The notes under the pieces are model-generated. The model searched no databases. It was given only the letters and a program-made list of their open reading frames with translations, and was not told where the DNA came from. A program made the translations under genes and the position numbers. From NCBI GenBank assembly GCA_000023405.1, contig CP001643.1:2232001-2296000 (forward strand): 64,000 nucleotides of DNA. Reading direction: 5' to 3'. This stretch comes from Brachybacterium faecium DSM 4810. GTDB taxonomy: Bacteria; Actinomycetota; Actinomycetes; Actinomycetales; Dermabacteraceae. Below are positions 1 through 64,000 of this stretch, piece after piece; the first letter of the stretch is position 1; the number at the start of each line of letters is the position of its first letter.

Positions 1-2
1 GC

Positions 3-209
3 CATGACCTGCACGCCGCGATGCAGCACCGGACGGTGATCGACCTGGCCGTCGGCATCATCATGGGCCAGAACCGCTGCAGCCAGGAGGAGGCGGTCAC
101 CATCCTCAAGACGGCCTCGAACCATCGCAACATGAAGCTGCGGGACCTCGCGGCCGAGCTGGTGGCCTCCATCACCCCCACGCCGCCCACGACCTCCTTC
201 GACACATGA
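3..209 (+). CDS. ANTAR-domain protein, C-terminal fragment (cut by window edge)
   Basis: Only the last 68 codons lie in the window, so the start is missing. The readable part is an ANTAR domain: a helical run beginning near HDLHAAMQHRTVIDLAVG, followed by GIIMGQNRCSQEEAV and ending NMKLRDLAAELVAS. ANTAR domains bind paired RNA hairpins and prevent transcription termination. They are usually fused to a receiver or GAF domain, but that part lies outside the window. A PdtaS-type kinase, the usual class of ANTAR partner, lies about 61 kb away, and nothing here links the two directly. Confidence 0.8.
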   Translation, partial: HDLHAAMQHRTVIDLAVGIIMGQNRCSQEEAVTILKTASNHRNMKLRDLAAELVASITPTPPTTSFDT

Positions 210-295
210 TTGTGACCGGGCACCGGACGGGCTAAGCTCAAGGCGAGGTCTAGCAGGAGGCCTCGTCATCGTGTTGCACGAAAAGGCCTCCGCTC

Positions 296-1336
296 ATGCC
301 CCACACGCTCTCGGTCACCGTCCACGTCGATCTCGACCTCCAGGAGGTCACGCTCGCCGTCACGGGGTGCCTCACCGCGGACACCCACGTGTCCCTGCTG
401 CCGATCATCGCGCAGGCCCGGGGTCTGAACCCGGCCCCGCGCATCACCCTGGACCTGCTGGGCACGGGCCACATCGACGTCGACGGGCTGATGCCGCTGC
501 AGCGGCTCATCGAGCTCGACCCGGACAGCGCCTCCGCCCCGGTGACCTATCGCGTCCCCGACCCGCTGCCGGTGTGCAGGCGCACGGTGAGGACCGCGCC
601 GACGAGCTGGGCCCCTGCCGGCTCCGTCGGGGTGGATCCCGTCGACGGGTCGCCGCTCGCACCACGTCACGCAGGAGCTGACGTGCGCGGCGGCGCCGCG
701 GTCAAGGCACCGCCCGCCCCCGCACCGGCCGGTCGGGCCGTGCGCCCCCGCACCCGCCGGGACGAGATCCTCGAGGGCTCCGCGCAGATGTTCGCCGAGC
801 ACGGCTACTACGGGGCCAGCCTGCGCGACATCAGCAAGCACATCGGCATCTCCCATCCGGGGCTGATGCATCACTTCGCCTCCAAGGAGACGCTGCTCGA
901 CGCGGTCATCGACAGCCTCGAGGCCCATGCGCAGCGTGCCCTGGATCAGGCGGAGGAGATGAGCACGGATCCGAAGGAGCTGCTGCGTGCGCTGGCCGCC
1001 CACTGGCATCCCTGTTCGCTGCCCGTCCAGCTGCTCACCACGCTCAGCGCGGAGTCCGTCAGCGGGGATCACCCCGGGCGCTTCCGGATGGCGCGGCTGC
1101 GCCGAGTCCACGAGCACGTGCTCGAGCAGTGCTTCAGCGAGCTCGGCGCACGAGGTCTGCTGCGCCCCGGTCTCGATCCCGCCTTCGCGAGCCGGGCCAT
1201 GTTCGGTCTGGTGCTCAACCTCGCGGTGCGGGAGAAGACGGTGCGCACGATGCAGAACGGTCATCACGACGACGCCCCGATCGAGGAGCTCACCCGGCTG
1301 GCCCGCTCCTTCCTGGGGGCCGAGCTGCCGCAGTGA
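296..1336 (+). CDS. Joined STAS-like / TetR-family regulator ORF (possibly two genes)
   Basis: One uninterrupted 346-codon frame holds two unlike halves. Residues 1-85 resemble a STAS domain (beta strands, then ITLDLLGTGHIDVDGLMPL). Residues about 145-346 are a TetR regulator with a clear helix-turn-helix around SLRDISKHIGISHPGLMHHF. Between them is a Pro/Ala/Arg-rich linker. A GTG at 683 in the same frame has a good ribosome site (AGGAG at 673-677, 5 nt spacing) and would give a normal 217-residue TetR protein. The TetR may therefore be translated separately, with the upstream STAS gene having lost its stop codon. ATG 296 has only a weak AAAAGG upstream. A strong AGGAGG at 255-260 serves no start in this frame. 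STAS-TetR fusions are unusual; the target genes are unknown. Confidence 0.65.
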   Translation: MPHTLSVTVHVDLDLQEVTLAVTGCLTADTHVSLLPIIAQARGLNPAPRITLDLLGTGHIDVDGLMPLQRLIELDPDSASAPVTYRVPDPLPVCRRTVRTAPTSWAPAGSVGVDPVDGSPLAPRHAGADVRGGAAVKAPPAPAPAGRAVRPRTRRDEILEGSAQMFAEHGYYGASLRDISKHIGISHPGLMHHFASKETLLDAVIDSLEAHAQRALDQAEEMSTDPKELLRALAAHWHPCSLPVQLLTTLSAESVSGDHPGRFRMARLRRVHEHVLEQCFSELGARGLLRPGLDPAFASRAMFGLVLNLAVREKTVRTMQNGHHDDAPIEELTRLARSFLGAELPQ

Positions 1337-1430
1337 CCCCGGGCGGCGAGGAAGGCCCTGCTGCTCGCAGTGGCGGTCCAGCCGGACTCGTTAGAGTGCA
1401 TGCGGTCCGTCCACTGCGAGAAAGTCCTTC

Positions 1431-2204
1431 ATGCCTGCTCCCTCCAGCCTCATCGCCAGTTCCCTGCACGCCGGCTACCCGGGCGAGGAGGTGCTGAGCG
1501 GGATCGATCTGACCGTCCACCCCGGCGCGGCCCCGCTCGGCCTGCTCGGCCCCTCCGGAGCGGGCAAGACCACGCTGCTGGCGACCCTCAGCGGGGAGCA
1601 CAAGCCCTCCGCGGGCCGGGTCACCTGGGACGGCCGCGACGTGACGAGGCTGCGCGGGAAGGAGCGGCGCCGCTTCCGGGCGGCCGTCCGCTTCGTCTCG
1701 CAGTACGCGATGACGATCTCCGATCCGCGGGAGACGGTCAGCTCCCGTCTCGAGCTCGCCGCGAAGGAGGCTCGCAAGGGAGGGCGCACCCACGCCGTCT
1801 CCCCCGCCGAGATGCTCGCGAGCGTCGGCCTGCCCGACGGTCTCCTGCCGCGCACGATGCGCACCCTCTCCGGCGGGGAGACCCAGCGGGTCGCGCTCGC
1901 GACCGCGCTCGCCACCCGGCCGGAGATCCTGGTGCTCGACGAGCCGCTGACCGCGGTGGATCCGAACACCCGCACCGAGATCGCCGCCACCCTCGCCGCG
2001 ACCATCGGGCGCCTGGGCATCGGCACGCTCGTCGCCTCCCACGACGTCGAGCTGCTGCAGCGGCTGTGCCCGCAGATCGCCTTCCTCGGGCAGGGGCGGC
2101 TGCTCGCCCAGGGCACTCTGGCCGAGGTGCTCTCCCACACCGAGCACGAGCCGATCCGAGAGCTCGCCGAGGCGAACCCGCGGGCGGTGCAGCGCTTCCG
2201 CTGA
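1431..2204 (+). CDS. ABC transporter ATP-binding protein (orphan)
   Basis: This 257-residue ATPase has Walker A GPSGAGKTT near residue 40, the signature LSGGETQR, Walker B ILVLDEPLTAVD and a switch histidine in ASHDVE. The overall pattern resembles import-type ATPases of the peptide/metal or phosphonate kind. No permease or binding protein lies next to it, so the substrate cannot be assigned. A TAGAGT -10-like box at 1392-1397 precedes the start by about 30 nt. The gene is convergent with the M20 hydrolase downstream. Confidence 0.85.
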   Translation: MPAPSSLIASSLHAGYPGEEVLSGIDLTVHPGAAPLGLLGPSGAGKTTLLATLSGEHKPSAGRVTWDGRDVTRLRGKERRRFRAAVRFVSQYAMTISDPRETVSSRLELAAKEARKGGRTHAVSPAEMLASVGLPDGLLPRTMRTLSGGETQRVALATALATRPEILVLDEPLTAVDPNTRTEIAATLAATIGRLGIGTLVASHDVELLQRLCPQIAFLGQGRLLAQGTLAEVLSHTEHEPIRELAEANPRAVQRFR

Positions 2205-2212
2205 CCCCTGCG

Positions 2213-2231
2213 CCGCCGGATCCATCGGCGG
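2213..2231. terminator. Possible convergent terminator hairpin
   Basis: CCGCCG and CGGCGG pair around a 7-nt loop between the convergent ABC ATPase and M20 genes. There is no U-tract, so the call is tentative. Confidence 0.35.
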
Positions 2232-2297
2232 GATCGCCCGCGCGAGAGCGATGCGCGCCGGCCAGTTCCCCGGTCACGGCGCAGGAGGGCCGGCGCC

Positions 2298-3518
2298 TCA
2301 GATGCCGGGATCCCCCTCGCCCGCGGCCTGGACCAGGCGGCGCCGCGCGAGCGTGGCCAGCAGCTGCGCCTGCCGGGCGAGCACGGAGTCGTCGAAGGTC
2401 GCCTGCGGGGAATGGTTCGAGGCGGGAGGATCTGCGGGGTCGTAGTCCCGAGCCGCGCCGATGAAGCCGTACGCGCCGGGGACCTCCGCGAGCACGCGGG
2501 AGAAGTCCTCCGAGCCGGTGCGGGGATCGTCGAGCTCGAGGTACTCCTCCTCGCCGAACAGGTCCTGGGCGGTGCGGGCGAAGAACTCCGCCTCCGCGGC
2601 GTCGTTGATCGTCGCCGGCAGCACCGTGCGCATGGTCGCCTCGACCCTCAGCCCGTGGGCGCGGCCGAGCCCGGTGACGAAGGACGGCAGGTCCTCGACC
2701 AGGGCGGCGGTCGTGTCGGTGCTGAAGGAGCGCACCCCGGCGCGGAAGTGCGTCTGATCCGGGATGATGTTCGGCGCGCTGCCGGCGTGGACCTCCCCGA
2801 CCGTGAGCACCACCGGGTCGAAGGCGCTGTACCGACGGGTGATGCGGCTGTACAGGGCGGAGATCATCTCCGCGGTCGCGGGCACAGGGTCCAGCGCGTG
2901 GTGGGGGCGGGAGCCGTGCCCGCCGCGGCCGATCACGCGCACGTCGAGCACCGAGTAGGCGGCCATCAGGGTGCCGGCGCGACCGGAGACCAGGCCCGTG
3001 GGCGCATCGGCACCCACATGCACGCCGTAGGCCGCGATCGGCCTCTCCCCCGCGGCCTCGAGCACGCCCTCGCGCAGCATCGCGCCCGCACCGTCGTAGC
3101 CCTCCTCGCCGGGCTGGAACATGAAGACCACCGTTCCGGGCAGGCTCTCCCGCTCGGCGGCCAGCAGGCGCGCCGCCCCGACCAGACCCGCCACGTGCAG
3201 GTCGTGCCCGCAGGCGTGCATCGCCCCGTTGGTCGAGGCGTACGGCAGGCCGGTGTCCTCCGTGAGCGGCAGTGCGTCCATGTCGCCGCGCAGGAGCACC
3301 ACGGGGCCGGGGCGCCCGCCGCGCAGCACCGCGACCACGGAGGTGGTCTCGCGTCCGAGCGTGATCTCGAGATCGGGGACCTCGAGCGCGTCGAGCGCCT
3401 CGAGCACGATCTGCTGCGTGACGGGCAGGTGCAGGCCGATCTCGGGCGTTGCATGCAGGCGTCGCCGCAGCGCGACCAGCTCGTCGAGGAAGCGGGGGTC
3501 AGCAGGGTCCGGGCTCAT
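2298..3518 (-). CDS. M20 family metallopeptidase / amidohydrolase (M20D)
   Basis: This 406-residue protein has the M20D layout. The metal-binding HACGHD is at residues 101-106 and the catalytic GEEGYDGA near 137-144. A middle lid domain carries GRGGHGSRPHHALDP and the C-terminal part has the TGSEDFS motif. Members hydrolyse N-acyl amino acids, hippurate-like amides or IAA conjugates; the exact substrate cannot be read from sequence. No signal peptide is seen, so it should be cytoplasmic. A -10-like TACAGT lies at 3587-3592 on the minus strand and GGAAGGA precedes the ATG. Confidence 0.88.
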   Translation of the reverse strand: MSPDPADPRFLDELVALRRRLHATPEIGLHLPVTQQIVLEALDALEVPDLEITLGRETTSVVAVLRGGRPGPVVLLRGDMDALPLTEDTGLPYASTNGAMHACGHDLHVAGLVGAARLLAAERESLPGTVVFMFQPGEEGYDGAGAMLREGVLEAAGERPIAAYGVHVGADAPTGLVSGRAGTLMAAYSVLDVRVIGRGGHGSRPHHALDPVPATAEMISALYSRITRRYSAFDPVVLTVGEVHAGSAPNIIPDQTHFRAGVRSFSTDTTAALVEDLPSFVTGLGRAHGLRVEATMRTVLPATINDAAEAEFFARTAQDLFGEEEYLELDDPRTGSEDFSRVLAEVPGAYGFIGAARDYDPADPPASNHSPQATFDDSVLARQAQLLATLARRRLVQAAGEGDPGI

Positions 3519-3647
3519 CGTCGTCGGCGTCCTTCCAGCAGAGGGTGAAGCGACGAGTTCCGGTGCCAGGTCGCCCTTCTGGAATCACTGTACGAGAACG
3601 TGGACACCAGCACCTCCGGCGGGCTGTGTCAGCGTGCCCCTCCTCGG

Positions 3648-3670
3648 CGCGCTCCCCCGGCGGGAGCGCG
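3648..3670. repeat. Inverted repeat between M20 and TetR genes
   Basis: CGCGCTCCC (3648-3656) and GGGAGCGCG (3662-3670) form a perfect 9-bp stem with a 5-nt loop. It lies downstream of the minus-strand TetR gene, so it could end that transcript, but it lacks a U-run. The rest of 3519-3768 shows nothing else I can call. Confidence 0.4.
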
Positions 3671-3768
3671 ACAGCATCGCTGAGCGCACCCGCGCGGGGC
3701 AGGACGCAGCCCCGCTGGACGACGTCCGAGGCGCATGGTTGCGCAGCCGTGTCAGTGCTCGACGATCG

Positions 3769-4392
3769 TCACGCGTCGGGCCGTGCGGTCACGTCGCTTC
3801 GAAGGAGAGCAGACAGACCGGCCGCGACGATCTCGTGGGCGCCGACGACATGCTCGGCATGCAGCTGGGCATACAGCGGAGCGACGCTCGGATCGACCGG
3901 GCGGAACCGCTCATCATCGGACACGGGCGCGGTGGTCGCACTGCCGATCACGAAGTTCGACAGCGCGTAGGAGGCGCTGAGCGGATCCGGCACGTTCGCT
4001 TCGGCGAGCACGCTGCACATACGCTCGGAGAAGCGCAGATAACCCGGCCCGCGGGGGGCGCGGAAGCCGATGACCTGGCAGGCCCATGGGTGTCGCAGGA
4101 GATGACGGTGGAAGGCGAGCATGAGGTCATGGATGCCCATCTCGCGCATCCCTCGCTGCATCTCCTCGTCCTCACTCAGCGCGTGGTCGAGAGCGAGGTC
4201 GAACAGATCATCGACGGATTCCACACGCGAGTACAAGCTCGCGGGGGCGACGCCCAGCCGGGCCGCCACTGCTCTGACCGTCAGAGCGCGGAGACCACCC
4301 GCATCCAACAGCCCGACCGACTCGCCGGCGATGGCCTCGACGTCGACCGCTCGCGCTCTGCGCACCGGCTTGCGGTGATCCCAATAGCTCAT
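3769..4392 (-). CDS. TetR-family transcriptional regulator
   Basis: The 207-residue protein has an N-terminal helix-turn-helix (LTVRAVAARLGVAPASLYSR, residues about 36-57) and a TetR_C-like ligand domain. GGGAGGTG sits just before the ATG. It is divergent from an acetyltransferase gene with only 45 bp between the starts. That gap holds a palindrome overlapping the -10 of the neighbour, so it probably represses both itself and the neighbour. The ligand is unknown. Confidence 0.85.
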   Translation of the reverse strand: MSYWDHRKPVRRARAVDVEAIAGESVGLLDAGGLRALTVRAVAARLGVAPASLYSRVESVDDLFDLALDHALSEDEEMQRGMREMGIHDLMLAFHRHLLRHPWACQVIGFRAPRGPGYLRFSERMCSVLAEANVPDPLSASYALSNFVIGSATTAPVSDDERFRPVDPSVAPLYAQLHAEHVVGAHEIVAAGLSALLRSDVTARPDA

Positions 4393-4412
4393 AGAGCACC
4401 TCCCTTCACCTT

Positions 4413-4436
4413 ATGCGAACTATGTTAGTTTACGAG
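4413..4436. promoter_or_regulatory. Divergent promoter with palindromic TetR-type operator
   Basis: The centre is AACTA-TGT-TAGTT (4418-4430), a perfect 5-bp palindrome with further partial symmetry outside. It overlaps TAGTTT (4426-4431), a -10 box that leaves 6 nt before the acetyltransferase ATG at 4438. The position between divergent genes, one encoding a TetR protein, supports an operator role. Confidence 0.6.
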
Positions 4437-4437
4437 C

Positions 4438-4968
4438 ATGCTCGATGCTGCTCTGCTTCCGCTGCGCGACGGTCACGCATGTCTGCGCCAGCTCCGTCAC
4501 GACGATGCTGTTGCCTATGCCGCCGGCACGGCCGATCCCGCCGTCCAGAGATATGGGCACCTTCCCGAGCCCTTCTACACACCGACCTCTGTGAAAGCCA
4601 TGATCGACGGCGACGTCCGCGCCGGGCTCGAACGCGGCGATCTGGCGGTCCTCGCGATCGCCGACGCGGAGACCGACGAGTTCGCGGGCAGCCTGGTGGT
4701 CTTCGACGTCTCCGAGGACCAAGGGGAGGTCGGCTTCCGGGTGCATCCGGACCACCGCGGAGGCGGCATCGGGTCCGCAGCGCTGGGCCTGGCCGCACAG
4801 TACGCCCATCGCACCGGTCTGGCGCGGCTCACGGCCCGCACCGCCACCGACAACACCGCCTCCCAGCGCGTCCTCGCCCGAGCCGGCTTCGTCGAGACCG
4901 GACGCGCTGTGGGGACCGCGCCATCGGGCCACGAACTCACCCTCATCCATTACCAGCACACGACGTGA
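4438..4968 (+). CDS. GNAT-family N-acetyltransferase (RimJ/RimL type)
   Basis: This 176-residue protein has the acetyl-CoA binding loop VHPDHRGGGIGSAAL and the C-terminal NTASQRVLARAGFVETGR of the RimJ/RimL-like group. These enzymes acetylate protein N-termini, amino acids or small amines; the substrate is unknown. The mRNA is probably leaderless, since the -10-like TAGTTT ends 6 nt before the ATG. Control by the divergent TetR gene is likely. Confidence 0.85.
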   Translation: MLDAALLPLRDGHACLRQLRHDDAVAYAAGTADPAVQRYGHLPEPFYTPTSVKAMIDGDVRAGLERGDLAVLAIADAETDEFAGSLVVFDVSEDQGEVGFRVHPDHRGGGIGSAALGLAAQYAHRTGLARLTARTATDNTASQRVLARAGFVETGRAVGTAPSGHELTLIHYQHTT

Positions 4969-5135
4969 GTAGACCGCGACAGACATCGCCGGAACCCCGA
5001 TGTCAGCTCACTGAGTGCTCTCGCTCGTCGAGGGGCGCGACGTCCGGCGCTGGGCGCGGAGGGTGAGACGCTGGCTGGACCACCCCGGACCGCACCGGAT
5101 CCGCGACGCCATCAGGTCGTCACCGCACACGACGA

Positions 5136-5168
5136 AGCCCCCCGTCCGGGAGGACGGAGGGCTTCGAC
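5136..5168 (-). terminator. Terminator downstream of tRNA-Lys
   Basis: GAAGCCC...GTCC and GGAC...GGGCTTC form a strong stem around GGGA. It lies just beyond the 3' end of the minus-strand tRNA and could also stop read-through from the acetyltransferase on the other strand. The remaining 4969-5174 sequence shows no gene. Confidence 0.6.
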
Positions 5169-5174
5169 TGTCGG

Positions 5175-5248
5175 TGCGCCATCAGGGATTCGAACCCCGG
5201 ACCCGCTGATTAAGAGTCAGCTGCTCTAACCAACTGAGCTAATGGCGC
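5175..5248 (-). tRNA. tRNA-Lys (anticodon CTT)
   Basis: The 74-nt cloverleaf has acceptor GCGCCAT/ATGGCGC, D-arm AGCTCAGTTGGTTAGAGC, anticodon loop CTCTTAA reading CTT, and T-loop TTCGAAT. The 3' CCA is not encoded (ACCGA follows). Confidence 0.96.
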
Positions 5249-5260
5249 GAACAGGAAAGA

Positions 5261-5289
5261 ACTTTACCCCCAAGTCCGCCCTCGTCCAA
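5261..5289 (-). promoter_or_regulatory. Promoter of tRNA-Lys
   Basis: On the minus strand, -35 TTGGAC and -10 TAAAGT are separated by exactly 17 bp, and the -10 ends 12 nt before the tRNA. This is among the most consensus-like sigma-70 promoters in the window. Confidence 0.7.
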
Positions 5290-5525
5290 CTCGAGAGGCC
5301 CCTCTGTGAGCCAGTGAACAGCGAGGGATCCTCCGTACCCCCGGTGCCCCTCGGAGCTCGGGCCCACAGACCCGGCCACCGAGCCGCGGCACCCGGAGAC
5401 TGCCACAGGATCTGCGGTCGCCACGGGACGGTCGGCGGCGCGGGGAGGGGATCCGATCCCCTAGACTCGGCCCCCTCAGGGAACACGGCGGGCGAGGGCA
5501 CAGACCCTCGCCGGAGGAGGTCAGC

Positions 5526-6422
5526 GTGCGGATCGCGGTCACCGGTGCCACAGGTGTGCTCGGCCAGGAAGCCGTGGAGGCGCTCGTCGCCGCCGGGCAC
5601 GAGGTCACCGGCATCACGCGGCGCGACTCCGGAGTGCCGATCGTCGAGGGGCGCGGCGGCAGCGCGATCGTCGCCGACGTGTTCGACCCCCGTGACCTCA
5701 CCCGCGCCTTCCGCGGCCACGAGATCGTGATCAACACCCTCGCGCACGTGCCCGTCGGCATGTCGGGCCTGCGCCCGCTCGCCTGGCGCGAGGACGACAA
5801 GCTCCACCTCGAGGCCTCCGTCGCGATCGCGAAGGCGGCGGCCGAGGCCGGTGCGCGGAAGCTGATCCAGGAATCCACGATCTTCCTCTACCCGGACAAC
5901 GGCTCCGACTGGATCAGCGAGGATCTCGCGCTGAACGTGCGCAACCAGGCCTTCCGCCCGCGGGTGCGGGAGATGCGCGCGGCGGTGGACTTCGCCACCT
6001 CCGGGCGCAGCGCCGTGATCCTGCGCCTGGGCCAGCTGTTCGGCCGCGACCAGCACACCACCCATGCGCTCAAGGCGACCCGGGACGGCGATCCGATCCT
6101 GCTGGGCAAGCCGGACCACTACGTCACGCTCCTGCACCACTCCGATGCCGGGCGCGCCTTCGTCGCGGCCCTGCGCGCCAGCAGCGGCTTCTACAACGTC
6201 GGCGGAGAGCCGATCACGAAGAAGCGCTGGGCGAAGGATCTCGCCACCGAGGCCGGTGCGCAGTCGCCGGCGAAGTTCTACCCGGAGATCACGCAGGCGA
6301 TCGTCGGCACCCGGCTCGACGTGCAGCGGCGTTCGCTGCGGGTCTCCTCGGTGCGGTTCATGTCCGAGACCGGATGGCGGCCCACGGTGGGCCCCTCCAC
6401 CCCGGGCTGGTCGCGCCGCTGA
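5526..6422 (+). CDS. NAD-dependent epimerase/dehydratase family protein
   Basis: The 298-residue extended-SDR protein begins with the Rossmann motif TGATGVLGQ (residues 6-14). It carries an early NTLAHVPVG segment and QESTIFLYPDNG where the catalytic Ser/Tyr region is expected. It starts with GTG at 5526 behind GGAGGAGGTC. A TAGACT -10 box at 5462-5467 gives a leader of roughly 50 nt. The substrate, probably a nucleotide sugar or related carbonyl compound, is not predictable. A divergent tRNA lies upstream. Confidence 0.85.
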   Translation: MRIAVTGATGVLGQEAVEALVAAGHEVTGITRRDSGVPIVEGRGGSAIVADVFDPRDLTRAFRGHEIVINTLAHVPVGMSGLRPLAWREDDKLHLEASVAIAKAAAEAGARKLIQESTIFLYPDNGSDWISEDLALNVRNQAFRPRVREMRAAVDFATSGRSAVILRLGQLFGRDQHTTHALKATRDGDPILLGKPDHYVTLLHHSDAGRAFVAALRASSGFYNVGGEPITKKRWAKDLATEAGAQSPAKFYPEITQAIVGTRLDVQRRSLRVSSVRFMSETGWRPTVGPSTPGWSRR

Positions 6423-6461
6423 CCGCCGGCGCCGCGTCGTCGGTGTCGTCGGCGCGGTGTC

Positions 6462-7046
6462 TCAGAGCTCGCGGAGCACGCGCGCCGGGTTGCCGACCGC
6501 GAGGCTGCGGGCGGGCACGTCCCTGGTGACCACGCTGCCCGCGCCGATCACGGCCCCGTCTCCGATGCTCACACCGGGCAGCACGGTCACTCCCCCGCCG
6601 ATCCATACGTCGTCGCCGATGGTGATCGGTTCGGCCGCCTCCCAGCCCTCCCGCCGAGGCTCCAGCTCGAGCGGATGGATCGGGGTGAGCAGCTGGATGT
6701 TCGGGCCCAGCTGGCAGTGGCGCCCGATGCGGATCTCGACCACGTCCAGTGCGGTGAGGGCGTAGTTGACGAAGGTGCCCTCCCCGATGTGCAGCTGGGT
6801 GCCGTAGTCGAGCCGCAGCGGTGCCCGCACGTGCGCCCCCTCCCCCAGGGAGCCCAGCAGCTCGCGGAGGATCTGCTGGGCGGCCTCGGGATCCGTGGGG
6901 TACTCGCGGTCGAAGCGCGCCGTCTCGGCGAGGGCGTGGCGGTAGCGCCTCTGGATCTCAGCATCGTCGGCCCGCTACCAGTCCCCCGCGAGCATGGTCT
7001 CGAGCGGGGTGCGCGGGTCGTTCTCGTCGAGGGTGAAGCGCTTCAT
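6462..7046 (-). pseudogene. Sugar (maltose-type) O-acetyltransferase interrupted by an amber codon
   Basis: Reading from ATG 7046 gives MKRFTLDENDPRTPLETMLAGDW, then TAG at 6977-6975, then RADDAEIQRRYRHALAE in the same frame through to 6462 (194 residues in all). The first part is the MAC-type N-terminus, the rest a left-handed beta-helix with hexapeptide repeats (TIGDDVWIGGG, SIGDGAVIGAGSVV). The full length fits maltose/galactoside O-acetyltransferases. The family usually has Tyr right after GD/E-W/L, so a single TAC-to-TAG change explains the stop. The only downstream restart, GTG 6830, would lose the acceptor-site region. A recent pseudogene or a sequencing error is most likely. Confidence 0.8.
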
Positions 7047-7087
7047 CCCGCGAGCCTACGCGGCATCTCGCCCTCCACGGCGACGCC

Positions 7088-7543
7088 TCAGCGGGGCAGG
7101 CGCATCCCCACGCTGGGCGCGGAGTCGACGAAGCCGAGGGAACGGTAGAGCCGCTGTCCGGGAGGGTCCGCGAGCAGCGTGATGTACGGGTGCGGCGGTG
7201 CGGCGGCGTCGATCCGGGCGAGGAGGTCCTCCATCACGGCGCGGCCCAGACCCTGGCGCTGCTGTGCGGGCTCGGTCGCCACATCGGCCAGATGGAAGTA
7301 CCAGGTGCCGTCCCCGATCACGCGGCCCATCGCGGCCAGATCGCCCTCGGCGGTGCGGACCGCGGCCCAGGCCCAGCTGTTCGCCAGCGCCCCGGCCGCC
7401 TGCGCGGCAGTGCGGGGGCTGAGCCCGGCCACCTGGCGCAGGCGCACGTACTCCCGGCGCGTCGGCGCGGAGCGGGTGAGGCGGAATCCGGCGGGCAGCG
7501 GCGCTGCGGGCGAGGTGGACGGGGAGGACGGGAGGTCGGGCAT
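7088..7543 (-). CDS. GNAT-family N-acetyltransferase
   Basis: Starting at the ATG at 7543, the 151-residue protein has one GNAT fold with VATEPAQQRQGLGRAVMEDLL as the acetyl-CoA loop (beta4-alpha3) and a C-terminal GQRLYRSLGFVD. The open frame extends upstream, but that part overlaps the leader of the divergent YchJ gene and is Arg/Ala-rich noise. AGGA lies 9-12 nt before the ATG. The substrate is unknown. Confidence 0.85.
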   Translation of the reverse strand: MPDLPSSPSTSPAAPLPAGFRLTRSAPTRREYVRLRQVAGLSPRTAAQAAGALANSWAWAAVRTAEGDLAAMGRVIGDGTWYFHLADVATEPAQQRQGLGRAVMEDLLARIDAAAPPHPYITLLADPPGQRLYRSLGFVDSAPSVGMRLPR

Positions 7544-7576
7544 GCCCCGATCCTGCCAGGCCGGCGGCGGAGCGGG

Positions 7577-7582
7577 GATACT
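7577..7582 (+). promoter_or_regulatory. -10 box of the YchJ-like gene (leaderless)
   Basis: GATACT ends 6 nt before the GTG at 7589, the spacing expected when transcription begins at or next to the start codon. Confidence 0.45.
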
Positions 7583-7588
7583 GGCACG

Positions 7589-8020
7589 GTGCATTCTTCG
7601 AGCGCTGATCTGACCGATGACGACCGCTGCCCGTGCGGCAGCGGTGACACCTTCGGCGCGTGCTGCCGCCCGGTGCTGCGGCAGGAGCGCCGCGCCGGCA
7701 CGGCCCAGGCACTGATGCGATCGCGGTACACCGCCTTCGCGGTGCGGGACCTCGAGCATCTGCTGCGCAGCTGGCATCCCGCCACCGCGCCGGAGCGTGC
7801 CGACCTCGCCGCTTCACTCGCCGAGGAGGTGCGCTGGCTGCGGCTGGAGATCCACGCGAGCACCGCCGGCGGACCCTTCGACGACGCCGGCACGGTGGAG
7901 TTCAGCGCGATCTCGCGCGGCCCGCAGGGGCGCCAGGTGCAGCGGGAGCTCTCCCGGTTCGTCCGGGAGGACGGCGCCTGGCTCTACGTCGACGGGCAGC
8001 AGGGCACGCCCCGGGCATGA
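7589..8020 (+). CDS. YchJ family protein (UPF0225, SEC-C motif)
   Basis: The 143-residue protein opens with a SEC-C zinc motif, CPCGSGDTFGACC (residues 14-26). It continues with the family block ALMRSRYTAFAVRDLEHLLRSWHP and ends in a small alpha/beta NTF2-like domain (TVEFSAISRG, LSRFVREDGAWLYVDG). The biochemical role of the family is not established; the zinc motif resembles the SecB/ribosome-binding tail of SecA. GTG 7589 follows GATACT by 6 nt, which supports the start. Confidence 0.85.
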   Translation: MHSSSADLTDDDRCPCGSGDTFGACCRPVLRQERRAGTAQALMRSRYTAFAVRDLEHLLRSWHPATAPERADLAASLAEEVRWLRLEIHASTAGGPFDDAGTVEFSAISRGPQGRQVQRELSRFVREDGAWLYVDGQQGTPRA

Positions 8021-8056
8021 CGAACGCCCCGGCCCCGCAGGGGACCGGAGCGTTCG
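8021..8056 (+). terminator. Terminator after the YchJ-like gene
   Basis: CGAACGC..CCGGCCCC pairs with GGGGACCGG.GCGTTCG immediately after the stop codon. It is a strong GC-rich hairpin without a long U-tract and could also end the convergent DUF3618 transcript. Confidence 0.6.
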
Positions 8057-8133
8057 TGAGATATCGCGGCGGGGGCGCAGGCCGCTGCCGTGCAGGATTC
8101 CGCTCGCAGGGCGCCGCTGCGGGTGGAGCGCGC

Positions 8134-8616
8134 TCAGCGCCCGGTGGACGCGACCTTCTTCTCGGCCCGCTTCGCGGCCTCCTGGAGGATCGCTCCGAGC
8201 TCTGCGGCGTGCTTCTCCGCCTCCTTGGAGCGGGGCAGCGAGGACTTCTTCACGGACTTCGCCGCCTTCTTCGCGGACCGCTCGGTGCTGCGCCGGGCGT
8301 CCTTCATGGCGGCGGCGAGCTTCTCGCCGCGGGTGGGCTCCCGCCGGGACAGGGCCACCGCCGTGGCGATGCCCGCACCGATCAGGACCACGCCGATGAC
8401 GCCGCCTGCGACCGCCATGGGGCGCGTCGCAGGGGTCTTCCCGTCACCGGCCGCGGAAAAACCCTTCACCGAACCGACCAGCTCGTTCTTCCAGCGGGTC
8501 GCGGCGTTCTTGGGATTGACGCGATCCAGGAGCTCGTCGATGTCCGACGCGAGGTTGTCCTGTCGCCGATAGGCCTCGTCGCGCATCTCGTCCAGGCTCT
8601 TGTTCTTGGCCACCAC
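8134..8616 (-). CDS. DUF3618 domain membrane protein
   Basis: The 160-residue protein has a charged N-terminal helix (RRQDNLASDIDELLDRVNPK) of the DUF3618 type. One membrane segment follows (AVAGGVIGVVLIGAGIATAVAL, split here as two short motifs AVAGGVIGVV and LIGAGIATAV), then a Lys-rich tail (RSAKKAAKSVKKSS). GGAGG precedes two adjacent GTG codons, either of which could be used. The function is unknown; family members are small single-pass proteins, often linked with envelope genes. Confidence 0.75.
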   Translation of the reverse strand: MVAKNKSLDEMRDEAYRRQDNLASDIDELLDRVNPKNAATRWKNELVGSVKGFSAAGDGKTPATRPMAVAGGVIGVVLIGAGIATAVALSRREPTRGEKLAAAMKDARRSTERSAKKAAKSVKKSSLPRSKEAEKHAAELGAILQEAAKRAEKKVASTGR

Positions 8617-8698
8617 TGCCTCCGGGGGTCGTCAGGGCTTGCTGTTGCAGATCGTATCGTGGTCGCGGGCGGCTCGTGGCCCGCGCCACGTGCGCGGC

Positions 8699-9454
8699 TC
8701 AGCGCGCGGTGCGGGAGAGGAAATCCTCCGCGCCGCCGACGAGCTCGACGTGGCCGGTCTCGACGTCCGCCGTGGCCATCGTCGCGACCTCGGCGGCGAA
8801 CTCCTCGACGGAGTAGAGCTTGCCGGCGGCCTCGCGGCGGGCCTCGAGGGCGCCGGGCCGGGCACGGTTGAGCAGGGTCGCGGTGACGGTCCCCTCGATC
8901 ATGTCGCCGGAGACCACCACGAAGGAGACACCCTCCTCGGACATCTCGGGCAGCCGCTCCGTCAGCGCCGTCTCGCCGGCCCGCTTCGAGCGCGCGACCT
9001 GCTCGTACTCGGGCATGGTCTCCACCTCGTCGATGAAGTGCGCCTGGTGACTGGTCACGAAGACCACGCGGCCGCCCTCGATGAGGTGCTCGAGCCCGGC
9101 GGTGAGGGCGTCGTTCTGCGCGTCGCGGTTCAGGCGCATCGCGTAGTCCTCGCCGAGATCGGCCTCCATGCCGCCGGAGGCGTTCAGGACCAGCAGGTCC
9201 AGGCCGCCGAAGGTGTCGACCGCGGTCTGCATGAGCTGGCGCACGCTCTCGGGGTCGGTGAGGTCGGCGCCGACGGCGATGGCCTTCCCGCCGGCGGCCT
9301 CGATCTCGGCGACGACCTTGTTCGCCCGCGGCGCCTTCTGGCGGTAGTTGATGACGACGTTCGCTCCCTCGGCGGCGAGCAGCTTCGCGGTCGCGGCCCC
9401 GACTCCTCGGGACGAACCGGTGATGACGGCGGTCTTGCCGGCGAGGGCGCTCAT
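8699..9454 (-). CDS. SDR family oxidoreductase with atypical active site
   Basis: The 251-residue protein has a clear NAD(P) site, TGSSRGVGAATA, and the NASGG segment that replaces the usual NNAG. The classic YxxxK is not intact. The region reads EYEQVARSKRAGE, so the Lys is present but the position four residues before it is Val; the only nearby Tyr is seven residues before the Lys. The start is the ATG at 9454; longer frames upstream run into the tRNA-Leu locus. It is probably a dehydrogenase/reductase, with substrate and even activity uncertain. Confidence 0.85.
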   Translation of the reverse strand: MSALAGKTAVITGSSRGVGAATAKLLAAEGANVVINYRQKAPRANKVVAEIEAAGGKAIAVGADLTDPESVRQLMQTAVDTFGGLDLLVLNASGGMEADLGEDYAMRLNRDAQNDALTAGLEHLIEGGRVVFVTSHQAHFIDEVETMPEYEQVARSKRAGETALTERLPEMSEEGVSFVVVSGDMIEGTVTATLLNRARPGALEARREAAGKLYSVEEFAAEVATMATADVETGHVELVGGAEDFLSRTAR

Positions 9455-9583
9455 GGGGAACTCCTGGGATTGCGAGGGTCTGTGCGGTACGAGGGTGGTG
9501 GCGCGACCGCGCCGCCCGCGTCCGGGGCGGGCACCGTGCGTCACCGACCTCCCGAGCCTACCGGAGCATGCCCGTCGTGCCGC

Positions 9584-9589
9584 TAGGCT
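9584..9589 (+). promoter_or_regulatory. -10 box of tRNA-Leu
   Basis: TAGGCT ends 8 nt before the mature tRNA. No good -35 is visible 17 bp upstream. Confidence 0.45.
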
Positions 9590-9597
9590 GGGCCCGC

Positions 9598-9679
<82 letters not shown>

Positions 9680-9709
9680 CGCATCACCCCCGCGACGAGG
9701 AGAGTGCCC

Positions 9710-10390
9710 ATGACGCTGTTCGGGCTCGTCCGCCACGGACAGACGGACTACAACCTGCAGGATCTCTTCCAGGGATCCTCGGACATCCCGCTGAACGCGA
9801 CAGGGATCGCGCAGGCCCATGCGGCCTTCGACGATCTGCCGGACGTGGACTGGGACGTGGTGATCTCCTCACCGCTGCAGCGGGCCGAGCAGACGGCGCG
9901 GATCATCTGCGAGGACCATGCCCTCCCCTTCGGCGGCACCGATCCGCGCCTGGTGGAGATCGACTGGGGTGCCGCCGAGGGACAGCCCGTCGAGGAGATG
10001 GAGCGCACCTACCCCGGCAGGTCCTTCCCCGGCCGTGAGGAGCACCAGGCCGTCGCCGACCGCGGCTACGACGCCCTGGAGGCGCTCGAGGAGAGGTTCC
10101 CGGGCCAGAAGGTCCTCCTGGTCGCGCACGGGACGCTGATCCGCTTCCTCCTCTCGGGGATCATCGAGCAGCCGCTGCCCTCGATCCCCAACGCCACGCT
10201 GTCCCTCGTCGAGCTCGAGGAGACCACCTGGCGGGTGAGGATGATCGCGGGCCAGGAGGTCGACCATGCGGTCAAGGTCGTCTCCCGCGAGCAGAACCCG
10301 CGGTTCGTCCTCGAGAAGTCGCACCTGACACCCGCGCAGATCGCCGCCCGCAGCACCGCTGCGGCCGCCGCCGAGGGAGGCCTCCGATGA
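9710..10390 (+). CDS. Histidine phosphatase family protein
   Basis: The 226-residue protein carries the phosphohistidine motif LVRHGQTDYN near its start and the second catalytic histidine in VAHGTLIRF. The family includes phosphoglycerate mutase-like and broad phosphatases. The N-terminus is placed at ATG 9710 behind GAGGAGAG; longer readings run through the tRNA-Leu. Its stop overlaps the ATG of the next gene by ATGA, so the two are probably co-translated. Confidence 0.88.
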   Translation: MTLFGLVRHGQTDYNLQDLFQGSSDIPLNATGIAQAHAAFDDLPDVDWDVVISSPLQRAEQTARIICEDHALPFGGTDPRLVEIDWGAAEGQPVEEMERTYPGRSFPGREEHQAVADRGYDALEALEERFPGQKVLLVAHGTLIRFLLSGIIEQPLPSIPNATLSLVELEETTWRVRMIAGQEVDHAVKVVSREQNPRFVLEKSHLTPAQIAARSTAAAAAEGGLR

Positions 10391-10929
10391 CCAGTCGCAC
10401 CGCCGTGGATTCCGAGGGCTCCTGGTTCGAGCCCGAGCACATCGCCGAGCTGCGCCGCCGCCTGCCGATCCCGTACGTCGACGTGGTGCCGGTGCGCACG
10501 GACGTGGACGGCTCCGTCGTGGAGGTGGGCCTGCTGCTGCGCGCCTCCGGTGCCGGGCGGATCGTGCGCACGATCGTCTCCGGGCGCGTCCTGGTGCACG
10601 AGACGCTGCGGGAAGCGATCGCGAGGCACGTGGAGAAGGACATGGGCCCGATGGCGATGCCCCGCATCCCCGTCTCCCCGGTGCCGTTCACGGTCGCCGA
10701 ATACTTCCCCACCCCGGGCGTCTCACCGTTCCACGATCCCCGCCAGCACGCGCTCTCGCTGGCCTACGTGGTGCCGATCGACGGGGAGACCGCCCCGCAG
10801 GAGGACGCGCTGGAGCTGACCTGGTTCGAGATCGACGAGCTGCTGGCCGAGACCTCCCCGCTGCACGAGATGGACGGCGGCCGGGACCTGCTGGTGCGGC
10901 GGGCCCTCGCCCACGTCGGCGTCCTCTGA
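10387..10929 (+). CDS. DUF4916 / Nudix-fold family protein
   Basis: The 180-residue protein matches the actinobacterial DUF4916 pattern: an RRLPIPYVDVVPVR start, SGRVLVHETLREAIARHVEKDMG in the place of a Nudix-like loop, and the HALSLAYVVP and LTWFEIDEL blocks. A strict Nudix box (GX5EX7REUXEEXGU) is not present, so hydrolase activity is uncertain. It overlaps the upstream phosphatase by 4 nt, suggesting a shared pathway in removal of phosphorylated metabolites. Confidence 0.75.
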   Translation: MTSRTAVDSEGSWFEPEHIAELRRRLPIPYVDVVPVRTDVDGSVVEVGLLLRASGAGRIVRTIVSGRVLVHETLREAIARHVEKDMGPMAMPRIPVSPVPFTVAEYFPTPGVSPFHDPRQHALSLAYVVPIDGETAPQEDALELTWFEIDELLAETSPLHEMDGGRDLLVRRALAHVGVL

Positions 10930-10973
10930 GCGGCGCGCGGGCTGGAGGTCGTCGGGCAGCGCCCGGCCGCGCC

Positions 10974-11612
10974 TCAGACCAGCAGCTGCGCGACGTGCCC
11001 GGCCAGGGCCCGGAACGCCTTCCCGCGGTGGGAGATCGCATCCTTCTGCGCGGGGCTGAGCTCCGCCGCGGAGCGCGTCTCCCCGTCCGGCAGGAACAGC
11101 GGGTCGTAGCCGAAGCCGCCCTCGCCGCGGCGCTCCCGCAGCAGCAGGCCCACCATCTCGCCGCGCTCGACGCTCTCCGCACCGCCGGGGGCGACCAGCG
11201 CCGCCGCACAGACGAAGCGCGCCGTGCGATGCGCGTCGGGGACGTCGCCGAGCTGGGCGAGCAGCAGATCGTTGTTCGCCTCGTCGTCGCCGTGGCGGCC
11301 CGACCAGCGGGCGGAGAAGATCCCCGGCGCCCCGCCGAGCACGTCGACGGCGAGGCCGGAATCGTCGGCGACCGCGAGCAGGCCGGTGGCCGCCGCGGCC
11401 GAGCGGGCCTTCAGCAGGGCGTTGCCCTCGAAGGTGACCGCATCCTCGACCACGTCCGGCAGCGCGATCCCGGCCGAGGAGATCACCTGCTCGGGGGCGA
11501 GCCCGGGCACCGCGGCGGTGAGGATCCGCTGCAGCTCCCCCAGCTTCTTGGCGTTGTGGGAGGCGAGGATCACCCGCGCTCCGTCGGGCAGGTCCGTGCG
11601 GGCCCCGCTCAT
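10974..11612 (-). CDS. rdgB: XTP/dITP diphosphatase (RdgB/HAM1)
   Basis: The enzyme hydrolyses ITP, dITP and XTP to monophosphates, keeping deaminated purines out of DNA and RNA. Family motifs are all present: [10 protein letters not shown] near residue 18, [34 protein letters not shown] and [10 protein letters not shown]. The 212-residue length is normal. It is last in the murI-MBL-rph-rdgB run, and its ATG overlaps the rph stop codon as ATGA. The same order occurs in mycobacteria. Confidence 0.96.
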
Positions 11613-12367
11613 CGCTGCTGCGCCAGGACGTCCTGCTGGGTCTGCGCCAGCTGCGCGCAGCCGCCGGTCGCGAGATCCAGCAGCGCCCCCAGCTCGGCGC
11701 GGTCGAAGGGCGCGCCCTCGGCGGTGCCCTGCACCTCGACGAAGGAGCCCGAGCCGGTGACCACGACGTTCATGTCGGTCCCGGCGGCGACGTCCTCGCG
11801 GTACTCGAGGTCCAGCAGCGGGCGGTCGTCGACGATGCCCACGCTGATCGCGCTCACCGAGTCGGTGAGCACCTGGGCGGCGGCCGGCAGGGCGGTGTGC
11901 TGCTTGCCCCACGAGATCGCGTCGGCCAGTGCCACGTAGGCGCCGGTGATCGCCGCGGTGCGGGTGCCGCCGTCGGCCTGGAGCACGTCGCAGTCGAGCT
12001 GGATGGTGTTCTCCCCCAGCGCGTCGAGATCGATCACGGCGCGCAGCGAACGGCCGATCAGGCGGGAGATCTCATGGGTGCGCCCGCCGATCTTGCCCTT
12101 GACGGATTCGCGCGGGGAGCGGGAGTTCGTGGCGCGCGGCAGCATCGCGTACTCGGCCGTGACCCAGCCGGAGCCCGAGCCCTGCTTCCAGCGCGGCACG
12201 CCCGCGGTGAAGGACGCGGCGCACAGCACGCGGGTGCGGCCGAACTCGATCAGGGCGCTGCCCTCGGCGTGGTCGAGCCAGCCGCGGGTGATGCGCACCT
12301 CCCGCAGCTGATCCGGGGTGCGGCCGTCGATGCGGTCGCCGGCGGGGGTGGGGGTCGAAGAGCTCAT
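11609..12367 (-). CDS. rph: Ribonuclease PH
   Basis: This is a 3'-to-5' phosphorolytic exoribonuclease that trims tRNA 3' ends. The 252-residue protein shows [20 protein letters not shown] with the phosphate-binding arginines, [28 protein letters not shown] and a normal C-terminus. GAAGGAG lies 5 nt before the ATG. It is translationally coupled to rdgB downstream. Confidence 0.97.
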
Positions 12368-12435
12368 GGAGCTCCTTCCTCGAGAAGCGTCAGGGGCCGC
12401 GGATCTCCGACTGCGCGGTGCGCGCAGTGCGTCGA

Positions 12436-13233
12436 TCAGGCGCGGGCTCGATCAGGGACGACCTCGAGGATATCCATCGGGGCGACCATCGTGATCGGCC
12501 CCGAATGCACCTCGCGCGCCTCGGCCAGCGGGATCTCCGGATCGGTCCAGGCGGGGATGTGCGTCAGCGCCAGCTGGCGCACTCCGGCCCGGGTGGCGCA
12601 CTGACCGGCGCGGCGGCCGGTGAGGTGCACCCCGGTGAAGCGGTCGTCCCGGCCCTCGATGTATCCGGCCTCGCACAGGAACAGGTCGGCGTCTCGGGCC
12701 AGCTCGTCCAGCGCCTCGCAGGCGTCGGTGTCCCCCGAGTAGACGAAGGTGGCGTCTCCAGCGGTGATGCGGAAGCCGTAGGCCTCGACGGGGTGGAGCA
12801 CGGCGCGGGTCTCGATCTGCAGCGGCCCGATCGTGAAGCGCTGGTGGTCGGTGAGGACGTGGTGCTCGAAGGGCGCGCACGTCACCCCGTCCGGGACCCG
12901 GCCCTCGCGGCCCAGCACGGCGGCGATCCTCTCGGGCAGCGGTGCCGGGGCGTGGACGGGCAGCAGGCCCAGGTCGTCGCGCGAATGATACGCCCAGAAC
13001 ACCTCGAGCCCGGTGACGTCGAGGAAGTGATCGGGATGGAGGTGGGAGATGATCACCGCGTCCAGATCGGCCGGGTCGATCACGCTCTGCAGCGGGCCGA
13101 AGGCGCCGGACCCGAGGTCCAGCAGCACCCGCCACAGCCGCCCGTCGGCGTCCTCGTGCTCGATCAGATAGCTCGAGGCGGCGCCTCCGGGGCCTGCGAA
13201 GCTGCCGCTGCAGCCGATGACGTGGATCCTCAT
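12436..13233 (-). CDS. MBL-fold metallohydrolase (Rv1339-like position)
   Basis: The 265-residue protein has the metal motif [10 protein letters not shown] near residue 62, a later [21 protein letters not shown] and a final [21 protein letters not shown]. It sits between murI and rph, as the mycobacterial Rv1339 does. Rv1339 has been reported to hydrolyse cAMP, so a cyclic-nucleotide phosphodiesterase role is a reasonable inference here. RNase Z is an alternative, but the exosite arm is lacking. The ATG overlaps the murI stop as ATGA. Confidence 0.85.
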
Positions 13234-14042
13234 GCCAGCACCGCCGGCAGCGACGCGGTCGTCTCCAGGGTGGGGCCGAGGAAGCGGCGGGAGAGCCGGG
13301 CGAAGTTCTCGCTGCCCGTGCCGAAGGCCGTCTGGGAGAAGACGTGCCGCGGCGGGCGCTGCGTCTCCCGCAGCTGCTCGGTGGCCTGCAGCTGGCTGTA
13401 GACGTCCAGCGCGGTCTCCTCCGCGGAGGAGACCAGGGTGACGTCCGGTCCCATCACGTAGCTGATGGGGCCGGCGAGCATCGGGTAGTGGGTGCAGCCC
13501 AGCACCAGGGTGTCCACCTCCGCCTCGCGCACCGGGGCGAGGTACTCCTCCGCCATCTCGACCACCTCGCGGCCGGAGACCACGCCGTTCTCGACGAACT
13601 CGACGAAGCGCGGGCAGGCCTGGGCGGTGAGGGTGAGGTCCGGCGCGGCGGCGAAGGCATCCTCGTAGGCGCGGGAGGTGACGGTGCCCTCGGTCGCGAT
13701 CACGCCGACCCGGCGGTTGCGGGTCGCGGCGACGGCGCGGCGCACGGCCGGCTGGATCACCTCGATCACCGGCACGTCGTAGCGCTCCCGTGCATCCCGC
13801 AGCACCGCGGCGGAGGCGGTATTGCAGGCGATGACCAGCATCTTCACCCCGTGGCCAACGAGCTCGTCCATGATCTCCAGGGCGAGGGAGCGCACCTCGG
13901 CGATCGGGCGCGGGCCGTAGGGCCCGTGCGCGGTGTCGCCGATGTAGACCAGCTCCTCCTGCGGCAGCTGGTCGAGGACGGCGCGGGCGACGGTCAGGCC
14001 ACCCACCCCGGAGTCGAAGATCCCGATCGGCGCGTTGTTCAT
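13230..14042 (-). CDS. murI: Glutamate racemase
   Basis: The enzyme makes D-glutamate for peptidoglycan. The 270-residue product begins [16 protein letters not shown] and has both catalytic cysteines, in [11 protein letters not shown] and LGCTHYPML. The start is the ATG at 14042. A TAGCCT -10 box (14050-14055) ends 7 nt upstream, which indicates a leaderless transcript and argues against the longer reading. Confidence 0.96.
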
Positions 14043-14049
14043 CCGGGCA

Positions 14050-14055
14050 AGGCTA
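14050..14055 (-). promoter_or_regulatory. -10 box of murI (leaderless)
   Basis: Minus-strand TAGCCT ends 7 nt before the murI ATG. The same geometry recurs at many genes in the window. The rest of 14056-14177 shows no gene. Confidence 0.45.
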
Positions 14056-14177
14056 ATCTCGACAACCGTCCGCGGCAGTGACGGCACGCTCACTGCGTGC
14101 AGTTTCACACCTCGTCCACATCCCGTCGGGGGCCGGGAGGCGCGTCGCCGCACCGTCCGTGCCCCGCCGCGACACCG

Positions 14178-14813
14178 TCAGTCCAGGGCGCGCAGCAGGC
14201 TCTCCTGCAGCCAGGACAGCAGCTCGTACACGGCGATGACGATGTCGGAGCCGACGTGCTCGTCATCGCCGGAGGGCCCGGCCCCCTCGACCCGCTCACC
14301 GATCTGCTGCAGCATCCGCACCGTGTCGAAATCGCCGTCGCGCTGCAGGCCCAGCCGGTCGGCGAGCACGATCCGCACGTCGTTGAGGGCGCGCAGCATC
14401 GCGAGCGACTCGGCCTCGTCGACCACCACCTCGCTGTGCCCGCCGCCGGTGCGGTCCAGGATCGTCATCACCAGGCGGAGGTCGGCGAGCTTCCCGTCGG
14501 CCAGGTCCTGCTGGCCCAGGCGCCGGAACTCGGCTGCGGCGGTGGGATCCTCCGAGGCGGCGGGGAACAGGCGCTTGACCGCGGAGTCCGAGGGGTCGCG
14601 GGCGTCACGGCCGGCGAATTCCGCCTCCAGGCGGCGCAGCGGGTCCTCGCTCTGCGCGGCCCGGCGCAGCACGTCGCCCTCGGCGTCGATCCCCAGATCG
14701 GCCCGGATCAGATCGGCCGTCTCCTGGGCGACCTGGGCGATGATCGCCTTCTCCTCGCCGTCGAGGCGGCAGGCCAGGGTGCCGTCCGCGCGGCGGCGGA
14801 ATGCGTGCGCCAT
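14178..14813 (-). CDS. DUF2017 family protein
   Basis: The 211-residue protein begins MAHAFRRRADGTLACRLDGEEKAII and ends in helices rich in Leu and acidic residues. This is the actinobacterial DUF2017 family, which nearly always follows clpS. Its function is unknown; the constant pairing suggests a role in adaptor-dependent proteolysis. The start codon overlaps the clpS stop (TGATG). Confidence 0.85.
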   Translation of the reverse strand: MAHAFRRRADGTLACRLDGEEKAIIAQVAQETADLIRADLGIDAEGDVLRRAAQSEDPLRRLEAEFAGRDARDPSDSAVKRLFPAASEDPTAAAEFRRLGQQDLADGKLADLRLVMTILDRTGGGHSEVVVDEAESLAMLRALNDVRIVLADRLGLQRDGDFDTVRMLQQIGERVEGAGPSGDDEHVGSDIVIAVYELLSWLQESLLRALD

Positions 14814-15136
14814 CAGCCCTCCCCCGCCCGCTCGAGCGTGGCCTGCAGGCCGAAGGAGTGCATCGCCTGCACGTCCGTCTCCGCCCGTTCGCGGGAGCCG
14901 CGCGAGACGATCGCGCGCCCCTCCTCGTGGACCTGCATCATCAGCTGCTCCGCGACGAGATGGGAGTACCCGAAGTAGCGGCGGAACACGAACACGACGT
15001 AGCTCATGAGGTTCACCGGGTCGTTCCAGACCACGGTGCACCATGGCCCGTCGGCCTCCAGCGTGCCCTGCACACTGCCTGCGAGGTCGGTGCGCGAGCC
15101 CGTCCCCGGATCCGCCCGCGGCAGGTCCACCGGCAT
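14813..15136 (-). CDS. clpS: ATP-dependent Clp protease adaptor ClpS
   Basis: ClpS delivers N-degron substrates to ClpAP/ClpCP. The core shows CTVVWNDPVNLMSYVVFVF, then VHEEGRAIVSRGSRERAE, as in ClpS of actinobacteria. AGGAGG is followed by ATGTGCATG, and the second ATG (15136) has the right 6-nt spacing, giving 107 residues. The gene is divergent from pncB, an order also seen in mycobacteria. Confidence 0.95.
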   Translation of the reverse strand: MPVDLPRADPGTGSRTDLAGSVQGTLEADGPWCTVVWNDPVNLMSYVVFVFRRYFGYSHLVAEQLMMQVHEEGRAIVSRGSRERAETDVQAMHSFGLQATLERAGEG

Positions 15137-15245
15137 GCACATCCTCCTGAGTCCGACCGCGCCCCAGGGATCGGGAGGCGGCGGGGACGAGTCTACGGGG
15201 CGCGCCCGGTCCCCTGCCGTCCCGCCACGCATTACGGTGGACACC

Positions 15246-16625
15246 GTGACTTCTGCCCTGCTCACCGATCTCTACGAGCTGACGATGCTGGAGGCCGCCC
15301 GCGAGGCCGGCACCGCGTCGCGGCGCTGCGTCTTCGAGGTCTTCACCCGTTCCCTGCCCGAGGGGCGTCGCTACGGCGCTCTCGCCGGCACCAGTCGCGT
15401 GCTCGACGCGATCGCCGACTTCCGCTTCGACGACGCCGATCTGCGCTACCTGCGCACGGCGGGCGTGCTCAAGGAGGAGACCCTCGAGCACCTGGCCGAG
15501 TACCGCTTCCGCGGCGATGTGCACGGCTATGCGGAGGGTGAGCTGTACTTCCCCAACTCACCGGTGCTGCGCATCGAGGGCACCTTCGAGAACGCGGTGC
15601 TGCTGGAGACGGCGGTGCTGTCGATCCTCAACCACGACAGCGGCGTCGCCTCGGCCGGCTCGCGCATGGTCACCGCTGCGCGGGGCCGCCCCTGCATCGA
15701 GATGGGCGGGCGCCGCGTGCACGAGGACGCCGCGATCGCCGCGGCCCGCGCCGCGTACGTGGTCGGCTTCGCCTCGACCTCGAACCTCGCCGCCGGCGCT
15801 CATTACCGGGTCCCCGTCGCCGGGACCGCCGCCCATGCCTTCACCCTCCTGTTCGACACCGAGGAGGAGGCGTTCCGCGCACAGCTCGCCTCCCAGGGGA
15901 CCGGCACCACCGTGCTGGTGGACACCTACGACGTCGAGCAGGCGGTGCGCACAGCGGTGGAGATCGCCGGCCCCGGCCTCGGCGCGGTGCGCCTGGATTC
16001 GGGCGATCTCGGGAAGCAGGCGGCGCAGGTGCGCTCCCTGCTGGACTCGCTCGGGGCCACCTCCACGCGGATCACCGCCACCGGCGATCTCGACGAGCAC
16101 CGGGTCGAGGAGCTGAAGGACGAGCCGCTGGACGGCTACGGCATCGGCACCCGCCTCGTCACCGGCGGCGGCCACCCGGCCCCCGGCTTCGTCTACAAGC
16201 TCGTGGAGCGGGAGGGGGCCGACGGGCGGATGCACCCGGTGGGCAAGCGCTCCGCCGCGAAGGAGACCCTCGGTGCGGGCAAGGCCGCGTTCCGCATGCT
16301 CGTGGGCGACACCGCGTTCGCCGAGCTGGTGCTGCCGGGCGAGGAGGAGGTCGCCGAGTTCGAGCGGGAGCTGGTGGCGGAGCTGACCTCCGGCGCCTCG
16401 AACCCGGAGTGGAAGCGCACCTCGATGCGGGCCCTGCAGCAGCCGCTGATCCGCGGCGGCGAGCTCGTGGAGGAGCTGCGCGCCCCGGCGCGGGTGGAGG
16501 CGGCGCGGGCCCGGCACGCCGCCTCGGTGGCCGAGCTGGGACTGCCGGCCGACGAGGGCCCGGACGGCGAGGTCGCGATCCCCACGATCACCGACGGCGT
16601 CGAGGCGGCCCGCCTGCTGGGCTGA
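15246..16625 (+). CDS. pncB: Nicotinate phosphoribosyltransferase
   Basis: The enzyme converts nicotinate and PRPP to NaMN in NAD salvage. Motifs include SALLTDLYELTMLEAA at the start, FEVFTRSLPEGR, HDSGVASAGSRM and RLDSGDLGKQAAQVRSLLD, with IGTRLVTGGGHPAPGFVYKL toward the C-terminus. The 459-residue length is typical. GTG 15246 follows TACGGT (15233-15238) by 7 nt, so a leaderless mRNA is likely and the longer upstream frame is not used. Confidence 0.95.
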   Translation: MTSALLTDLYELTMLEAAREAGTASRRCVFEVFTRSLPEGRRYGALAGTSRVLDAIADFRFDDADLRYLRTAGVLKEETLEHLAEYRFRGDVHGYAEGELYFPNSPVLRIEGTFENAVLLETAVLSILNHDSGVASAGSRMVTAARGRPCIEMGGRRVHEDAAIAAARAAYVVGFASTSNLAAGAHYRVPVAGTAAHAFTLLFDTEEEAFRAQLASQGTGTTVLVDTYDVEQAVRTAVEIAGPGLGAVRLDSGDLGKQAAQVRSLLDSLGATSTRITATGDLDEHRVEELKDEPLDGYGIGTRLVTGGGHPAPGFVYKLVEREGADGRMHPVGKRSAAKETLGAGKAAFRMLVGDTAFAELVLPGEEEVAEFERELVAELTSGASNPEWKRTSMRALQQPLIRGGELVEELRAPARVEAARARHAASVAELGLPADEGPDGEVAIPTITDGVEAARLLG

Positions 16626-16636
16626 GCCGTATCGCC

Positions 16637-16652
16637 GGGCTCGCCGGAGCCC
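16637..16652. terminator. Short hairpin between pncB and the convergent helicase gene
   Basis: GGGCTC-GCCG-GAGCCC forms a 6-bp stem shortly after the pncB stop. It is modest and has no U-run. Confidence 0.35.
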
Positions 16653-16707
16653 GCGGGCGGATCGGCCGTCGGCGGTCAGCGGCGACCGGTGGTGGCCGCC
16701 CTGGCGA

Positions 16708-18516
16708 TCAGCGGCGGCCGACGAACCAGCCGCGCACGATCGCGATCCGCTCCTGGATCTGTTCGGCGCTGGCCTGCGCGACCGCGGGCCCGCCGCTGCG
16801 GCTGCGCAGCGTGTTGTGCACGGAGCCGTGGGGCGTGCCGGATTTGCGCGACCAGGCCGCGACCAGGGTGCTGAGCTCCTTGCGCAGGTCCATGAGCTGG
16901 CGATGGTCGACCACGCCGGGCGTGGTGGGCGACTCCGCGGCGCCGCTCTTCTGCCGGCGCGCCTGCTGCTGGGCCTGCTGCTGCTGGAGGACGGTGCGCA
17001 TCTGCTCAGCGTCGAGCAGGCCCGGGATGCCCAGGAACTCCTGCTCGTCCTCGCTGCCGATCATGCCGCCGGCGCCGTACTCGCCGCCGTCGAACAGCAC
17101 CCGGTCGAAGCTCGCCTCCGACTCGAGCGCCTCGAAGCTCATCTCCAGCTGATCGGAGGCCTGCTCGGGACGGTTGGCCTGCTCGATGAGGCTCTCGTCG
17201 AGCCCGGTCTCCTCGTCGCCCGACGTCGGGCGGCGATCGAGCACGTGATCGCGCTCCGCCTCCATCTCCGCGGCATGCCCCATGAGGATCGGGACCGTGG
17301 GCAGGAAGACGCTCGCCGTCTCCCCTCGTGTCCGGGACCGCACGAAGCGGCCCACGGCCTGGGCGAAGAACATCGGGGTCGAGGTCGAGGTGGCGTACAC
17401 GCCCACCGCCAGGCGAGGCACGTCCACGCCCTCGGAGACCATGCGCACCGCCACCATCCAGCGCTCCTCGGAGTCCGAGAACGCCTCGATCCGCTTGCCG
17501 GCGCCGACGTCGTCCGAGAGGACCACGGTGGGCTCCTCGCCGCAGATGTCCCGCAGCGTCGCCGCATAGGAGCGGGCCGCCTTCTGGTCCGTGGCGATCA
17601 CGAGGCCGCCGGCGTCCGGCACGTGACGGCGCACCTCGGTGAGGCGGCGATCGGCGGCGGAGAGCACCGACTGGATCCACTCCCCCTTGGGGTCCAGCGC
17701 GGTGCGCCAGGCCTGCTGGGTGATGTCCTTCGTCTCGAGCGCGCCGAGCTGGGCGGAGACCTCGTCCCCCGACTTGGTGCGCCAGTGCATGCGCCCCGAA
17801 TACGTCATGAACAGCACGGGGCGCACCACGTGGTCGCGCAGCGCATCGCCGTAGCCGTAGGTGTAATCCGCCTTCGAGCGCAGGAAGCCCTCGCCGTCCT
17901 CCTCGTAGGTGACGAAGGGGATCTGCGAATCGTCCGAGCGGAACGGCGTGCCGGTCAGGGCGAGGCGGCGCGTGGCCGGATCGAAGGCCTCCCGCACCCC
18001 GTCGCCCCAGGTGCGCGAGTCACCGGCGTGGTGGATCTCGTCGAGGATCACCAGGGTGCGATCCGCCTCGGTGCGCGCGCGGTGCAGCGCCGGGTGCATG
18101 CCGATCTGCGCGTAGGTGAGGGCCACGCCCTGGAAGTGGGAGCCGTGCGCGCCCTGGGCGTTGGAGAAGTTCGGGTCCAGCGAGATGCCCACGCGGGCGG
18201 CGGCATCGGCCCACTGGGTCTTCAGATGCTCCGTCGGGGCGACCACCGTGATGCGGCGGACGGTGCCCTCGGACAGCAGCGCCGCCGCGATCTGCAGCGC
18301 GAAGGTGGTCTTGCCGGCGCCGGGCGTCGCGACCGCCAGGAAGTCCTTGGGGGCACGGCTGCGGTACAGCTCGAGCGCCTCGGCCTGCCAGGCGCGGAGC
18401 TTGGGGACGGTGCCCCAGGCGGCACGCTCCGGGTAGGCGACGGGAAGCGATCTCGCCGCGGCCTCGGAGGGCTGGCGGGGGTCGCTCGCGGAGAAGAGAG
18501 AGGGGGTCGTGTTCAC
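16708..18516 (-). CDS. DEAD/DEAH-box superfamily 2 helicase
   Basis: The 602-residue protein has Walker A VATPGAGKTTFAL, motif II ILDEIHHAG, motif III LALTGTPFRSD and motif VI QAVGRFVRSRTR. This is the UvrB/restriction-subunit-like SF2 core. The C-terminal 200 residues are acidic and Gln-rich (EQMRTVLQQQQAQQQ). It is conserved next to DUF3039 in actinobacteria, with no defined role. The start is placed at GTG 18516, 10 nt downstream of a TACGGT box; GTG 18528 is possible but lies inside that box. Confidence 0.88.
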   Translation of the reverse strand: MNTTPSLFSASDPRQPSEAAARSLPVAYPERAAWGTVPKLRAWQAEALELYRSRAPKDFLAVATPGAGKTTFALQIAAALLSEGTVRRITVVAPTEHLKTQWADAAARVGISLDPNFSNAQGAHGSHFQGVALTYAQIGMHPALHRARTEADRTLVILDEIHHAGDSRTWGDGVREAFDPATRRLALTGTPFRSDDSQIPFVTYEEDGEGFLRSKADYTYGYGDALRDHVVRPVLFMTYSGRMHWRTKSGDEVSAQLGALETKDITQQAWRTALDPKGEWIQSVLSAADRRLTEVRRHVPDAGGLVIATDQKAARSYAATLRDICGEEPTVVLSDDVGAGKRIEAFSDSEERWMVAVRMVSEGVDVPRLAVGVYATSTSTPMFFAQAVGRFVRSRTRGETASVFLPTVPILMGHAAEMEAERDHVLDRRPTSGDEETGLDESLIEQANRPEQASDQLEMSFEALESEASFDRVLFDGGEYGAGGMIGSEDEQEFLGIPGLLDAEQMRTVLQQQQAQQQARRQKSGAAESPTTPGVVDHRQLMDLRKELSTLVAAWSRKSGTPHGSVHNTLRSRSGGPAVAQASAEQIQERIAIVRGWFVGRR

Positions 18517-18598
18517 AGCGCTGACCACCGTACCGCGCCCCTCCGACGACCCGCCGACAGGCCCGATGTGAGGAAGTCGGAGGGTGTGTCGCCGCCGC

Positions 18599-18967
18599 TC
18601 AGCGCCGCCCGCCGAAGAAGCCGCGGAAGCCGCCGCCGCGCCCGGAGCCTCCCGTGCCGTCGCCGCCGTCGTTCGGCTCGCGCATGCCGTCGTAGATCTC
18701 CTTGCACTCCGGGCACACCGGGTACTTCTCGGGGTCGCGGCCGGGCACCCACACCTTGCCGCACAGCGCGATCACCGGGGTCCCGCCGAGGGCGGCCTGG
18801 GTGATCTTGTTCTTGCGCACGTAGTGGGCGAACCGGTCGTGGTCGCCGTCGTCGGTGCTCTGCTCCTGCTCCTGCAGCTGCCGGTCCAGCACCGCGGTGC
18901 TGCCGGGCGCGGCGCCCGGGTCGTCGCTGTAGGGGTCCATCCGGGACGGGTCGGAGGTGGAGGACAT
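18599..18967 (-). CDS. DUF3039 domain protein (zinc-ribbon type)
   Basis: The 122-residue protein has a conserved centre, FAHYVRKNKITQAALGGTPV, then ALCGKVW and VCPECKEIYDGM, whose cysteines probably bind zinc. The tail is Gly/Arg-rich (GSGRGGGFRGFFGGRR). GGGAGCAG precedes the ATG and a TAAGCT box lies upstream. It is probably expressed with the helicase downstream. The function is unknown. Confidence 0.85.
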   Translation of the reverse strand: MSSTSDPSRMDPYSDDPGAAPGSTAVLDRQLQEQEQSTDDGDHDRFAHYVRKNKITQAALGGTPVIALCGKVWVPGRDPEKYPVCPECKEIYDGMREPNDGGDGTGGSGRGGGFRGFFGGRR

Positions 18968-19165
18968 GACTGCTCCCTCGGTCGGTGTCGAGACGCCTCG
19001 AGCTTACCGGCCGGCACGCCGGCGGCCCATGGGCTGCCGGCGACCGGGCTGCCGGTGTCAGGGCTGCCCGGCGCCGCGGCGCCCGCCGTGTCGTCTCCGT
19101 CTCGCCGAGCCGGCGTCGGCCCCGCCTCCCGGGCAGCGCGGCCCGACGCTGGGACAATGCAGTGC

Positions 19166-19651
19166 ATGGACGCTGTCGTCGATTTCCTCCGCCGCCTGCC
19201 CGACGAGATCGCACGGGTGGGCGGCTCCCTGCCGTGGCGCGCCGGGCTGCTGGTGCTCGCGCTGCTGCTGAACATCGGCTTCTACGTGCCCTCCCTGCCG
19301 GCGGGCACGCCCGGTGCCGAGGTGCCGGGGATCGACAAGGCGGTGCATCTGCTGGTGTTCGGCCTGACGGTGTTCGCCGCCGGGAGGCTGCTCGCCCCGC
19401 GGCGGCGGTTCCCGATCGGCTGGGTGGCGATCCTCGCCATCGCGCACACGCTGCTCATCGAACTGGTGCAGGGCGTGGCGCTGCCGGACCGCAGCGCCGA
19501 CGCCGCCGACGTCCTCTTCGGCGTGATCGGCGTCGCGCTCGGGCTGGCGGCGTGGGCCGCGGAGCGGATGCTGCGCCGCACGGCCGCGCTGCACCACGGC
19601 GATCTCGAGGACGAGCCGCTCCCCGAGCAGCTCGAGCACGGCTCGCACTGA
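19166..19651 (+). CDS. VanZ-like family membrane protein
   Basis: The 161-residue protein has three to four hydrophobic helices and the VanZ-like pairing of GIDKAVHLLVFGLTVF with the later HTLLIELVQGVALPDRSADAAD. The family is linked with resistance to lipid-binding glycopeptides only in name; most members are uncharacterised. GACAAT ends 7 nt before ATG 19166, suggesting a leaderless mRNA. Its stop overlaps the next start (TGATG). Confidence 0.85.
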   Translation: MDAVVDFLRRLPDEIARVGGSLPWRAGLLVLALLLNIGFYVPSLPAGTPGAEVPGIDKAVHLLVFGLTVFAAGRLLAPRRRFPIGWVAILAIAHTLLIELVQGVALPDRSADAADVLFGVIGVALGLAAWAAERMLRRTAALHHGDLEDEPLPEQLEHGSH

Positions 19652-20766
19652 TGGCACAGGACGCCGACGAGGACCATGACCGGCTCGGCGCGCTGGTCGG
19701 CGCGCTGACCCGCACCGCCGCCTCCGCTCCCCCGGACGGCGACCCCCTCGAGGGCGCGACCGCGGCGGCCGCCGCCGTGGACCGGCCCGGGCACGGCGAC
19801 CCGCGGGCGTGCTCCGGGGTGACGGCCCTGTTCGCGGCCGACGGCACCCGCCTCCCGGCCGGCTCGCGCGAGATCACGCCGGTGCGCGAGGACACCCTGT
19901 TCGACCTGGCCTCCGTGACGAAGGTGGTCACGGCGCTGACCGCGGCGACCCTCATCGACGACGGCGTGCTGGACCCGCACTCCCCGGTGGCCGAGCACAT
20001 GCGCGCGCCCGATCCCCGGATCACCGCCCACCATCTGCTGACCCACACCGCGGGGCTGCCGCCGGTGATGCCGCTGTGGCGCCTGCCCGGGGATCGCCGG
20101 GCCCGTCTCGAGGCGGTCTCGAGCGCGCCGCTCGTGACCGCCCCGGGCACCGCGCACGCCTACTCGTGCATCGGATTCATCCTGCTCGGCGCGCTGCTCG
20201 AGGAGCTCACCGGCACGGCCCTGCCGGAGCTCGCCCGCCGTCGGGTGCTCGCCCCGGCCGGAGCCACGAGCGCCGGCTGGGAGCCCTGCCCGGAGCGGGC
20301 GGCACGGGCAGCAGCCACCGAGCACCAGGCGGATCCTCCGCGCGGCCTCGTGCGCGGCACGACGCATGACGAGACCGCCTGGTCGCTGGGCGGGGCCGGC
20401 AACGCCGGCGTCTTCGCGACCCTCGAGGACGCCCTCGCCCTGGGCCGGGTGCTCGCGGGCAGAGGCCCGGGGCCGCACCTGTCCCCCGCGACGCGCCGCC
20501 TGCTGACCCGTGACCAGCTGCCCGCCGGGGTGCGGACGGGTGCCCCGTGGCAGCAGGGCTGCGGGCTGCGGATCGGACAGGAGCTCGAGACCGGGGCCGT
20601 GCTGCCCCGGGTTGTGGGGCACCCCGGGTTCACGGGCACCTCGGTGCTCGCCGACCCCGGCACCGGCACCGTCGCGGTGCTGCTGACCAACCGGGTCCAT
20701 CCCCACCGCACGCGCTTCACCGTCGAGCGCTCCCGGCGGGAGCTGGCGCGCCTCGCCTTCGGCTGA
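19651..20766 (+). CDS. Beta-lactamase-family serine hydrolase
   Basis: The 371-residue protein has the class C/esterase fold signatures: SVTK with the nucleophile serine (LASVTKVVTALTAA) and GHPGFTG in place of KTG. The Y-x-N motif reads YSCIGFILLG, with Cys where Asn is usual. No signal peptide is seen, so it appears cytoplasmic. Such proteins include esterases, D-aminopeptidases and AmiE-like muramyl amidases; resistance to beta-lactams is not implied. It is coupled to the VanZ-like gene and convergent with the NamZ/ABC operon, whose substrate may be related. Confidence 0.82.
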   Translation: MAQDADEDHDRLGALVGALTRTAASAPPDGDPLEGATAAAAAVDRPGHGDPRACSGVTALFAADGTRLPAGSREITPVREDTLFDLASVTKVVTALTAATLIDDGVLDPHSPVAEHMRAPDPRITAHHLLTHTAGLPPVMPLWRLPGDRRARLEAVSSAPLVTAPGTAHAYSCIGFILLGALLEELTGTALPELARRRVLAPAGATSAGWEPCPERAARAAATEHQADPPRGLVRGTTHDETAWSLGGAGNAGVFATLEDALALGRVLAGRGPGPHLSPATRRLLTRDQLPAGVRTGAPWQQGCGLRIGQELETGAVLPRVVGHPGFTGTSVLADPGTGTVAVLLTNRVHPHRTRFTVERSRRELARLAFG

Positions 20767-20845
20767 GCACCCGTCGCGGCGCCGGCCTGCTCGCCGCCCG
20801 GCGCGGCGGGCGCCCGGCGCGCGCTCAGCGCTGCGGGCTCCGCGC

Positions 20846-21703
20846 TCAGCGCAGCCGGGCGGCGGGGTTCGGGGCGGCGGCGAGCAGGCGACGGGTGTAC
20901 TCGTGCTGCGGGTCGTCGATCACCGCGCGGCTCGTGCCCCGCTCCACCACGCGCCCGTGGTGCATCACCATCACCTCGTCCGAGTAGCGCCGCGCGCTGC
21001 CCAGATCGTGGGTGATGTAGAGGACGGCGAGGTCCTCGTCCCGGCGCAGCGAGTCGATGAGGTCGAGCATCTCCTGACGGATGGTGACGTCGAGCATCGA
21101 GACCGGCTCGTCCGCGATGAGCACCCTCGGCGAGGCGGCGAGGGCGCGCGCGAAGGAGACGCGCTGGCGCTCCCCGCCGGAGAGCTCGTGGGGGAAGCGA
21201 TCGAGGTAGCGCTCCGCCGGTGTGAGCCCCACGCGCTCCAGCAGGTGCAGGCAGCGCTCGTGCACGGCGCTCGCGGCCCGCACCTCCTGGTGGAGGCGCA
21301 CCGCGCGGCCCAGGGTGTACGCGATCCGGCGCAGCGGGTTCAGCGAGGCGAAGGGGTCCTGCAGCGTGAGCTGCACGTCTCCCACGTACTGCCGGTGGCC
21401 GGTGCCGCCGGAGGTGGGCACCTCCCGGCCGTCCAGCAGGATCTGCCCCGAGGTGGTGGGGATGAGCCGGGCGAGCATCCGGCCCAGCGTCGACTTGCCC
21501 GAGCCGCTCTGGCCCACCAGCGCCGTGATGCGGCCCTGGACGAGGGCGAGCGAGACGTCGTCGACCGCGCGCATCGTCTGCTGGCGGCGCAGCAGCCCGG
21601 TGCGGGCGCCGACGGGGTACTCCTTGACGAGGTGGCGGCCCTCGAGGATGACGCGGGGCTCGGTGCTCGCCGCCCCTGAGGGTGTGGTGTCGGTGGTGGT
21701 CAT
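20846..21703 (-). CDS. Peptide ABC transporter ATP-binding protein (DppF/OppF type)
   Basis: The 285-residue ATPase has Walker A VGQSGSGKST, signature LSGGERQRVSFARAL, Walker B VLIADEPVSMLD and the oligopeptide-type C-terminus HEYTRRLLAAAP. It is last in the operon that starts with the namZ-like gene at 28343. It overlaps the upstream fusion gene by ATGA, so it should pair with that ATPase domain to power one importer. Confidence 0.92.
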   Translation of the reverse strand: MTTTDTTPSGAASTEPRVILEGRHLVKEYPVGARTGLLRRQQTMRAVDDVSLALVQGRITALVGQSGSGKSTLGRMLARLIPTTSGQILLDGREVPTSGGTGHRQYVGDVQLTLQDPFASLNPLRRIAYTLGRAVRLHQEVRAASAVHERCLHLLERVGLTPAERYLDRFPHELSGGERQRVSFARALAASPRVLIADEPVSMLDVTIRQEMLDLIDSLRRDEDLAVLYITHDLGSARRYSDEVMVMHHGRVVERGTSRAVIDDPQHEYTRRLLAAAPNPAARLR

Positions 21704-23565
21704 GCGAGGCTCCCCAGGTTCTCGAGCGAAGACAGCAGCGTCCTGGTGTACGGGTGCTGCGGGGACCGGTAGACGTCCATGGCGGGCCCGTACTCGACGA
21801 GCCGCCCGTGCCGCATCACGGCGATGGAGTCGGAGATCTCCAGCAGCAGGGCCAGATCGTGCGTGGTGAAGACGATCGCGAAGCCGTACTCCTCGCGCAG
21901 GCGCACCACCTGGTCGAGGACGTCACGCTGCACCAGCAGGTCCAGCGCGGTGGTCGGCTCGTCCATGAAGATCACGTCGGGCTCGAGCACGAGGGCGATC
22001 GCGATCGCGACCCGCTGCTTCATGCCGCCGGAGAGCTCGTGCGGGTAGGCGTCGATCCGCGAGGGGTCGATCCCCACCCGGCGCAGGTGCTCCTTCGCGA
22101 TCTCGGTGCGCCGCGCCGGGGGCAGCCCGGGTCGGTGCACCCGGATCACGTCGTCGAACTGGGCGTGGATCGAGGTGACGGGGTTCAGCGCGTTCATGGC
22201 GCTCTGGAACACCACGGCGATCTCGTTCCATCGCAGGGCCCTCAGCTCCCGGTCCTCGAGGTGCAGCAGGTCCGTGGCCGTGCCGTCCTCCGCCCGGTAG
22301 GTGATCGACCCGTCGGTGATCTCGGCCGGGGGTCGCAGCAGCCGGGTGATCGCGTTGGTGAGGGTGGACTTGCCCGACCCGGATTCGCCCGCCAGTCCGA
22401 GGATCTCGCCGCGGCGCAGCGTCAGCGAGACGTCCTCGACGGCGTGGACCGTCCCGAACCCGGTCGGGTAGTCCACGTGCAGCGCGTCGACCTCGATGAT
22501 GGGCGAGCCCGGCATCGGGGAGGGGCGGAGGCGCGGGGCGAGCTCCGGATCCTCCCGCTGCTCCGTCCCGGCGGGAGCGCGGTCGTCGGTGAGGGCGACG
22601 TGCTCCGCCGTCGCGCCGGTCGCGCCGCCCGGGCGGCGCGGTCCCGTCGAGCCGATCCCCGAGGCCTGGGCGTCCGTGCTGGTGGCGTCGCCGCCCGCGG
22701 CGCGGGCGGCCGCCCCCTTCCGCACCGCCGCTCCGGTGCGCAGGCGCGGGTTGGAGTACTCGTCGATCGCGAAGTTGATCAGGGCGAGGCCCGCGCCGAT
22801 CACCGCGATCGCGAGGCCCGGCGGCACGTACCACCACCAGGCGCCGGCCAGCAGCGCCTGGGAGTTCTGCGCGAAGTAGAGCATCGACCCCCAGCTGGTG
22901 GTGGTCAGCGAGCCGAGCCCCAGGAAGGCCAGACCGGCCTCGGCGAGGATGCCGCCGATCACCGAGAACAGGAAGCCGGAGGCGACCAGCGGGAGCATGT
23001 TGGGCAGGACCTCGAAGAACATGATCCGGATCCGGCTCTCGCCGGTGGCGCGGGCCGCCTCGACGAACTCGCGGTTGCGCAGGGAGAGGGTCTGGGCGCG
23101 GATCACGCGGGCGGAGCCGGCCCAGGAGGTGATCGCGATGACGATCGCGATCGACAGCAGCCCGCGCGAGGGCAGGTACCCGGTGAGCACGATGAGGATC
23201 GGCATGCCGGGGATCACCAGGAACACCGCGGTGAGGATGTACAGCAGATCGTCGGCGACGCCGCGGAGGTACCCGCCGAGCAGGCCGACGGCCACGGAGA
23301 CCACCTGGGAGACGACCCCGGCCAGCAGCCCCACCAGGAGGGAGGTGCGGGCACCGGTCATGAACTGCGCGAACACGTCCTGGCCGGTCTGGGTGGTGCC
23401 CAGCCAGTGCCGCGCCGAGGGCGGCTCGAGCATCTCGAAGGAGGTCTGGCTCGGGTCGAAGCGGGCGATCATCGGCCCGAACACGGCCAGCGCCGCGAAC
23501 ACCAGCACGATGAGCAGGCCGGCACGGACCTTCCCGCCGCGCGGGACGAGGGTGGAGATGGTCAT
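21700..23565 (-). CDS. Fused peptide ABC permease (DppC) and ATPase (DppD)
   Basis: One 621-residue polypeptide joins two subunits that are usually separate. Residues about 1-285 are a DppC-like permease with several membrane helices and the EAA loop EAARATGESRIRIMFFEVLP. Residues 290-345 are a Gly/Ala/Arg-rich linker, and residues 350-621 are a DppD-like ATPase with GESGSGKST, LSGGMKQRVAIA, VIFMDEPTTALD and HPYTRTLLSSL. The frame is open throughout and both halves look intact. The neighbours are DppB upstream and DppF downstream, so the complex would be DppB plus the fusion plus DppF plus the lipoprotein. Confidence 0.92.
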   Translation of the reverse strand: MTISTLVPRGGKVRAGLLIVLVFAALAVFGPMIARFDPSQTSFEMLEPPSARHWLGTTQTGQDVFAQFMTGARTSLLVGLLAGVVSQVVSVAVGLLGGYLRGVADDLLYILTAVFLVIPGMPILIVLTGYLPSRGLLSIAIVIAITSWAGSARVIRAQTLSLRNREFVEAARATGESRIRIMFFEVLPNMLPLVASGFLFSVIGGILAEAGLAFLGLGSLTTTSWGSMLYFAQNSQALLAGAWWWYVPPGLAIAVIGAGLALINFAIDEYSNPRLRTGAAVRKGAAARAAGGDATSTDAQASGIGSTGPRRPGGATGATAEHVALTDDRAPAGTEQREDPELAPRLRPSPMPGSPIIEVDALHVDYPTGFGTVHAVEDVSLTLRRGEILGLAGESGSGKSTLTNAITRLLRPPAEITDGSITYRAEDGTATDLLHLEDRELRALRWNEIAVVFQSAMNALNPVTSIHAQFDDVIRVHRPGLPPARRTEIAKEHLRRVGIDPSRIDAYPHELSGGMKQRVAIAIALVLEPDVIFMDEPTTALDLLVQRDVLDQVVRLREEYGFAIVFTTHDLALLLEISDSIAVMRHGRLVEYGPAMDVYRSPQHPYTRTLLSSLENLGSLA

Positions 23566-23568
23566 GGC

Positions 23569-24546
23569 TCAGGCCCCCTGTCGGGTACGAGGATCGAGGA
23601 CGACGTACGCGGCGTCCGCGATGAGGTTCGCGACGATCACCGCGAGGGAGATGATCAGGAACAGCCCCTGCATGAGGGGGAAGTCCTGCGCGGAGACGGC
23701 CTGGAACAGGGTGTAGCCCAGTCCCGGATAGTTGAAGATGACCTCGGTGAGCATCGATCCGCCGACGACAGCGCCGAGCGCGAGCGCGAATCCGGTGATG
23801 CTGGGCAGGATCGCGTTGCGCGCGGCGTAGCCGAACAGCACCATCCGCGGCGGCAGCCCCTTCGCCTCGGCCATCGAGACGTAGTCCTCGCCGAGGATCG
23901 TCACGGTCATGTTCCGCATCTGCAGCACCCATCCCGCGAAGGAGCCGATGACGATCGTCAGGGCGGGCAGGGCGGCGTGGAGCACCACCGAGCCGATGAA
24001 CGGGGCGGACAGCTCGGGGAACATGGTGCGGTCGTACGCCCCCGCGTAGGGGAACCAGCCGAAGGTCACCGCGAGCACGAGCACGAGGATCAGCGCCATC
24101 CAGAAGTACGGGATGGCGTTGAGGAAGGTCAGCGCCGGCAGCACATGATCGGACCAGGTGCCGCGGCGCCAGGCCAGCAGCACGCCCAGCCCGGTGCCCA
24201 GCAGGAAGCTGATCACGGTGGAGACGCCCACCAGCACGACGGTCCAGGGCATCGCCCCGGAGATGATGTCGATGACCGGGACGGGGTAGTTGCTCAGCGA
24301 GGTGCCCAGGTCGAGGTTCACCAGGTCCGCCAGGTAGCGCCCGTACTGGATGATCAGCGGGTCATCGGTCATCCCGAACTGTGCGGCGATCGCCTCGGCC
24401 GCCTCGGGCTCGATCTGGCCCTCGGAGCCGGCGATGAGCACGCGCACGGGATCGCCCGGCATCAGGCGCGGGATCAGGAAGTTCAGCGTCAGGGCGGCCC
24501 AGGCGATGAACGCGTACAGGCCCAGCTTCTTCAGCAGGTATCTCAT
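23569..24546 (-). CDS. Peptide ABC transporter permease (DppB type)
   Basis: The 325-residue permease begins MRYLLKKLGLYAFIAWAAL and has six predicted helices. It shows the binding-protein-dependent transport EAA region (MAEAKGLPPRMVLFGYAARN) and the DppB N-terminal block PGDPVRVLI. It lies 3 bp before the fusion gene and 16 bp after the lipoprotein gene in one transcript. Confidence 0.93.
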   Translation of the reverse strand: MRYLLKKLGLYAFIAWAALTLNFLIPRLMPGDPVRVLIAGSEGQIEPEAAEAIAAQFGMTDDPLIIQYGRYLADLVNLDLGTSLSNYPVPVIDIISGAMPWTVVLVGVSTVISFLLGTGLGVLLAWRRGTWSDHVLPALTFLNAIPYFWMALILVLVLAVTFGWFPYAGAYDRTMFPELSAPFIGSVVLHAALPALTIVIGSFAGWVLQMRNMTVTILGEDYVSMAEAKGLPPRMVLFGYAARNAILPSITGFALALGAVVGGSMLTEVIFNYPGLGYTLFQAVSAQDFPLMQGLFLIISLAVIVANLIADAAYVVLDPRTRQGA

Positions 24547-24562
24547 CGGTGGCTCCTCCGCC

Positions 24563-26218
24563 TCAGCTCGTGGTCCTGGTCAGGGCGCGCAGCACCATGA
24601 CCCGGTCGGCGTTCTGCACGGGCGCGCCCAGGGCGTACGGCTCCGACTCGTCCGGGAAGCCCGTCCAGTGCGCGGTGTTGTAGTTGAACCAGTTCGGCGC
24701 CGTGACGATCGGCAGGGCGGGCATCTGCTCGACCATGATCCGCTGCAGCCCGTCGATCGCGGCGCGCTGCTCGGCCTCGTCGTCGGTCTCGGCGAAGGAG
24801 CGCAGCAGCTCGTCGGTCTCCTCGTCGTACCAGCGCTGGAAGTTCGCCACCACCGGCTCGTCGCCCTCGGTGCGGTACTCGGAGGAGAGCATCGCGCGGT
24901 ACAGGTCCCAGGGGCTCTGCCCGGCCCCCGCGGTGGAGATGGTGATGTCGAAGTTCCCGGTGTCGCGCGCCTCGAGCCACTGCTCGAAGGAGATGCCCCG
25001 CGGGGTGAGGGTGATGCCCACCGTCGACAGCTGCGAGCCCAGGATCTGGCTGGTGGTCACCCAGTCGTTGTAGCTCGAGGGGATCGGCAGCTCGAAGACC
25101 AGCGGCGTGCCGTCGGGCGCGACCCGCACGCCGTCCGCGCCGCGCTCGTAGCCGGCCGCATCCAGCACCTCCTCGGCCTGCTCGACATCCTGCTCGTACT
25201 CGAGGTCCCGGTAGTCCTCGGCGATGAACTCCTCGAACGTGGGCCGGGGCAGCCCGGTGGGATGGGGCGGGCCGAAGTACTTCTGGTAGGCGATCTCGGC
25301 GATCTCCCGGCGATCGACCGCGAGGCTGATCCCACGCCGCAGCTCGAGGTCCTGGAAGAGCTCCTTCTCGAGGTTCAGCGTGAGGTTCACGGTGCCGTTG
25401 CCGGGATACCAGTAGCCGCGGTGCTCGGGATCGTGGTCCACGAAGATGCGGTCGATATTGGCGACGAACCCGCCGGACCAGTCGAGCTCGCCGGCCTGCA
25501 GCGCCGTGTTCATCGTCTGGGTGGTGAAGGAGGGCCAGGCGAGCTCGCGCGGCTCGAACTCCTCGGCGGCCCAGTGCTCGTCGTTGCGCACGAAGGTGTA
25601 CAGCTGGTCGGAGAAGCGCTCGAGCACGTACGGGCCGCTGCCCACCGGTTCGGCGATCTGCTCGGTGGAGGGGTCCTCGAAGGCGGAGAACAGGTGCTCG
25701 GGCACGATCGGGCGGGTGACGATGTCCGCTTCCTGGGCGAAGGAGGCCCGGCCGAACTCGAGCCGCACCCGGTGCGCGTCGAGCGCCTCGGCGTCGACGA
25801 CCTCGAGCGCCACCGTGTTGGTGGCCGGCACGTCGCGGTGCATCAGGAAGGTGAAGACCACGTCCTCGGCGTCCAGCGGCTCGCCGTCGGTGAACACGGC
25901 GTCCTCGCGCAGCGTCACCGTCATCACGGTGCCGTCCTCGTTCCATTCCGCGTCCGTCGCGAGCCACGGCTCGGAGACGCCCGGGGTCATGGCGGTGGCG
26001 AGGCGGAGGTTCTCATAGATCAGGCCGCTCGCGCCCTGCAGGGGGACGCCGCCGTAGGGGTTGAAGTTGGGCTGGAAGGTGGTGGCGTCGTTGGCGTGGA
26101 TCCGCAGCGGCAGGTCCTCGCCTGCCGCCGGCCCCGAGGAGCAGCCGGCGAGCGCCGCTGCCCCGGCGGCTCCTACAATGCCGAGCATCATCGCGCGGCG
26201 GGTGACCTCTGGTGTCAT
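24563..26218 (-). CDS. Family 5 peptide/muropeptide-binding lipoprotein of ABC transporter
   Basis: The 551-residue SBP_bac_5 protein has a lipobox LAGC with Cys26 as the predicted lipidated residue. A twin arginine (TRRAMML) lies before the hydrophobic stretch, so Tat export is possible. The family signature region is GVSEPWLATDAEWNEDGTVM, with the C-terminal block RAALDG-like AIDGLQRIMVEQMPALPI. It captures the ligand outside the membrane for the permeases downstream. Because the operon begins with a NamZ-like muramidase, muropeptides are a plausible ligand, along with plain peptides. It overlaps the acetyltransferase gene by ATGA. Confidence 0.92.
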   Translation of the reverse strand: MTPEVTRRAMMLGIVGAAGAAALAGCSSGPAAGEDLPLRIHANDATTFQPNFNPYGGVPLQGASGLIYENLRLATAMTPGVSEPWLATDAEWNEDGTVMTVTLREDAVFTDGEPLDAEDVVFTFLMHRDVPATNTVALEVVDAEALDAHRVRLEFGRASFAQEADIVTRPIVPEHLFSAFEDPSTEQIAEPVGSGPYVLERFSDQLYTFVRNDEHWAAEEFEPRELAWPSFTTQTMNTALQAGELDWSGGFVANIDRIFVDHDPEHRGYWYPGNGTVNLTLNLEKELFQDLELRRGISLAVDRREIAEIAYQKYFGPPHPTGLPRPTFEEFIAEDYRDLEYEQDVEQAEEVLDAAGYERGADGVRVAPDGTPLVFELPIPSSYNDWVTTSQILGSQLSTVGITLTPRGISFEQWLEARDTGNFDITISTAGAGQSPWDLYRAMLSSEYRTEGDEPVVANFQRWYDEETDELLRSFAETDDEAEQRAAIDGLQRIMVEQMPALPIVTAPNWFNYNTAHWTGFPDESEPYALGAPVQNADRVMVLRALTRTTS

Positions 26219-27204
26219 CGGAGGGTTCCTTCCTGGTGGACGGTCGGGCCGGCCTCGGCGCCGGGCGGGGCGGCGTCGTCGGTGAGCGGGAGGGTGACGG
26301 GGGTGAAGGTGCGCAGCGTGGTGAAGCCGCGTGAGCTGTAGAGGCGGTGGGCCGGGGTGTCCGGGGCGGTCCACTGGAACCAGGCATGGGCGAGGCCCTC
26401 GCCGGCCATGTGCTGCAGGGCCCGGTCGAGCAGCGCGGCGCCGGCGCCGGTGCCGCGGGCGTGGGGGACGACCCCGAAGGGGCCGAAGCGGCTGGGGTCG
26501 GGGCCGACGAGGCCCCATCCGGCGAACCCGAGCAGGGCGCCGTCGCGGTCGCGGGCGAGCAGGATCCGCTCGAGGTCCGCGGAGGGCTGCGAGCGCTCCC
26601 TGGGCTCGGAGCGCCCGGCGTGCCGGCGCAGCAGCGCGGCCCATCCGGGGTCGAGGTGCTCCTCCACCACGGCGAGCAGCTCGGGACCGTCCTGTTCGCG
26701 GCAGGTCGCCACGTGGAGCCCGGGCCGGTCGCGGCCGACGGGGAGGTCGTGGAGCGGGCGGGTCATCGCCAGCGCCGTCCCGACGGGGCGGGCGCCGCGG
26801 CGGGCGAGGAAGCCGGCGGTGCCGGGGTCGCGCTCGGGATCGACTCCCGGCGCCGCGTAGCCGGCGGGTCTGCCGCTGATCCGCAGGCTGCGGGCCCCGG
26901 CGGCACGGGCGCAGCGGGCCGCCTCGCGCAGCAGGGCGGTGCCGATGCCGCGGCGACGGTGCGCGGGATCGACGGCCCCGCTGACCAGCCACGCCGCGCC
27001 CTCCTCGGTGCTCAGATGGACGTAGCCGCGCAGCTGTTGGCCCTCCATCGCGGTGAGCACCGTGGTCGCGGCGGCCGGCGCGGCCTCGAGCAGCGCGCGC
27101 ATCCGGCGCGGCCCGATCACGGCCGTGGGAGAGCCGGTGGTGAGGGCGCTGAGGACCCCCGCCTCCTCGCTGCCGTGGACCTGCCGCAGGTGCAGGCCCC
27201 TCAC
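26215..27204 (-). CDS. Tandem-GNAT acetyltransferase in the NamZ/ABC operon
   Basis: The 329-residue protein contains two GNAT folds. The first has AVDPAHRRRGIGTALLREAA (residues about 66-85), the second VPHARGTGAGAALLDRALQH (residues about 245-264). The C-terminus of the second domain is RLYSSRGFTTLRTF. GTG 27204 overlaps the namZ stop codon as GTGA and is chosen for that coupling. An imported amino sugar or peptide amine would be a natural substrate, but this is inference from position only. Confidence 0.85.
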   Translation of the reverse strand: MRGLHLRQVHGSEEAGVLSALTTGSPTAVIGPRRMRALLEAAPAAATTVLTAMEGQQLRGYVHLSTEEGAAWLVSGAVDPAHRRRGIGTALLREAARCARAAGARSLRISGRPAGYAAPGVDPERDPGTAGFLARRGARPVGTALAMTRPLHDLPVGRDRPGLHVATCREQDGPELLAVVEEHLDPGWAALLRRHAGRSEPRERSQPSADLERILLARDRDGALLGFAGWGLVGPDPSRFGPFGVVPHARGTGAGAALLDRALQHMAGEGLAHAWFQWTAPDTPAHRLYSSRGFTTLRTFTPVTLPLTDDAAPPGAEAGPTVHQEGTLR

Positions 27205-28343
27205 GCCGCCCTCACCGTCGGCGCCGGGGAGGCGGAGAGGATCTCCTCGTACGAGGCGCCGTCCTCGATGCCCTCGCGGAAGGCGGAGGAGCCCCAGAGC
27301 AGGTCGATGAACGGCGGGCGTCCCTCCGCCTGCTCGCGCCACAGCGGGCGCTCGGGGTGCACCGCGGCGACGGTGCTGATGATCGCGTGGCCCACCCGCA
27401 GCGGGTCGAGGACCTCCGGGCCGGCACCGGCCCGTGCCGGGTCGAGGGTGAGATGGACCTGGGCGCCGTGCACGTGCTCGCCCGCATGGTCGCCGTGGGT
27501 GGGCCGGTAGGCGGCCTCGCGGAAGCGCACCCCGGGCAGGTCGAGGGCGCGCAGCTGCGCCGCGAGCTCCGGTCCGCACCAGGGGGCGCCGAACAGCTCG
27601 AAGGGACGGGTGGTGCCGCGGCCCTCGCTGAGCGCGGTGCCCTCGAGCAGGCCGGTGCCGGGGTAGAGCGCGACGGTGGTCAGGGTGGGCATGTTCGGCG
27701 AGGGCGCCACCCAGCAGGCGGAGCCGTCGGCTCCCGGGGCCTCGACCACGTCGAGCTCGAGCTCGTGCTCCAGGTGGCCGGCGGCGACGGCCCGGGCGAG
27801 GCTGCCGAGCCTCTCACCGTGGCGCAGCGGGACGCCGAGGCGGCCCACGAAGCTCGCGCACGCGGGGTCCAGCCCCGGCCCGACCGCCGTCGCGGCGAGG
27901 GGTGCGGGCCGGTCGAGCACCGTCACGGGCAGGCCGAGCCGGGCGCAGGAGGCCATCACGTCGACCATGCTCCACAGGTAGGTGTAGAAGCGGCAGCCCA
28001 CGTCCTGCAGGTCCACGACCACCCGGTCGAGGCCCGCACCGGCCAGCAGCCGGTCGAGCTCGGCGCCGTGGAGCCCGTAGGCGTCGAGGACGGGCAGCCC
28101 CGTGGCCCGATCGGTGTCGATGTCGTTGCCGTCCCCCGCCTGGCCCGTGCCCCAGTAGCCGTGCTCCGGGGAGATCAGGCAGCGCACGTCGACCTCTGCG
28201 GCGAGGAGGGCGTCGACCCCGCGGGCGAGGTCCGCGGAGACCGCGGCGGAATGGGTCAGCAGACCGAGGGCGCCGCCGGGCAGGAGATCCGGTGCGGCGA
28301 GGACCCGATCCAGTCCGGAACGAGCATGTGATGCAGACGACAT
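27201..28343 (-). CDS. namZ: DUF1343 / NamZ-like exo-beta-N-acetylmuramidase
   Basis: The 380-residue protein matches the DUF1343 family, whose Bacillus member NamZ (YbbC) releases terminal MurNAc from peptidoglycan fragments. It has the conserved SPEHGYWGTGQAGD (with the Glu-His pair thought to be catalytic), VVVDLQDVGCRFYTYLWSM, SPNMPTL and a C-terminal substrate lid. No clear signal peptide is seen, so it may act inside the cell on imported fragments. It heads a six-gene operon with a binding lipoprotein and peptide-type ABC importer. TAGCGT ends 6 nt before the ATG and an inverted repeat lies over the -35. Confidence 0.85.
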   Translation of the reverse strand: MSSASHARSGLDRVLAAPDLLPGGALGLLTHSAAVSADLARGVDALLAAEVDVRCLISPEHGYWGTGQAGDGNDIDTDRATGLPVLDAYGLHGAELDRLLAGAGLDRVVVDLQDVGCRFYTYLWSMVDVMASCARLGLPVTVLDRPAPLAATAVGPGLDPACASFVGRLGVPLRHGERLGSLARAVAAGHLEHELELDVVEAPGADGSACWVAPSPNMPTLTTVALYPGTGLLEGTALSEGRGTTRPFELFGAPWCGPELAAQLRALDLPGVRFREAAYRPTHGDHAGEHVHGAQVHLTLDPARAGAGPEVLDPLRVGHAIISTVAAVHPERPLWREQAEGRPPFIDLLWGSSAFREGIEDGASYEEILSASPAPTVRAA

Positions 28344-28349
28344 GGCGAC

Positions 28350-28355
28350 ACGCTA
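28350..28355 (-). promoter_or_regulatory. -10 box of the namZ operon (leaderless)
   Basis: TAGCGT ends 6 nt before the namZ ATG. A -35-like TTTCGT lies 17 bp upstream, inside the operator. Confidence 0.5.
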
Positions 28356-28369
28356 CACATCTCGCCCCG

Positions 28370-28392
28370 ATTACGAAACCTTCCTTCGTAAT
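28370..28392. promoter_or_regulatory. Inverted-repeat operator upstream of the namZ operon
   Basis: ATTACGAA and TTCGTAAT form a perfect 8-bp inverted repeat around a 7-nt spacer, centred about 38 bp upstream of the namZ start. It covers the predicted -35, which fits repression. The AT-rich arms stand out in this GC-rich sequence. The regulator is not in the window; a MurR/RpiR- or GntR-type protein is the obvious class to test. Confidence 0.65.
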
Positions 28393-28454
28393 GTCCGATT
28401 CCGTGTCGCGCCGACGCCGCCGCCGTGCCGCCCGCGCGGCCTCCGCGCTCCTGT

Positions 28455-29912
28455 TCAGCCCTCGAGGGTGATCTCGTCGGCGTAGATCGCCGACATCGCG
28501 CCGGTGATGGTGTCCACCGTGCCCGCCTCCTCGCGGGCCACCTGCTCCACCGCGCTCGCCACCGCCTTGGTCACGCCCTCGTGGAACACGCTCGGCACGA
28601 TGTAGGTGGGGTTCAGCTCGTCGGCGGTGACCACATCGGCCAGCGCCTTCGCGGCCGCGAGCAGCATCCGATCGCTGACCCGGGTGGCGTGGGCGTCCAG
28701 CAGGCCGCGGAACACCCCGGGGAAGGCGAGCACGTTGTTGATCTGGTTGGCGAAGTCGCTGCGCCCGGTGGCGACCACCTCGGCGTGCTTGACGGCCTCG
28801 GCGGGATCGATCTCCGGGGTGGGGTTCGCCATCGCGAACACCACCGAGCGCTCGGCCATGGTGGCGACGTCCTCGGCGGTGAGGATGTTGCCGGCGCTGA
28901 CGCCGATGAACACGTCGGCCCCGGCGACCGCGTCGGCGAGGCTGCCGGTGAGCTCGCGCGGGTTGGTGACCTCCGCGATCCAGGGCAGGCGGCCGGCGAG
29001 CTGCGCGCGCTGCTCGTGGATGATCCCGTCGATGTCGGTGACGACCACGTCGCGGGCCCCGGCGGCGCGCAGCAGGCGCAGGATCGCGGTGCCGGCGGCG
29101 CCCGCCCCGGAGAGCACGATGCGGGCGGTGGCGATGTCCTTGTCGACCACGCGCAGGGCGTTGCGCAGCGCGGCGACGACGACGATCGCGGTGCCGTGCT
29201 GGTCGTCGTGGAAGACGGGGATGTCGAGCTCGGCGCGCAGGCGGTCCTCGATCTCGAAGCAGCGGGGCGCGGAGATGTCCTCGAGGTTGATCCCGGCGAA
29301 GACGGGGGCGATCGCCTTGACGTGCGCGACGATGTCCTCGACCGAGTGGGCGTCCAGGCAGATCGGGAACGCGTCGATGTTCGCGAAGCGCTTGAACAGG
29401 GCGGCCTTGCCCTCCATGACGGGCATCGCGGCGAGCGGGCCCAGATCGCCCAGGCCGAGGATGGCCGAGCCGTCGGAGACCACCGCGACGGTGTTGCGCT
29501 TGATCGTCAGCCGGCGGGCGTCCTCGGGGTTCTCCGCGATGGCCTTGACCACGCGGGCCACCCCCGGGGTGTAGATCATCGAGAGGTCGTCGCGGTGGCG
29601 GATCGGCAGCTTCGACTCCACGGTGAGCTTGCCGCCGAGGTGGGCGAGGAAGGTGCGGTCGGAGACCTTGCCCAGCTCGACCCCGTCGACCGTGCGCAGC
29701 TCGTCCACGACCTCGATCGCGTGGTCGTGGCCGGCGGTGAGCACGGTGATGTCCGCCCGCATGCGCTCGGGGCCGGAGGCGGAGACGTCGAGCGCGGTGA
29801 CCGTGGCGCCGCGATTCTCGATGCGTGCGGTGATGTCGCTGACCGCTGCGGAGCGGGCGGCGAACTCGAGTCGGATCGTGATGGAGTAGCTCACGGTAGG
29901 CATCGGTGACAT
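28455..29912 (-). CDS. Malic enzyme with N-terminal ACT domain
   Basis: The 485-residue protein oxidatively decarboxylates malate to pyruvate. Residues 1-80 form an ACT-like regulatory domain (ITIRLEFAARSAAVSDITAR). Then come SMIYTPGVARVVKAIAE, LGLGDLGPLAAMPVMEGKA, FHDDQHGTAIVVVAALRNAL and the nucleotide-binding GAGAAGTAILRLL. The start is ATG 29912, with TAGGCT ending 7 nt upstream. NAD or NADP preference is not clear from sequence. Confidence 0.95.
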   Translation of the reverse strand: MSPMPTVSYSITIRLEFAARSAAVSDITARIENRGATVTALDVSASGPERMRADITVLTAGHDHAIEVVDELRTVDGVELGKVSDRTFLAHLGGKLTVESKLPIRHRDDLSMIYTPGVARVVKAIAENPEDARRLTIKRNTVAVVSDGSAILGLGDLGPLAAMPVMEGKAALFKRFANIDAFPICLDAHSVEDIVAHVKAIAPVFAGINLEDISAPRCFEIEDRLRAELDIPVFHDDQHGTAIVVVAALRNALRVVDKDIATARIVLSGAGAAGTAILRLLRAAGARDVVVTDIDGIIHEQRAQLAGRLPWIAEVTNPRELTGSLADAVAGADVFIGVSAGNILTAEDVATMAERSVVFAMANPTPEIDPAEAVKHAEVVATGRSDFANQINNVLAFPGVFRGLLDAHATRVSDRMLLAAAKALADVVTADELNPTYIVPSVFHEGVTKAVASAVEQVAREEAGTVDTITGAMSAIYADEITLEG

Positions 29913-29919
29913 GAGACAC

Positions 29920-29925
29920 AGCCTA
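29920..29925 (-). promoter_or_regulatory. -10 box of the malic enzyme gene (leaderless)
   Basis: Minus-strand TAGGCT ends 7 nt before the ATG at 29912. Confidence 0.45.
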
Positions 29926-30025
29926 CGACCCCGCCCCTCCCCTCGGGAGGGATGCGGCGGGTTCGCGCGTCCTGTCCTCGCCACCGCCTCGCGCCGACTC
30001 GGCGCGTGCTCCGCAGCGGGCGGGA

Positions 30026-30664
30026 TCAGCCGCGGTAGGGCGCGAGGTCCGCGGCGTAGCGGTCCCAGAGCGTGCGCGCCGCGGCGACCTGCTCGGCGTA
30101 GCGCTCGGGGTGCGCCGAGGCCTGCACGGCCTGCGCGGCGGCACCGGGCTCCCAGGACTCGACGTCGGCCGCCACCTGGAGCAGCCCCGGGGCCTGGGAG
30201 TGCTCGCCGAGGCCGAGGAAGGCGTCCAGGGCGTGCTTCTTGTGGCGCACCTCGTCCTCGCTGCCCCAGCCCATCGAGGGGCGCTGCTGGAACAGGCCGC
30301 CGGAATCGGCGTCCACGGCCGGCTGGTAGTTGTACAGCCAGGACTCGACGATCGCGGTGCTCAGGGCGATCACGCCGACCGTCTCGCCGAGGTCGTGCCC
30401 CTTGACGGCGGCGATGATGAACTTCGCGTTGTCGATCTGCCAGTCGTCCATGGCGTCCAGCAGGAAGCCCTCGCGCGTCTCGGGGCGGGTGAAGAACTCC
30501 TCGCTCCAGTCCTGGTCGCCGTCGGCGGCGGAGGCCGGGGCGAGGGGGCCGAACGCGGCGGTGGCCGCGAGTCCGAGGGCGCCGGCGAGGAAGAGGCCGC
30601 GGCGGGAGACCGGGGAGCCGGTGCGGGCGGGCGGAGAGGTGCGGGCGAGGAGGGCAGGAGCCAT
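30026..30664 (-). CDS. Tat-exported lysozyme-like (transglycosylase-type) protein
   Basis: The 212-residue protein has a Tat signal, SRRGLFLAGALGLAATAAFG, with likely cleavage after APASA near residue 46. The mature part has IALSTAIVESWLYNY followed by DADSGGLFQQRPSMGWGSEDE. That block is typical of small secreted actinobacterial proteins with a lysozyme-like (SLT-type) fold, and the Glu in AIVES is the candidate catalytic acid. A wall-hydrolase role is inferred, not shown. GAAGGACC precedes the ATG. Confidence 0.8.
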   Translation of the reverse strand: MAPALLARTSPPARTGSPVSRRGLFLAGALGLAATAAFGPLAPASAADGDQDWSEEFFTRPETREGFLLDAMDDWQIDNAKFIIAAVKGHDLGETVGVIALSTAIVESWLYNYQPAVDADSGGLFQQRPSMGWGSEDEVRHKKHALDAFLGLGEHSQAPGLLQVAADVESWEPGAAAQAVQASAHPERYAEQVAAARTLWDRYAADLAPYRG

Positions 30665-30976
30665 GAGGCAGAGGTCCTTCGGGTCGGTGCGTCGGGCGCT
30701 GCCCGGTCGCTCCGGGCCCCGCCAAGGTAACGACGCGGTCACGGCGCGTGAAGGGTGCAGGTCACCGCGGCCCCGCACGGTGCTCCTGCGGCGGAGGAGG
30801 ACTTTCCCGGGACATGACCGGAGCCGGACCCTCCCGCTCGCGGCGTCGGCCCCGGTCATCACCGCGTGCCGGCGCATGCCGGAGGGAGCACGCCCGCGCG
30901 AGCGCTCCCGATGTTCCTGCGAGGTAAAAGTTCTGTGTGGTGACCTCGCGGACAGGCTGAGGGTGCCGTGCGCCAC
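30665..30976 (-). other. Intergenic region upstream of the Tat-exported protein gene
   Basis: These 312 bp hold a promoter (see 30724-30752) and a weak inverted repeat (GCGAGGT 30919-30925, ACCTCGC 30943-30949) just past the hrpA stop. I see no gene. I looked for a c-di-AMP riboswitch core, common before actinobacterial wall hydrolases, and did not find one. Confidence 0.5.
30724..30752 (-). promoter_or_regulatory. Promoter of the Tat-exported protein gene
   Basis: On the minus strand, -35 TTCACG and -10 TACCTT are 17 bp apart, giving a leader of about 50 nt with an SD-like GAAGGA. Confidence 0.5.
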
Positions 30977-33900
30977 TCAGGCGATCTCGGCGATCGCCTT
31001 CCGGATCCGCTTGTCGGACACGGTCTGCTTCGTGCCGAGCGTCTGGGCGAACAGGCTCACCCGCAGCTCCTCGAGCAGCCAGTCGATCTCGCGCACGTCC
31101 GCCTCCGCCCGGCGCCGGGCGGAGAGCTTCGCCTTCCGCGCCGCCCAGTACTGCTCGAGGTCCCCGATCTGCCAGGCGAGCTGCTCGTCCCGGCGCGGGT
31201 TGGAGGGCAGCTTCTCGAGCCGGATCGCATCGGCCTCGAGGTAGCGCCGCAGGTCCGGCAGGTGCTCGATGCCGGTGCGGGAGATGAACCCGTCCCCCAG
31301 CAGCGAGGCCGCGTGCTCGCGGATCTGGGTCAGGTGGGAGAGCACCGCGAGGGAGGGCACGCGCGAGAGCGCCTTGTGCAGCGTGCCGGAGACGGCGAGC
31401 GCGGCCGCGGCATCCTTGACCGCCTGCGCGGCGAGCGCGTCGTGCTGCCGGCGCACGCGGTCCAGGAGGGCGTCGTACTGCGCCTTCGTGCGCACCTCGG
31501 CGGTGCCGGCCAGGTGCACGGTCGCGGCGCGCGAGGCGTCGGCCAGCAGCGCCGCGGTGGAGGCGTAGTCCGAGCTCGCGGCGGCGAGCTTGGTCGGGGT
31601 GGGCAGGGCGTTGAGCACCGCGGCCAGATCGGCGCCGAGGTCGCGGTCCAGCAGGGCGATCACGCCCTCGCGGTGGGCGAGCGCCTGTTCATCGGCGGTG
31701 GCGAGCACGGCGAGGTCCACGCGCTGCAGCCGGCCGTCCTCGCCGCGGCGCGCCACCAGGGCCGGGTAGCCGGTGACCTTCAGCCCGCCGACCGTGGACT
31801 CGTGGACAGCCGGCACGCCCTCGTCGGGGAAGGCGGGCAGGTCGGTGCGGGCGAGGGAATCGGCCTGCGAGGAGACCGAGGCGTCCACCCGCTCCTTCAG
31901 CGTGCCCTTCAGCGCCTCGAGGTCGTCGCCGGTGCCGATCTGGCGGCCCTTGTCATCGACCACGCGGAAATGCATCCGCAGATGGGCGGGCAGCTTCGCG
32001 ACGTCGAACTCCGGCCCGTACAGCGGCAGGTCGTCCGGCACGCCGGGCAGGGCGACGAGCTCGTCGGCCACCGCCTCGAGGAAGGGCTCGCCGGTGTCCG
32101 GGTCGTCGTCGTGGAGGGTCGTGGCGACGGCCTTGGCCCGTTCGGGGGCGGGGACCAGGTGGCGGCGGATCGGCTTGGGCAGCGAACGGATCAGCTCGGT
32201 GACCAGCTCCTCGCGCATGCCGGGCACCAGCCAGTCGAAGCCGCGCGCCTGGAGGCGGTTGAGCACCGCGAGCGGCACGGTCGCGGTGACGCCGTCGGCC
32301 CCCTTCGCCCCCACCTCGCCGAAGGCGTAGCTCAGCGGCAGGGTGATGTCGCCCTGCACCCAGCTGTCGGGGAAGTCCGCGGCGATGGCCTCGGCGACGG
32401 ATTCGTCGGCGGCCAGGAGGTCCTTCTCGGTGAGGGTGAGCAGGTCCGGCGTCTCGTGGCGCTGGGTCTTCCACCAGCTGTCGAAGTGGCGTCCGGAGAC
32501 CACGGTGCGCGGGATCCGCTCGTCGTAGAAGCGGAACAGCTGCTCGTCGGAGATCAGCAGATCGCGGCGGCGAGTCTTGGCCTCCAGCTCCTCGAGCTCC
32601 TGGATCAGGGCGCGGTTGTCGCGGAAGAAGTGGTGGCGGGTGCGCCAGTCCCCCTCGATCAGCGCGTGCTGGAGGAAGATCTCGCGCGCCGCCTCCGGGT
32701 CGATGCGCCCGTAGCCGACCACGCGATCGGCCACCAGTGGCACCCCGTACAGCGTCACCTTCTGGCGCGCCATCGCGGAGGCCCGCTTCGAGGACCAGTG
32801 CGGGGCGGAGTGGGAGCGCTTGACCACGTGCGCGCCGGTCTCCTCCGCCCAGGCCGGATCGATGCGGGCCGCGGTGCGCCCCCACAGCCGGGAGGTCTCC
32901 ACCAGCTCGGCGACCATCACGTAGTCGGGGCGCTTCTTGGCCAGCGCCGAGCCGGGCCAGAGCGCGAAGCGGGCGCCGCGCGCACCGGCGTACTCGCGGG
33001 TGCGGTCATCGAGCAGGCCGACGTGGCTGAGCAGCCCGGCCAGCAGAGACTGGTGGATCGCCTGCGGGGAGGCGTCGTTGTCGTTGCGGGACAGGCCCGC
33101 ATCCTTGGCCATGTCGCGCAGCTGGGCGTGCAGGTCCCACCATTCGCGGATCCGCAGGTAGTGCAGGTGCTCGGCGCGCACCTCGCGGCGGAACGCGGAG
33201 GAGGAGAGCTCCTTGCGCCGCTGCCGCAGGTGGTTCCACAGGTTCAGGAAGGCGAGGAAGTCGCTGGTCTCGTCCTCGAAGCGCTTGTGCTTCTCCTTGG
33301 CCTGCTGCTCCTGGCCCAGCGGCCGCTCGCGCGGATCCTGGATCGACAGGCCGGCGACGATGACCAGCACCTCCCGCAGCGCCCCGAGCCGATCCGCCTC
33401 GATGAGCATGCGCGCCATCCGCGGGTCCAGCGGGAAGCGGGCGAGGGAGCGGCCGATGCGGGTCAGACGCCGCCCGCCGGGCTCTCCCGGGGCGTCCTCG
33501 ATCGCCCCCAGCTCGTCCAGCAGCCGCACCCCGTCGGTGATCGCCCGGTTCGCGGGCGGTTCGACGAAGGGGAAGGCCTCCACGTCCCCCAGGCCCAGCG
33601 AGGTCATCAGCAGCACCACCGAAGCGAGGGAGGTGCGCAGGATCTCCGGCTCGGTGAACTCCGGCCGGCCCTCGAAGTCCTCCTGCGAGTACAGGCGGAT
33701 CGCGATGCCGGGGGCGGTGCGACCGGAGCGGCCGGAGCGCTGGTCGGCGCTGGCCTGGGAGATCGGCTCGATCGGCAGGCGCTGCACCTTCGTGCGCTGC
33801 GAGTAGCGGGAGATGCGGGCCAGGCCCGAGTCGATGACGTAGGTGATGCCGGGGACGGTCAGGGAGGTCTCGGCCACGTTCGTGGACAGGATGACGCGGC

Positions 33901-34870
33901 GGTACGTGCCGGCCTTCGGCGGGGAGAAGATCTTCTGCTGGTCCTGTGCGGACAGCCGCCCGAACAGCGGCAGCACCTCGACCGGCAGCGCGCCGCGACC
34001 CCGCGTGCCGCGGCTCAGGTGGGTGGTCAGCGCCTCGGAGATCTCGCGGATCTCCCGCTCCCCGGGGAGGAAGACGAGCATGTCCCCGGGCCCTTCGGCG
34101 GACAGCTCGTCGACGGCGTCGATGATCGCCTGGGTGAGGTCGCGCTCGATCGAGTGGACGTCCTCGAGCTCGTCGTCGTCCTCCATCTCGGGTTCGAGCA
34201 CGAGCGGGCGGTAGCGGATCTCGACCGGGTAGGTGCGGCCGGAGACCTCGATGATCGGTGCCGGCCGCCGCTCGCCCGAGGGCAGCACCTTCGCGAAGTG
34301 CTCCGCGAAGCGCTCGGGATCGATGGTGGCGGAGGTGATGATGATCTTGAGGTCCGGGCGCTGCGGGAGGATCTGGCGCAGGTAGCCGAGGATCACGTCG
34401 ATGTTCAGGGACCGCTCGTGCGCCTCGTCGATGATGATCGCGTCGTAGCGCTTCAGCAGCCGGTCGCGGCCGATCTCCGCCAGGAGGATGCCGTCGGTCA
34501 TGAGCTTCAGGCGGGTGCCGCGGCTGGTCTCCCTGGTGAACCGCACCTGGTAGCCGACGGTCCCCTCCCCCAGCTTCTCGCCCATCTCGCCGGCGATGCG
34601 CTGCGCGACGGAGCGGGCCGCGATGCGGCGCGGCTGGGTGTGGCCGATGAGCTTCCCGCCCTGCCCGTATCCCAGTTCGAGCAGCATCTTCGGGATCTGG
34701 GTGGTCTTGCCCGAGCCGGTGGCGCCCGCGATCACCACCACCTGGTGCTCGGTGATCGCGGCCTGGATGTCCTCGCGGCGCTGCGAGACGGGCAGGTCTC
34801 CCGGATAGGTGAGGCGCGGGCCGGGGGTCGTGGGCGGGGCCGGATCGGACGTCGAGGAGGGCGTGGTCAT
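30977..34870 (-). CDS. hrpA: ATP-dependent RNA helicase HrpA
   Basis: The 1297-residue DEAH helicase has Walker A GATGSGKTTQIPKM, motif II DEAHERSLNIDVILGYL, SATID, and QRSGRSGRTAPGIAIRLYS as motif VI. HA2 and OB domains follow, then the long C-terminal DUF3418 region typical of HrpA. In other bacteria HrpA resolves stalled or collided ribosomes and processes mRNA. A TAGAGT box ends 9 nt before the ATG, so the leader is very short. Confidence 0.96.
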   Translation of the reverse strand: MTTPSSTSDPAPPTTPGPRLTYPGDLPVSQRREDIQAAITEHQVVVIAGATGSGKTTQIPKMLLELGYGQGGKLIGHTQPRRIAARSVAQRIAGEMGEKLGEGTVGYQVRFTRETSRGTRLKLMTDGILLAEIGRDRLLKRYDAIIIDEAHERSLNIDVILGYLRQILPQRPDLKIIITSATIDPERFAEHFAKVLPSGERRPAPIIEVSGRTYPVEIRYRPLVLEPEMEDDDELEDVHSIERDLTQAIIDAVDELSAEGPGDMLVFLPGEREIREISEALTTHLSRGTRGRGALPVEVLPLFGRLSAQDQQKIFSPPKAGTYRRVILSTNVAETSLTVPGITYVIDSGLARISRYSQRTKVQRLPIEPISQASADQRSGRSGRTAPGIAIRLYSQEDFEGRPEFTEPEILRTSLASVVLLMTSLGLGDVEAFPFVEPPANRAITDGVRLLDELGAIEDAPGEPGGRRLTRIGRSLARFPLDPRMARMLIEADRLGALREVLVIVAGLSIQDPRERPLGQEQQAKEKHKRFEDETSDFLAFLNLWNHLRQRRKELSSSAFRREVRAEHLHYLRIREWWDLHAQLRDMAKDAGLSRNDNDASPQAIHQSLLAGLLSHVGLLDDRTREYAGARGARFALWPGSALAKKRPDYVMVAELVETSRLWGRTAARIDPAWAEETGAHVVKRSHSAPHWSSKRASAMARQKVTLYGVPLVADRVVGYGRIDPEAAREIFLQHALIEGDWRTRHHFFRDNRALIQELEELEAKTRRRDLLISDEQLFRFYDERIPRTVVSGRHFDSWWKTQRHETPDLLTLTEKDLLAADESVAEAIAADFPDSWVQGDITLPLSYAFGEVGAKGADGVTATVPLAVLNRLQARGFDWLVPGMREELVTELIRSLPKPIRRHLVPAPERAKAVATTLHDDDPDTGEPFLEAVADELVALPGVPDDLPLYGPEFDVAKLPAHLRMHFRVVDDKGRQIGTGDDLEALKGTLKERVDASVSSQADSLARTDLPAFPDEGVPAVHESTVGGLKVTGYPALVARRGEDGRLQRVDLAVLATADEQALAHREGVIALLDRDLGADLAAVLNALPTPTKLAAASSDYASTAALLADASRAATVHLAGTAEVRTKAQYDALLDRVRRQHDALAAQAVKDAAAALAVSGTLHKALSRVPSLAVLSHLTQIREHAASLLGDGFISRTGIEHLPDLRRYLEADAIRLEKLPSNPRRDEQLAWQIGDLEQYWAARKAKLSARRRAEADVREIDWLLEELRVSLFAQTLGTKQTVSDKRIRKAIAEIA

Positions 34871-34960
34871 GGCCAGACCACTCTACGTGGAGCGCCGGGC
34901 CCGGGTCGCGAAGATTTCACGGGCGGGCGACCGCGGCCACATCCGGCCGCGTCCCCGAGT

Positions 34961-34988
34961 GCCGAGCGCCGAGAGCCGAGAGCCGATC
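34961..34988 (+). repeat. Four tandem 7-bp repeats in a promoter region
   Basis: GCCGAG(C/A) is repeated three times, followed by a fourth diverged copy GCCGATC. The array lies just upstream of the TATCGT box of the next gene, where the -35 and spacer would be. Confidence 0.7.
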
Positions 34989-35006
34989 CCCGATTATCGT
35001 GTGCTG

Positions 35007-35990
35007 ATGCTGCCACCGGGACTGTCCATGCTGTGGGAGGACGTCGACCCGCTCGCCGCGCTCCGGGAGCGCTTCGGCTTCGCGGACGCCGAGGACGCCG
35101 CCGACTGGGTGCGGAGGATGCTCGCGACGCACTGGGAGGTCGACGTCGCGGACTGCGTGCGCGTGGTGCTCAGCGACCGCAATGTCATCGCCTGGCTGCA
35201 GAGCAGCGCCGGCCCGCTGGTGGTGAAGTGGTCCTGCGATGTGCCGCGCTTCCCCGCGCTCGAGGCATCCACCGAGCTGCTGAGCGAGCTGGACCGGAAG
35301 GGCGTGCCGGTCGCCGCACCGCTGCCGTCACGGGATGCCCGCGTAAGGCGCGAGCTCGCCGGGCCGCTGGGCCCGCTGTCCCTCGCGGTGCTCCCGGAGG
35401 TCGACGGGCACTGGCTGGACGTGGACGATCTGGCGGCGGTGCGCGACGCCGGGGCCGCGCTCGCCCGAGTGCACGCGGCGCTGCGCTCCTGCTCGGGACG
35501 CCTTCCCGCCCCCACCGCGGGCGCGACGGCCCAGGAGGAACCCGCCGACAGGATCCGGCGCTGGCTCGCGCAGTCGGATCGCGGTGCGGTCCCGGAGGCC
35601 TCGCAGCGCCTGGCGCACCTGCTCGAGCAGGCCCCCGCCCTGACCGCGGAGCCGCAGCTCGTCCATCACGACTTCCGCTCCGCGAACATCCTGGTGCGCG
35701 ATTCCGCGGTCGTGGCGGTGCTCGACCTCGACGAGGCGGAGCCGGCGCACCGGGTCGACGACCTCGCCCGCGCCTCGGTCTACCTCGCCACCCGGTTCCG
35801 GGACTGGGGGCCGACCCCGGCCCCGGCGCGGGAGGCGCTGCGCGCGGGCTACGAGGCGGCGCTGGCCTCCGACGGGGCGGCGCCGCTCAGCGAGGCCGAG
35901 TCCGCCTGGGCGGAGCTTCTCACCCTCTGGTACGGGCTGGCCGCCGTCCGCTCGGGCCCCCGCCGGGAGGAGTGGGCCGCCACGCTGTGA
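35007..35990 (+). CDS. APH-type phosphotransferase family protein
   Basis: The 327-residue protein has the aminoglycoside phosphotransferase/choline kinase fold. The catalytic loop is VHHDFRSANILVRD and the metal-binding segment VLDLDEAEPAHRVDDLARA. The N-terminal Lys in GPLVVKWSCD probably binds ATP. The substrate is unknown; this broad family rarely means drug resistance. TATCGT (34995-35000) ends 6 nt before GTGCTGATG; both GTG 35001 and ATG 35007 are possible starts. Confidence 0.82.
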   Translation: MLPPGLSMLWEDVDPLAALRERFGFADAEDAADWVRRMLATHWEVDVADCVRVVLSDRNVIAWLQSSAGPLVVKWSCDVPRFPALEASTELLSELDRKGVPVAAPLPSRDARVRRELAGPLGPLSLAVLPEVDGHWLDVDDLAAVRDAGAALARVHAALRSCSGRLPAPTAGATAQEEPADRIRRWLAQSDRGAVPEASQRLAHLLEQAPALTAEPQLVHHDFRSANILVRDSAVVAVLDLDEAEPAHRVDDLARASVYLATRFRDWGPTPAPAREALRAGYEAALASDGAAPLSEAESAWAELLTLWYGLAAVRSGPRREEWAATL

Positions 35991-36017
35991 GCACCCCGCC
36001 GCTGGCGGCGCCGAGGC

Positions 36018-36965
36018 TCAGGCGGCCAGCAGGCGGTGCCCGACCGCGCCCAGCGGGTGCACGCTGGGGTACGCGGTCACCAGCGAGAGAGCCATCCGGG
36101 TGGCCCACGCCCAGGCCCGGGCCTCCAGCGCCTCCCAGATCTGCTGGTCGTCGATCCCGGTCCAGGCGGCGGTCTCGCGGTAGGCGGTGAGCGGGGCGTC
36201 GCACGGCAGGTGCAGCAGCAGCCCGCCCAGATCGCTGGCCGGATCGCCGCGGGTGGTGTCACCCCAGTCGATGAGCGTCGCCGGGCCGGGAGCCCCGGGC
36301 TGCGGGACCACCACGTTGCCCGGGTGCGGATCGCCGTGCAGCAGCAGGGCGCGGGCCTCCCACGGCGCCGCGGCCAGGCCCGCCCTCCAGCGGGCCTCGG
36401 CCCGCTGCACCGCCTCCGCCGGGAGCACGGCACGTTCCAGATCCGCCGCGAAGGACTCCGCCCGGGTCTCGAGCGGCACCCCCCGCACCGGGTTCAGCCC
36501 CACCTCCGGGGCGGGCCCGGAATGGATGGTGGCGAGCATCCGGGCGAGGACGACGGCCACCCGTGCCCGGACGGCGGGCTCGACCTCGTCGGCCGTCACC
36601 CCGTCGATCCATTCCACGAGCACGGCGTCGTCGGCCGTGCCGAGCACCGTGGGCAGCCCCATCGGCAGCTGGATCCCGAGCCCGCGCAGGCGGCGCAGCA
36701 CCGTCACCTCGCGGCCCAGCAGGGCGCGGGAGACCTCGCGCCGCGCGACGCGGAGCACCAGGGACCGGCCGCGGAGCGTGCCCACGGGCCAGAGCGCGTT
36801 GTCCCAGCCCTCCGCGCGCGCCGTCTTCGCGATCCTCCAGTCGATCGCGTCGAGCTCGACGCCCTCCTCGGCACGCAGCCGCGCGCATTGCAGCTCGACG
36901 TGACGCAGGTCCACGGGGAGGTCGGCTGGGGGCAGGGAGGGGGCGGCACGCGCCACGCGGATCAT
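36018..36965 (-). CDS. APH-type phosphotransferase family protein
   Basis: The 315-residue protein has the catalytic LLLHGDPHPGNVVV and LIDWGDTTRGDPASDLGGLL of the APH/homoserine-kinase-like group. It is convergent with another member of the same superfamily, though the two are not close copies. TACGGT ends 6 nt before ATG 36965, so the mRNA is probably leaderless. The substrate is unknown. Confidence 0.85.
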   Translation of the reverse strand: MIRVARAAPSLPPADLPVDLRHVELQCARLRAEEGVELDAIDWRIAKTARAEGWDNALWPVGTLRGRSLVLRVARREVSRALLGREVTVLRRLRGLGIQLPMGLPTVLGTADDAVLVEWIDGVTADEVEPAVRARVAVVLARMLATIHSGPAPEVGLNPVRGVPLETRAESFAADLERAVLPAEAVQRAEARWRAGLAAAPWEARALLLHGDPHPGNVVVPQPGAPGPATLIDWGDTTRGDPASDLGGLLLHLPCDAPLTAYRETAAWTGIDDQQIWEALEARAWAWATRMALSLVTAYPSVHPLGAVGHRLLAA

Positions 36966-36971
36966 CCCGCC

Positions 36972-36977
36972 ACCGTA
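36972..36977 (-). promoter_or_regulatory. -10 box of the phosphotransferase gene at 36018-36965
   Basis: Minus-strand TACGGT ends 6 nt before the ATG. Confidence 0.45.
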
Positions 36978-37145
36978 CTACGCGGCCGTGACCGACCCCA
37001 CTCCCGCGCCGCCCTCCGCGCGCCCTGCACGAACCGGCGGCAATCCGAGGCAAGAGCGCCCCACCTGCGCAGGTCCTGACTACCGTGACGCGCAATGCCG
37101 GCACAGTGGCCGGCATCCACGCCCAGCGACCATAGGAGGTCCCCC

Positions 37146-38027
37146 TTGGCCCGGATCGGAATCCAGCTCATGATGCTCAAGGATCACGTCGAGGAGCAGG
37201 GCATCACCCCTGTCCTGCACCGGGTGAGGGAGACCGGGTTCGAGGTCGTGGAGGTCTCCCAGATCCCCATGACCGAGCAGAACGTCGCCGCGATGGCCGC
37301 CGCACGGGACAGCCTCGGCATCGAGGTCGCCGCGATCTCGGCGAAGACCTCCGCCCCGGCGGGCAGCGAGGGCCTCACCCTCGAGAACGACTTCGACCTC
37401 CACGTCGAGCATGCCCAGCGGCTCGGCACCTCGATGATCCGCATCGGGATGATGCCGATCTCGGCCCTGCGCTCGCCGGAGACCTTCGACGCCTTCGCCG
37501 CCGAGGTCGACGAGTACGCGCAGCGGCTGGCCGAGCACGGGATCAGCCTCAGCTATCACAACCATCACGTCGAGTTCGCGAAGATCGGCGGCGAGACGCT
37601 GCTGGACCATCTGCGCCGCAAGGCCCCGCACCTGCGGTACGAGATCGACTGCCACTGGGTGCAGCGCGGCGGCCGCGACCCGGAGCGGACGCTGAAGGAG
37701 TTCGCGGGAGTGCTGGACCTCGTCCACCTCAAGGACTTCCGGATCGCCCTGCCGCCGGCCGAGCTCTTCGCGGCGCGCCAGGGAGGCGACCCCGGCGCGT
37801 TCTCCCGGTACTGGACCAGCGAGATCGTCCAGTTCGCCGAGGTCGGGGAGGGGACGCTGGACTGGAAGCCCGTCATCGAGCAGGCCCTCGCCTCCGGTGC
37901 GCAGCACCTCCTGATCGAGCAGGACCAGACCTACGATCGCGACATCTGGGAGTCTCTCGCGATCAGCCGGGAGCACCTGGTCTCCCTCGGCTACGGCGAG
38001 CTGATCACCGCAGGGGCGCAGAAGTGA
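37146..38027 (+). CDS. Sugar phosphate isomerase/epimerase (TIM barrel, AP endonuclease 2 family)
   Basis: The 293-residue protein begins with IGIQLMMLKDHVEEQG and has LSYHNHHVEFAKIGG, YEIDCHWVQRGGRDP and LVHLKDF, whose His, Glu and Asp residues form a metal site of the xylose-isomerase-like barrel. The start is TTG 37146, with AGGAGG exactly 6 nt upstream; ATG 37095 is an alternative. A TACCGT box lies at 37081-37086. It overlaps the GH3 gene by GTGA, so the two probably work on the same sugar. Confidence 0.87.
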   Translation: MARIGIQLMMLKDHVEEQGITPVLHRVRETGFEVVEVSQIPMTEQNVAAMAAARDSLGIEVAAISAKTSAPAGSEGLTLENDFDLHVEHAQRLGTSMIRIGMMPISALRSPETFDAFAAEVDEYAQRLAEHGISLSYHNHHVEFAKIGGETLLDHLRRKAPHLRYEIDCHWVQRGGRDPERTLKEFAGVLDLVHLKDFRIALPPAELFAARQGGDPGAFSRYWTSEIVQFAEVGEGTLDWKPVIEQALASGAQHLLIEQDQTYDRDIWESLAISREHLVSLGYGELITAGAQK

Positions 38028-40051
38028 CCGTGCAGCCTCCGCTGTCCAGCCGGGTCAAGCAGATCATCGAGGTGGACGGCCTCCGGTTCCGGGACCTCGA
38101 CGGCGACGGCCAGCTGACCCCCTTCGAGGACTGGCGGCTCTCCCCTGCCGAACGGGCTGCGGACCTCGTCTCCCGCATGTCCCCGGAGGAGAAGATCGGC
38201 CTGATGGTCATCACCTCCCGGCCGATGGGCATCTCCCAGCGCAATCCCGAGTTCACCAGCCACGACGGGGTGCTCGACGAGCAGCACCTGCCGATCAAGG
38301 TGGATCCGCACACCAGCGCGGGCCTGCCCTTCGAGGGCACCACCGAGATGATCTCCGGCCTGCACATCCGGCGCTTCATCATGCGCGAGGAGCCCACCGG
38401 CTCCCGCATCGCGAGCTGGCTCAACGCCATGAACGAGGTGGCCGAGTCCTCCCGCTGGGGCATCCCGGTGCTCGTCGCCGCGAACTCGAAGAACGAGGCC
38501 GGCGGGTTCAAGATGGGCGGCACCGACGAGGACCAGCCGTTCACGCAGTGGCCGGGCACGCTGGGCCTGGCCGCGACCGGGTCGCTCGAGGTCATCGAGT
38601 CCTTCGCGGCGCATTCGCGCGCCGAGTGGCGCGCCACGGGCCTGCGCAAGGGCTACATGTACATGGCCGATGTGCTCACCGATCCGCGCTGGTATCGCGG
38701 GCAGGGCACCCTCGGCGAGGATCCCGAGTTCGTCAGCCGGGCGATCGCCGCCCTGGTGCGCGGGTTCCAGGGCGAGGACGGCCCGGGCGCCGACGGCGTC
38801 GCGCTGACCACGAAGCACTTCCCCGGCGGCGGGGCGCGGGAGAACGGCACCGACCCCCACTACGCCGAGGGCCGCTTCAACATCTACCCCACCCCCGGCT
38901 CGCTCGAGGAGTACCACCTGCCGCCGTTCCAGGCGGCGATCGAGGCGGGCACCTCCGCGGTCATGCCCTACTACGCGATCCCCTCGAAGGAGAAGTCCTC
39001 CACCCCGCAGGGACGGCTGACGGACTTCGAACAGGTGGGCTTCGCCTTCAACCGCGAGGTGCTGAACCTGCTGCGGGAGATGGGCCACCGCGGCTACATC
39101 AACTCCGACTCCGGCGTGCTGTCGAAGATGGCCTGGGGCGTCGAGGAGCTCACCACCGCCGAGCGGGTGGGCCGCGCCGTCATGGCCGGCACCGACCTCT
39201 TCGCCGACACCAACGACGTCGCTTCGGTGCGTGAGGCGTTCGTGCGAGGGCTGTTCACGCAGGAGCGGCTCGACGAGGCGGCCGCGCTGCTGCTCGAGGA
39301 GCTGTTCGCCCTGGGCCTGTTCGAGAACCCGTACGCGGATCCCGAGGAGGCCGACCGGGTGGTCCAGAACGCCGAGGCGCGCGCCGCCGCGGAGGACGCG
39401 CACCGCCGCTCCGTGGTGCTCGCGAAGAACCACGGCGAGCTGCTGCCGCTGCGCGAGGAGTCGCTGCAGGGCACGCGGGTCTACCTCGAGCGGTTCGCGC
39501 CCCAGGTGACGGTCCGGCAGCTCGATGCGCTGCGCCGCCGCATCGCGAGAGCCCATCCGGAGGTCTCCTTCACCACCGACTACCGAGACGCGGACACGGC
39601 CCTCCTGCTGCTGCAGCCGGTGATCGGCTCCTACTTCGAGTACGTGGGCATCGGCGATCTCAGCATCGACGACCACTCCCAGGTCGACATCGAGAAGGTG
39701 CGCGACATCCGCGCGCACGTGGACACCCTGGTGATCGGCCTGAACACCAAGTTCCCGTGGCTGCTGGACTCGATCGAGCCGCTCGCGGACGCGCTGCTGA
39801 TGGGTTTCGACACCGACGATGCGATCATGGTCGAGGCGATCTTCGGCGGCTTCTCCCCCACCGGGACGCTGCCGATCACCTTCCCGATCGACGCCGACGC
39901 GATCGCCGTGGACGAGCAGGGGCGCTGCGCCTCCCCGAACGATGTGCCGGGCTTCGCCAAGGAGCAGCACATGGACGGGCGGCCCTACGTCTACGTCGAT
40001 GCCGACGGGAACCGCTACCGGCTCGGGCACGGTCTGACCTACGACCCCTGA
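38024..40051 (+). CDS. Glycoside hydrolase family 3 protein (beta-glucosidase/xylosidase type)
   Basis: The 675-residue enzyme has the GH3 N-terminal barrel with DVLTDPRWYRGQGTLGEDPE and TTKHFPGGGARENGTDPHYA. The nucleophile Asp is probably in GYINSDSGVLSK. A GH3_C domain carries SVVLAKNHGELLPL. The DPHYA block and GH3_C domain argue against NagZ. RDLDGDGQLTPFEDWRLS near residue 25 resembles a calcium loop and is common in this subgroup. No signal peptide is seen, so it should be intracellular. It is coupled to the isomerase gene upstream. Confidence 0.9.
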   Translation: MTVQPPLSSRVKQIIEVDGLRFRDLDGDGQLTPFEDWRLSPAERAADLVSRMSPEEKIGLMVITSRPMGISQRNPEFTSHDGVLDEQHLPIKVDPHTSAGLPFEGTTEMISGLHIRRFIMREEPTGSRIASWLNAMNEVAESSRWGIPVLVAANSKNEAGGFKMGGTDEDQPFTQWPGTLGLAATGSLEVIESFAAHSRAEWRATGLRKGYMYMADVLTDPRWYRGQGTLGEDPEFVSRAIAALVRGFQGEDGPGADGVALTTKHFPGGGARENGTDPHYAEGRFNIYPTPGSLEEYHLPPFQAAIEAGTSAVMPYYAIPSKEKSSTPQGRLTDFEQVGFAFNREVLNLLREMGHRGYINSDSGVLSKMAWGVEELTTAERVGRAVMAGTDLFADTNDVASVREAFVRGLFTQERLDEAAALLLEELFALGLFENPYADPEEADRVVQNAEARAAAEDAHRRSVVLAKNHGELLPLREESLQGTRVYLERFAPQVTVRQLDALRRRIARAHPEVSFTTDYRDADTALLLLQPVIGSYFEYVGIGDLSIDDHSQVDIEKVRDIRAHVDTLVIGLNTKFPWLLDSIEPLADALLMGFDTDDAIMVEAIFGGFSPTGTLPITFPIDADAIAVDEQGRCASPNDVPGFAKEQHMDGRPYVYVDADGNRYRLGHGLTYDP

Positions 40052-40140
40052 GGCCCGGAGTCTGAGGCCCGGGGTTCTGCGGCCCGGGAGCCCCGGGGCT
40101 TGGGCCCGCGGGCCCGGGGTCCTGAGCCCTGCGGGCCTCG
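40048..40140 (+). repeat. Degenerate GC-rich tandem repeats over the GH3 stop codon
   Basis: CTGAGGCCCGG occurs at 40048-40058 (including the TGA stop) and 40062-40072, and as CTGCGGCCCGG at 40077-40087. More decayed GGCCCGGG-type copies follow. The period is 14-15 bp. Confidence 0.65.
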
Positions 40141-40157
40141 GAAGGGTCCAGACATGA

Positions 40158-40203
40158 GAAAGGCCCCCTCGCTGGCGCGTCAGCGCAGGTGAGGGGGCCT
40201 TTC
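40158..40203. terminator. Strong bidirectional terminator between GH3 and tmRNA genes
   Basis: GAAAGGCCCCCTC (40158-40170) pairs perfectly with GAGGGGGCCTTTC (40191-40203), with a smaller GCTG/CAGC hairpin in the loop. Each arm gives a short T-run on one strand, so it can end both convergent transcripts. Confidence 0.85.
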
Positions 40204-40216
40204 ATGGTGAGTGCAG

Positions 40217-40587
40217 TGGTGGAGCCGGCGGGAATCGAACCCGCGTCCGATAGTGCGGAGCGAGGGCTTCTCCGGGCGCAGTTCGCAATGGCGTTTTCTC
40301 AGTCCCGACGCTCGTGCGAACGCGTCGTCGACGGACTCAGTCACTCTGAGGTGTTCATCCTTCCCCGGTGACCAGGGTCGGCAGCAGTGGCTCCTTAGAT
40401 GATGGAACGATCCGGGTCAGGAGCACTCCCGGGGTTCCAGACTGCTAACGCTGATCAGGCAGCGAGAGCGAAGTCAGTGCGCTTGGGTTCGGCACTTATT
40501 GGTTTCCAGAGAACGTTTACGAGATGACTCTGGCTTCTCGGCCCGCTTCCCCTCGCTGGACAACTACCGTCGAAACCGATCGGCCCC
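40217..40587 (-). ncRNA. ssrA: Transfer-messenger RNA (tmRNA)
   Basis: The 5' end GGGGCCGATCGGTTTCGACGG and the 3' end CGGGTTCGATTCCCGCCGG plus GGCTCCACCA form the tRNA-like domain. The acceptor pairs GGGGCCG with CGGCTCC, and CCA is encoded. The tag frame starts at GCC (40493) and ends at TGA (40455), encoding AEPKRTDFALAA. This frees stalled ribosomes and marks the product for proteolysis. SmpB is encoded nearby. Confidence 0.97.
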
Positions 40588-40795
40588 TGGCGTGGGTACA
40601 GCACAGACAGCGGCAACCCTTGCGGGTCACCCATGCACTCACTCTTCTGTTGTCAAACACCCACGGACGCCGGTTCCCCGGACGTCGTGGATCCAGTCTA
40701 GCGCGGAGGGCCCGGGAACTGAAGCGGATATCCCTCAGCTCACGGCGAAGCCGCTCCTGCTGGACCGCGCCCGCCACGCGGACGATGATGGCGGC

Positions 40796-41386
40796 GTGAG
40801 CAGTTTCGAAGCGGCAGGCGTGCGGGTGGTCGTCGATGACGACACCCTGCGCGAGGACGTCACGGAGCCCACGGCGCTCGCCGCCTGGTGCGCACAGCAC
40901 CCGCAGGACCCGCGCACCGTCGCCTACCTGCGGATGCTGGGCCGGCTCGACGAGGCCGCGATCGCGGGCCGGCACGCGCTGGCCCAGGAGGGTCTCTCCC
41001 CCGTGATGCGGGCGGTGCGCCGGGCCCGCTACGCGCAGGTGCTGCAGTGGCAGGGCGCGTTCCTCTCCGCCGAGGAGCAGCTGGACCTCGCCGCGGAGGA
41101 GACCGGGCTGGAGGATCCCACCTCGCCGTCCTCGCTGTCGGTGCTGGCCGCAGTGTTCCAGCACCGGGCGAAATGCCGGTTCGAGCACGCGCTGGCCGCC
41201 CAGCAGCAGGGCTGCCCGGACGCCGCCGCGCAGCGCTGGGACGCAGCGCTCGAGGATGCCCGTCGGGCGCTGTTCATGCGTGAGCGGCTCGGGGTGGCCG
41301 ACGAGGCCGCGATCGCCTCGAGCCGGCAGACCGTCGCCCGGCTCTCCCGCCGGGACCTCGCCGCGGGAGCGACCCCCTCCGCGTGA
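40796..41386 (+). CDS. Tetratricopeptide-like hypothetical protein
   Basis: The 196-residue protein is almost entirely helical with repeated Ala/Leu/Arg pairs (AAIAGRHALAQEGLSPVMR, RARYAQVLQWQGAFLSAEEQ). This suggests TPR-like helical hairpins. No enzyme motif is present. GTG 40796 is chosen because the frame upstream runs into the tmRNA region. The function is unknown. Confidence 0.7.
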   Translation: MSSFEAAGVRVVVDDDTLREDVTEPTALAAWCAQHPQDPRTVAYLRMLGRLDEAAIAGRHALAQEGLSPVMRAVRRARYAQVLQWQGAFLSAEEQLDLAAEETGLEDPTSPSSLSVLAAVFQHRAKCRFEHALAAQQQGCPDAAAQRWDAALEDARRALFMRERLGVADEAAIASSRQTVARLSRRDLAAGATPSA

Positions 41387-41481
41387 GCGGCCGGGAAGGC
41401 CCCTCGGCGTCGAACAGCCGGAGCGGTTCTCGGGGTGCAGCAGAGTGAGCGGTCCTCGCCGTGTGCGAGGCGGCGGAGGTC

Positions 41482-41988
41482 TCAGGCGAGCTCGCGCTGG
41501 CGCATCGCACGCTGCGCTTCGCGGAGGTCCTGCTGCTCGCGCAGGGTCTGGCGCTTGTCCCATTCCTTCTTGCCGCGGGCGAGGCCGATGAGCACCTTGG
41601 CATGCGAGCCGAGGAAGTAGATCTCCAGCGGCACGATCGTGAAGCCCTTCTCGCGCGACTTGCTCGCGAGCTTCTCGATCTCTTGCTTGTGCAGCAGCAG
41701 CTTGCGCTTGCGGCGGGCGGCGTGGTTGGTCCAGGTGCCCTTCACGTACGGGGCGATGTGGGCGTTGTCCATCCACACCTCGCCGGCGTCCACGTAGCAG
41801 TAGCCGTCGATGAGCGAGGCCCCGCGGTCCCGCAGCGACTTCACCTCGGTGCCGGACAGGACGATGCCCGCCTCCCAGGTGTGGTCGATGAAGTAGTCGT
41901 GCCGGGCGCGCTTGTTCGAGGCGATCAGCATCTTGCGGGGACCGTCGTGCGCGCCGGCCTTCTTCGTCGCAGCCTTCTTCGCCGCCAT
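41482..41988 (-). CDS. smpB: SsrA-binding protein SmpB
   Basis: The 168-residue protein binds tmRNA and brings it to stalled ribosomes. Motifs: LIASNKRARHDYFIDHTWEAGIVLSGTE (two segments), VKSLRDRGASL, DAHIAPY-like DNAHIAPYVKGTW, and RKRKLLLHKQEI, with the basic C-terminal tail KKEWDKRQTLREQQ that enters the mRNA channel. A short Lys/Ala N-terminal extension is present. AGGAGGGACCCG precedes the ATG. Confidence 0.97.
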   Translation of the reverse strand: MAAKKAATKKAGAHDGPRKMLIASNKRARHDYFIDHTWEAGIVLSGTEVKSLRDRGASLIDGYCYVDAGEVWMDNAHIAPYVKGTWTNHAARRKRKLLLHKQEIEKLASKSREKGFTIVPLEIYFLGSHAKVLIGLARGKKEWDKRQTLREQQDLREAQRAMRQRELA

Positions 41989-42128
41989 CGGGTCCCTCCT
42001 GTCTTTCGTCGCCGGACCATCCGTGACCGGGCCGGCCCTGCGACCCGACGTCCCAGCCTACGCCGCATCCACCGCGGCGCGCGAGCGAATATCGACCGGC
42101 CGTGACCGGCGCCGCGCCCGCATGCCGC

Positions 42129-43469
42129 TCAGAGGTACTTGCCGGGGTTGACGGCGTTGCCGTCCTCATGCACCTCGAAGTGGAGATGGCAGCCGGTCGA
42201 GGAGCCGGTGGTGCCCACGTAGCCGACCGTGGCGCCGGCGGAGACCTGCGCCCCGACCGGCTGGGCGAAGCCCTCGAGGTGGTGGTACGAGCTGGTGATC
42301 AGGCGGCCGTTCTGGATGCCGTGGCTGAGGATGATCTTGTTCCCCGCCCCGCTGTTGTGGGTGCGGGCGATGACCCGGCCCGAGTGGGCGGCCCCCACCG
42401 GCACCCCGCAGGCGACGGGGAAGTCGACCCCCGCGTGGAGCTTGCGGGTGCCGTAGATCGGGTGGACCCGCCAGCCGAAGTTCGAGTTCAGGCGGGCGTC
42501 GACGGGGTAGATCCAGCCGTTCGAGCTCGAGGAGCCGACGGAGCCGCCTCCCCCGCCGCTGTTCTGCTGGCTCTGCTGGTTCTGCTGGTTCTTCTTCTCC
42601 CGCTCCTGGCGCTCGCGCTCCTCGCGCTCCCGCTCCTGGCGCGCGAGCTCCTCGATCTCGGTGTCGAGGGTCGAGCTGCGGGTCTCGAGGCTCGAGACGT
42701 CGCCCTCGTACTGCTCCTTCTTGCTCTCGAGATCATCGCGCTGCGTCTTCTGCGTCGCGTAGAGATCGTCCAGCTCCTGCTTCGCGTCGGCGGCCTCCTG
42801 CTCGGCCTGCTCGGTGCGCTCGACCGCCTCCTCGGCGTCGATCTTCAGCTGCTTGATCTCCTCGCGCACCGCCGTGAGGCGCTCCGCCGAGTTCTCGGTG
42901 ACGGCCTGGTCGGTGCGCAGCGTGTCCAGCCGCGTGCCCTGCGAAGCCATGGTGAGGCGATAGTTCATGGAGCGGTCGACGGCATCCTGCGGCGACGCGT
43001 TGCCCACGTAGATCGTGGACGGGTCGGGCAGCCCTCCGCCCTTGTAGGCGTCCAGCGCCACGGTGGCGAGCTCGCCGTTGCTGCGGTCGACCTCGTCGCG
43101 GCCCTCGTCCACCGCACCGGAGAGACGCTGTTCCTCCTCCTGCGCCGCGGTGAGCCGCTCGCCGGTGCGGCGATCCTCCTCGCGGGCGTCCTCGAGCTCT
43201 GCCTGGGCCTGCTCGAGATCCTCCTGCGCCTCGGGGATCAGCAGCTCCGTCTCGGCGAGCGCGATGTAGGTGTCCGCCAGATCGGAGCTGACATCGTCGA
43301 GCTCGATCCGCAGGTCGTCGAGCTGCTGATCGATCTCGGCGCGCTCGGCGATCTTGTCCTCCTTGGAGCCGTCCGCCAGCACGGGCGACGTCGGCATCGC
43401 CAGCATCGGCAGCGCCACCAGGGCGGCGGCGAGCATGCTCACAGGGCGACGCAGGAGGTTCCGGGACAT
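42129..43469 (-). CDS. M23 (LytM) peptidase with coiled coil, in the ftsEX operon
   Basis: The 446-residue secreted protein has a signal peptide ending near SPVLA (residue about 32), a long coiled coil (residues 35-310) and a C-terminal M23 domain. The zinc ligands HAGVDF and GCHLHFEV are intact, so it should be an active endopeptidase, unlike E. coli EnvC. It starts 2 nt after the ftsX stop. Because FtsEX controls wall hydrolases through coiled-coil partners, this is very probably its periplasmic-side effector. Confidence 0.93.
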   Translation of the reverse strand: MSRNLLRRPVSMLAAALVALPMLAMPTSPVLADGSKEDKIAERAEIDQQLDDLRIELDDVSSDLADTYIALAETELLIPEAQEDLEQAQAELEDAREEDRRTGERLTAAQEEEQRLSGAVDEGRDEVDRSNGELATVALDAYKGGGLPDPSTIYVGNASPQDAVDRSMNYRLTMASQGTRLDTLRTDQAVTENSAERLTAVREEIKQLKIDAEEAVERTEQAEQEAADAKQELDDLYATQKTQRDDLESKKEQYEGDVSSLETRSSTLDTEIEELARQEREREERERQEREKKNQQNQQSQQNSGGGGGSVGSSSSNGWIYPVDARLNSNFGWRVHPIYGTRKLHAGVDFPVACGVPVGAAHSGRVIARTHNSGAGNKIILSHGIQNGRLITSSYHHLEGFAQPVGAQVSAGATVGYVGTTGSSTGCHLHFEVHEDGNAVNPGKYL

Positions 43470-43471
43470 GC

Positions 43472-44389
43472 TCACACCTTCAGGTAGCGGTTCAGCGAGA
43501 CGACGGACGACGCGATCGACAGCACGGCGCCGAGCGCGATCAGCAGGGGCGCGGCCCACACCAGATCGGCGACGCCGACGGTGATCAGCTGCTGGCCGAG
43601 CGTGGGCGCGAGCCATCCCTGCACGATGTAGTGCAGACCCACCCACAGCATGCCCGAGGCGATGACCCCGCCGATGATCGCGGCGACCGCGCCCTCGAGC
43701 AGGAACGGCAGGCGGATGAAGAGGTTCGACGCGCCGACCAGGCGCATGATCGCGATCTCGCGGCGACGCCCCGCGACCGACATGCGGATCGTCGTGGCCA
43801 CCAGCAGCAGGGCGGCGATGAGCATCAGCACCGCGAGCCCGAGGGCGAACATCGTGGACTGGTTGAGCACGTCGATGAAGGGGGCGTAGGCGCTGAGCAG
43901 GTCGGTGACCTCGTCCACCCCGTCGCGACCCTGGAAGAACTCCACCACCGCGGCCGAGTCGTCGGCGTTGCGGAGCGTGATGTGGAAGGAGACCGGCATG
44001 TCCGCCGCGGTGAAGTTCGAGACGAAGCTCTCCCCCGAGAACTGCTGCTGGTAGATCTCCAGCGCCTCGTCCTGGGAACGTTCGGTGTAGGAGGCGACGT
44101 ACGGGGAGAGCACGTCCCCCTCGAGCGCCTCGTGCACCGAGTCGACCTGGGCGTCGGTCGCCGCGCCGCCCGCGCAGGAGGCGGCGGTGGAATGCGGCGA
44201 GCACAGGAAGATCGTCACCTGGGACTGCTCGACCAGGGTCGACTTCATGTCCATGATCTGCTTCTGCATGAGCGCGCCGGTGCCCACGAAGGTCAGCGAC
44301 ACGGCGGTGACGATGACGACGGAGATGACCATGGCGATGTTGCGCCACAGCCCGGTGAGGATCTCCCCGAGGATGTACCGCGCCCTCAT
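43472..44389 (-). CDS. ftsX: Cell division protein FtsX
   Basis: The 305-residue integral membrane protein has a first helix in NIAMVISVVIVTAVSLTFVG and a large extracellular loop to about residue 165. Three more helices carry the FtsX permease block RREIAIMRLVGASNLFIRLP. It forms a complex with FtsE and passes ATP-driven movement to an outer wall hydrolase. Its start overlaps ftsE by ATGA. Confidence 0.96.
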   Translation of the reverse strand: MRARYILGEILTGLWRNIAMVISVVIVTAVSLTFVGTGALMQKQIMDMKSTLVEQSQVTIFLCSPHSTAASCAGGAATDAQVDSVHEALEGDVLSPYVASYTERSQDEALEIYQQQFSGESFVSNFTAADMPVSFHITLRNADDSAAVVEFFQGRDGVDEVTDLLSAYAPFIDVLNQSTMFALGLAVLMLIAALLLVATTIRMSVAGRRREIAIMRLVGASNLFIRLPFLLEGAVAAIIGGVIASGMLWVGLHYIVQGWLAPTLGQQLITVGVADLVWAAPLLIALGAVLSIASSVVSLNRYLKV

Positions 44390-45420
44390 CGCCGCTCCCC
44401 CTCGGACTGCTCGGGCAGGGGCGTCTCCGGGAACGGCTCCGGGGAGAAGGCGTCATCGGAGAACGCCTCGTCGGTGAAGAGGTCCTCGTCCCGCACCTGC
44501 TGCGCCTCGCGCTCGTCGATGAGGTCCTCCTCGAGCACGTCCCCGGCCGCAGCAGCAGGGGCGGCGATGTCGTCGGCTGCGGCGGTCTCGCCCGCCGCGG
44601 CGCGCTCGCCCTCCACCGGGGAGCGCTCGGCGGGCACGCCCTCCCAGCGCTCGGCGAGGCCCTCGTCCTCCAAGGGGTGCTCGTCGCGGTGGGCGGAGTC
44701 GTCCGGCAGGTGGCCGGAGATCACGCTCACCGGGGCATGGGTCTCATAGGTGCCCTCGGCCTCGTCACGCACCACCTGGCCTCCGACCATCTCGACCACG
44801 CGGCGCTGCATGCGATCCACGGCCGCCCTGTCATGGGTGGCCATGACCACGGTGGTGCCGCGCTCGTTGATCTCCGCGAGGAGGTCGAGGATGCCGCCGG
44901 CGGTGGACGGATCGAGGTTTCCGGTGGGCTCGTCGGCCAGCAGGATCGAAGGCCGGTTCACGTACGCGCGGGCGATCGCCACGCGCTGCTGCTCACCGCC
45001 GGAGAGCTCGTGCGGCATCCGCTTGCCCTTGTCCTCCAGCCCCACCATCTCGAGCATCTCGGGAACCAGGCGCCGCACCACCTTGCGGGGCGTGCCGATC
45101 ACGGCCAGCGCGAACTCGATGTTCTGGTAGGCGGTCTTCGAGGGCAGCAGACGGAAATCCTGGAACACCATCCCGATGTCGCGGCGCAGCGAGGGCACCT
45201 TCCAGGAGGGGATCCGGGAGAGGTCCTTGCCCGCCACGTAGACGGTGCCGCGAGTGGGGTTGACCTCTTTGAGCACCATCCGCATCAGGGTGGACTTCCC
45301 CGAGCCGGAAGCACCCACGAGGAACACGAATTCCCCGCGGGCGAACTCGATGTCGAGGTTCTCCACCGCGGGGCGCTGTCCGCGCATGTACGTCTTGGTG
45401 ACGTCGTCGAAACGGATCAC
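44386..45420 (-). CDS. ftsE: Cell division ATP-binding protein FtsE with long acidic C-terminus
   Basis: Residues 1-229 are a full FtsE: VGASGSGKSTLMRM, LSGGEQQRVAIARA, ILLADEPTGNLDPST and MATHDRAAVDRM. The protein continues for a further 115 residues of acidic, Ala/Pro-rich sequence (DEDLFTDEAFSDDAFSPEPF), giving 344 residues in total. The extra tail is probably disordered and may bind a cytoplasmic division protein. The start is GTG 45420. A TACGCT box at 45457-45462 and two TTGACCA copies lie upstream. Confidence 0.95.
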   Translation of the reverse strand: MIRFDDVTKTYMRGQRPAVENLDIEFARGEFVFLVGASGSGKSTLMRMVLKEVNPTRGTVYVAGKDLSRIPSWKVPSLRRDIGMVFQDFRLLPSKTAYQNIEFALAVIGTPRKVVRRLVPEMLEMVGLEDKGKRMPHELSGGEQQRVAIARAYVNRPSILLADEPTGNLDPSTAGGILDLLAEINERGTTVVMATHDRAAVDRMQRRVVEMVGGQVVRDEAEGTYETHAPVSVISGHLPDDSAHRDEHPLEDEGLAERWEGVPAERSPVEGERAAAGETAAADDIAAPAAAAGDVLEEDLIDEREAQQVRDEDLFTDEAFSDDAFSPEPFPETPLPEQSEGERR

Positions 45421-45536
45421 GAGTGCCTGTCACGTCGGGGAATGGTGCTCCCCCAGCGTAGGGGCGGGGCAGGCGGAATCGACGCTGATGTGGACAGCGT
45501 CGTGGTCAAAACCTGGTCAAGTGTGCGTGGGTCCGC

Positions 45537-45661
45537 TCACGTCGCTCACCTGTGCCGGATTCGCCGAGCTCCTGCCGCTCGTGCCTCGCAGCACGTCTCT
45601 CAGCTGTACCTGACCTGCTGAGCTCCTGCCGCTCGTGCCTCGCAGCACGTCGCTCAGCTGT
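45537..45661 (-). repeat. 54-bp tandem repeat overlapping the prfB 3' end
   Basis: A 42-bp core (GAGCTCCTGCCGC...CTCAGCTGT) occurs at 45566-45607 and 45620-45661 with one mismatch. The period is 54 bp. The last 17 bp of a third copy lie at 45537-45553. The copy at 45620-45661 includes the prfB stop codon. Confidence 0.85.
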
Positions 45662-46769
45662 CGGACTTGCCCTGTTCGGCGCGCCAGCGGATCCCCGCGT
45701 CGATGAACTCGTCGATCTCCCCGTCGAACACCGAGGAGGGGTTGCCCTCCTGGTAGTCGGTGCGCAGGTCCTTGACCATCTGGTACGGGTTGAGCACGTA
45801 GGAGCGCATCTGATCGCCCCAGCTGGCCTTCACGTCGCCCGCGAGCTCCTTGCGCTCAGCGGCCTCCTCGGCCTTCTTCAGCAGCAGCAGACGGGACTGC
45901 ATGACCCGCAGAGCGGCGGCGCGGTTCTGGATCTGGGACTTCTCGTCCTGCATCGAGACGACGGTGCCGGTGGGCAGGTGAGTCATGCGCACCGCGGAGT
46001 CGGTGGTGTTCACCGACTGCCCGCCGGGGCCCGAGGAGCGGAACACGTCGACCTTGAGGTCGTTCTCCGGGATCTCGATGGAGTCCGTCGACTCGATCAG
46101 CGGGATCACCTCGACCGCGGCGAAGGAGGTCTGCCGGCGGCCCTGGTTGTCGAAGGGGCTGATGCGCACCAGGCGGTGGGTGCCGCCCTCGACGGAGAGG
46201 GTGCCATAGGCGAAGGGGGCGGAGACCTCGAAGGTCACCGACTTCAGTCCTGCCTCCTCGGCGTGGGAGGTGTCCATGACCTTGGTGGCGTAGCCGTGGC
46301 GCTCGGCCCAGCGCAGATACATGCGCATGAGCATCTCGGCGAAGTCCGCGGCATCCACCCCGCCGGCGCCGGCGCGGATGGTGATCACGGCGTCACGCTC
46401 GTCGTACTCGCCCGAGAGCAGGGTGCGCACCTCGAGCTCGTCAAGGGTCTTGTGGATGCTGACCAGCTCGTTCTCGGCCTCTTCGAGGGTGTCGGCGTCA
46501 TCCTCCTCGGCGGCGAGCTGGACCATCACCTCGAGATCCTCGATGCGGGAGTCGAGCTCGCTGATGCGGCGCCGCTCCGACTGGGCGTGCGAGAGCGCGG
46601 AGGAGACCTTCTGGGCGTTGTCGACGTCATCCCACAGGTCCTGTGCGGAGGCCTGCTTCTCCAGGTCGGCGATCTTCGCGTCGAGCGCGTCGATGTCCGT
46701 CACCTGCTCGATGGAGGACAGCGTCGAGCGGAGCTGGGGGATCTCTGCGGAGAAGTCGATGGAAGCCAC
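45654..46769 (-). CDS. prfB: Peptide chain release factor 2
   Basis: RF2 reads UGA and UAA. The 371-residue protein has the RF2 tripeptide SPF ([13 protein letters not shown]) and the catalytic GGQ in [18 protein letters not shown]. The programmed +1 frameshift of many RF2 genes is absent, since the frame is continuous. The start is GTG 46769, with TAGACT ending 8 nt upstream. ftsE follows about 230 bp downstream on the same strand, as in mycobacteria. Confidence 0.97.
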
Positions 46770-46841
46770 GAGATCGGAGTCTACGGCAGAGCGCTGGGCG
46801 GATGCCGCCCCGGCACCGTCGCGGGGCCTGCCGGGTCGGTG

Positions 46842-47993
46842 TCAGACGCTCCCCGGCGCGGTGTCCGAGGCGGGGCCGGCCAGCCGGATGCCGAGGTCGC
46901 GCCCCGCCTCGACCAGCAGCTGTTCGCCCTCGGCGAAGGCACGGTCGCTGGATCCGGCACGGGAGGTGAGATCGAACGCGTGGGACACCCCCGCCGCACG
47001 CAGCTGCTGCGCGTCCAGGGTGATCGCCCCGGCGACGGCGGCGACCTCGAGGCCGCGGTCGCGGGCGCGGCGCGCCACCTCGGCCGGTCCCTTGCCGTGC
47101 AGGGTCTGGGCGTCGAGCTTCCCCTCCCCGGTGACCACCACGTCGGACTCACCGAGCAGCGCGTCGACGCCGACCAGCTCGAACACGGCATCGGCACCCG
47201 AGCGCTGCTCTGCACCGAGCAGGAGGAGGCCGAAGCCGGTGCCGCCTGCGGCGCCCGCTCCGGGCCGATCGCGATGGTCGCCGGCGGGGTCGAGGAGCGC
47301 GGCCGCGGCGGCGAGGGTCTCGTCGGCCGCATCGACCTCCTCGGGGGCGAGCCCCTTCTGCGGGCCGTAGACGGCGGCGGCCCCCTCGGAGCCCAGCAGC
47401 GGGTTGGTGACGTCGTTCGCGGCGATGAGGGTGAGGCCGTCGAGGGCGGCGAGCGCGGGCTCGAGATCGGCGGAGGCGAGGGTGGCGAGACCGGAGAGGC
47501 CGGGGGCGATGTCCGTGCCGTCGGCGGTGCGCAGCAGCGCGCCGAGGCCCTGCAGCAGCCCGGCGCCGGCGTCGGTGGAGGCGCTGCCGCCGAGACCGAC
47601 GACGAGCGTGCGGGCGCCAACGTCGACGGCGGCGCGGAGCAGCTCTCCCAGGCCGCGGGTGGAGGCGGTGTGCGGGGCGAGCTCACCGCCGGGCAGCGCG
47701 TGCAGGCCCACGGTCTCAGCCAGTTCGAGCACGGCGACGTCCTCCTGCAGCGCCCAGCGGGCGGTGCGCGGTGCCCCGGTCGGGCCGGTGACCGGTGCGG
47801 TGTGCGCGGTGAAGCCGGCGGCGAGCGCGGCGTCGACGGTGCCGTCGCCGCCGTCGGCGATGGGGCAGGACAGCACCCGCAGCTGCGGGGCCGTCTGGGT
47901 GATGCCGCGGCGGAGCGCCTCGACCACCTGGGCGGCGCTGAGCGTGCCCTTGAACTTGTCAGGCGCGAGCAGCACGGTGCGGGGGGTGGTCAT
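46842..47993 (-). CDS. glxK: Glycerate kinase
   Basis: The 383-residue enzyme phosphorylates glycerate. It begins VLLAPDKFKGTLSA and has CPIADGGDGTVDAAL, GLGGSASTDAGAGLLQGLG, LIAANDVTNPLLG, VYGPQKG and VTGEGKLDAQTLHGKGP, all family hallmarks. Its ATG overlaps the stop of the last tad-operon gene as ATGA, so it is the terminal gene of that transcript despite an unrelated role. Confidence 0.95.
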   Translation of the reverse strand: MTTPRTVLLAPDKFKGTLSAAQVVEALRRGITQTAPQLRVLSCPIADGGDGTVDAALAAGFTAHTAPVTGPTGAPRTARWALQEDVAVLELAETVGLHALPGGELAPHTASTRGLGELLRAAVDVGARTLVVGLGGSASTDAGAGLLQGLGALLRTADGTDIAPGLSGLATLASADLEPALAALDGLTLIAANDVTNPLLGSEGAAAVYGPQKGLAPEEVDAADETLAAAAALLDPAGDHRDRPGAGAAGGTGFGLLLLGAEQRSGADAVFELVGVDALLGESDVVVTGEGKLDAQTLHGKGPAEVARRARDRGLEVAAVAGAITLDAQQLRAAGVSHAFDLTSRAGSSDRAFAEGEQLLVEAGRDLGIRLAGPASDTAPGSV

Positions 47994-48496
47994 CGGGCGC
48001 GGGCCTCTCCCTGGACGGTGAGGGGGATGGCGAGGTCCGTCCCCCGGGTGAACCATCCTGCCAGGGGCGGGTGGGTTCGCGCGGTGAGCACCACGTGGAC
48101 GGTGCCGTCGGCATCGACCGTGAGCGCGGCGAGGGCGATGTCCCCGGTGCGGCGGGTGTCGTGCGGATAGCTGCGCAGGTGCTCCTCGGCGGCGTCACGC
48201 GCCGAGGCGGGGTGGATCGCGGGGCCGTCGCCGGCCTCGTACAGGCGTGCCGGGTCGATGGCCTGTGCGGCGGCGAGGGCGGTGCTGTCCGCGGCATGCT
48301 GGAGTCCGTTGCGCTCGAGCTGCACACCGGTGATCGCGGTGCCGACGGCGATCACCATGAGGATCACGACCAGCACGCCGGTGGTGAGGATCGTCATCGA
48401 GCCGCGGGCATCGCGCAGGCGCCGCCGCACGCGGTCCAGCAGCGCAGGGGCCGGGCGCGCGGGGACCTGGAGCGTGCGGCGCCGGAGCGACCGCAT
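47990..48496 (-). CDS. TadG-like pilus-assembly protein (Rv3654c type)
   Basis: The 168-residue protein has one hydrophobic helix (MTILTTGVLVVILMVIAVGT) after a basic N-terminus, then QHAADSTALAAAQAID, typical of putative Flp pilus-assembly TadE/G proteins. Unlike its two neighbours it lacks a Glu at +5 after the Gly before the helix. It is coupled to the genes on both sides (1-nt or 4-nt overlaps). Confidence 0.75.
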   Translation of the reverse strand: MRSLRRRTLQVPARPAPALLDRVRRRLRDARGSMTILTTGVLVVILMVIAVGTAITGVQLERNGLQHAADSTALAAAQAIDPARLYEAGDGPAIHPASARDAAEEHLRSYPHDTRRTGDIALAALTVDADGTVHVVLTARTHPPLAGWFTRGTDLAIPLTVQGEARAR

Positions 48497-48966
48497 CAGA
48501 GCCCGGCCCGGTGCTGATCGACCTGCACGGCATGCGAGGCCCCGACGGCCACGGGACCGGCCTGCCCGAGGATCGGGCCGAGACCCGGCACCGGGACCTG
48601 GATGCGCACCCGGGCGAGCACCGTCCCGCCCGGCGTCGCGCAGGGATCCTCGCTGCAGCTCAGGGTGACCACGTCCTCCCCGGCAAGGCCGTGATCCTCG
48701 AGGACCATCGCGGTGTGCTGCGCCGCCCGCTGCGCGGCGCGCTCGGGGTCGGGCTCGGCGGCATGGATCCGGGCGGCATCCCGCGAGATGGTGTCGGCCG
48801 CGAAGACAGCGGCCTGGACGTTCCCGAGGGTGAGCACGAGGTACAGGGCAGGGATGAGCAGGGCGGCTGAGAGCACCACGAACTCGACGAGCGCGTTGCC
48901 GTCCTCAGCACCCAGCGCCGCACGCCCGCTCAGCGGACGGCGCCATAGCCGCCGCGGGCTCACCAT
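48496..48966 (-). CDS. TadE-like pseudopilin
   Basis: The 156-residue protein has a class III-type signal, EDG followed by NALVEFVVLSAALLIPALYL, with Glu at +5, as prepilin peptidase substrates have. After the helix there is a small extracellular domain with a Cys pair (LSCSEDPCATPGG). It is a minor pilin in the compact tad operon. Confidence 0.82.
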   Translation of the reverse strand: MVSPRRLWRRPLSGRAALGAEDGNALVEFVVLSAALLIPALYLVLTLGNVQAAVFAADTISRDAARIHAAEPDPERAAQRAAQHTAMVLEDHGLAGEDVVTLSCSEDPCATPGGTVLARVRIQVPVPGLGPILGQAGPVAVGASHAVQVDQHRAGL

Positions 48967-49430
48967 GCCTCCTCGTCGATCGCCCGTCCCTGCACGGTCA
49001 TCGCGCCGGCCGGTCCGAACAGCCCCAGGAGCGGCAGGTTCGCGCTGACCTCCACCCGGATCACACCATCTCCGTCCCGCACCGCGGTGGCCTCGGCATC
49101 CAGCCCTCGGCGGAAGCGCTCATCGATGAGCCGCTCCGCACGGTCGGCGCCATCCTGCGGGGAGGAGCCCACTAGGGACGCATGGCGCGCTCCCTGGACC
49201 GCTGCATCGGCGAGAGTGTTGCGGGTGTGGACGATGAGCGCCGCCTGCATGACCATCAGCGCGATCATGATGATCAGCACCGCGACCATCGGGAACTCCG
49301 CGACGGCCGCGCCGTCCTCGGCGAGGAGGCGCCTGCCGAGGCGGCTGCGGCTCCTCCGTGCACCGGCTCCCCGATGCCGCGCAGCGGCATTCACCCGCGG
49401 CTCGCGCGGCGTCGCGCCCCTCGTGTGCAT
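48960..49430 (-). CDS. TadE-like pseudopilin
   Basis: The 156-residue protein has a long Arg-rich leader, then AEDG and AAVAEFPMVAVLIIMIALMV with Glu at +5, the TadE pattern. HTRNTLADAAVQGARHAS follows, as in TadE_like domains. It overlaps the next pseudopilin gene by 7 nt and lies 10 nt after the putative pilin gene. Confidence 0.82.
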   Translation of the reverse strand: MHTRGATPREPRVNAAARHRGAGARRSRSRLGRRLLAEDGAAVAEFPMVAVLIIMIALMVMQAALIVHTRNTLADAAVQGARHASLVGSSPQDGADRAERLIDERFRRGLDAEATAVRDGDGVIRVEVSANLPLLGLFGPAGAMTVQGRAIDEEAW

Positions 49431-49440
49431 GGTGCTCGGC

Positions 49441-49707
49441 TCAGAGGCTGCCGCTGAGGAACGGCGCCATCGCGTTCTTGAAGATCTGCACGATCTGATC
49501 CGAGGCGACGGCCCAGAGGGCCACGACGATCCCCGCGGTCATGAGCGTGATGAGCACCCATCCGGGGACATCACCCTGCTCGGATGCCAGCCGCGCGAGC
49601 AGCCGCTGCCCGAGCGGGCGACGTGGCAGGAGCCGAGGCTCCGCGTGGACCGCGCCGTGCCGGTGACGGCGGTGCGGGCGGTGGAGTCGGGAGCGGTGGA
49701 CGGTCAT
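49441..49707 (-). CDS. Small Flp-pilin-like membrane protein, atypical
   Basis: The 88-residue protein sits where the major pilin gene is expected. It has a 45-residue Arg/His-rich leader, then EQGDVPGW and one helix (VLITLMTAGIVVALWAVA). Canonical Flp pilins have Glu-Tyr at +5/+6 after the cleavage Gly, and here that pair is absent. GAGGAGG lies 6 nt before the ATG at 49707, a stronger ribosome site than its neighbours have, as expected for a structural subunit. Confidence 0.7.
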   Translation of the reverse strand: MTVHRSRLHRPHRRHRHGAVHAEPRLLPRRPLGQRLLARLASEQGDVPGWVLITLMTAGIVVALWAVASDQIVQIFKNAMAPFLSGSL

Positions 49708-49809
49708 GTCATGCCTCCTCGGCGGTGGGTCCGGAGCGGGCTCCGGCGGGGGTGGGTGAGTCGATTTCGGACAAGGGCGTGCGGTGAGGTGGCGCGCCCG
49801 GTCGAGGGG

Positions 49810-50754
49810 TCATAGCGCGATCTCCAGCACCGCCAGGCCCGGGAAGATGGCGAAGACGATCACGAGCGGGAGGACGAAGAACACGACCGGGACCAGCATC
49901 AGGATCTCCCGCTGCCCCGCCGTCTCCATCAGCTCCCGTTTCGACTCCTCGCGTGCGTCCTGAGCCTGCGCGCGCAGCACCTCGGCCAGCGGGGTGCCGC
50001 GCTCGATCGCGATCGAGACGCCCTCCCCGAAGCGGCCGAGGGAGTCCAAGGGGGTGCGGGTGCCCAGCGAGGCGAGCGCCTGGGACACGCTCGTGCCGGC
50101 GCGGATGTCGGCGACCGTCGCCGCGAACTCGTCCGGGAGAGCACCATGAGAGGTCCGCGCCACGCGCTCCATCGCCGCGATCGGGCTCTCCCCCGCCGCG
50201 ACGGCGAGCGCCAGCAGATCGGCGACCGTGGGGAACTCCCGCGCCATCCGTGTGGCGCGGCGCTTGATCTCGACGCCCAGCAGATAGTCACGCAGCAACA
50301 CCCCGGTGAGCGCGCCGAAGCCCACGATGACCAGGCCCAGCAGCGGGCTGCTGCCGCGCAGGGCGATCGCCATCACGGCCAGCACGACCCCCAGCACCAG
50401 GCCGATCGCGCCGAAGACGACCTGCTCGACGCGGAAGGAGTCCGTCGAGGAGCGCCGGCCCGCGAGACGCAGCCGGCGCTCGAGCTGGTCGTTGCCGCCG
50501 GTGAGCCTCTCGAGCACGCCGAGCACGCGCACGGCGACAGGGCCCAGGAGGTTCTCCAGCACCATGCGCAGGCGGCTGGTGCTGCGCGGCGCGGCGAACA
50601 GCGACATGGAGCGTGAGCGTCGGAGGTACGGATCGATGCGGGCATCGAGGTCGCGGGAACGCAGCCAGGGAAGCTGACCGGCCACCAGTGCCACGCCCGC
50701 CCCGAACAGCAGACCGAGCACCGCGCCCGACAGGAGCGTGCCGGCGCCCGTCAT
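49810..50754 (-). CDS. tadC: Type II secretion system F family protein (TadC)
   Basis: The 314-residue inner-membrane platform protein has the T2SSF domain (FPTVADLLALAVAAGESPIAAMER, SVSQALASLG, TPLAEVLRAQAQDAREESKR) and C-terminal helices ending MLVPVVFFVLPLVIVFAIFP. Its ATG overlaps the tadB stop as ATGA. With TadA and TadB it forms the pilus assembly motor. Confidence 0.9.
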   Translation of the reverse strand: MTGAGTLLSGAVLGLLFGAGVALVAGQLPWLRSRDLDARIDPYLRRSRSMSLFAAPRSTSRLRMVLENLLGPVAVRVLGVLERLTGGNDQLERRLRLAGRRSSTDSFRVEQVVFGAIGLVLGVVLAVMAIALRGSSPLLGLVIVGFGALTGVLLRDYLLGVEIKRRATRMAREFPTVADLLALAVAAGESPIAAMERVARTSHGALPDEFAATVADIRAGTSVSQALASLGTRTPLDSLGRFGEGVSIAIERGTPLAEVLRAQAQDAREESKRELMETAGQREILMLVPVVFFVLPLVIVFAIFPGLAVLEIAL

Positions 50755-51623
50755 CGCAGCACCCTCTCGTCCTGCGGCAACCGTGCGATCAGCAGCATCA
50801 CGCGGTAGGCGATGAGCGACGCCACGGCGCCGACCACGATCAGCACCATCCCGGTCGCGGTGTCGTACGCCTGCGCGGCCTGCGGCCGGGTGGCCATCAG
50901 CGCGAGCACGATCCACGGCGCCGCCAGGGCGAGGCGGGCCGCGTTGACGGTCCAGGACTGCCGTGCCTCGAGTTCGGCGCGGGTGCGGGCGTCCTCTCGG
51001 AGGAACGCCGACAGGGTGCGCAGGAGACTGCCGAGATCCGTGCCCCCGACATCCCGCGTGATGCGGAGCGCCTCGACGATCCGGTCCCCCACCGGATCCG
51101 CGAGCCGGATCTTCAGCCGATCCAGACAGGACGCGAAATCTCCGCTGGCCTGGTAGTCGAGGGCGTACTCGGCGAAGGCCGGGCGGAGCTCCTCCGGACC
51201 GTTGCGGCTGAGCTGGACCAGTGCCTCGGGCAGCGAGAGCCCGGCGCGGATGGCGGAGTTGATGTGATCGACCGCTTCGGGCCACACCTCCCTCATCGCC
51301 GTGGTGCGCCGTCGCGCCGCCGAGCGCAGCACGAGAGTCGGCAGCAGCGAGACGACCGCTCCGATGGCCAGAGAGGGGACCACAGCGCTCGAGCCCGCCC
51401 AGAGCCCCGCGGCCACGACCAGGCCGAGACCGACGCTGAGCGCCGGGACGGCCGCCGGCGGCACCGTGTCCAGGCCGACCTTGATCAGATCGTCGCGCAG
51501 CCTGTCCATCTGCCGTGCGACGACCCCTCGCCCGCTCGGCGCCTCCTCCTGCTCCCACATCGACCACCAGATCGAGAGCAGTCCGAGGCCGGCGATCAGC
51601 CCGAGGAACGCACCGTCGCTCAC
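50751..51623 (-). CDS. tadB: Type II secretion system F family protein (TadB)
   Basis: The 290-residue platform protein has an N-terminal helix and the T2SSF domain (EAVDHINSAIRAGLSLPEALVQLS, ITRDVGGTDLGSLLRTLSAFLRED) with two C-terminal helices. The start overlaps tadA by ATGA. Confidence 0.9.
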   Translation of the reverse strand: MSDGAFLGLIAGLGLLSIWWSMWEQEEAPSGRGVVARQMDRLRDDLIKVGLDTVPPAAVPALSVGLGLVVAAGLWAGSSAVVPSLAIGAVVSLLPTLVLRSAARRRTTAMREVWPEAVDHINSAIRAGLSLPEALVQLSRNGPEELRPAFAEYALDYQASGDFASCLDRLKIRLADPVGDRIVEALRITRDVGGTDLGSLLRTLSAFLREDARTRAELEARQSWTVNAARLALAAPWIVLALMATRPQAAQAYDTATGMVLIVVGAVASLIAYRVMLLIARLPQDERVLR

Positions 51624-52846
51624 GCCGCCACCCCTCCCAGCAGCTCCGAGAGGTCGTGCCCGGCGCGGACGAAGCGGTCAGGGTGCGGAGGGTGCCCGTC
51701 CCCTCGCACCAGGCGGTCCCCTCGCAGCGAGAAGACGTCGGAGATCTCGATGATGTCGTCCTCGATCCGGCCGCTGAGGCCGATGATCTCCCGGACCCGG
51801 CGGCGCCCGTCGGCGAACATGTCCAGGTGCACCACCAGGTCGATCGCGCTGGCCACCGTCGGCACCACGAACCGGCTCGAGACGTTCTCCCCGGCCAGCA
51901 GCGGCAGCGTGCACAGCTTCGTCACCGCATCCCGCGCCGAGTTCGCATGGATCGAGGCGAGCCCCGGGAGCCCGCTGTTGAGGGCGATCAGCATGTCGAG
52001 GCTCTCTGCCTCGCGGACCTCGCCGACGATGATCCGGCTCGGCCTCATGCGCAGCGCCTCTTTCACCAGGCGCCTCATCGTGATCTCACCGGTGCCCTCG
52101 AGGTTCGCCTGGCGGGTCTGCATCGCGACGACGTCGCGGAGCGCGAGGTTGAGCTCGAAGACCTCCTCGATGGTGACCACGCGTTCCCGCGGCCCCACGG
52201 ACCGTGCGAGGCAGCGCAGGAGGGTGGTCTTCCCGGCGCCGGTCGCCCCGGACGCGACGACGTTGAGCCCGCTGGCGATCGCCGCGTCGAGGAAGTCGGC
52301 GGCCTGCTGGGTCAGGGACCCGAGCGCGACCAGCCCTTGGAGGTCGTACGCCTTGGCGACGAACTTGCGGATGTTGATGGCCCAGTGAGCCCGCGTGACG
52401 CTGGGGATCACCACGTGGAGGCGGGATCCGTCGGGCAGGAGCGCATCGACGAACGGTGTGCTCATGTCCAGGCGCCGACCGCTGGAGACGAGCATGCGCT
52501 CGACGATGCCGCGCACCTCCGTGTCGCTGAGCACGATCGTGGTGAGCTCGCTGCGGCCGTTGCGCGCACAGAACACCTGGGACGGCGAGTTCAGCCAGAT
52601 CTCCTCGATGGCCGGGTCGTCGAGCATCTCCTGCAGGGGGCCGAAGCCGCCGATCCGGGCCGCGACCTCGGCGACCATGGTCTCGTCGTCATCGCGCAGC
52701 ACCGGCACCTCGCCGGAGGAGGAGCGGCGGTCGTAGTCGCTCATCACCTCGCGGATCAGCGGCTCCAGCTGATCGGCGCGCACGTCCAGGCCGCGGCGGC
52801 GGATCAGCTCCCGCGATTCGCTCTCGATGATGGTGGCGGCGTCCAT
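51620..52846 (-). CDS. tadA: Tad pilus assembly ATPase (TadA/CpaF)
   Basis: The 408-residue hexameric ATPase has Walker A GATGAGKTT (residues 200-208), the Asp box VVTIEEVFELNL, Walker B SRIIVGEVREAESLDML and the His box SIHANSARDAV. It powers pilus assembly at the membrane and heads the operon. Upstream (52847-53045) GGGGGGA precedes the ATG, and a TTGACC sequence is present but no clear -10 at the right distance. The usual TadZ, peptidase and outer-component genes do not flank it. Confidence 0.94.
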   Translation of the reverse strand: MDAATIIESESRELIRRRGLDVRADQLEPLIREVMSDYDRRSSSGEVPVLRDDDETMVAEVAARIGGFGPLQEMLDDPAIEEIWLNSPSQVFCARNGRSELTTIVLSDTEVRGIVERMLVSSGRRLDMSTPFVDALLPDGSRLHVVIPSVTRAHWAINIRKFVAKAYDLQGLVALGSLTQQAADFLDAAIASGLNVVASGATGAGKTTLLRCLARSVGPRERVVTIEEVFELNLALRDVVAMQTRQANLEGTGEITMRRLVKEALRMRPSRIIVGEVREAESLDMLIALNSGLPGLASIHANSARDAVTKLCTLPLLAGENVSSRFVVPTVASAIDLVVHLDMFADGRRRVREIIGLSGRIEDDIIEISDVFSLRGDRLVRGDGHPPHPDRFVRAGHDLSELLGGVAA

Positions 52847-53045
52847 CCGTCGTCCCCCCTGCGTTCCCTACCGACCGGTTCCTCACCCGTACGAGATGTG
52901 ACGCTCGTCGCGTCCACCCGTCACTGTACGGCGGGTCAACGCTTCCTGGACGCGACTCCCAGGAATTGTGGACAAGTCTCCCCGGCGGTGCTCATGGCAG
53001 GATGACGGGCGTCCGTGAGTCCTCTCGAGATCCAGGAGCCCTCTC

Positions 53046-54212
53046 ATGGCCGACTCCTCCCCCGGCACGGATGCCGGCACCGGCGACGATTCCCCCAAGC
53101 TGTCCGGCCCCACCGTCAAGTACATGGCCAAGCGGGTGCTCAGCGAGTTCCTGCGCGACGGCGGCACCGACCAGGCCGCGAAGCTCACCTACTTCATGGT
53201 GCTGTCGATCGCGCCGACGCTGCTGGCGCTCTTCTCCCTGGCCACCTTGCTGCTGGCGGGGATCAAGGACCAGATCGCGGATCTCCTCGTCGACGCGATC
53301 AACTCCGCCGCCGGCGGCAGCGGGCTCGGCGCGGAGGATGCGGTGCGCTCGACCGTCAACTCGCTGATGGGATCCTCCACCGGCGGCACGGTCGCGCTGA
53401 TCATCGGTATCGCCACCGCCCTGTGGTCCGCCTCCGCGTACATCAAGGCCTACGGCCGGGTCGCGAACCACATCTACGAGGTCCCCGAGGGGCGCGGGCC
53501 GATCCGCATGAACGGGACCATGCTGCTGCTGACCCTCGCGATGATCCTCGGGATCCTGCTGGTGATGATCTCGCTGCTGCTCAGCGAATCGATCGTGGAG
53601 GGCCTGCTCGGCCCGATCGCCTCGAGCATCGGCGCCGAGGGGGCCCTGAGCTTCCTGATGAGCTCCTTCCTGCCCATCTGGGCGTGGGTGAAGTGGCCGG
53701 TCATCCTGCTGATCGCCTTCGCCCTGCTCTCACTGCTGTACTGGGGCGCGCCCAACATCGAGAAGCCCTTCCGCTTCATCTCCCCCGGCGGGGTGTTCGC
53801 GATCCTCGGCATCGCGGTGGCCGCGGTCGCCCTGTCGATCTACATGGGCACGGTCGCCGGCTACTCCAGCTACGGCGCGATCGGCGGCATCATGGCGGTG
53901 CTGTTCGCGCTGTGGGTGGTGAACATCGTGATCATCATGGGCGCGGAGGTCGACGCCGAGTACGAGCGTGCCCGCGAGCTCGTGGCCGGCAAGCCCGCCG
54001 AGGATTCCCTCGCCCTGCCGATGCGCGACACCGCCGGGGCGGAGAAGGCCGAGGCGAAGCAGGAGAAGATCGTCGACGAGGGCCGCGACATCCGCCTGAA
54101 GAACCTCCATCACGACGCCGAGGCCTACACCGGCGAGGACGCCCGGCTCACCCCGCGCCACGGGGTGCCCGCCGTCGCCGCGGACGACGAGGACCGCCCG
54201 AAGGACGACTGA
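53046..54212 (+). CDS. YihY/virulence factor BrkB family membrane protein
   Basis: The 388-residue protein has six hydrophobic helices and the family hallmarks QAAKLTYFMVLSIAPTLLALF, ATALWSASAYIKAYGRVANHIYEV and APNIEKPFRFISPGGVFAI. The charged C-terminal tail of about 75 residues is probably cytoplasmic. The function is uncertain; the family was once thought to be RNase BN. AGGAG lies 8 nt before the ATG. Confidence 0.9.
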   Translation: MADSSPGTDAGTGDDSPKLSGPTVKYMAKRVLSEFLRDGGTDQAAKLTYFMVLSIAPTLLALFSLATLLLAGIKDQIADLLVDAINSAAGGSGLGAEDAVRSTVNSLMGSSTGGTVALIIGIATALWSASAYIKAYGRVANHIYEVPEGRGPIRMNGTMLLLTLAMILGILLVMISLLLSESIVEGLLGPIASSIGAEGALSFLMSSFLPIWAWVKWPVILLIAFALLSLLYWGAPNIEKPFRFISPGGVFAILGIAVAAVALSIYMGTVAGYSSYGAIGGIMAVLFALWVVNIVIIMGAEVDAEYERARELVAGKPAEDSLALPMRDTAGAEKAEAKQEKIVDEGRDIRLKNLHHDAEAYTGEDARLTPRHGVPAVAADDEDRPKDD

Positions 54213-54213
54213 G

Positions 54214-54960
54214 ATGTGCGGACGCTTCGCGTTCTTCCGGGAGATCGAGCCGCTGGTGGAGGATCTCGGCGCCGTCGACCTCGCCGATCCGCAGCTGCGC
54301 AGCCGCTGGAACATCCCGCCCACCGCGCCGATCCACGTGGTCACCGAGTCGATCGACCGCCGCAGCGGCGAGGTGCTGCGGGCGCTGCGGATCGCGCGAT
54401 GGGGCCTGCTGCCGCCGTTCGCGCAGGAGGCCTCGTTCTCCTCCCGCACCTTCAACGCCCGCCGCGAGACCCTCGCCCAGAAGCCCAGCTTCCGCGGCAG
54501 CCTCTCGCGGTACCGGGTGGTCGTGCCCATGGACGGCTACTACGAGTGGGGGCGGGACCCGGCCGGGGCGAGGAAGCAGCCCTTCTACATCTCGCCCGCC
54601 GACGGCTCACCCCTGTTCATGGCCGGCCTCGTCTCCTGGTGGACGGGCCCCGGCGGCCACGAGGGACCGGCCGCCAGCGCGGACGGCCGCTTCCTGCTCT
54701 CCACCACGATCATCACCCGCGAGGCGACGGGGCCGCTCGCGGAGATCCACGACCGCACTCCGGTGATGCTGCGCCGCGACCAGATCGACTCCTGGCTCGA
54801 CACCTCACTCACCGCTCCGCGCGAGGTGCAGGACTGGATCCTGCGCGACACCCCGCTGAGGGAGGATGCGAGCCTCGCCGTGCGGGAGGTGGATCCCGCG
54901 GTGGGCCGGGTCGGCAACGACGGGCCCGAGCTGCTCGAGCCGCCGCAGGTGCTGCTGTGA
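54214..54960 (+). CDS. SOS response-associated peptidase (SRAP / HMCES-YedK family)
   Basis: SRAP proteins crosslink to abasic sites in single-stranded DNA through Cys2. The protein starts MCGRFAFF and has RWNIPPTAPI, FNARRETLAQKPSFR, VPMDGYYEWG with the catalytic Glu, and IHDRTPVML with the catalytic His. The 248-residue length is normal. It begins 1 nt after the YihY stop, so the two are co-transcribed. Confidence 0.95.
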   Translation: MCGRFAFFREIEPLVEDLGAVDLADPQLRSRWNIPPTAPIHVVTESIDRRSGEVLRALRIARWGLLPPFAQEASFSSRTFNARRETLAQKPSFRGSLSRYRVVVPMDGYYEWGRDPAGARKQPFYISPADGSPLFMAGLVSWWTGPGGHEGPAASADGRFLLSTTIITREATGPLAEIHDRTPVMLRRDQIDSWLDTSLTAPREVQDWILRDTPLREDASLAVREVDPAVGRVGNDGPELLEPPQVLL

Positions 54961-55026
54961 CCGCGGTGCCGCGGGCGATGGAGCGGATCCGACTGCGGGC
55001 TGACGCGCCCGCCGCCGTCCCCGCCG

Positions 55027-55032
55027 TACGCT
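55027..55032 (+). promoter_or_regulatory. -10 box of the histidine kinase gene (leaderless)
   Basis: TACGCT ends 7 nt before ATG 55040. Confidence 0.45.
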
Positions 55033-55039
55033 CGAAGTC

Positions 55040-56365
55040 ATGACCGACGGCTCCCCACAGCGGCCGGGCGCGCTCCAGGAGCGCGCCCGCTCCCGCGACC
55101 CGTTCCGCTGGATCATCGAGAACCCGGGCACGACCGACCTGATCGGCTTCGGCAGCGGCGCATTCCTGGTGCTGCTGTTCTCCTTCGGCACCGGCTCCTA
55201 CGGCTGGTGGACGCTGTTCTCGGTGCCGATGATCGCCGCCGGGGCGCTGTGCCGCGTGCGACCCCTGCCCGGCGTGCTCGCGATCGGCGCGCTCGCCGTG
55301 CTCCACGTGCTGGTGAACATCCCCGTCGTGCTCGGCGACGTGATGACGTTCTACGCGATGTTCTGCGCGATCGCCTACGGCGGACGCCTCGTGCACGGCC
55401 TCAGCGTCGCCGCCGGCCTGCTCGGCGTGTTCGTGCAGGCCTCCTTCTGGTCCCTCGATGCGCTGCGCTCCGAGTACGGGGGCCCGATCGAGGCTCTGGT
55501 CAGCTTCCTCGGGCTGATGCTCATCGGCACCATCACCATCGTCGCGGTCTGGGCGCTCGCGAATCTGCAGCGCGCCCGGGTGCGGCAGTACGCCCTCACC
55601 CGGGACCGCGCCGAGCAGGCCGTCCGCGAGCGCGAGCAGCGCACCGCGCTCGCCGTCGCCGACGAGCGCGCCCGCATCGCCCGCGAGATGCACGACGTGG
55701 TCGCCCACTCCCTCTCGGTGATCATCGCGCAGGCCGACGGGGGCCGGTTCGTCGCCGCGCAGAAGCCCGAGAAGGCCGCCGAGGTCCTCACCACCATCGG
55801 GGAGACGGGTCGCGCGGCCCTGGCCGACATGCGCTCCCTGCTGGGCGTGCTGCGCCAGGAGGACGAGACCAGCTTCGGCCCACAGCCGGGCCCGGAGATG
55901 CTGCCGGAGCTCGCCGACCGGGTGCGCACCGCGGGGCTGAGCGTCGAGCTCGAGATCGACGGTGCGCTCGAGGACCTGCCCCAGCCGCTCGGCGTCTCGC
56001 TGTTCCGCCTGGTCCAGGAATCCCTCACCAACGTCCTCAAGCACGCCGGTCCCGGCGCCGCCGCCGAGGTGCGGATCCTCCGCGACGCGCACCAGCTCAC
56101 CGTCGAGGTCATCGACGACGGGCAGGGCACCGACCCGGCCTCCGACGGCCAGGGCCACGGCCTGACCGGGATGCAGGAGAGGATGTCCCTGTTCGGGGGC
56201 CGCCTCCAGGCCGGCCCCCTGCCTTCCCGCGGGTACCGGGTGCGCGCCACCGTGCCCCTTCCCGCCACGCTCGAGGCGCTCCCCCGCCCCGCCGCAGCGC
56301 CCCAGCCCGTCCCACCCGCCACGACATCCCAGCCCGCCCCCGCCCGCCCAGGAGAACCCCGATGA
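55040..56365 (+). CDS. Sensor histidine kinase (NarL/HisKA_3 type)
   Basis: The 441-residue kinase has a membrane sensor of about five helices (residues 30-185), a coiled linker, the dimerisation/phosphorylation helix ARIAREMHDVVAHSLSVIIA with the phospho-His, and HATPase with ESLTNVLKHAGPG, VIDDGQGTD and GHGLTGMQERM. The C-terminal 30 residues are Pro/Ala-rich. It overlaps the response regulator gene by ATGA. The sensor has no large extracellular loop, typical of kinases that sense membrane stress or an adjacent ABC transporter. Confidence 0.94.
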   Translation: MTDGSPQRPGALQERARSRDPFRWIIENPGTTDLIGFGSGAFLVLLFSFGTGSYGWWTLFSVPMIAAGALCRVRPLPGVLAIGALAVLHVLVNIPVVLGDVMTFYAMFCAIAYGGRLVHGLSVAAGLLGVFVQASFWSLDALRSEYGGPIEALVSFLGLMLIGTITIVAVWALANLQRARVRQYALTRDRAEQAVREREQRTALAVADERARIAREMHDVVAHSLSVIIAQADGGRFVAAQKPEKAAEVLTTIGETGRAALADMRSLLGVLRQEDETSFGPQPGPEMLPELADRVRTAGLSVELEIDGALEDLPQPLGVSLFRLVQESLTNVLKHAGPGAAAEVRILRDAHQLTVEVIDDGQGTDPASDGQGHGLTGMQERMSLFGGRLQAGPLPSRGYRVRATVPLPATLEALPRPAAAPQPVPPATTSQPAPARPGEPR

Positions 56366-57051
56366 CCGACCCCCTCGACCGTCCCCTGCGCATCGCCCTC
56401 GTCGACGACCAGCCGCTGGTCCGCGCCGGTTTCGCGATGGTCATCGACTCGCAGGACGACATGGAGGTCGTCGTCCAGGCCTCGGACGGCGCCGCCGCCG
56501 TCGAGGAGCTGCGCGCCCGCCGGGTCGACGTGGTGCTGATGGATGTGCGCATGCCGCGCAAGGACGGGATCGAGGCCACCGCGGAGATCCTCGCGCAGGC
56601 CCCCGAGGGCCGGGCGCCGAAGATCATCGTGCTGACCACCTTCGACCTCGACGAGTACGTGGTCGCCGCGATCCGTGCCGGGGCCAGCGGCTTCCTGCTC
56701 AAGGACGCCCAGCCCGAGGACCTGCTGGGCGCGATCCGCACCGTGCACAGCGGGGACGCGGTGATCGCCCCCTCCGCCACGCGCCGCCTGCTCGAGCGGG
56801 TGGTGGCCGCCCCCGAGCCGGAGCAGCAGGACGCCTCGGTGCTCGAGAACCTCACCGAGCGCGAGCGGGAGGTGCTCACCCTGATGGGCCGCGGCTTCTC
56901 GAACCAGGAGATCGGCGCGGAGCTGTTCGTCGCCGAGGCGACGGTGAAGACCCATGTGGGGCGGGTCCTCGCCAAGCTCGGGGCCCGCGACCGGGTCCAG
57001 GCCGTGATCATCGCCTTCGAGACCGGGCTGGTCTCCCCCGGCGCGCACTGA
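56362..57051 (+). CDS. LuxR/NarL-family response regulator
   Basis: The 229-residue regulator has a receiver domain (LVDDQPLVRAGF, VVLMDVRMPRKDG with the phospho-Asp, TTFDLDEYVVAAI, FLLKDAQPEDL) and a C-terminal HTH (LTEREREVLTLMGRGFSNQE, then VAEATVKTHVGRVLAKLG). It is translationally coupled to the kinase. A palindrome 28 bp downstream of this gene, in front of the ABC genes, is its probable binding site. Confidence 0.95.
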   Translation: MTDPLDRPLRIALVDDQPLVRAGFAMVIDSQDDMEVVVQASDGAAAVEELRARRVDVVLMDVRMPRKDGIEATAEILAQAPEGRAPKIIVLTTFDLDEYVVAAIRAGASGFLLKDAQPEDLLGAIRTVHSGDAVIAPSATRRLLERVVAAPEPEQQDASVLENLTEREREVLTLMGRGFSNQEIGAELFVAEATVKTHVGRVLAKLGARDRVQAVIIAFETGLVSPGAH

Positions 57052-57078
57052 CCGTCGCCGGCCCGTCCGCCGGTCGAT

Positions 57079-57096
57079 GTCAGACCACGGTATGAC
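57079..57096 (+). promoter_or_regulatory. Candidate NarL-type response-regulator site before ABC genes
   Basis: GTCAGAC-CACG-GTATGAC is an 18-bp palindrome (6 of 7 positions symmetric). A partial echo, GACCACGGGGTGAC, lies at 57137-57150 (12 of 14 identical to 57083-57096). The pair sits between the response regulator gene and the ABC operon. Confidence 0.5.
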
Positions 57097-57217
57097 CCCC
57101 GGGAACCTGCAGGCCGATCGGCGGCCCCCACGGCACGACCACGGGGTGACGACACGCCCTGCCGCGGCACGGAAGGATCAGGGTCGTCAGCACGTCCCCG
57201 CCTGAGAAGGATCCCCG

Positions 57218-57955
57218 ATGACCACCGCTCCTCTGGATGCTCGCCCGTCACCCGCGGACAGCACCGCCCCCGCCGTCGTCGCCCGCGGCGTCACCCGGAC
57301 CTACGGCTCCGGCGCCGGTTCCGTCACCGCCCTGGATGCGGTGGACCTCGACATCTCCCGCGGCGCCTTCACGGCGATCATGGGTCCCTCCGGCTCCGGC
57401 AAGTCCACGCTGCTGCACATCCTCGCCGGGCTCGACGTGGTCGACTCCGGTTCGATCCTGCTGGACGGCACCGAGATCACCGCCCTCGGCGACGATGCGC
57501 TCACCAAGCTGCGGCGGGAGAAGATCGGCTTCGTCTTCCAGTCCTTCAACCTGCTGCCGATGCTGACCGCCGAGCAGAACATCCTGCTGCCGCTCGAGCT
57601 CGCCGGCACGCGCGCGGACCGGGCATGGCTGGAGACGATCGCCTCCGCCTTCGGCATCACCGACCGGCTCTCGCACCTCCCCTCGCAGCTCTCCGGCGGC
57701 CAGGTGCAGCGCGTCGCGATCTCCCGCGCCCTGGTCACCTCCCCCGCGGTCGTCTTCGCCGACGAGCCCACCGGCAACCTCGACTCCCGCACCACCGAGG
57801 AGGTGCTCGACTTCCTGCGGCTGAGCGTGGACGAGTTCCACCAGACCGTCGTGATGGTCACCCATGAGCGGGACGCCGCCGAGCGCGCCGACCGCATCAT
57901 CACCCTCGCCGACGGCCGCGTCGCCTCCGACGAGGACCTGCGAGGGCAGCGCTGA
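57218..57955 (+). CDS. ABC transporter ATP-binding protein (MacB/LolD type)
   Basis: The 245-residue ATPase has MGPSGSGKSTLLHILAGLD, LSGGQVQRVAISRAL, VVFADEPTGNLDSRTTEEVL and VTHERDAAERADRI, the pattern of MacB/LolD ATPases that pair with FtsX-like permeases. AGAAGG lies 7 nt before the ATG. It overlaps the permease gene (TGATG). Control by the two-component system upstream is likely. Confidence 0.95.
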   Translation: MTTAPLDARPSPADSTAPAVVARGVTRTYGSGAGSVTALDAVDLDISRGAFTAIMGPSGSGKSTLLHILAGLDVVDSGSILLDGTEITALGDDALTKLRREKIGFVFQSFNLLPMLTAEQNILLPLELAGTRADRAWLETIASAFGITDRLSHLPSQLSGGQVQRVAISRALVTSPAVVFADEPTGNLDSRTTEEVLDFLRLSVDEFHQTVVMVTHERDAAERADRIITLADGRVASDEDLRGQR

Positions 57956-60462
57956 TGGCCCGCACCCCCGTGAAGCTCACCCCGCTGCGCCGCCACGTCG
58001 CCGCCGTCATCACGATCGCGCTCTCCTGCGCGTTCGTCGCCGTGATGGTGCTGGCCGGGAACCTCATGCAGGCCTCCCTCCGCTCGGAGGCCACCCAGAT
58101 GTACGAGGGCGCGGACCTCGAGATCACCCGGGACCTGAGCGACGCCGACTGGGCCTCGGAGACGCCGCTGCCCGCACCGGAGGTCGACGGCGCTGAAGCG
58201 GTCTGGCCGCAGATGAACGAGTACCTCATGCTCTCCTCCGCGGCCTCCGACACCTTCCTCCGGGCCGGCATGCTGCCCCCCGCGGACACCGCCGCCCAGA
58301 GCCTCGACGAGGGTGCCCGCGCCGCGGACGACACCGAGATCGTGCTCGACCGCAACGCGGCCGACACCCTCGACGTCGGCCTCGGCGACACCGTCACCCT
58401 GCCCGCCGATTTCTCCCCCGACGCCGAGGAGCACTCCCTCACCGTGGTCGGCATCGCCCCCGCACCCGAAGGAGCCGTCTTCGGCGCGACCCCGCGGGTC
58501 CTGGTCGACGAGGCGAACGCCGAGGCGCTCCTCGGCCCGACCGCCGGCACGCTCACCTCCGCCTGGCTGGCCTCGCTGCCCGAGGGCACCGACGCCGCGG
58601 CCGTCGCCGAGAGCGCCGGCGGGGACGACATCACCGTCCGCACCACCGAAGAGGCCGAGCAGCAGGCCGCGGACGACTTCATGCAGGGATTCGGCGCGCT
58701 GGGCATGATGCTCGCCGTCTTCGTGGTGATCGCCCTGTTCACCAGCGCCGTGGTCATCGCCAACACCTTCTCGGTGACGATCGCCCAGCGCACCCGCTCC
58801 CTCGCCCTGCTGCGCACCCTGGGTGCGTCACGGTCCCAGGTGCGCGGCGTGGTGCTGCGGGAATCGTTCCTCGTCGGACTGCTCGGCGCGGCCGCCGGCA
58901 TGGTGGGCGGCCACCTGCTGGTGCAGGCCGCTCTGCTCGGCGCCGCCGGGATCGGCTGGCTCGACGGGGTGATGATCGCCCCGCTCAGCGTCCTGTCGGT
59001 GCTGCTGCCGGTGATCGCCGGCGTGGCGATCACCCTGCTGGCGAGCCTCGCCCCGATGCGCTCGGCGACCCGGGTGGCGCCGCTGCAGGCGCTGCGCCCG
59101 GCGCCGCCCGCCCAGCGTCGCGGGCTCGGCGTGCAGGGTGTGCTCGGTCTCGTGGCCATCGTGCTCGGGATCTCCGCCCTCGCCGCCGGCACCATGCTCG
59201 CGCTGAACGAGTACGCCGGCCTCGGGGTCCTCGCCGCGATGTTCGGCGGCGTCGTGAGCTTCACCGGGGTTCTGCTGACCCTCGTGGTGCTCACCCGTCC
59301 GCTCTCCGCCCTCGCGGCCCGGGTGGTGGGCCGGATCGGCGGGCTGCCGGGCCGGATCGCCGGCGCGAACGTGGCCCGCAACCCTCGACGCAGCGCCGCC
59401 ACCATCGCGGCACTGCTGATCGGGACCACGCTCATGACGATGATGGCCGTCGGCGCCCGCACCGCCGAGTCGACGCTCACCTCGGAGCTGGACTCCCGCC
59501 GCCCGATCGACCTCGTCATCAGCGCCGAGACCATGCCCGAGGACGCGGACGCGCAGATCGCCGCGATCGACGGCATGGACACCGCGCACTCCTCCGCCCG
59601 CGCCGACATCGACGTGGGAGTTCCCGAGCCGATGACGCTGTACTCCGCGACGCCCGAGGCGCTCGAGGAGACCTCGCACCGGCCCGAGATGACCTCGGAG
59701 CTGCGTGACGGCGTGGTGCTGCTCGGCCAGGAGCGCTCCGAGCGCTTCGGGGTCGAGGACGGGCAGGTGCTCGAGATCGAGGGATCCGACGGCGCCGTGC
59801 ACGAGCTGCGGGTGCAGGTCGACGCGAACCTGCAGATGTCCCTGGTCACGCCCACCACCCTCGAGGAGCTCGTCGGGGACGAGACCCGACCGGTCGTGCT
59901 CGCCGACTTCGCGGACCCGGGCACCCCCGCCCGGGAAGGGGTCGATGCGCTCGCACTGATGAGCTCCGTGGAGGAGGTCATCTCCGGCAGCGACTACTCC
60001 GAGGCGTCGATGGTCGCCGGCGGCACCGAGCGGGAGTCCTATGCCCAGATCCTCCAGATCCTGCTGGGCATCACCGTCGCCCTGCTCGCCGTCGCGGTGC
60101 TCGTGGCGCTCGTGGGGGTGGCCAACACCCTCAGCCTCGGCGTCATCGAGCGCACCGGCGAGAACGCGCTGCTGCGGGCGCTGGGCACCACCCGCCGTCA
60201 GATGCGGGCGATGCTCGGCTGGGAGGGAGTGCTGCTCGCGCTCGTCGGTGCGGTGCTGGGCCTCGTGCTCGGCAGCGTGTACGGGGTGCTCGGGATCAAC
60301 GCCCTGCTGAGTTCGACCTACCCGGTCACGATCACGATCCCCTGGTGGCAGCTCGCCACGGTGCTGGTGCTCGCGGTGGTCGCCGGCGCTCTCGCCTCGG
60401 TGCTGCCGGGACGAGCCGCGGCCCGCACCGCCCCGGCGGCCGCCCTCGCCGACGCGGACTGA
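57955..60462 (+). CDS. FtsX-like ABC permease (two-domain, 835 residues)
   Basis: The protein has a first helix (residues 15-40), an extracytoplasmic domain, three helices around FTSAVVIANTFSVTIAQRTR, then a second FtsX unit with NVARNPRRSAATIAALLIG and a last block AVLVALVGVANTLSLGVIER. The cytoplasmic coupling loops LALLRTLGASRSQVRGVVL and ALLRALGTTRRQMRAMLG mark both halves. This type VII ABC architecture moves force or lipophilic substrates rather than small solutes. Antimicrobial-peptide resistance is a possible role given the adjacent kinase. Confidence 0.93.
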   Translation: MARTPVKLTPLRRHVAAVITIALSCAFVAVMVLAGNLMQASLRSEATQMYEGADLEITRDLSDADWASETPLPAPEVDGAEAVWPQMNEYLMLSSAASDTFLRAGMLPPADTAAQSLDEGARAADDTEIVLDRNAADTLDVGLGDTVTLPADFSPDAEEHSLTVVGIAPAPEGAVFGATPRVLVDEANAEALLGPTAGTLTSAWLASLPEGTDAAAVAESAGGDDITVRTTEEAEQQAADDFMQGFGALGMMLAVFVVIALFTSAVVIANTFSVTIAQRTRSLALLRTLGASRSQVRGVVLRESFLVGLLGAAAGMVGGHLLVQAALLGAAGIGWLDGVMIAPLSVLSVLLPVIAGVAITLLASLAPMRSATRVAPLQALRPAPPAQRRGLGVQGVLGLVAIVLGISALAAGTMLALNEYAGLGVLAAMFGGVVSFTGVLLTLVVLTRPLSALAARVVGRIGGLPGRIAGANVARNPRRSAATIAALLIGTTLMTMMAVGARTAESTLTSELDSRRPIDLVISAETMPEDADAQIAAIDGMDTAHSSARADIDVGVPEPMTLYSATPEALEETSHRPEMTSELRDGVVLLGQERSERFGVEDGQVLEIEGSDGAVHELRVQVDANLQMSLVTPTTLEELVGDETRPVVLADFADPGTPAREGVDALALMSSVEEVISGSDYSEASMVAGGTERESYAQILQILLGITVALLAVAVLVALVGVANTLSLGVIERTGENALLRALGTTRRQMRAMLGWEGVLLALVGAVLGLVLGSVYGVLGINALLSSTYPVTITIPWWQLATVLVLAVVAGALASVLPGRAAARTAPAAALADAD

Positions 60463-60520
60463 CCCCGCACGGCGCAGCGCGCGAGGCGGGGCGGCGCCTG
60501 CCCGGGCACTCCCCCTCAGC

Positions 60521-60560
60521 GACGGGCCCCGCACCGGAGAACTCCGGTGCGGGGCCCGTC
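60521..60560. terminator. Strong bidirectional terminator
   Basis: A 19-bp perfect inverted repeat (GACGGGCCCCGCACCGGAG / CTCCGGTGCGGGGCCCGTC) separated by AA lies between the convergent ABC permease and small membrane protein genes. Confidence 0.85.
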
Positions 60561-60571
60561 CGCGACCTCGC

Positions 60572-60994
60572 TCAGCTGTCCCCGCCCGGCAGCGGAGTGG
60601 AGCGCACCAGACGCGTCAGCAGCACGAACAGCGCCACCGCGAGCAGCAGTGCCAGAGCCCCCTGCCAATACAGGGCGCCGCGCAGCAGGCTCACACCCAC
60701 CAGCGCCTGGAAGAGCTGCCAGGTGATCCCGAAGCCGAGGCCGAACCGACCCCGGGACAGGATCGACCGGGCGGCGAAGGCGAGAGCCAGCGCGAACAGG
60801 AGCAGGAACACCCCCAGGCCGACGCCGAAGGTCGCGCCGAGGGCGCCGCCGGAGACGCCGAGGAAGCTGTACGTCGCCGTCGCGGCGAGCATCAGCGCCT
60901 CGATGCCGAGCAGCGCGGCCACGGTGGGGCGGCTGCGCGGGCTGGGATCCGCGGCATCGACGGGGCGCGCGGCGGGGCGGGGTTCGGTGGGCAT
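60572..60994 (-). CDS. Small integral membrane protein, function unknown
   Basis: The 140-residue protein has four hydrophobic helices (ALLGIEALMLAATATYSFLG, GVFLLLFALALAFAA, GFGITWQLFQALVGVSLL, ALALLLAVALFVLLT) after a Pro/Arg-rich N-terminus. No family motif is recognised. ATG 60994 follows TACAGT (61001-61006) by 6 nt, so the shorter start is favoured over the longer open frame. Confidence 0.8.
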   Translation of the reverse strand: MPTEPRPAARPVDAADPSPRSRPTVAALLGIEALMLAATATYSFLGVSGGALGATFGVGLGVFLLLFALALAFAARSILSRGRFGLGFGITWQLFQALVGVSLLRGALYWQGALALLLAVALFVLLTRLVRSTPLPGGDS

Positions 60995-61359
60995 GGGGGC
61001 ACTGTAATGGCAGCGGAGCGTCCCGGCCGAAGCTGGTGAGGGTCCCGGGAGGCGCCCCGGCCCAAGCACTTCCCGCCAGCGGACGCAACGGCTTCGTGCC
61101 CGGCATCACGGCTCCTGCGGCGCGTCCTGCCGGGGTGTGGGAAGTGCCACCAGGCTTGCGCATCCAGGCCCTTGTCGAGGCCGCGAGGGCCCCAGAGAAT
61201 GGAAGACGGCTCGCCACGCCGGCGGACATCGCGGGAGCGTCATGTCCCAGTTCTGCCGCGTCGAGCCGGAGACCCGAGAACGCCCCCACCCGGGGAGCGA
61301 CCCTCGCCGCGTCATGCCCTACGGGGTGGGGCGTGGCGTCCTGGAAAGAGAGAGTGACG
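60995..61359. other. Divergent intergenic region upstream of whiB
   Basis: These 365 bp separate the minus-strand membrane protein gene from whiB. They hold the -10 of the former (61001-61006) and probably a regulated promoter for whiB; TACGGG at about 61319 is a weak -10 candidate. I see no gene and no convincing CRP-type palindrome, although the mycobacterial whiB1 promoter has one. Confidence 0.5.
61001..61006 (-). promoter_or_regulatory. -10 box of the small membrane protein gene
   Basis: Minus-strand TACAGT ends 6 nt before ATG 60994. Confidence 0.45.
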
Positions 61360-61608
61360 ATGGACTGGCGCCACCGTGCCGAGTGCCTCAACCATGATCC
61401 CGAGCTGTTCTTCCCGATCGGGAACACCGGACCGGCGATCACGCAGATCCAGGAGGCGAAGGCGGTGTGCCAGAAGTGCGACGTCATGACTGCATGCCTC
61501 AAGTTCGCTCTCGAGTCCGGTCAGGACTCGGGCGTCTGGGGCGGGCTGTCCGAGGACGAGCGCCGCTCCCTCAAGCGCCGCAACGCGCGCGCCCGCCGCG
61601 CGGGCTGA
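61360..61608 (+). CDS. WhiB-family iron-sulfur transcription factor (WhiB1-like)
   Basis: The 82-residue protein has four cysteines (Cys9, 37, 40, 46) that ligate a 4Fe-4S cluster, the GVWGG turn (58-62) and a basic C-terminus (KRRNARARR) that touches DNA. WhiB proteins bind the main sigma factor and respond to nitric oxide or oxygen. The gene is next to and convergent with pdtaS, exactly as whiB1 and pdtaS are arranged in mycobacteria, which supports WhiB1 identity. GGAAAGAGAGAG precedes the ATG. Confidence 0.94.
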   Translation: MDWRHRAECLNHDPELFFPIGNTGPAITQIQEAKAVCQKCDVMTACLKFALESGQDSGVWGGLSEDERRSLKRRNARARRAG

Positions 61609-61735
61609 TGCCCTCCCTGCGGCGCGCGCCCCGGGCGCAGCGCCGCAGGCCCTGCGGGCCCGTCCCGGCAGGACCTGACCCCTCCCCGGCATGAGCTCGC
61701 GGGGCGTTGCCCCGTGGCGACCTCGCGGCCACGTC

Positions 61736-61798
61736 TCAGAGCGTGAGCGGGTCGCCTCAGAGCGTGAGCGGGTCGCCTCAGAGCGTGAGCGGGTCCAG
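61736..61798 (-). repeat. Three 21-bp tandem repeats on the pdtaS stop codon
   Basis: The unit TCAGAGCGTGAGCGGGTCGC(C) is exact at 61736-61756 and 61757-61777. At 61778-61798 it matches for 18 of 21 bases. On the minus strand each unit reads GDPLTL-stop, and the third copy is the real 3' end of pdtaS (LDPLTL-stop). Confidence 0.9.
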
Positions 61799-63271
61799 GT
61801 AGACCTCCACCATCGCGCGAGTCCCGCCCCCGGGGCGATCCTCCCAGGTGAGCGTGCCCCCGAGCTGCCCCTGCACCAGCGTCAGCGCGATGTTCGTGCC
61901 CAGTCCCGTCGGCTTGGCCGCTCCCATGCCGTCGCCGTCGTCCTCGATCGAGATGACCAGGTGGGAGCCGGTGCGCTCGCTGCGGATGGTCAGCGTTCCC
62001 CCGGTCTCCGAGAGCCCGTGCTCCACGGCGTTGGTGGCCAGCTCGGTGACGACCAGCGCCAGGGGCGTCGCCTCCTCCGCCCGGATCGAGCCGACCCGAC
62101 CGATCTTCTCGGTGCGCACCTCGACCTGTGCATCGGTCAGCTGCGGGGTGCCCGCCCGGTGGACGGTCGCACTCGCGGCATCGACGGCGAGCCGCAGGCA
62201 GCGATCGATGACCTCGTCGAAGTGCACCGCCTCCTGCGATCCCTGCAGGAGCGACTCGTGCACCAGCGCGATCGTCGAGACGCGGCGCATCGCCTCCGCG
62301 AGCGCCTCCCGGGCCTCGTCGGTCTTCATCCGCCGCGACTGCATGCGCAGCAGCGCCGCGACCGTCTGCAGATTGTTCTTGACCCGGTGATGGACCTCCC
62401 GGATCGTGGCGTCCTTCGTGATCAGCTCCCGCTCCCGGCGACGCAGCTCGGTCACGTCGCGCACCAGGATCACGGCACCGGTGCGACGGCCCTGCTCGGT
62501 CAGGGGCACCGCGCGCAGCGACAGGGTCCCGCCGCGTGCCTGCATGTCGGAACGCCACGCCGCGCGGCCCATCAGCACCAGCGGTAGCGATTCATCGACC
62601 GGGCTGCGCGACTGCAGCACCTCGGTGGAGAGCTCCGCGAGGGTGACGCCCTCCATGTCCCCTTCGATGCCGAAGCGGTGGAAGGCCGAGATCGCGTTCG
62701 GGGAGATCCAGCACACGACTCCCGCATCGTCGAGCTCGACGACGCCATCGCCGACCCGCGGTGCCCCGCGCCGCGGCGGGATCGGCGCACCCTCGATGGG
62801 GAACGCCCCGCTCTCGAGCATCCGCAGCAGGCGGTGTCCGAGCTTGCGCTGCTGGGTCTCGTTGTTCGAGGGATGGCCGTCGCTGTCGGGGCTCTCGGCC
62901 GCGAGCACGGCGAGGGTCTGCCCGTTCTTGCGCACCGGCACCAGGAGTCCCGTCGCGGCCCGGCCCTCCCGCTCGATCGCGGTGGGCACGCGGCTCGCCT
63001 CCCCGCCGTCGAGCAGGCGGACGATCTCGACCCCTTCTGTGCCGCCGTCGCTCGGCCGGCCCACCGGGTCCTCGTAGTAGACGGTCGAGCCGGTGGCGGG
63101 GCGGCAGTGGGCCACCGCCAGTGCCCCGGATTCCTCCTTGATCCACAGCACGAGGTCGGACCGCAGGAGATCGGAGAGCAGGTTCCAGTCACCGACCAGG
63201 TGCTGCAACCAGTCCGCCTCCTTCTCGGAGAGACCAGGGTTGTCGGCGAGGAACTTCGACAGGCTCGGCAT
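61778..63271 (-). CDS. pdtaS: PdtaS-like sensor histidine kinase
   Basis: The 497-residue soluble kinase has a GAF domain (about residues 15-150), a PAS domain (about 180-285), the HisKA_2 segment REVHHRVKNNLQTVAALLRM with the phospho-His, and HATPase (VVTELATNAVEHGLSETGG, ISIEDDGDGMG). In mycobacteria PdtaS phosphorylates the ANTAR regulator PdtaR, which controls transcription termination. The start is ATG 63271, with TATCCT ending 6 nt upstream. PdtaR is not in the window. Its stop codon lies in a tandem repeat. Confidence 0.95.
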   Translation of the reverse strand: MPSLSKFLADNPGLSEKEADWLQHLVGDWNLLSDLLRSDLVLWIKEESGALAVAHCRPATGSTVYYEDPVGRPSDGGTEGVEIVRLLDGGEASRVPTAIEREGRAATGLLVPVRKNGQTLAVLAAESPDSDGHPSNNETQQRKLGHRLLRMLESGAFPIEGAPIPPRRGAPRVGDGVVELDDAGVVCWISPNAISAFHRFGIEGDMEGVTLAELSTEVLQSRSPVDESLPLVLMGRAAWRSDMQARGGTLSLRAVPLTEQGRRTGAVILVRDVTELRRRERELITKDATIREVHHRVKNNLQTVAALLRMQSRRMKTDEAREALAEAMRRVSTIALVHESLLQGSQEAVHFDEVIDRCLRLAVDAASATVHRAGTPQLTDAQVEVRTEKIGRVGSIRAEEATPLALVVTELATNAVEHGLSETGGTLTIRSERTGSHLVISIEDDGDGMGAAKPTGLGTNIALTLVQGQLGGTLTWEDRPGGGTRAMVEVYLDPLTL

Positions 63272-63277
63272 GCAGAC

Positions 63278-63283
63278 AGGATA
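63278..63283 (-). promoter_or_regulatory. -10 box of pdtaS (leaderless)
   Basis: Minus-strand TATCCT ends 6 nt before the ATG at 63271. Confidence 0.45.
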
Positions 63284-63380
63284 GGGGTCCGCGCACTGTG
63301 CCCCGTGACCGTCCGCGGGCCGGAGGCGAACCGGCTCTGCCCTAGGCTGATCCCGACGAGTTCCGAGGAAGGACACCAGC

Positions 63381-63887
63381 ATGAAGCTTCGCGAGACCCT
63401 CACCCTCCCGCTCCCGGCGGCGGCCGCGGCCGCGATGTACGCCGATCCGGAGTACACGGAGATCCGTCGCACCACGCTCGGGGCCTCGCGAGCGGAGTCC
63501 ACGCTAGACGGCGACCCCTCGGCCGCGTTCACGGTCCGCACCGAGCTGTCGATGCCCACCGACCGCGTGCCGGACATGGTGCGGCCCTTCGTCGGCTCCT
63601 CCGTGACGATCCATGAGACGCAGTCCTGGTCGGCACCGGAGGCAGACGGCTCGCGGACGGGCACGATGAATCTCGAGGTGGCCGGCACTCCGGCCGGGCT
63701 GACCGGCACGGCACGCCTGCTCGCCGGCGACGGGACGAGCAGCACGGTCGAGCTGGAGGGCGACCTGGTCGCGAAGGTGCCGCTGCTCGGGCCGCGGCTG
63801 GAGAAGGCCGCGCTGCCCTACGTCTCCACGGTGCTGCGCGCCGAGGAGCGCTCCGCCCGCACCTACTCGCAGTCCCGCACCGACTGA
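63381..63887 (+). CDS. DUF2505 family protein
   Basis: The 168-residue protein matches the actinobacterial DUF2505 family, which has a START-like ligand-binding fold: MKLRETLTLPLPAAAAAAMY, MPTDRVPDMVRPFVGSSVTIHETQ, and LEGDLVAKVPLLGPRLEKAA. The function is unknown; members are small cytoplasmic proteins that may bind a lipid or hydrophobic molecule. TAGGCT lies about 35 nt upstream and GAGGAAGG precedes the ATG. Confidence 0.85.
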   Translation: MKLRETLTLPLPAAAAAAMYADPEYTEIRRTTLGASRAESTLDGDPSAAFTVRTELSMPTDRVPDMVRPFVGSSVTIHETQSWSAPEADGSRTGTMNLEVAGTPAGLTGTARLLAGDGTSSTVELEGDLVAKVPLLGPRLEKAALPYVSTVLRAEERSARTYSQSRTD

Positions 63888-63915
63888 CCGGGCCGCGCAG
63901 CCGCTCCGGCGCGGT

Positions 63916-63999
63916 TCAGCTGCGGGTCGCGGAGTCCAGGTAGGCCAGCGCGCTCGGCCCCTCGCTCGCATCGAACCACAGCAGAGCGGGGTCGGTGTC
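63916..63999 (-). CDS. C-terminal fragment of an unidentified protein (cut by window edge)
   Basis: The last 27 codons of a minus-strand frame read DTDPALLWFDASEGPSALAY and then LDSATRS before the TGA stop. Length and position suggest a real gene, but the family cannot be named from this fragment. Confidence 0.45.
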   Translation of the reverse strand, partial: DTDPALLWFDASEGPSALAYLDSATRS

Positions 64000-64000
64000 G

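Follow-up and report, generated by a model that had tools for sequence, protein, structure and literature searches.

A probable recent nonsense mutation in a sugar O-acetyltransferase gene of Brachybacterium faecium DSM 4810

A single in-frame amber codon within an otherwise whole gene can be read in several ways. Has the gene just been broken, is a protein still made from it, or is the codon an error in the sequence? This question is raised by a sugar O-acetyltransferase gene of DSM 4810, the type strain of the poultry-litter actinobacterium Brachybacterium faecium. The gene is located in a 64,000-base stretch of the genome that is called the window here. Its features and those of its neighbours are collected in Table 1.

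Table 1. Features of the interrupted acetyltransferase gene and of the genes that flank it, in window coordinates
Feature	Position	Strand	Remarks
Sugar O-acetyltransferase gene, interrupted	6462..7046	minus	194 codons + TGA
In-frame TAG, codon 24	6975..6977	minus	Tyr in 29/29 genus loci read
ATG start of acetyltransferase	7044..7046	minus	Same place in 19/20 orthologues
TAGGCT, -10-like box	7053..7058	minus	6 bases before ATG; predicted leaderless-type promoter
Mac (maltose acetyltransferase capping) domain, PF12464	6843..6995	minus	Residues 18-68; TAG inside domain
Internal GTG, codon 73	6828..6830	minus	First in-frame ATG/GTG/TTG after TAG
Hexapeptide repeats, PF00132, intact	6522..6626	minus	Residues 141-175
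NAD-dependent epimerase/dehydratase family gene, intact	5526..6422	plus	Synteny anchor; flanks acetyltransferase
GNAT acetyltransferase gene, intact	7088..7543	minus	Synteny anchor; flanks acetyltransferase

The gene and its amber codon

A sequence-only reading of this DNA had proposed a sugar O-acetyltransferase of 194 residues whose frame is open on either side of a TAG. The frame and coordinates prove to be exact. Translation of the minus strand over 6462-7046 gives MKRFTLDENDPRTPLETMLAGDW, a stop, RADD...VLREL and the terminal stop, and the TAG is the sole internal stop. The assignment to this enzyme type also stands. The protein comprises a Mac domain followed by hexapeptide repeats, as in O-acetyltransferases of the maltose/galactoside type, and both domains exceed their Pfam cut-offs in the interrupted gene (36.0 bits for PF12464 and 51.6 bits for PF00132). 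No other Mac-domain match occurs in the B. faecium DSM 4810 genome.

The maltose and galactoside O-acetyltransferase family shares with this protein the Mac domain and the hexapeptide left-handed beta-helix, and it supplies the best matches among both NCBIfam models (maltose O-acetyltransferase, E 8.7e-42) and PDB chains (3srt, a maltose O-acetyltransferase, E 3.8e-47). The DSM 4810 gene differs from the family in being interrupted at codon 24 and in scoring below the equivalog cut-offs, with 143 bits against 314 for maltose O-acetyltransferase and 124.1 bits against 347 for galactoside O-acetyltransferase. Because of these scores, no substrate is assigned.

The first 23 codons are part of the acetyltransferase gene, because the Mac-domain score is higher when they are included (36.0 bits with X at the stop, versus 26.8 bits for the part after the stop alone), because 20 syntenic orthologues align without gaps across the residues that flank the stop, and because the ATG is at the same place in 19 of these orthologues.

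The search for homologues covered 58 genomes, that of DSM 4810 included, and the best 30 matches were read, namely the gene itself and 29 loci of relatives, all in the same genus. Twenty of these 29 loci adjoin at least one of the epimerase, GNAT and YchJ genes and were taken as orthologues, while the nine others are without these neighbours and represent a second type, 57-60% identical. Not one of the 29 loci contains a stop, and codon 24 is a sense codon for Tyr at every one of them (TAC in 28, TAT in 1), so the in-frame stop of DSM 4810 stands where its orthologues carry a sense codon. That a single TAC-to-TAG change suffices, as had been suggested, agrees with this codon usage. Tyr had also been called usual for the family, and it is found at position 24 in 48 of the 55 loci from named organisms that are readable at that register, one of them Brachybacterium. 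Four of the seven exceptions have Tyr one residue earlier, which represents a register slip. The named-organism set contained 80 loci, of which 25 were omitted because their match starts past query residue 4.

Mac domains number 38 in the genus, spread over 31 of 38 genomes when DSM 4810 is included, and its own is the only one with a stop inside. A Mac match is absent from 7 of the 38 genomes, among them two incomplete assemblies, G001 (74%) and G005 (88%). As a control, the window was compared with 80 kb of a relative (G033), in which 82 genes were called with starts picked by codon score. Of these genes, 36 have a window counterpart with at least 60% identity, in a comparison that covers 31,371 of the 64,000 window bases, and the acetyltransferase gene is the only one of the 36 that is interrupted in the window copy. 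A further stop reported in this comparison lies five residues before the end of the match, at a natural C-terminus. Among genus relatives, the stop at codon 24 of the acetyltransferase gene is more than chance.

Start site and promoter

The sequence-only reading would fail if homologues naturally began after the TAG, and none of the 20 orthologues does so. A natural N-terminus after the stop is ruled out, given that both the ATGs of the orthologues and the promoter box lie upstream of it. The remaining orthologue that does not share the start position, L013, has its ATG one codon further upstream. An in-frame Met within 60 codons upstream, with no intervening stop, is present at 55 of 55 readable loci from named organisms, although this is a weak test.

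The -10-like box is shared widely by the orthologues. In 18 of the 21 genes, own included, a TANNNT sequence precedes the start with 5-8 bases between them, whereas 2000 shuffled sets gave a mean of 0.2 and a maximum of 3; the 21 promoters, being related, are not independent of one another, and the shuffles preserve single-base content only. The spacing of the box fits a leaderless transcript, and the predicted promoter would thus be of a type that is common in another actinobacterium, M. tuberculosis, for which a share of 26% of the genes with a primary start site is given (PMC3898074).

Constraint and rival readings of the stop

The rest of the enzyme had been judged undamaged and the event consequently recent, and estimates of selective constraint bear this out. 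The stop codon was masked in every rate calculation. In a tree that joins the DSM 4810 gene with its 20 orthologues (21 genes in all), the branch to the DSM 4810 gene has an omega of 0.089, versus 0.079 for the rest, and an omega of 1 on that branch is rejected (2dlnL 13.67). Two comparison branches, L004 and L005, have omegas of 0.086 and 0.028. When the final part of the DSM 4810 branch is made unconstrained, with all parameters fixed except one branch length, a share of 5% costs 2dlnL 2.56 and a share of 10% costs 4.89. The unconstrained share of the branch must lie below about 10%. Only 1 of 66 otherwise-invariant residues is changed in the DSM 4810 gene; the corresponding number ranges from 0 to 7 among the other 20 genes, a count in which two of the private changes of L013 are artefacts, as this locus was aligned without its first Met. 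The -10-like box of the predicted promoter has likewise been retained in DSM 4810.

Relaxed constraint, which is a usual but not a defining sign of a pseudogene, is therefore not observed. Unrelaxed constraint fits a break that is too recent to have left a trace, or a sequencing error. A fully constrained frame would look the same if the stop were such an error or if the protein were still made, and these readings have to be weighed on other grounds.

Perhaps the gene of the species is intact, and the finished sequence is wrong at the TAG or records a mutation that became fixed in the sequenced culture only. The full constraint and the lack of any other damage in the gene speak for this reading, as does the standing of the gene as the sole Mac-domain match of its genome. 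However, the assembly was built from Sanger and 454 data with Illumina polishing, and the error rate stated for it is less than 1 in 100,000 (PMC3035206). An error rate at this upper limit would predict 0.76 nonsense errors across the entire coding sequence and 0.00013 within the acetyltransferase gene, so although an error somewhere in the genome is possible, one in this gene is a priori unlikely. The difference is moreover a substitution and not a homopolymer indel. In view of these figures, we consider a sequencing error unlikely, and the reading as a whole, culture mutation included, has a low but appreciable probability. Alternately, TAG might be reassigned in DSM 4810 or programmed for readthrough, and at first sight the codon seems free for such a use, since the 59 called genes of the window all end in TGA. 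Yet TAG ends 16 of 232 genes (6.9%) sampled from the rest of the genome in fifteen 20-kb stretches (300 kb), with TGA ending 214 and TAA 2, and a similar share is seen in the relative G020 (9 of 120 genes). Release factor 1 is present (429.1 bits, cut-off 423.25), and none of the 49 tRNAs found in the genome, at each of which ARAGORN read the anticodon, has the amber anticodon CTA. The signs of an organism that reassigns or suppresses amber (a CUA tRNA, a missing release factor 1 or an unused TAG) are thus lacking, the genetic code looks normal, and the earlier suggestion that the stop is suppressed is not supported, whether a dedicated suppressor tRNA or an altered code is considered. Reassignment is largely refuted, and we give it almost no weight. 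The run of TGA ends in the window is a mild excess, probably due to chance or regional composition, and does not extend as a rule to the whole genome.

A partial or full product might still be made by leaky readthrough of the amber codon, or by a restart at GTG73 that yields a 122-amino-acid hexapeptide core. The unrelaxed constraint is consistent with such a product, and GTG73 is preceded by a strong Shine-Dalgarno-like stretch, GGGGAGGGG (duplex -14.6 kcal/mol). However, comparable stretches precede codon 73 in intact orthologues (-15.5 in L004, -14.5 in L009 and -14.6 in L014), because the codons for Gly-Glu-Gly yield them. The restarted core would be without the Mac domain, and no Mac match is found in it. 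Readthrough faces the same obstacles as reassignment, in that no suppressor tRNA is among those found, release factor 1 is present and TAG is in use as a stop. A product still made by either route is accordingly improbable. More doubtful still is a combination in which a real amber codon ends a leaderless 23-codon start and the restart at GTG73 supplies a partly functional 122-residue core, although a core with some function would, if it exists, account for the unrelaxed constraint.

The reading that we favour, with good confidence, is that a very recent nonsense mutation changed the conserved Tyr codon 24 to amber and left a pseudogene of a dispensable Mac-domain/hexapeptide sugar O-acetyltransferase gene. 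The gene carries an in-frame stop at a sense codon of its orthologues, the genetic code shows no change that would suppress it, and no amber tRNA is among those found. According to this proposal, a recent substitution would have converted the Tyr codon of a maltose/galactoside-type enzyme to TAG, and transcription would continue from the putative leaderless-type promoter. Ribosomes would begin translation at the ATG and halt once 23 residues had been joined, whereupon release factor 1 would free the peptide. No working enzyme would then be made, and the gene would be at the very start of its decay, its loss presumably tolerated. The case resembles the single-nonsense pseudogenes of bacterial genomes, with one in-frame stop and the rest intact, and no difference in kind is seen. 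For the whole DSM 4810 genome, 60 pseudogenes are reported (PMC3035206). The amber codon would thus mark gene loss at an early and unremarkable stage, of little import beyond annotation, and DSM 4810 probably obtains no product from its sole Mac-domain sugar acetyltransferase gene.

Presence of the gene across the genus

The flanking epimerase gene is matched in 37 of 38 genus genomes, although the match in G004 is weak. Neighbours were surveyed at the best 30 epimerase loci of the 37 matched genomes, within at most 1,500 bases on each side; six full-length matches and one weak match lie outside the survey. The acetyltransferase gene adjoins at 11 of the 30 loci, own included, and at 4 others an orthologue is located elsewhere in the genome. 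Another 14 loci are without the acetyltransferase gene, and YchJ is in place at all 14 and GNAT at 7. A remnant is found at one locus (G026), where 81 bases of the acetyltransferase C-terminus (L193, 1241-1321) persist between GNAT and epimerase, probably as an older stage of the same loss.

DSM 4810 thus has the same place and the same neighbours as the Brachybacterium species from which the orthologue is gone at 14 of 30 loci. It differs from them in that the gene is missing there, or reduced to a remnant in G026, whereas its own copy is whole but for one codon. On a tree of the epimerase (28 rows), presence of the acetyltransferase gene changes at least 8 times, with gains not told from losses, and the number of losses is rough because 11 of 27 inner branches are open. 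A genome was scored as having the gene if the first type occurred in it at any location, the broken copy was scored as present, and G058 and G059 were not counted. The pattern suggests that the genus has lost, or did not keep, the gene several times, and for this reason its loss would appear to be tolerated. The amber codon is consistent with the opening step of a loss like those met elsewhere in the genus, and the locus would represent a clean snapshot of a step that is seemingly recurrent.

The second type of Mac-domain acetyltransferase is found in nine genus genomes (L024-L032). Among 35 genus relatives, typed by identity alone, both types occur together in G030 only. The near confinement of the second type to genomes without the first looks like replacement.

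Elsewhere in the window, the minus strand at 21700-23565 encodes a 621-amino-acid protein in which the permease (BPD_transp_1, OppC_N) and ATPase (ABC_tran) of an oligopeptide-type transporter are fused. For the interval 19,589-28,457, the compared 80 kb of G033 contain no match at 60% identity. Nearby are genes for a further permease, an ATPase, a substrate-binding protein and a NamZ-like exo-N-acetylmuramidase. As a guess, this stretch might be an island for muropeptide salvage.
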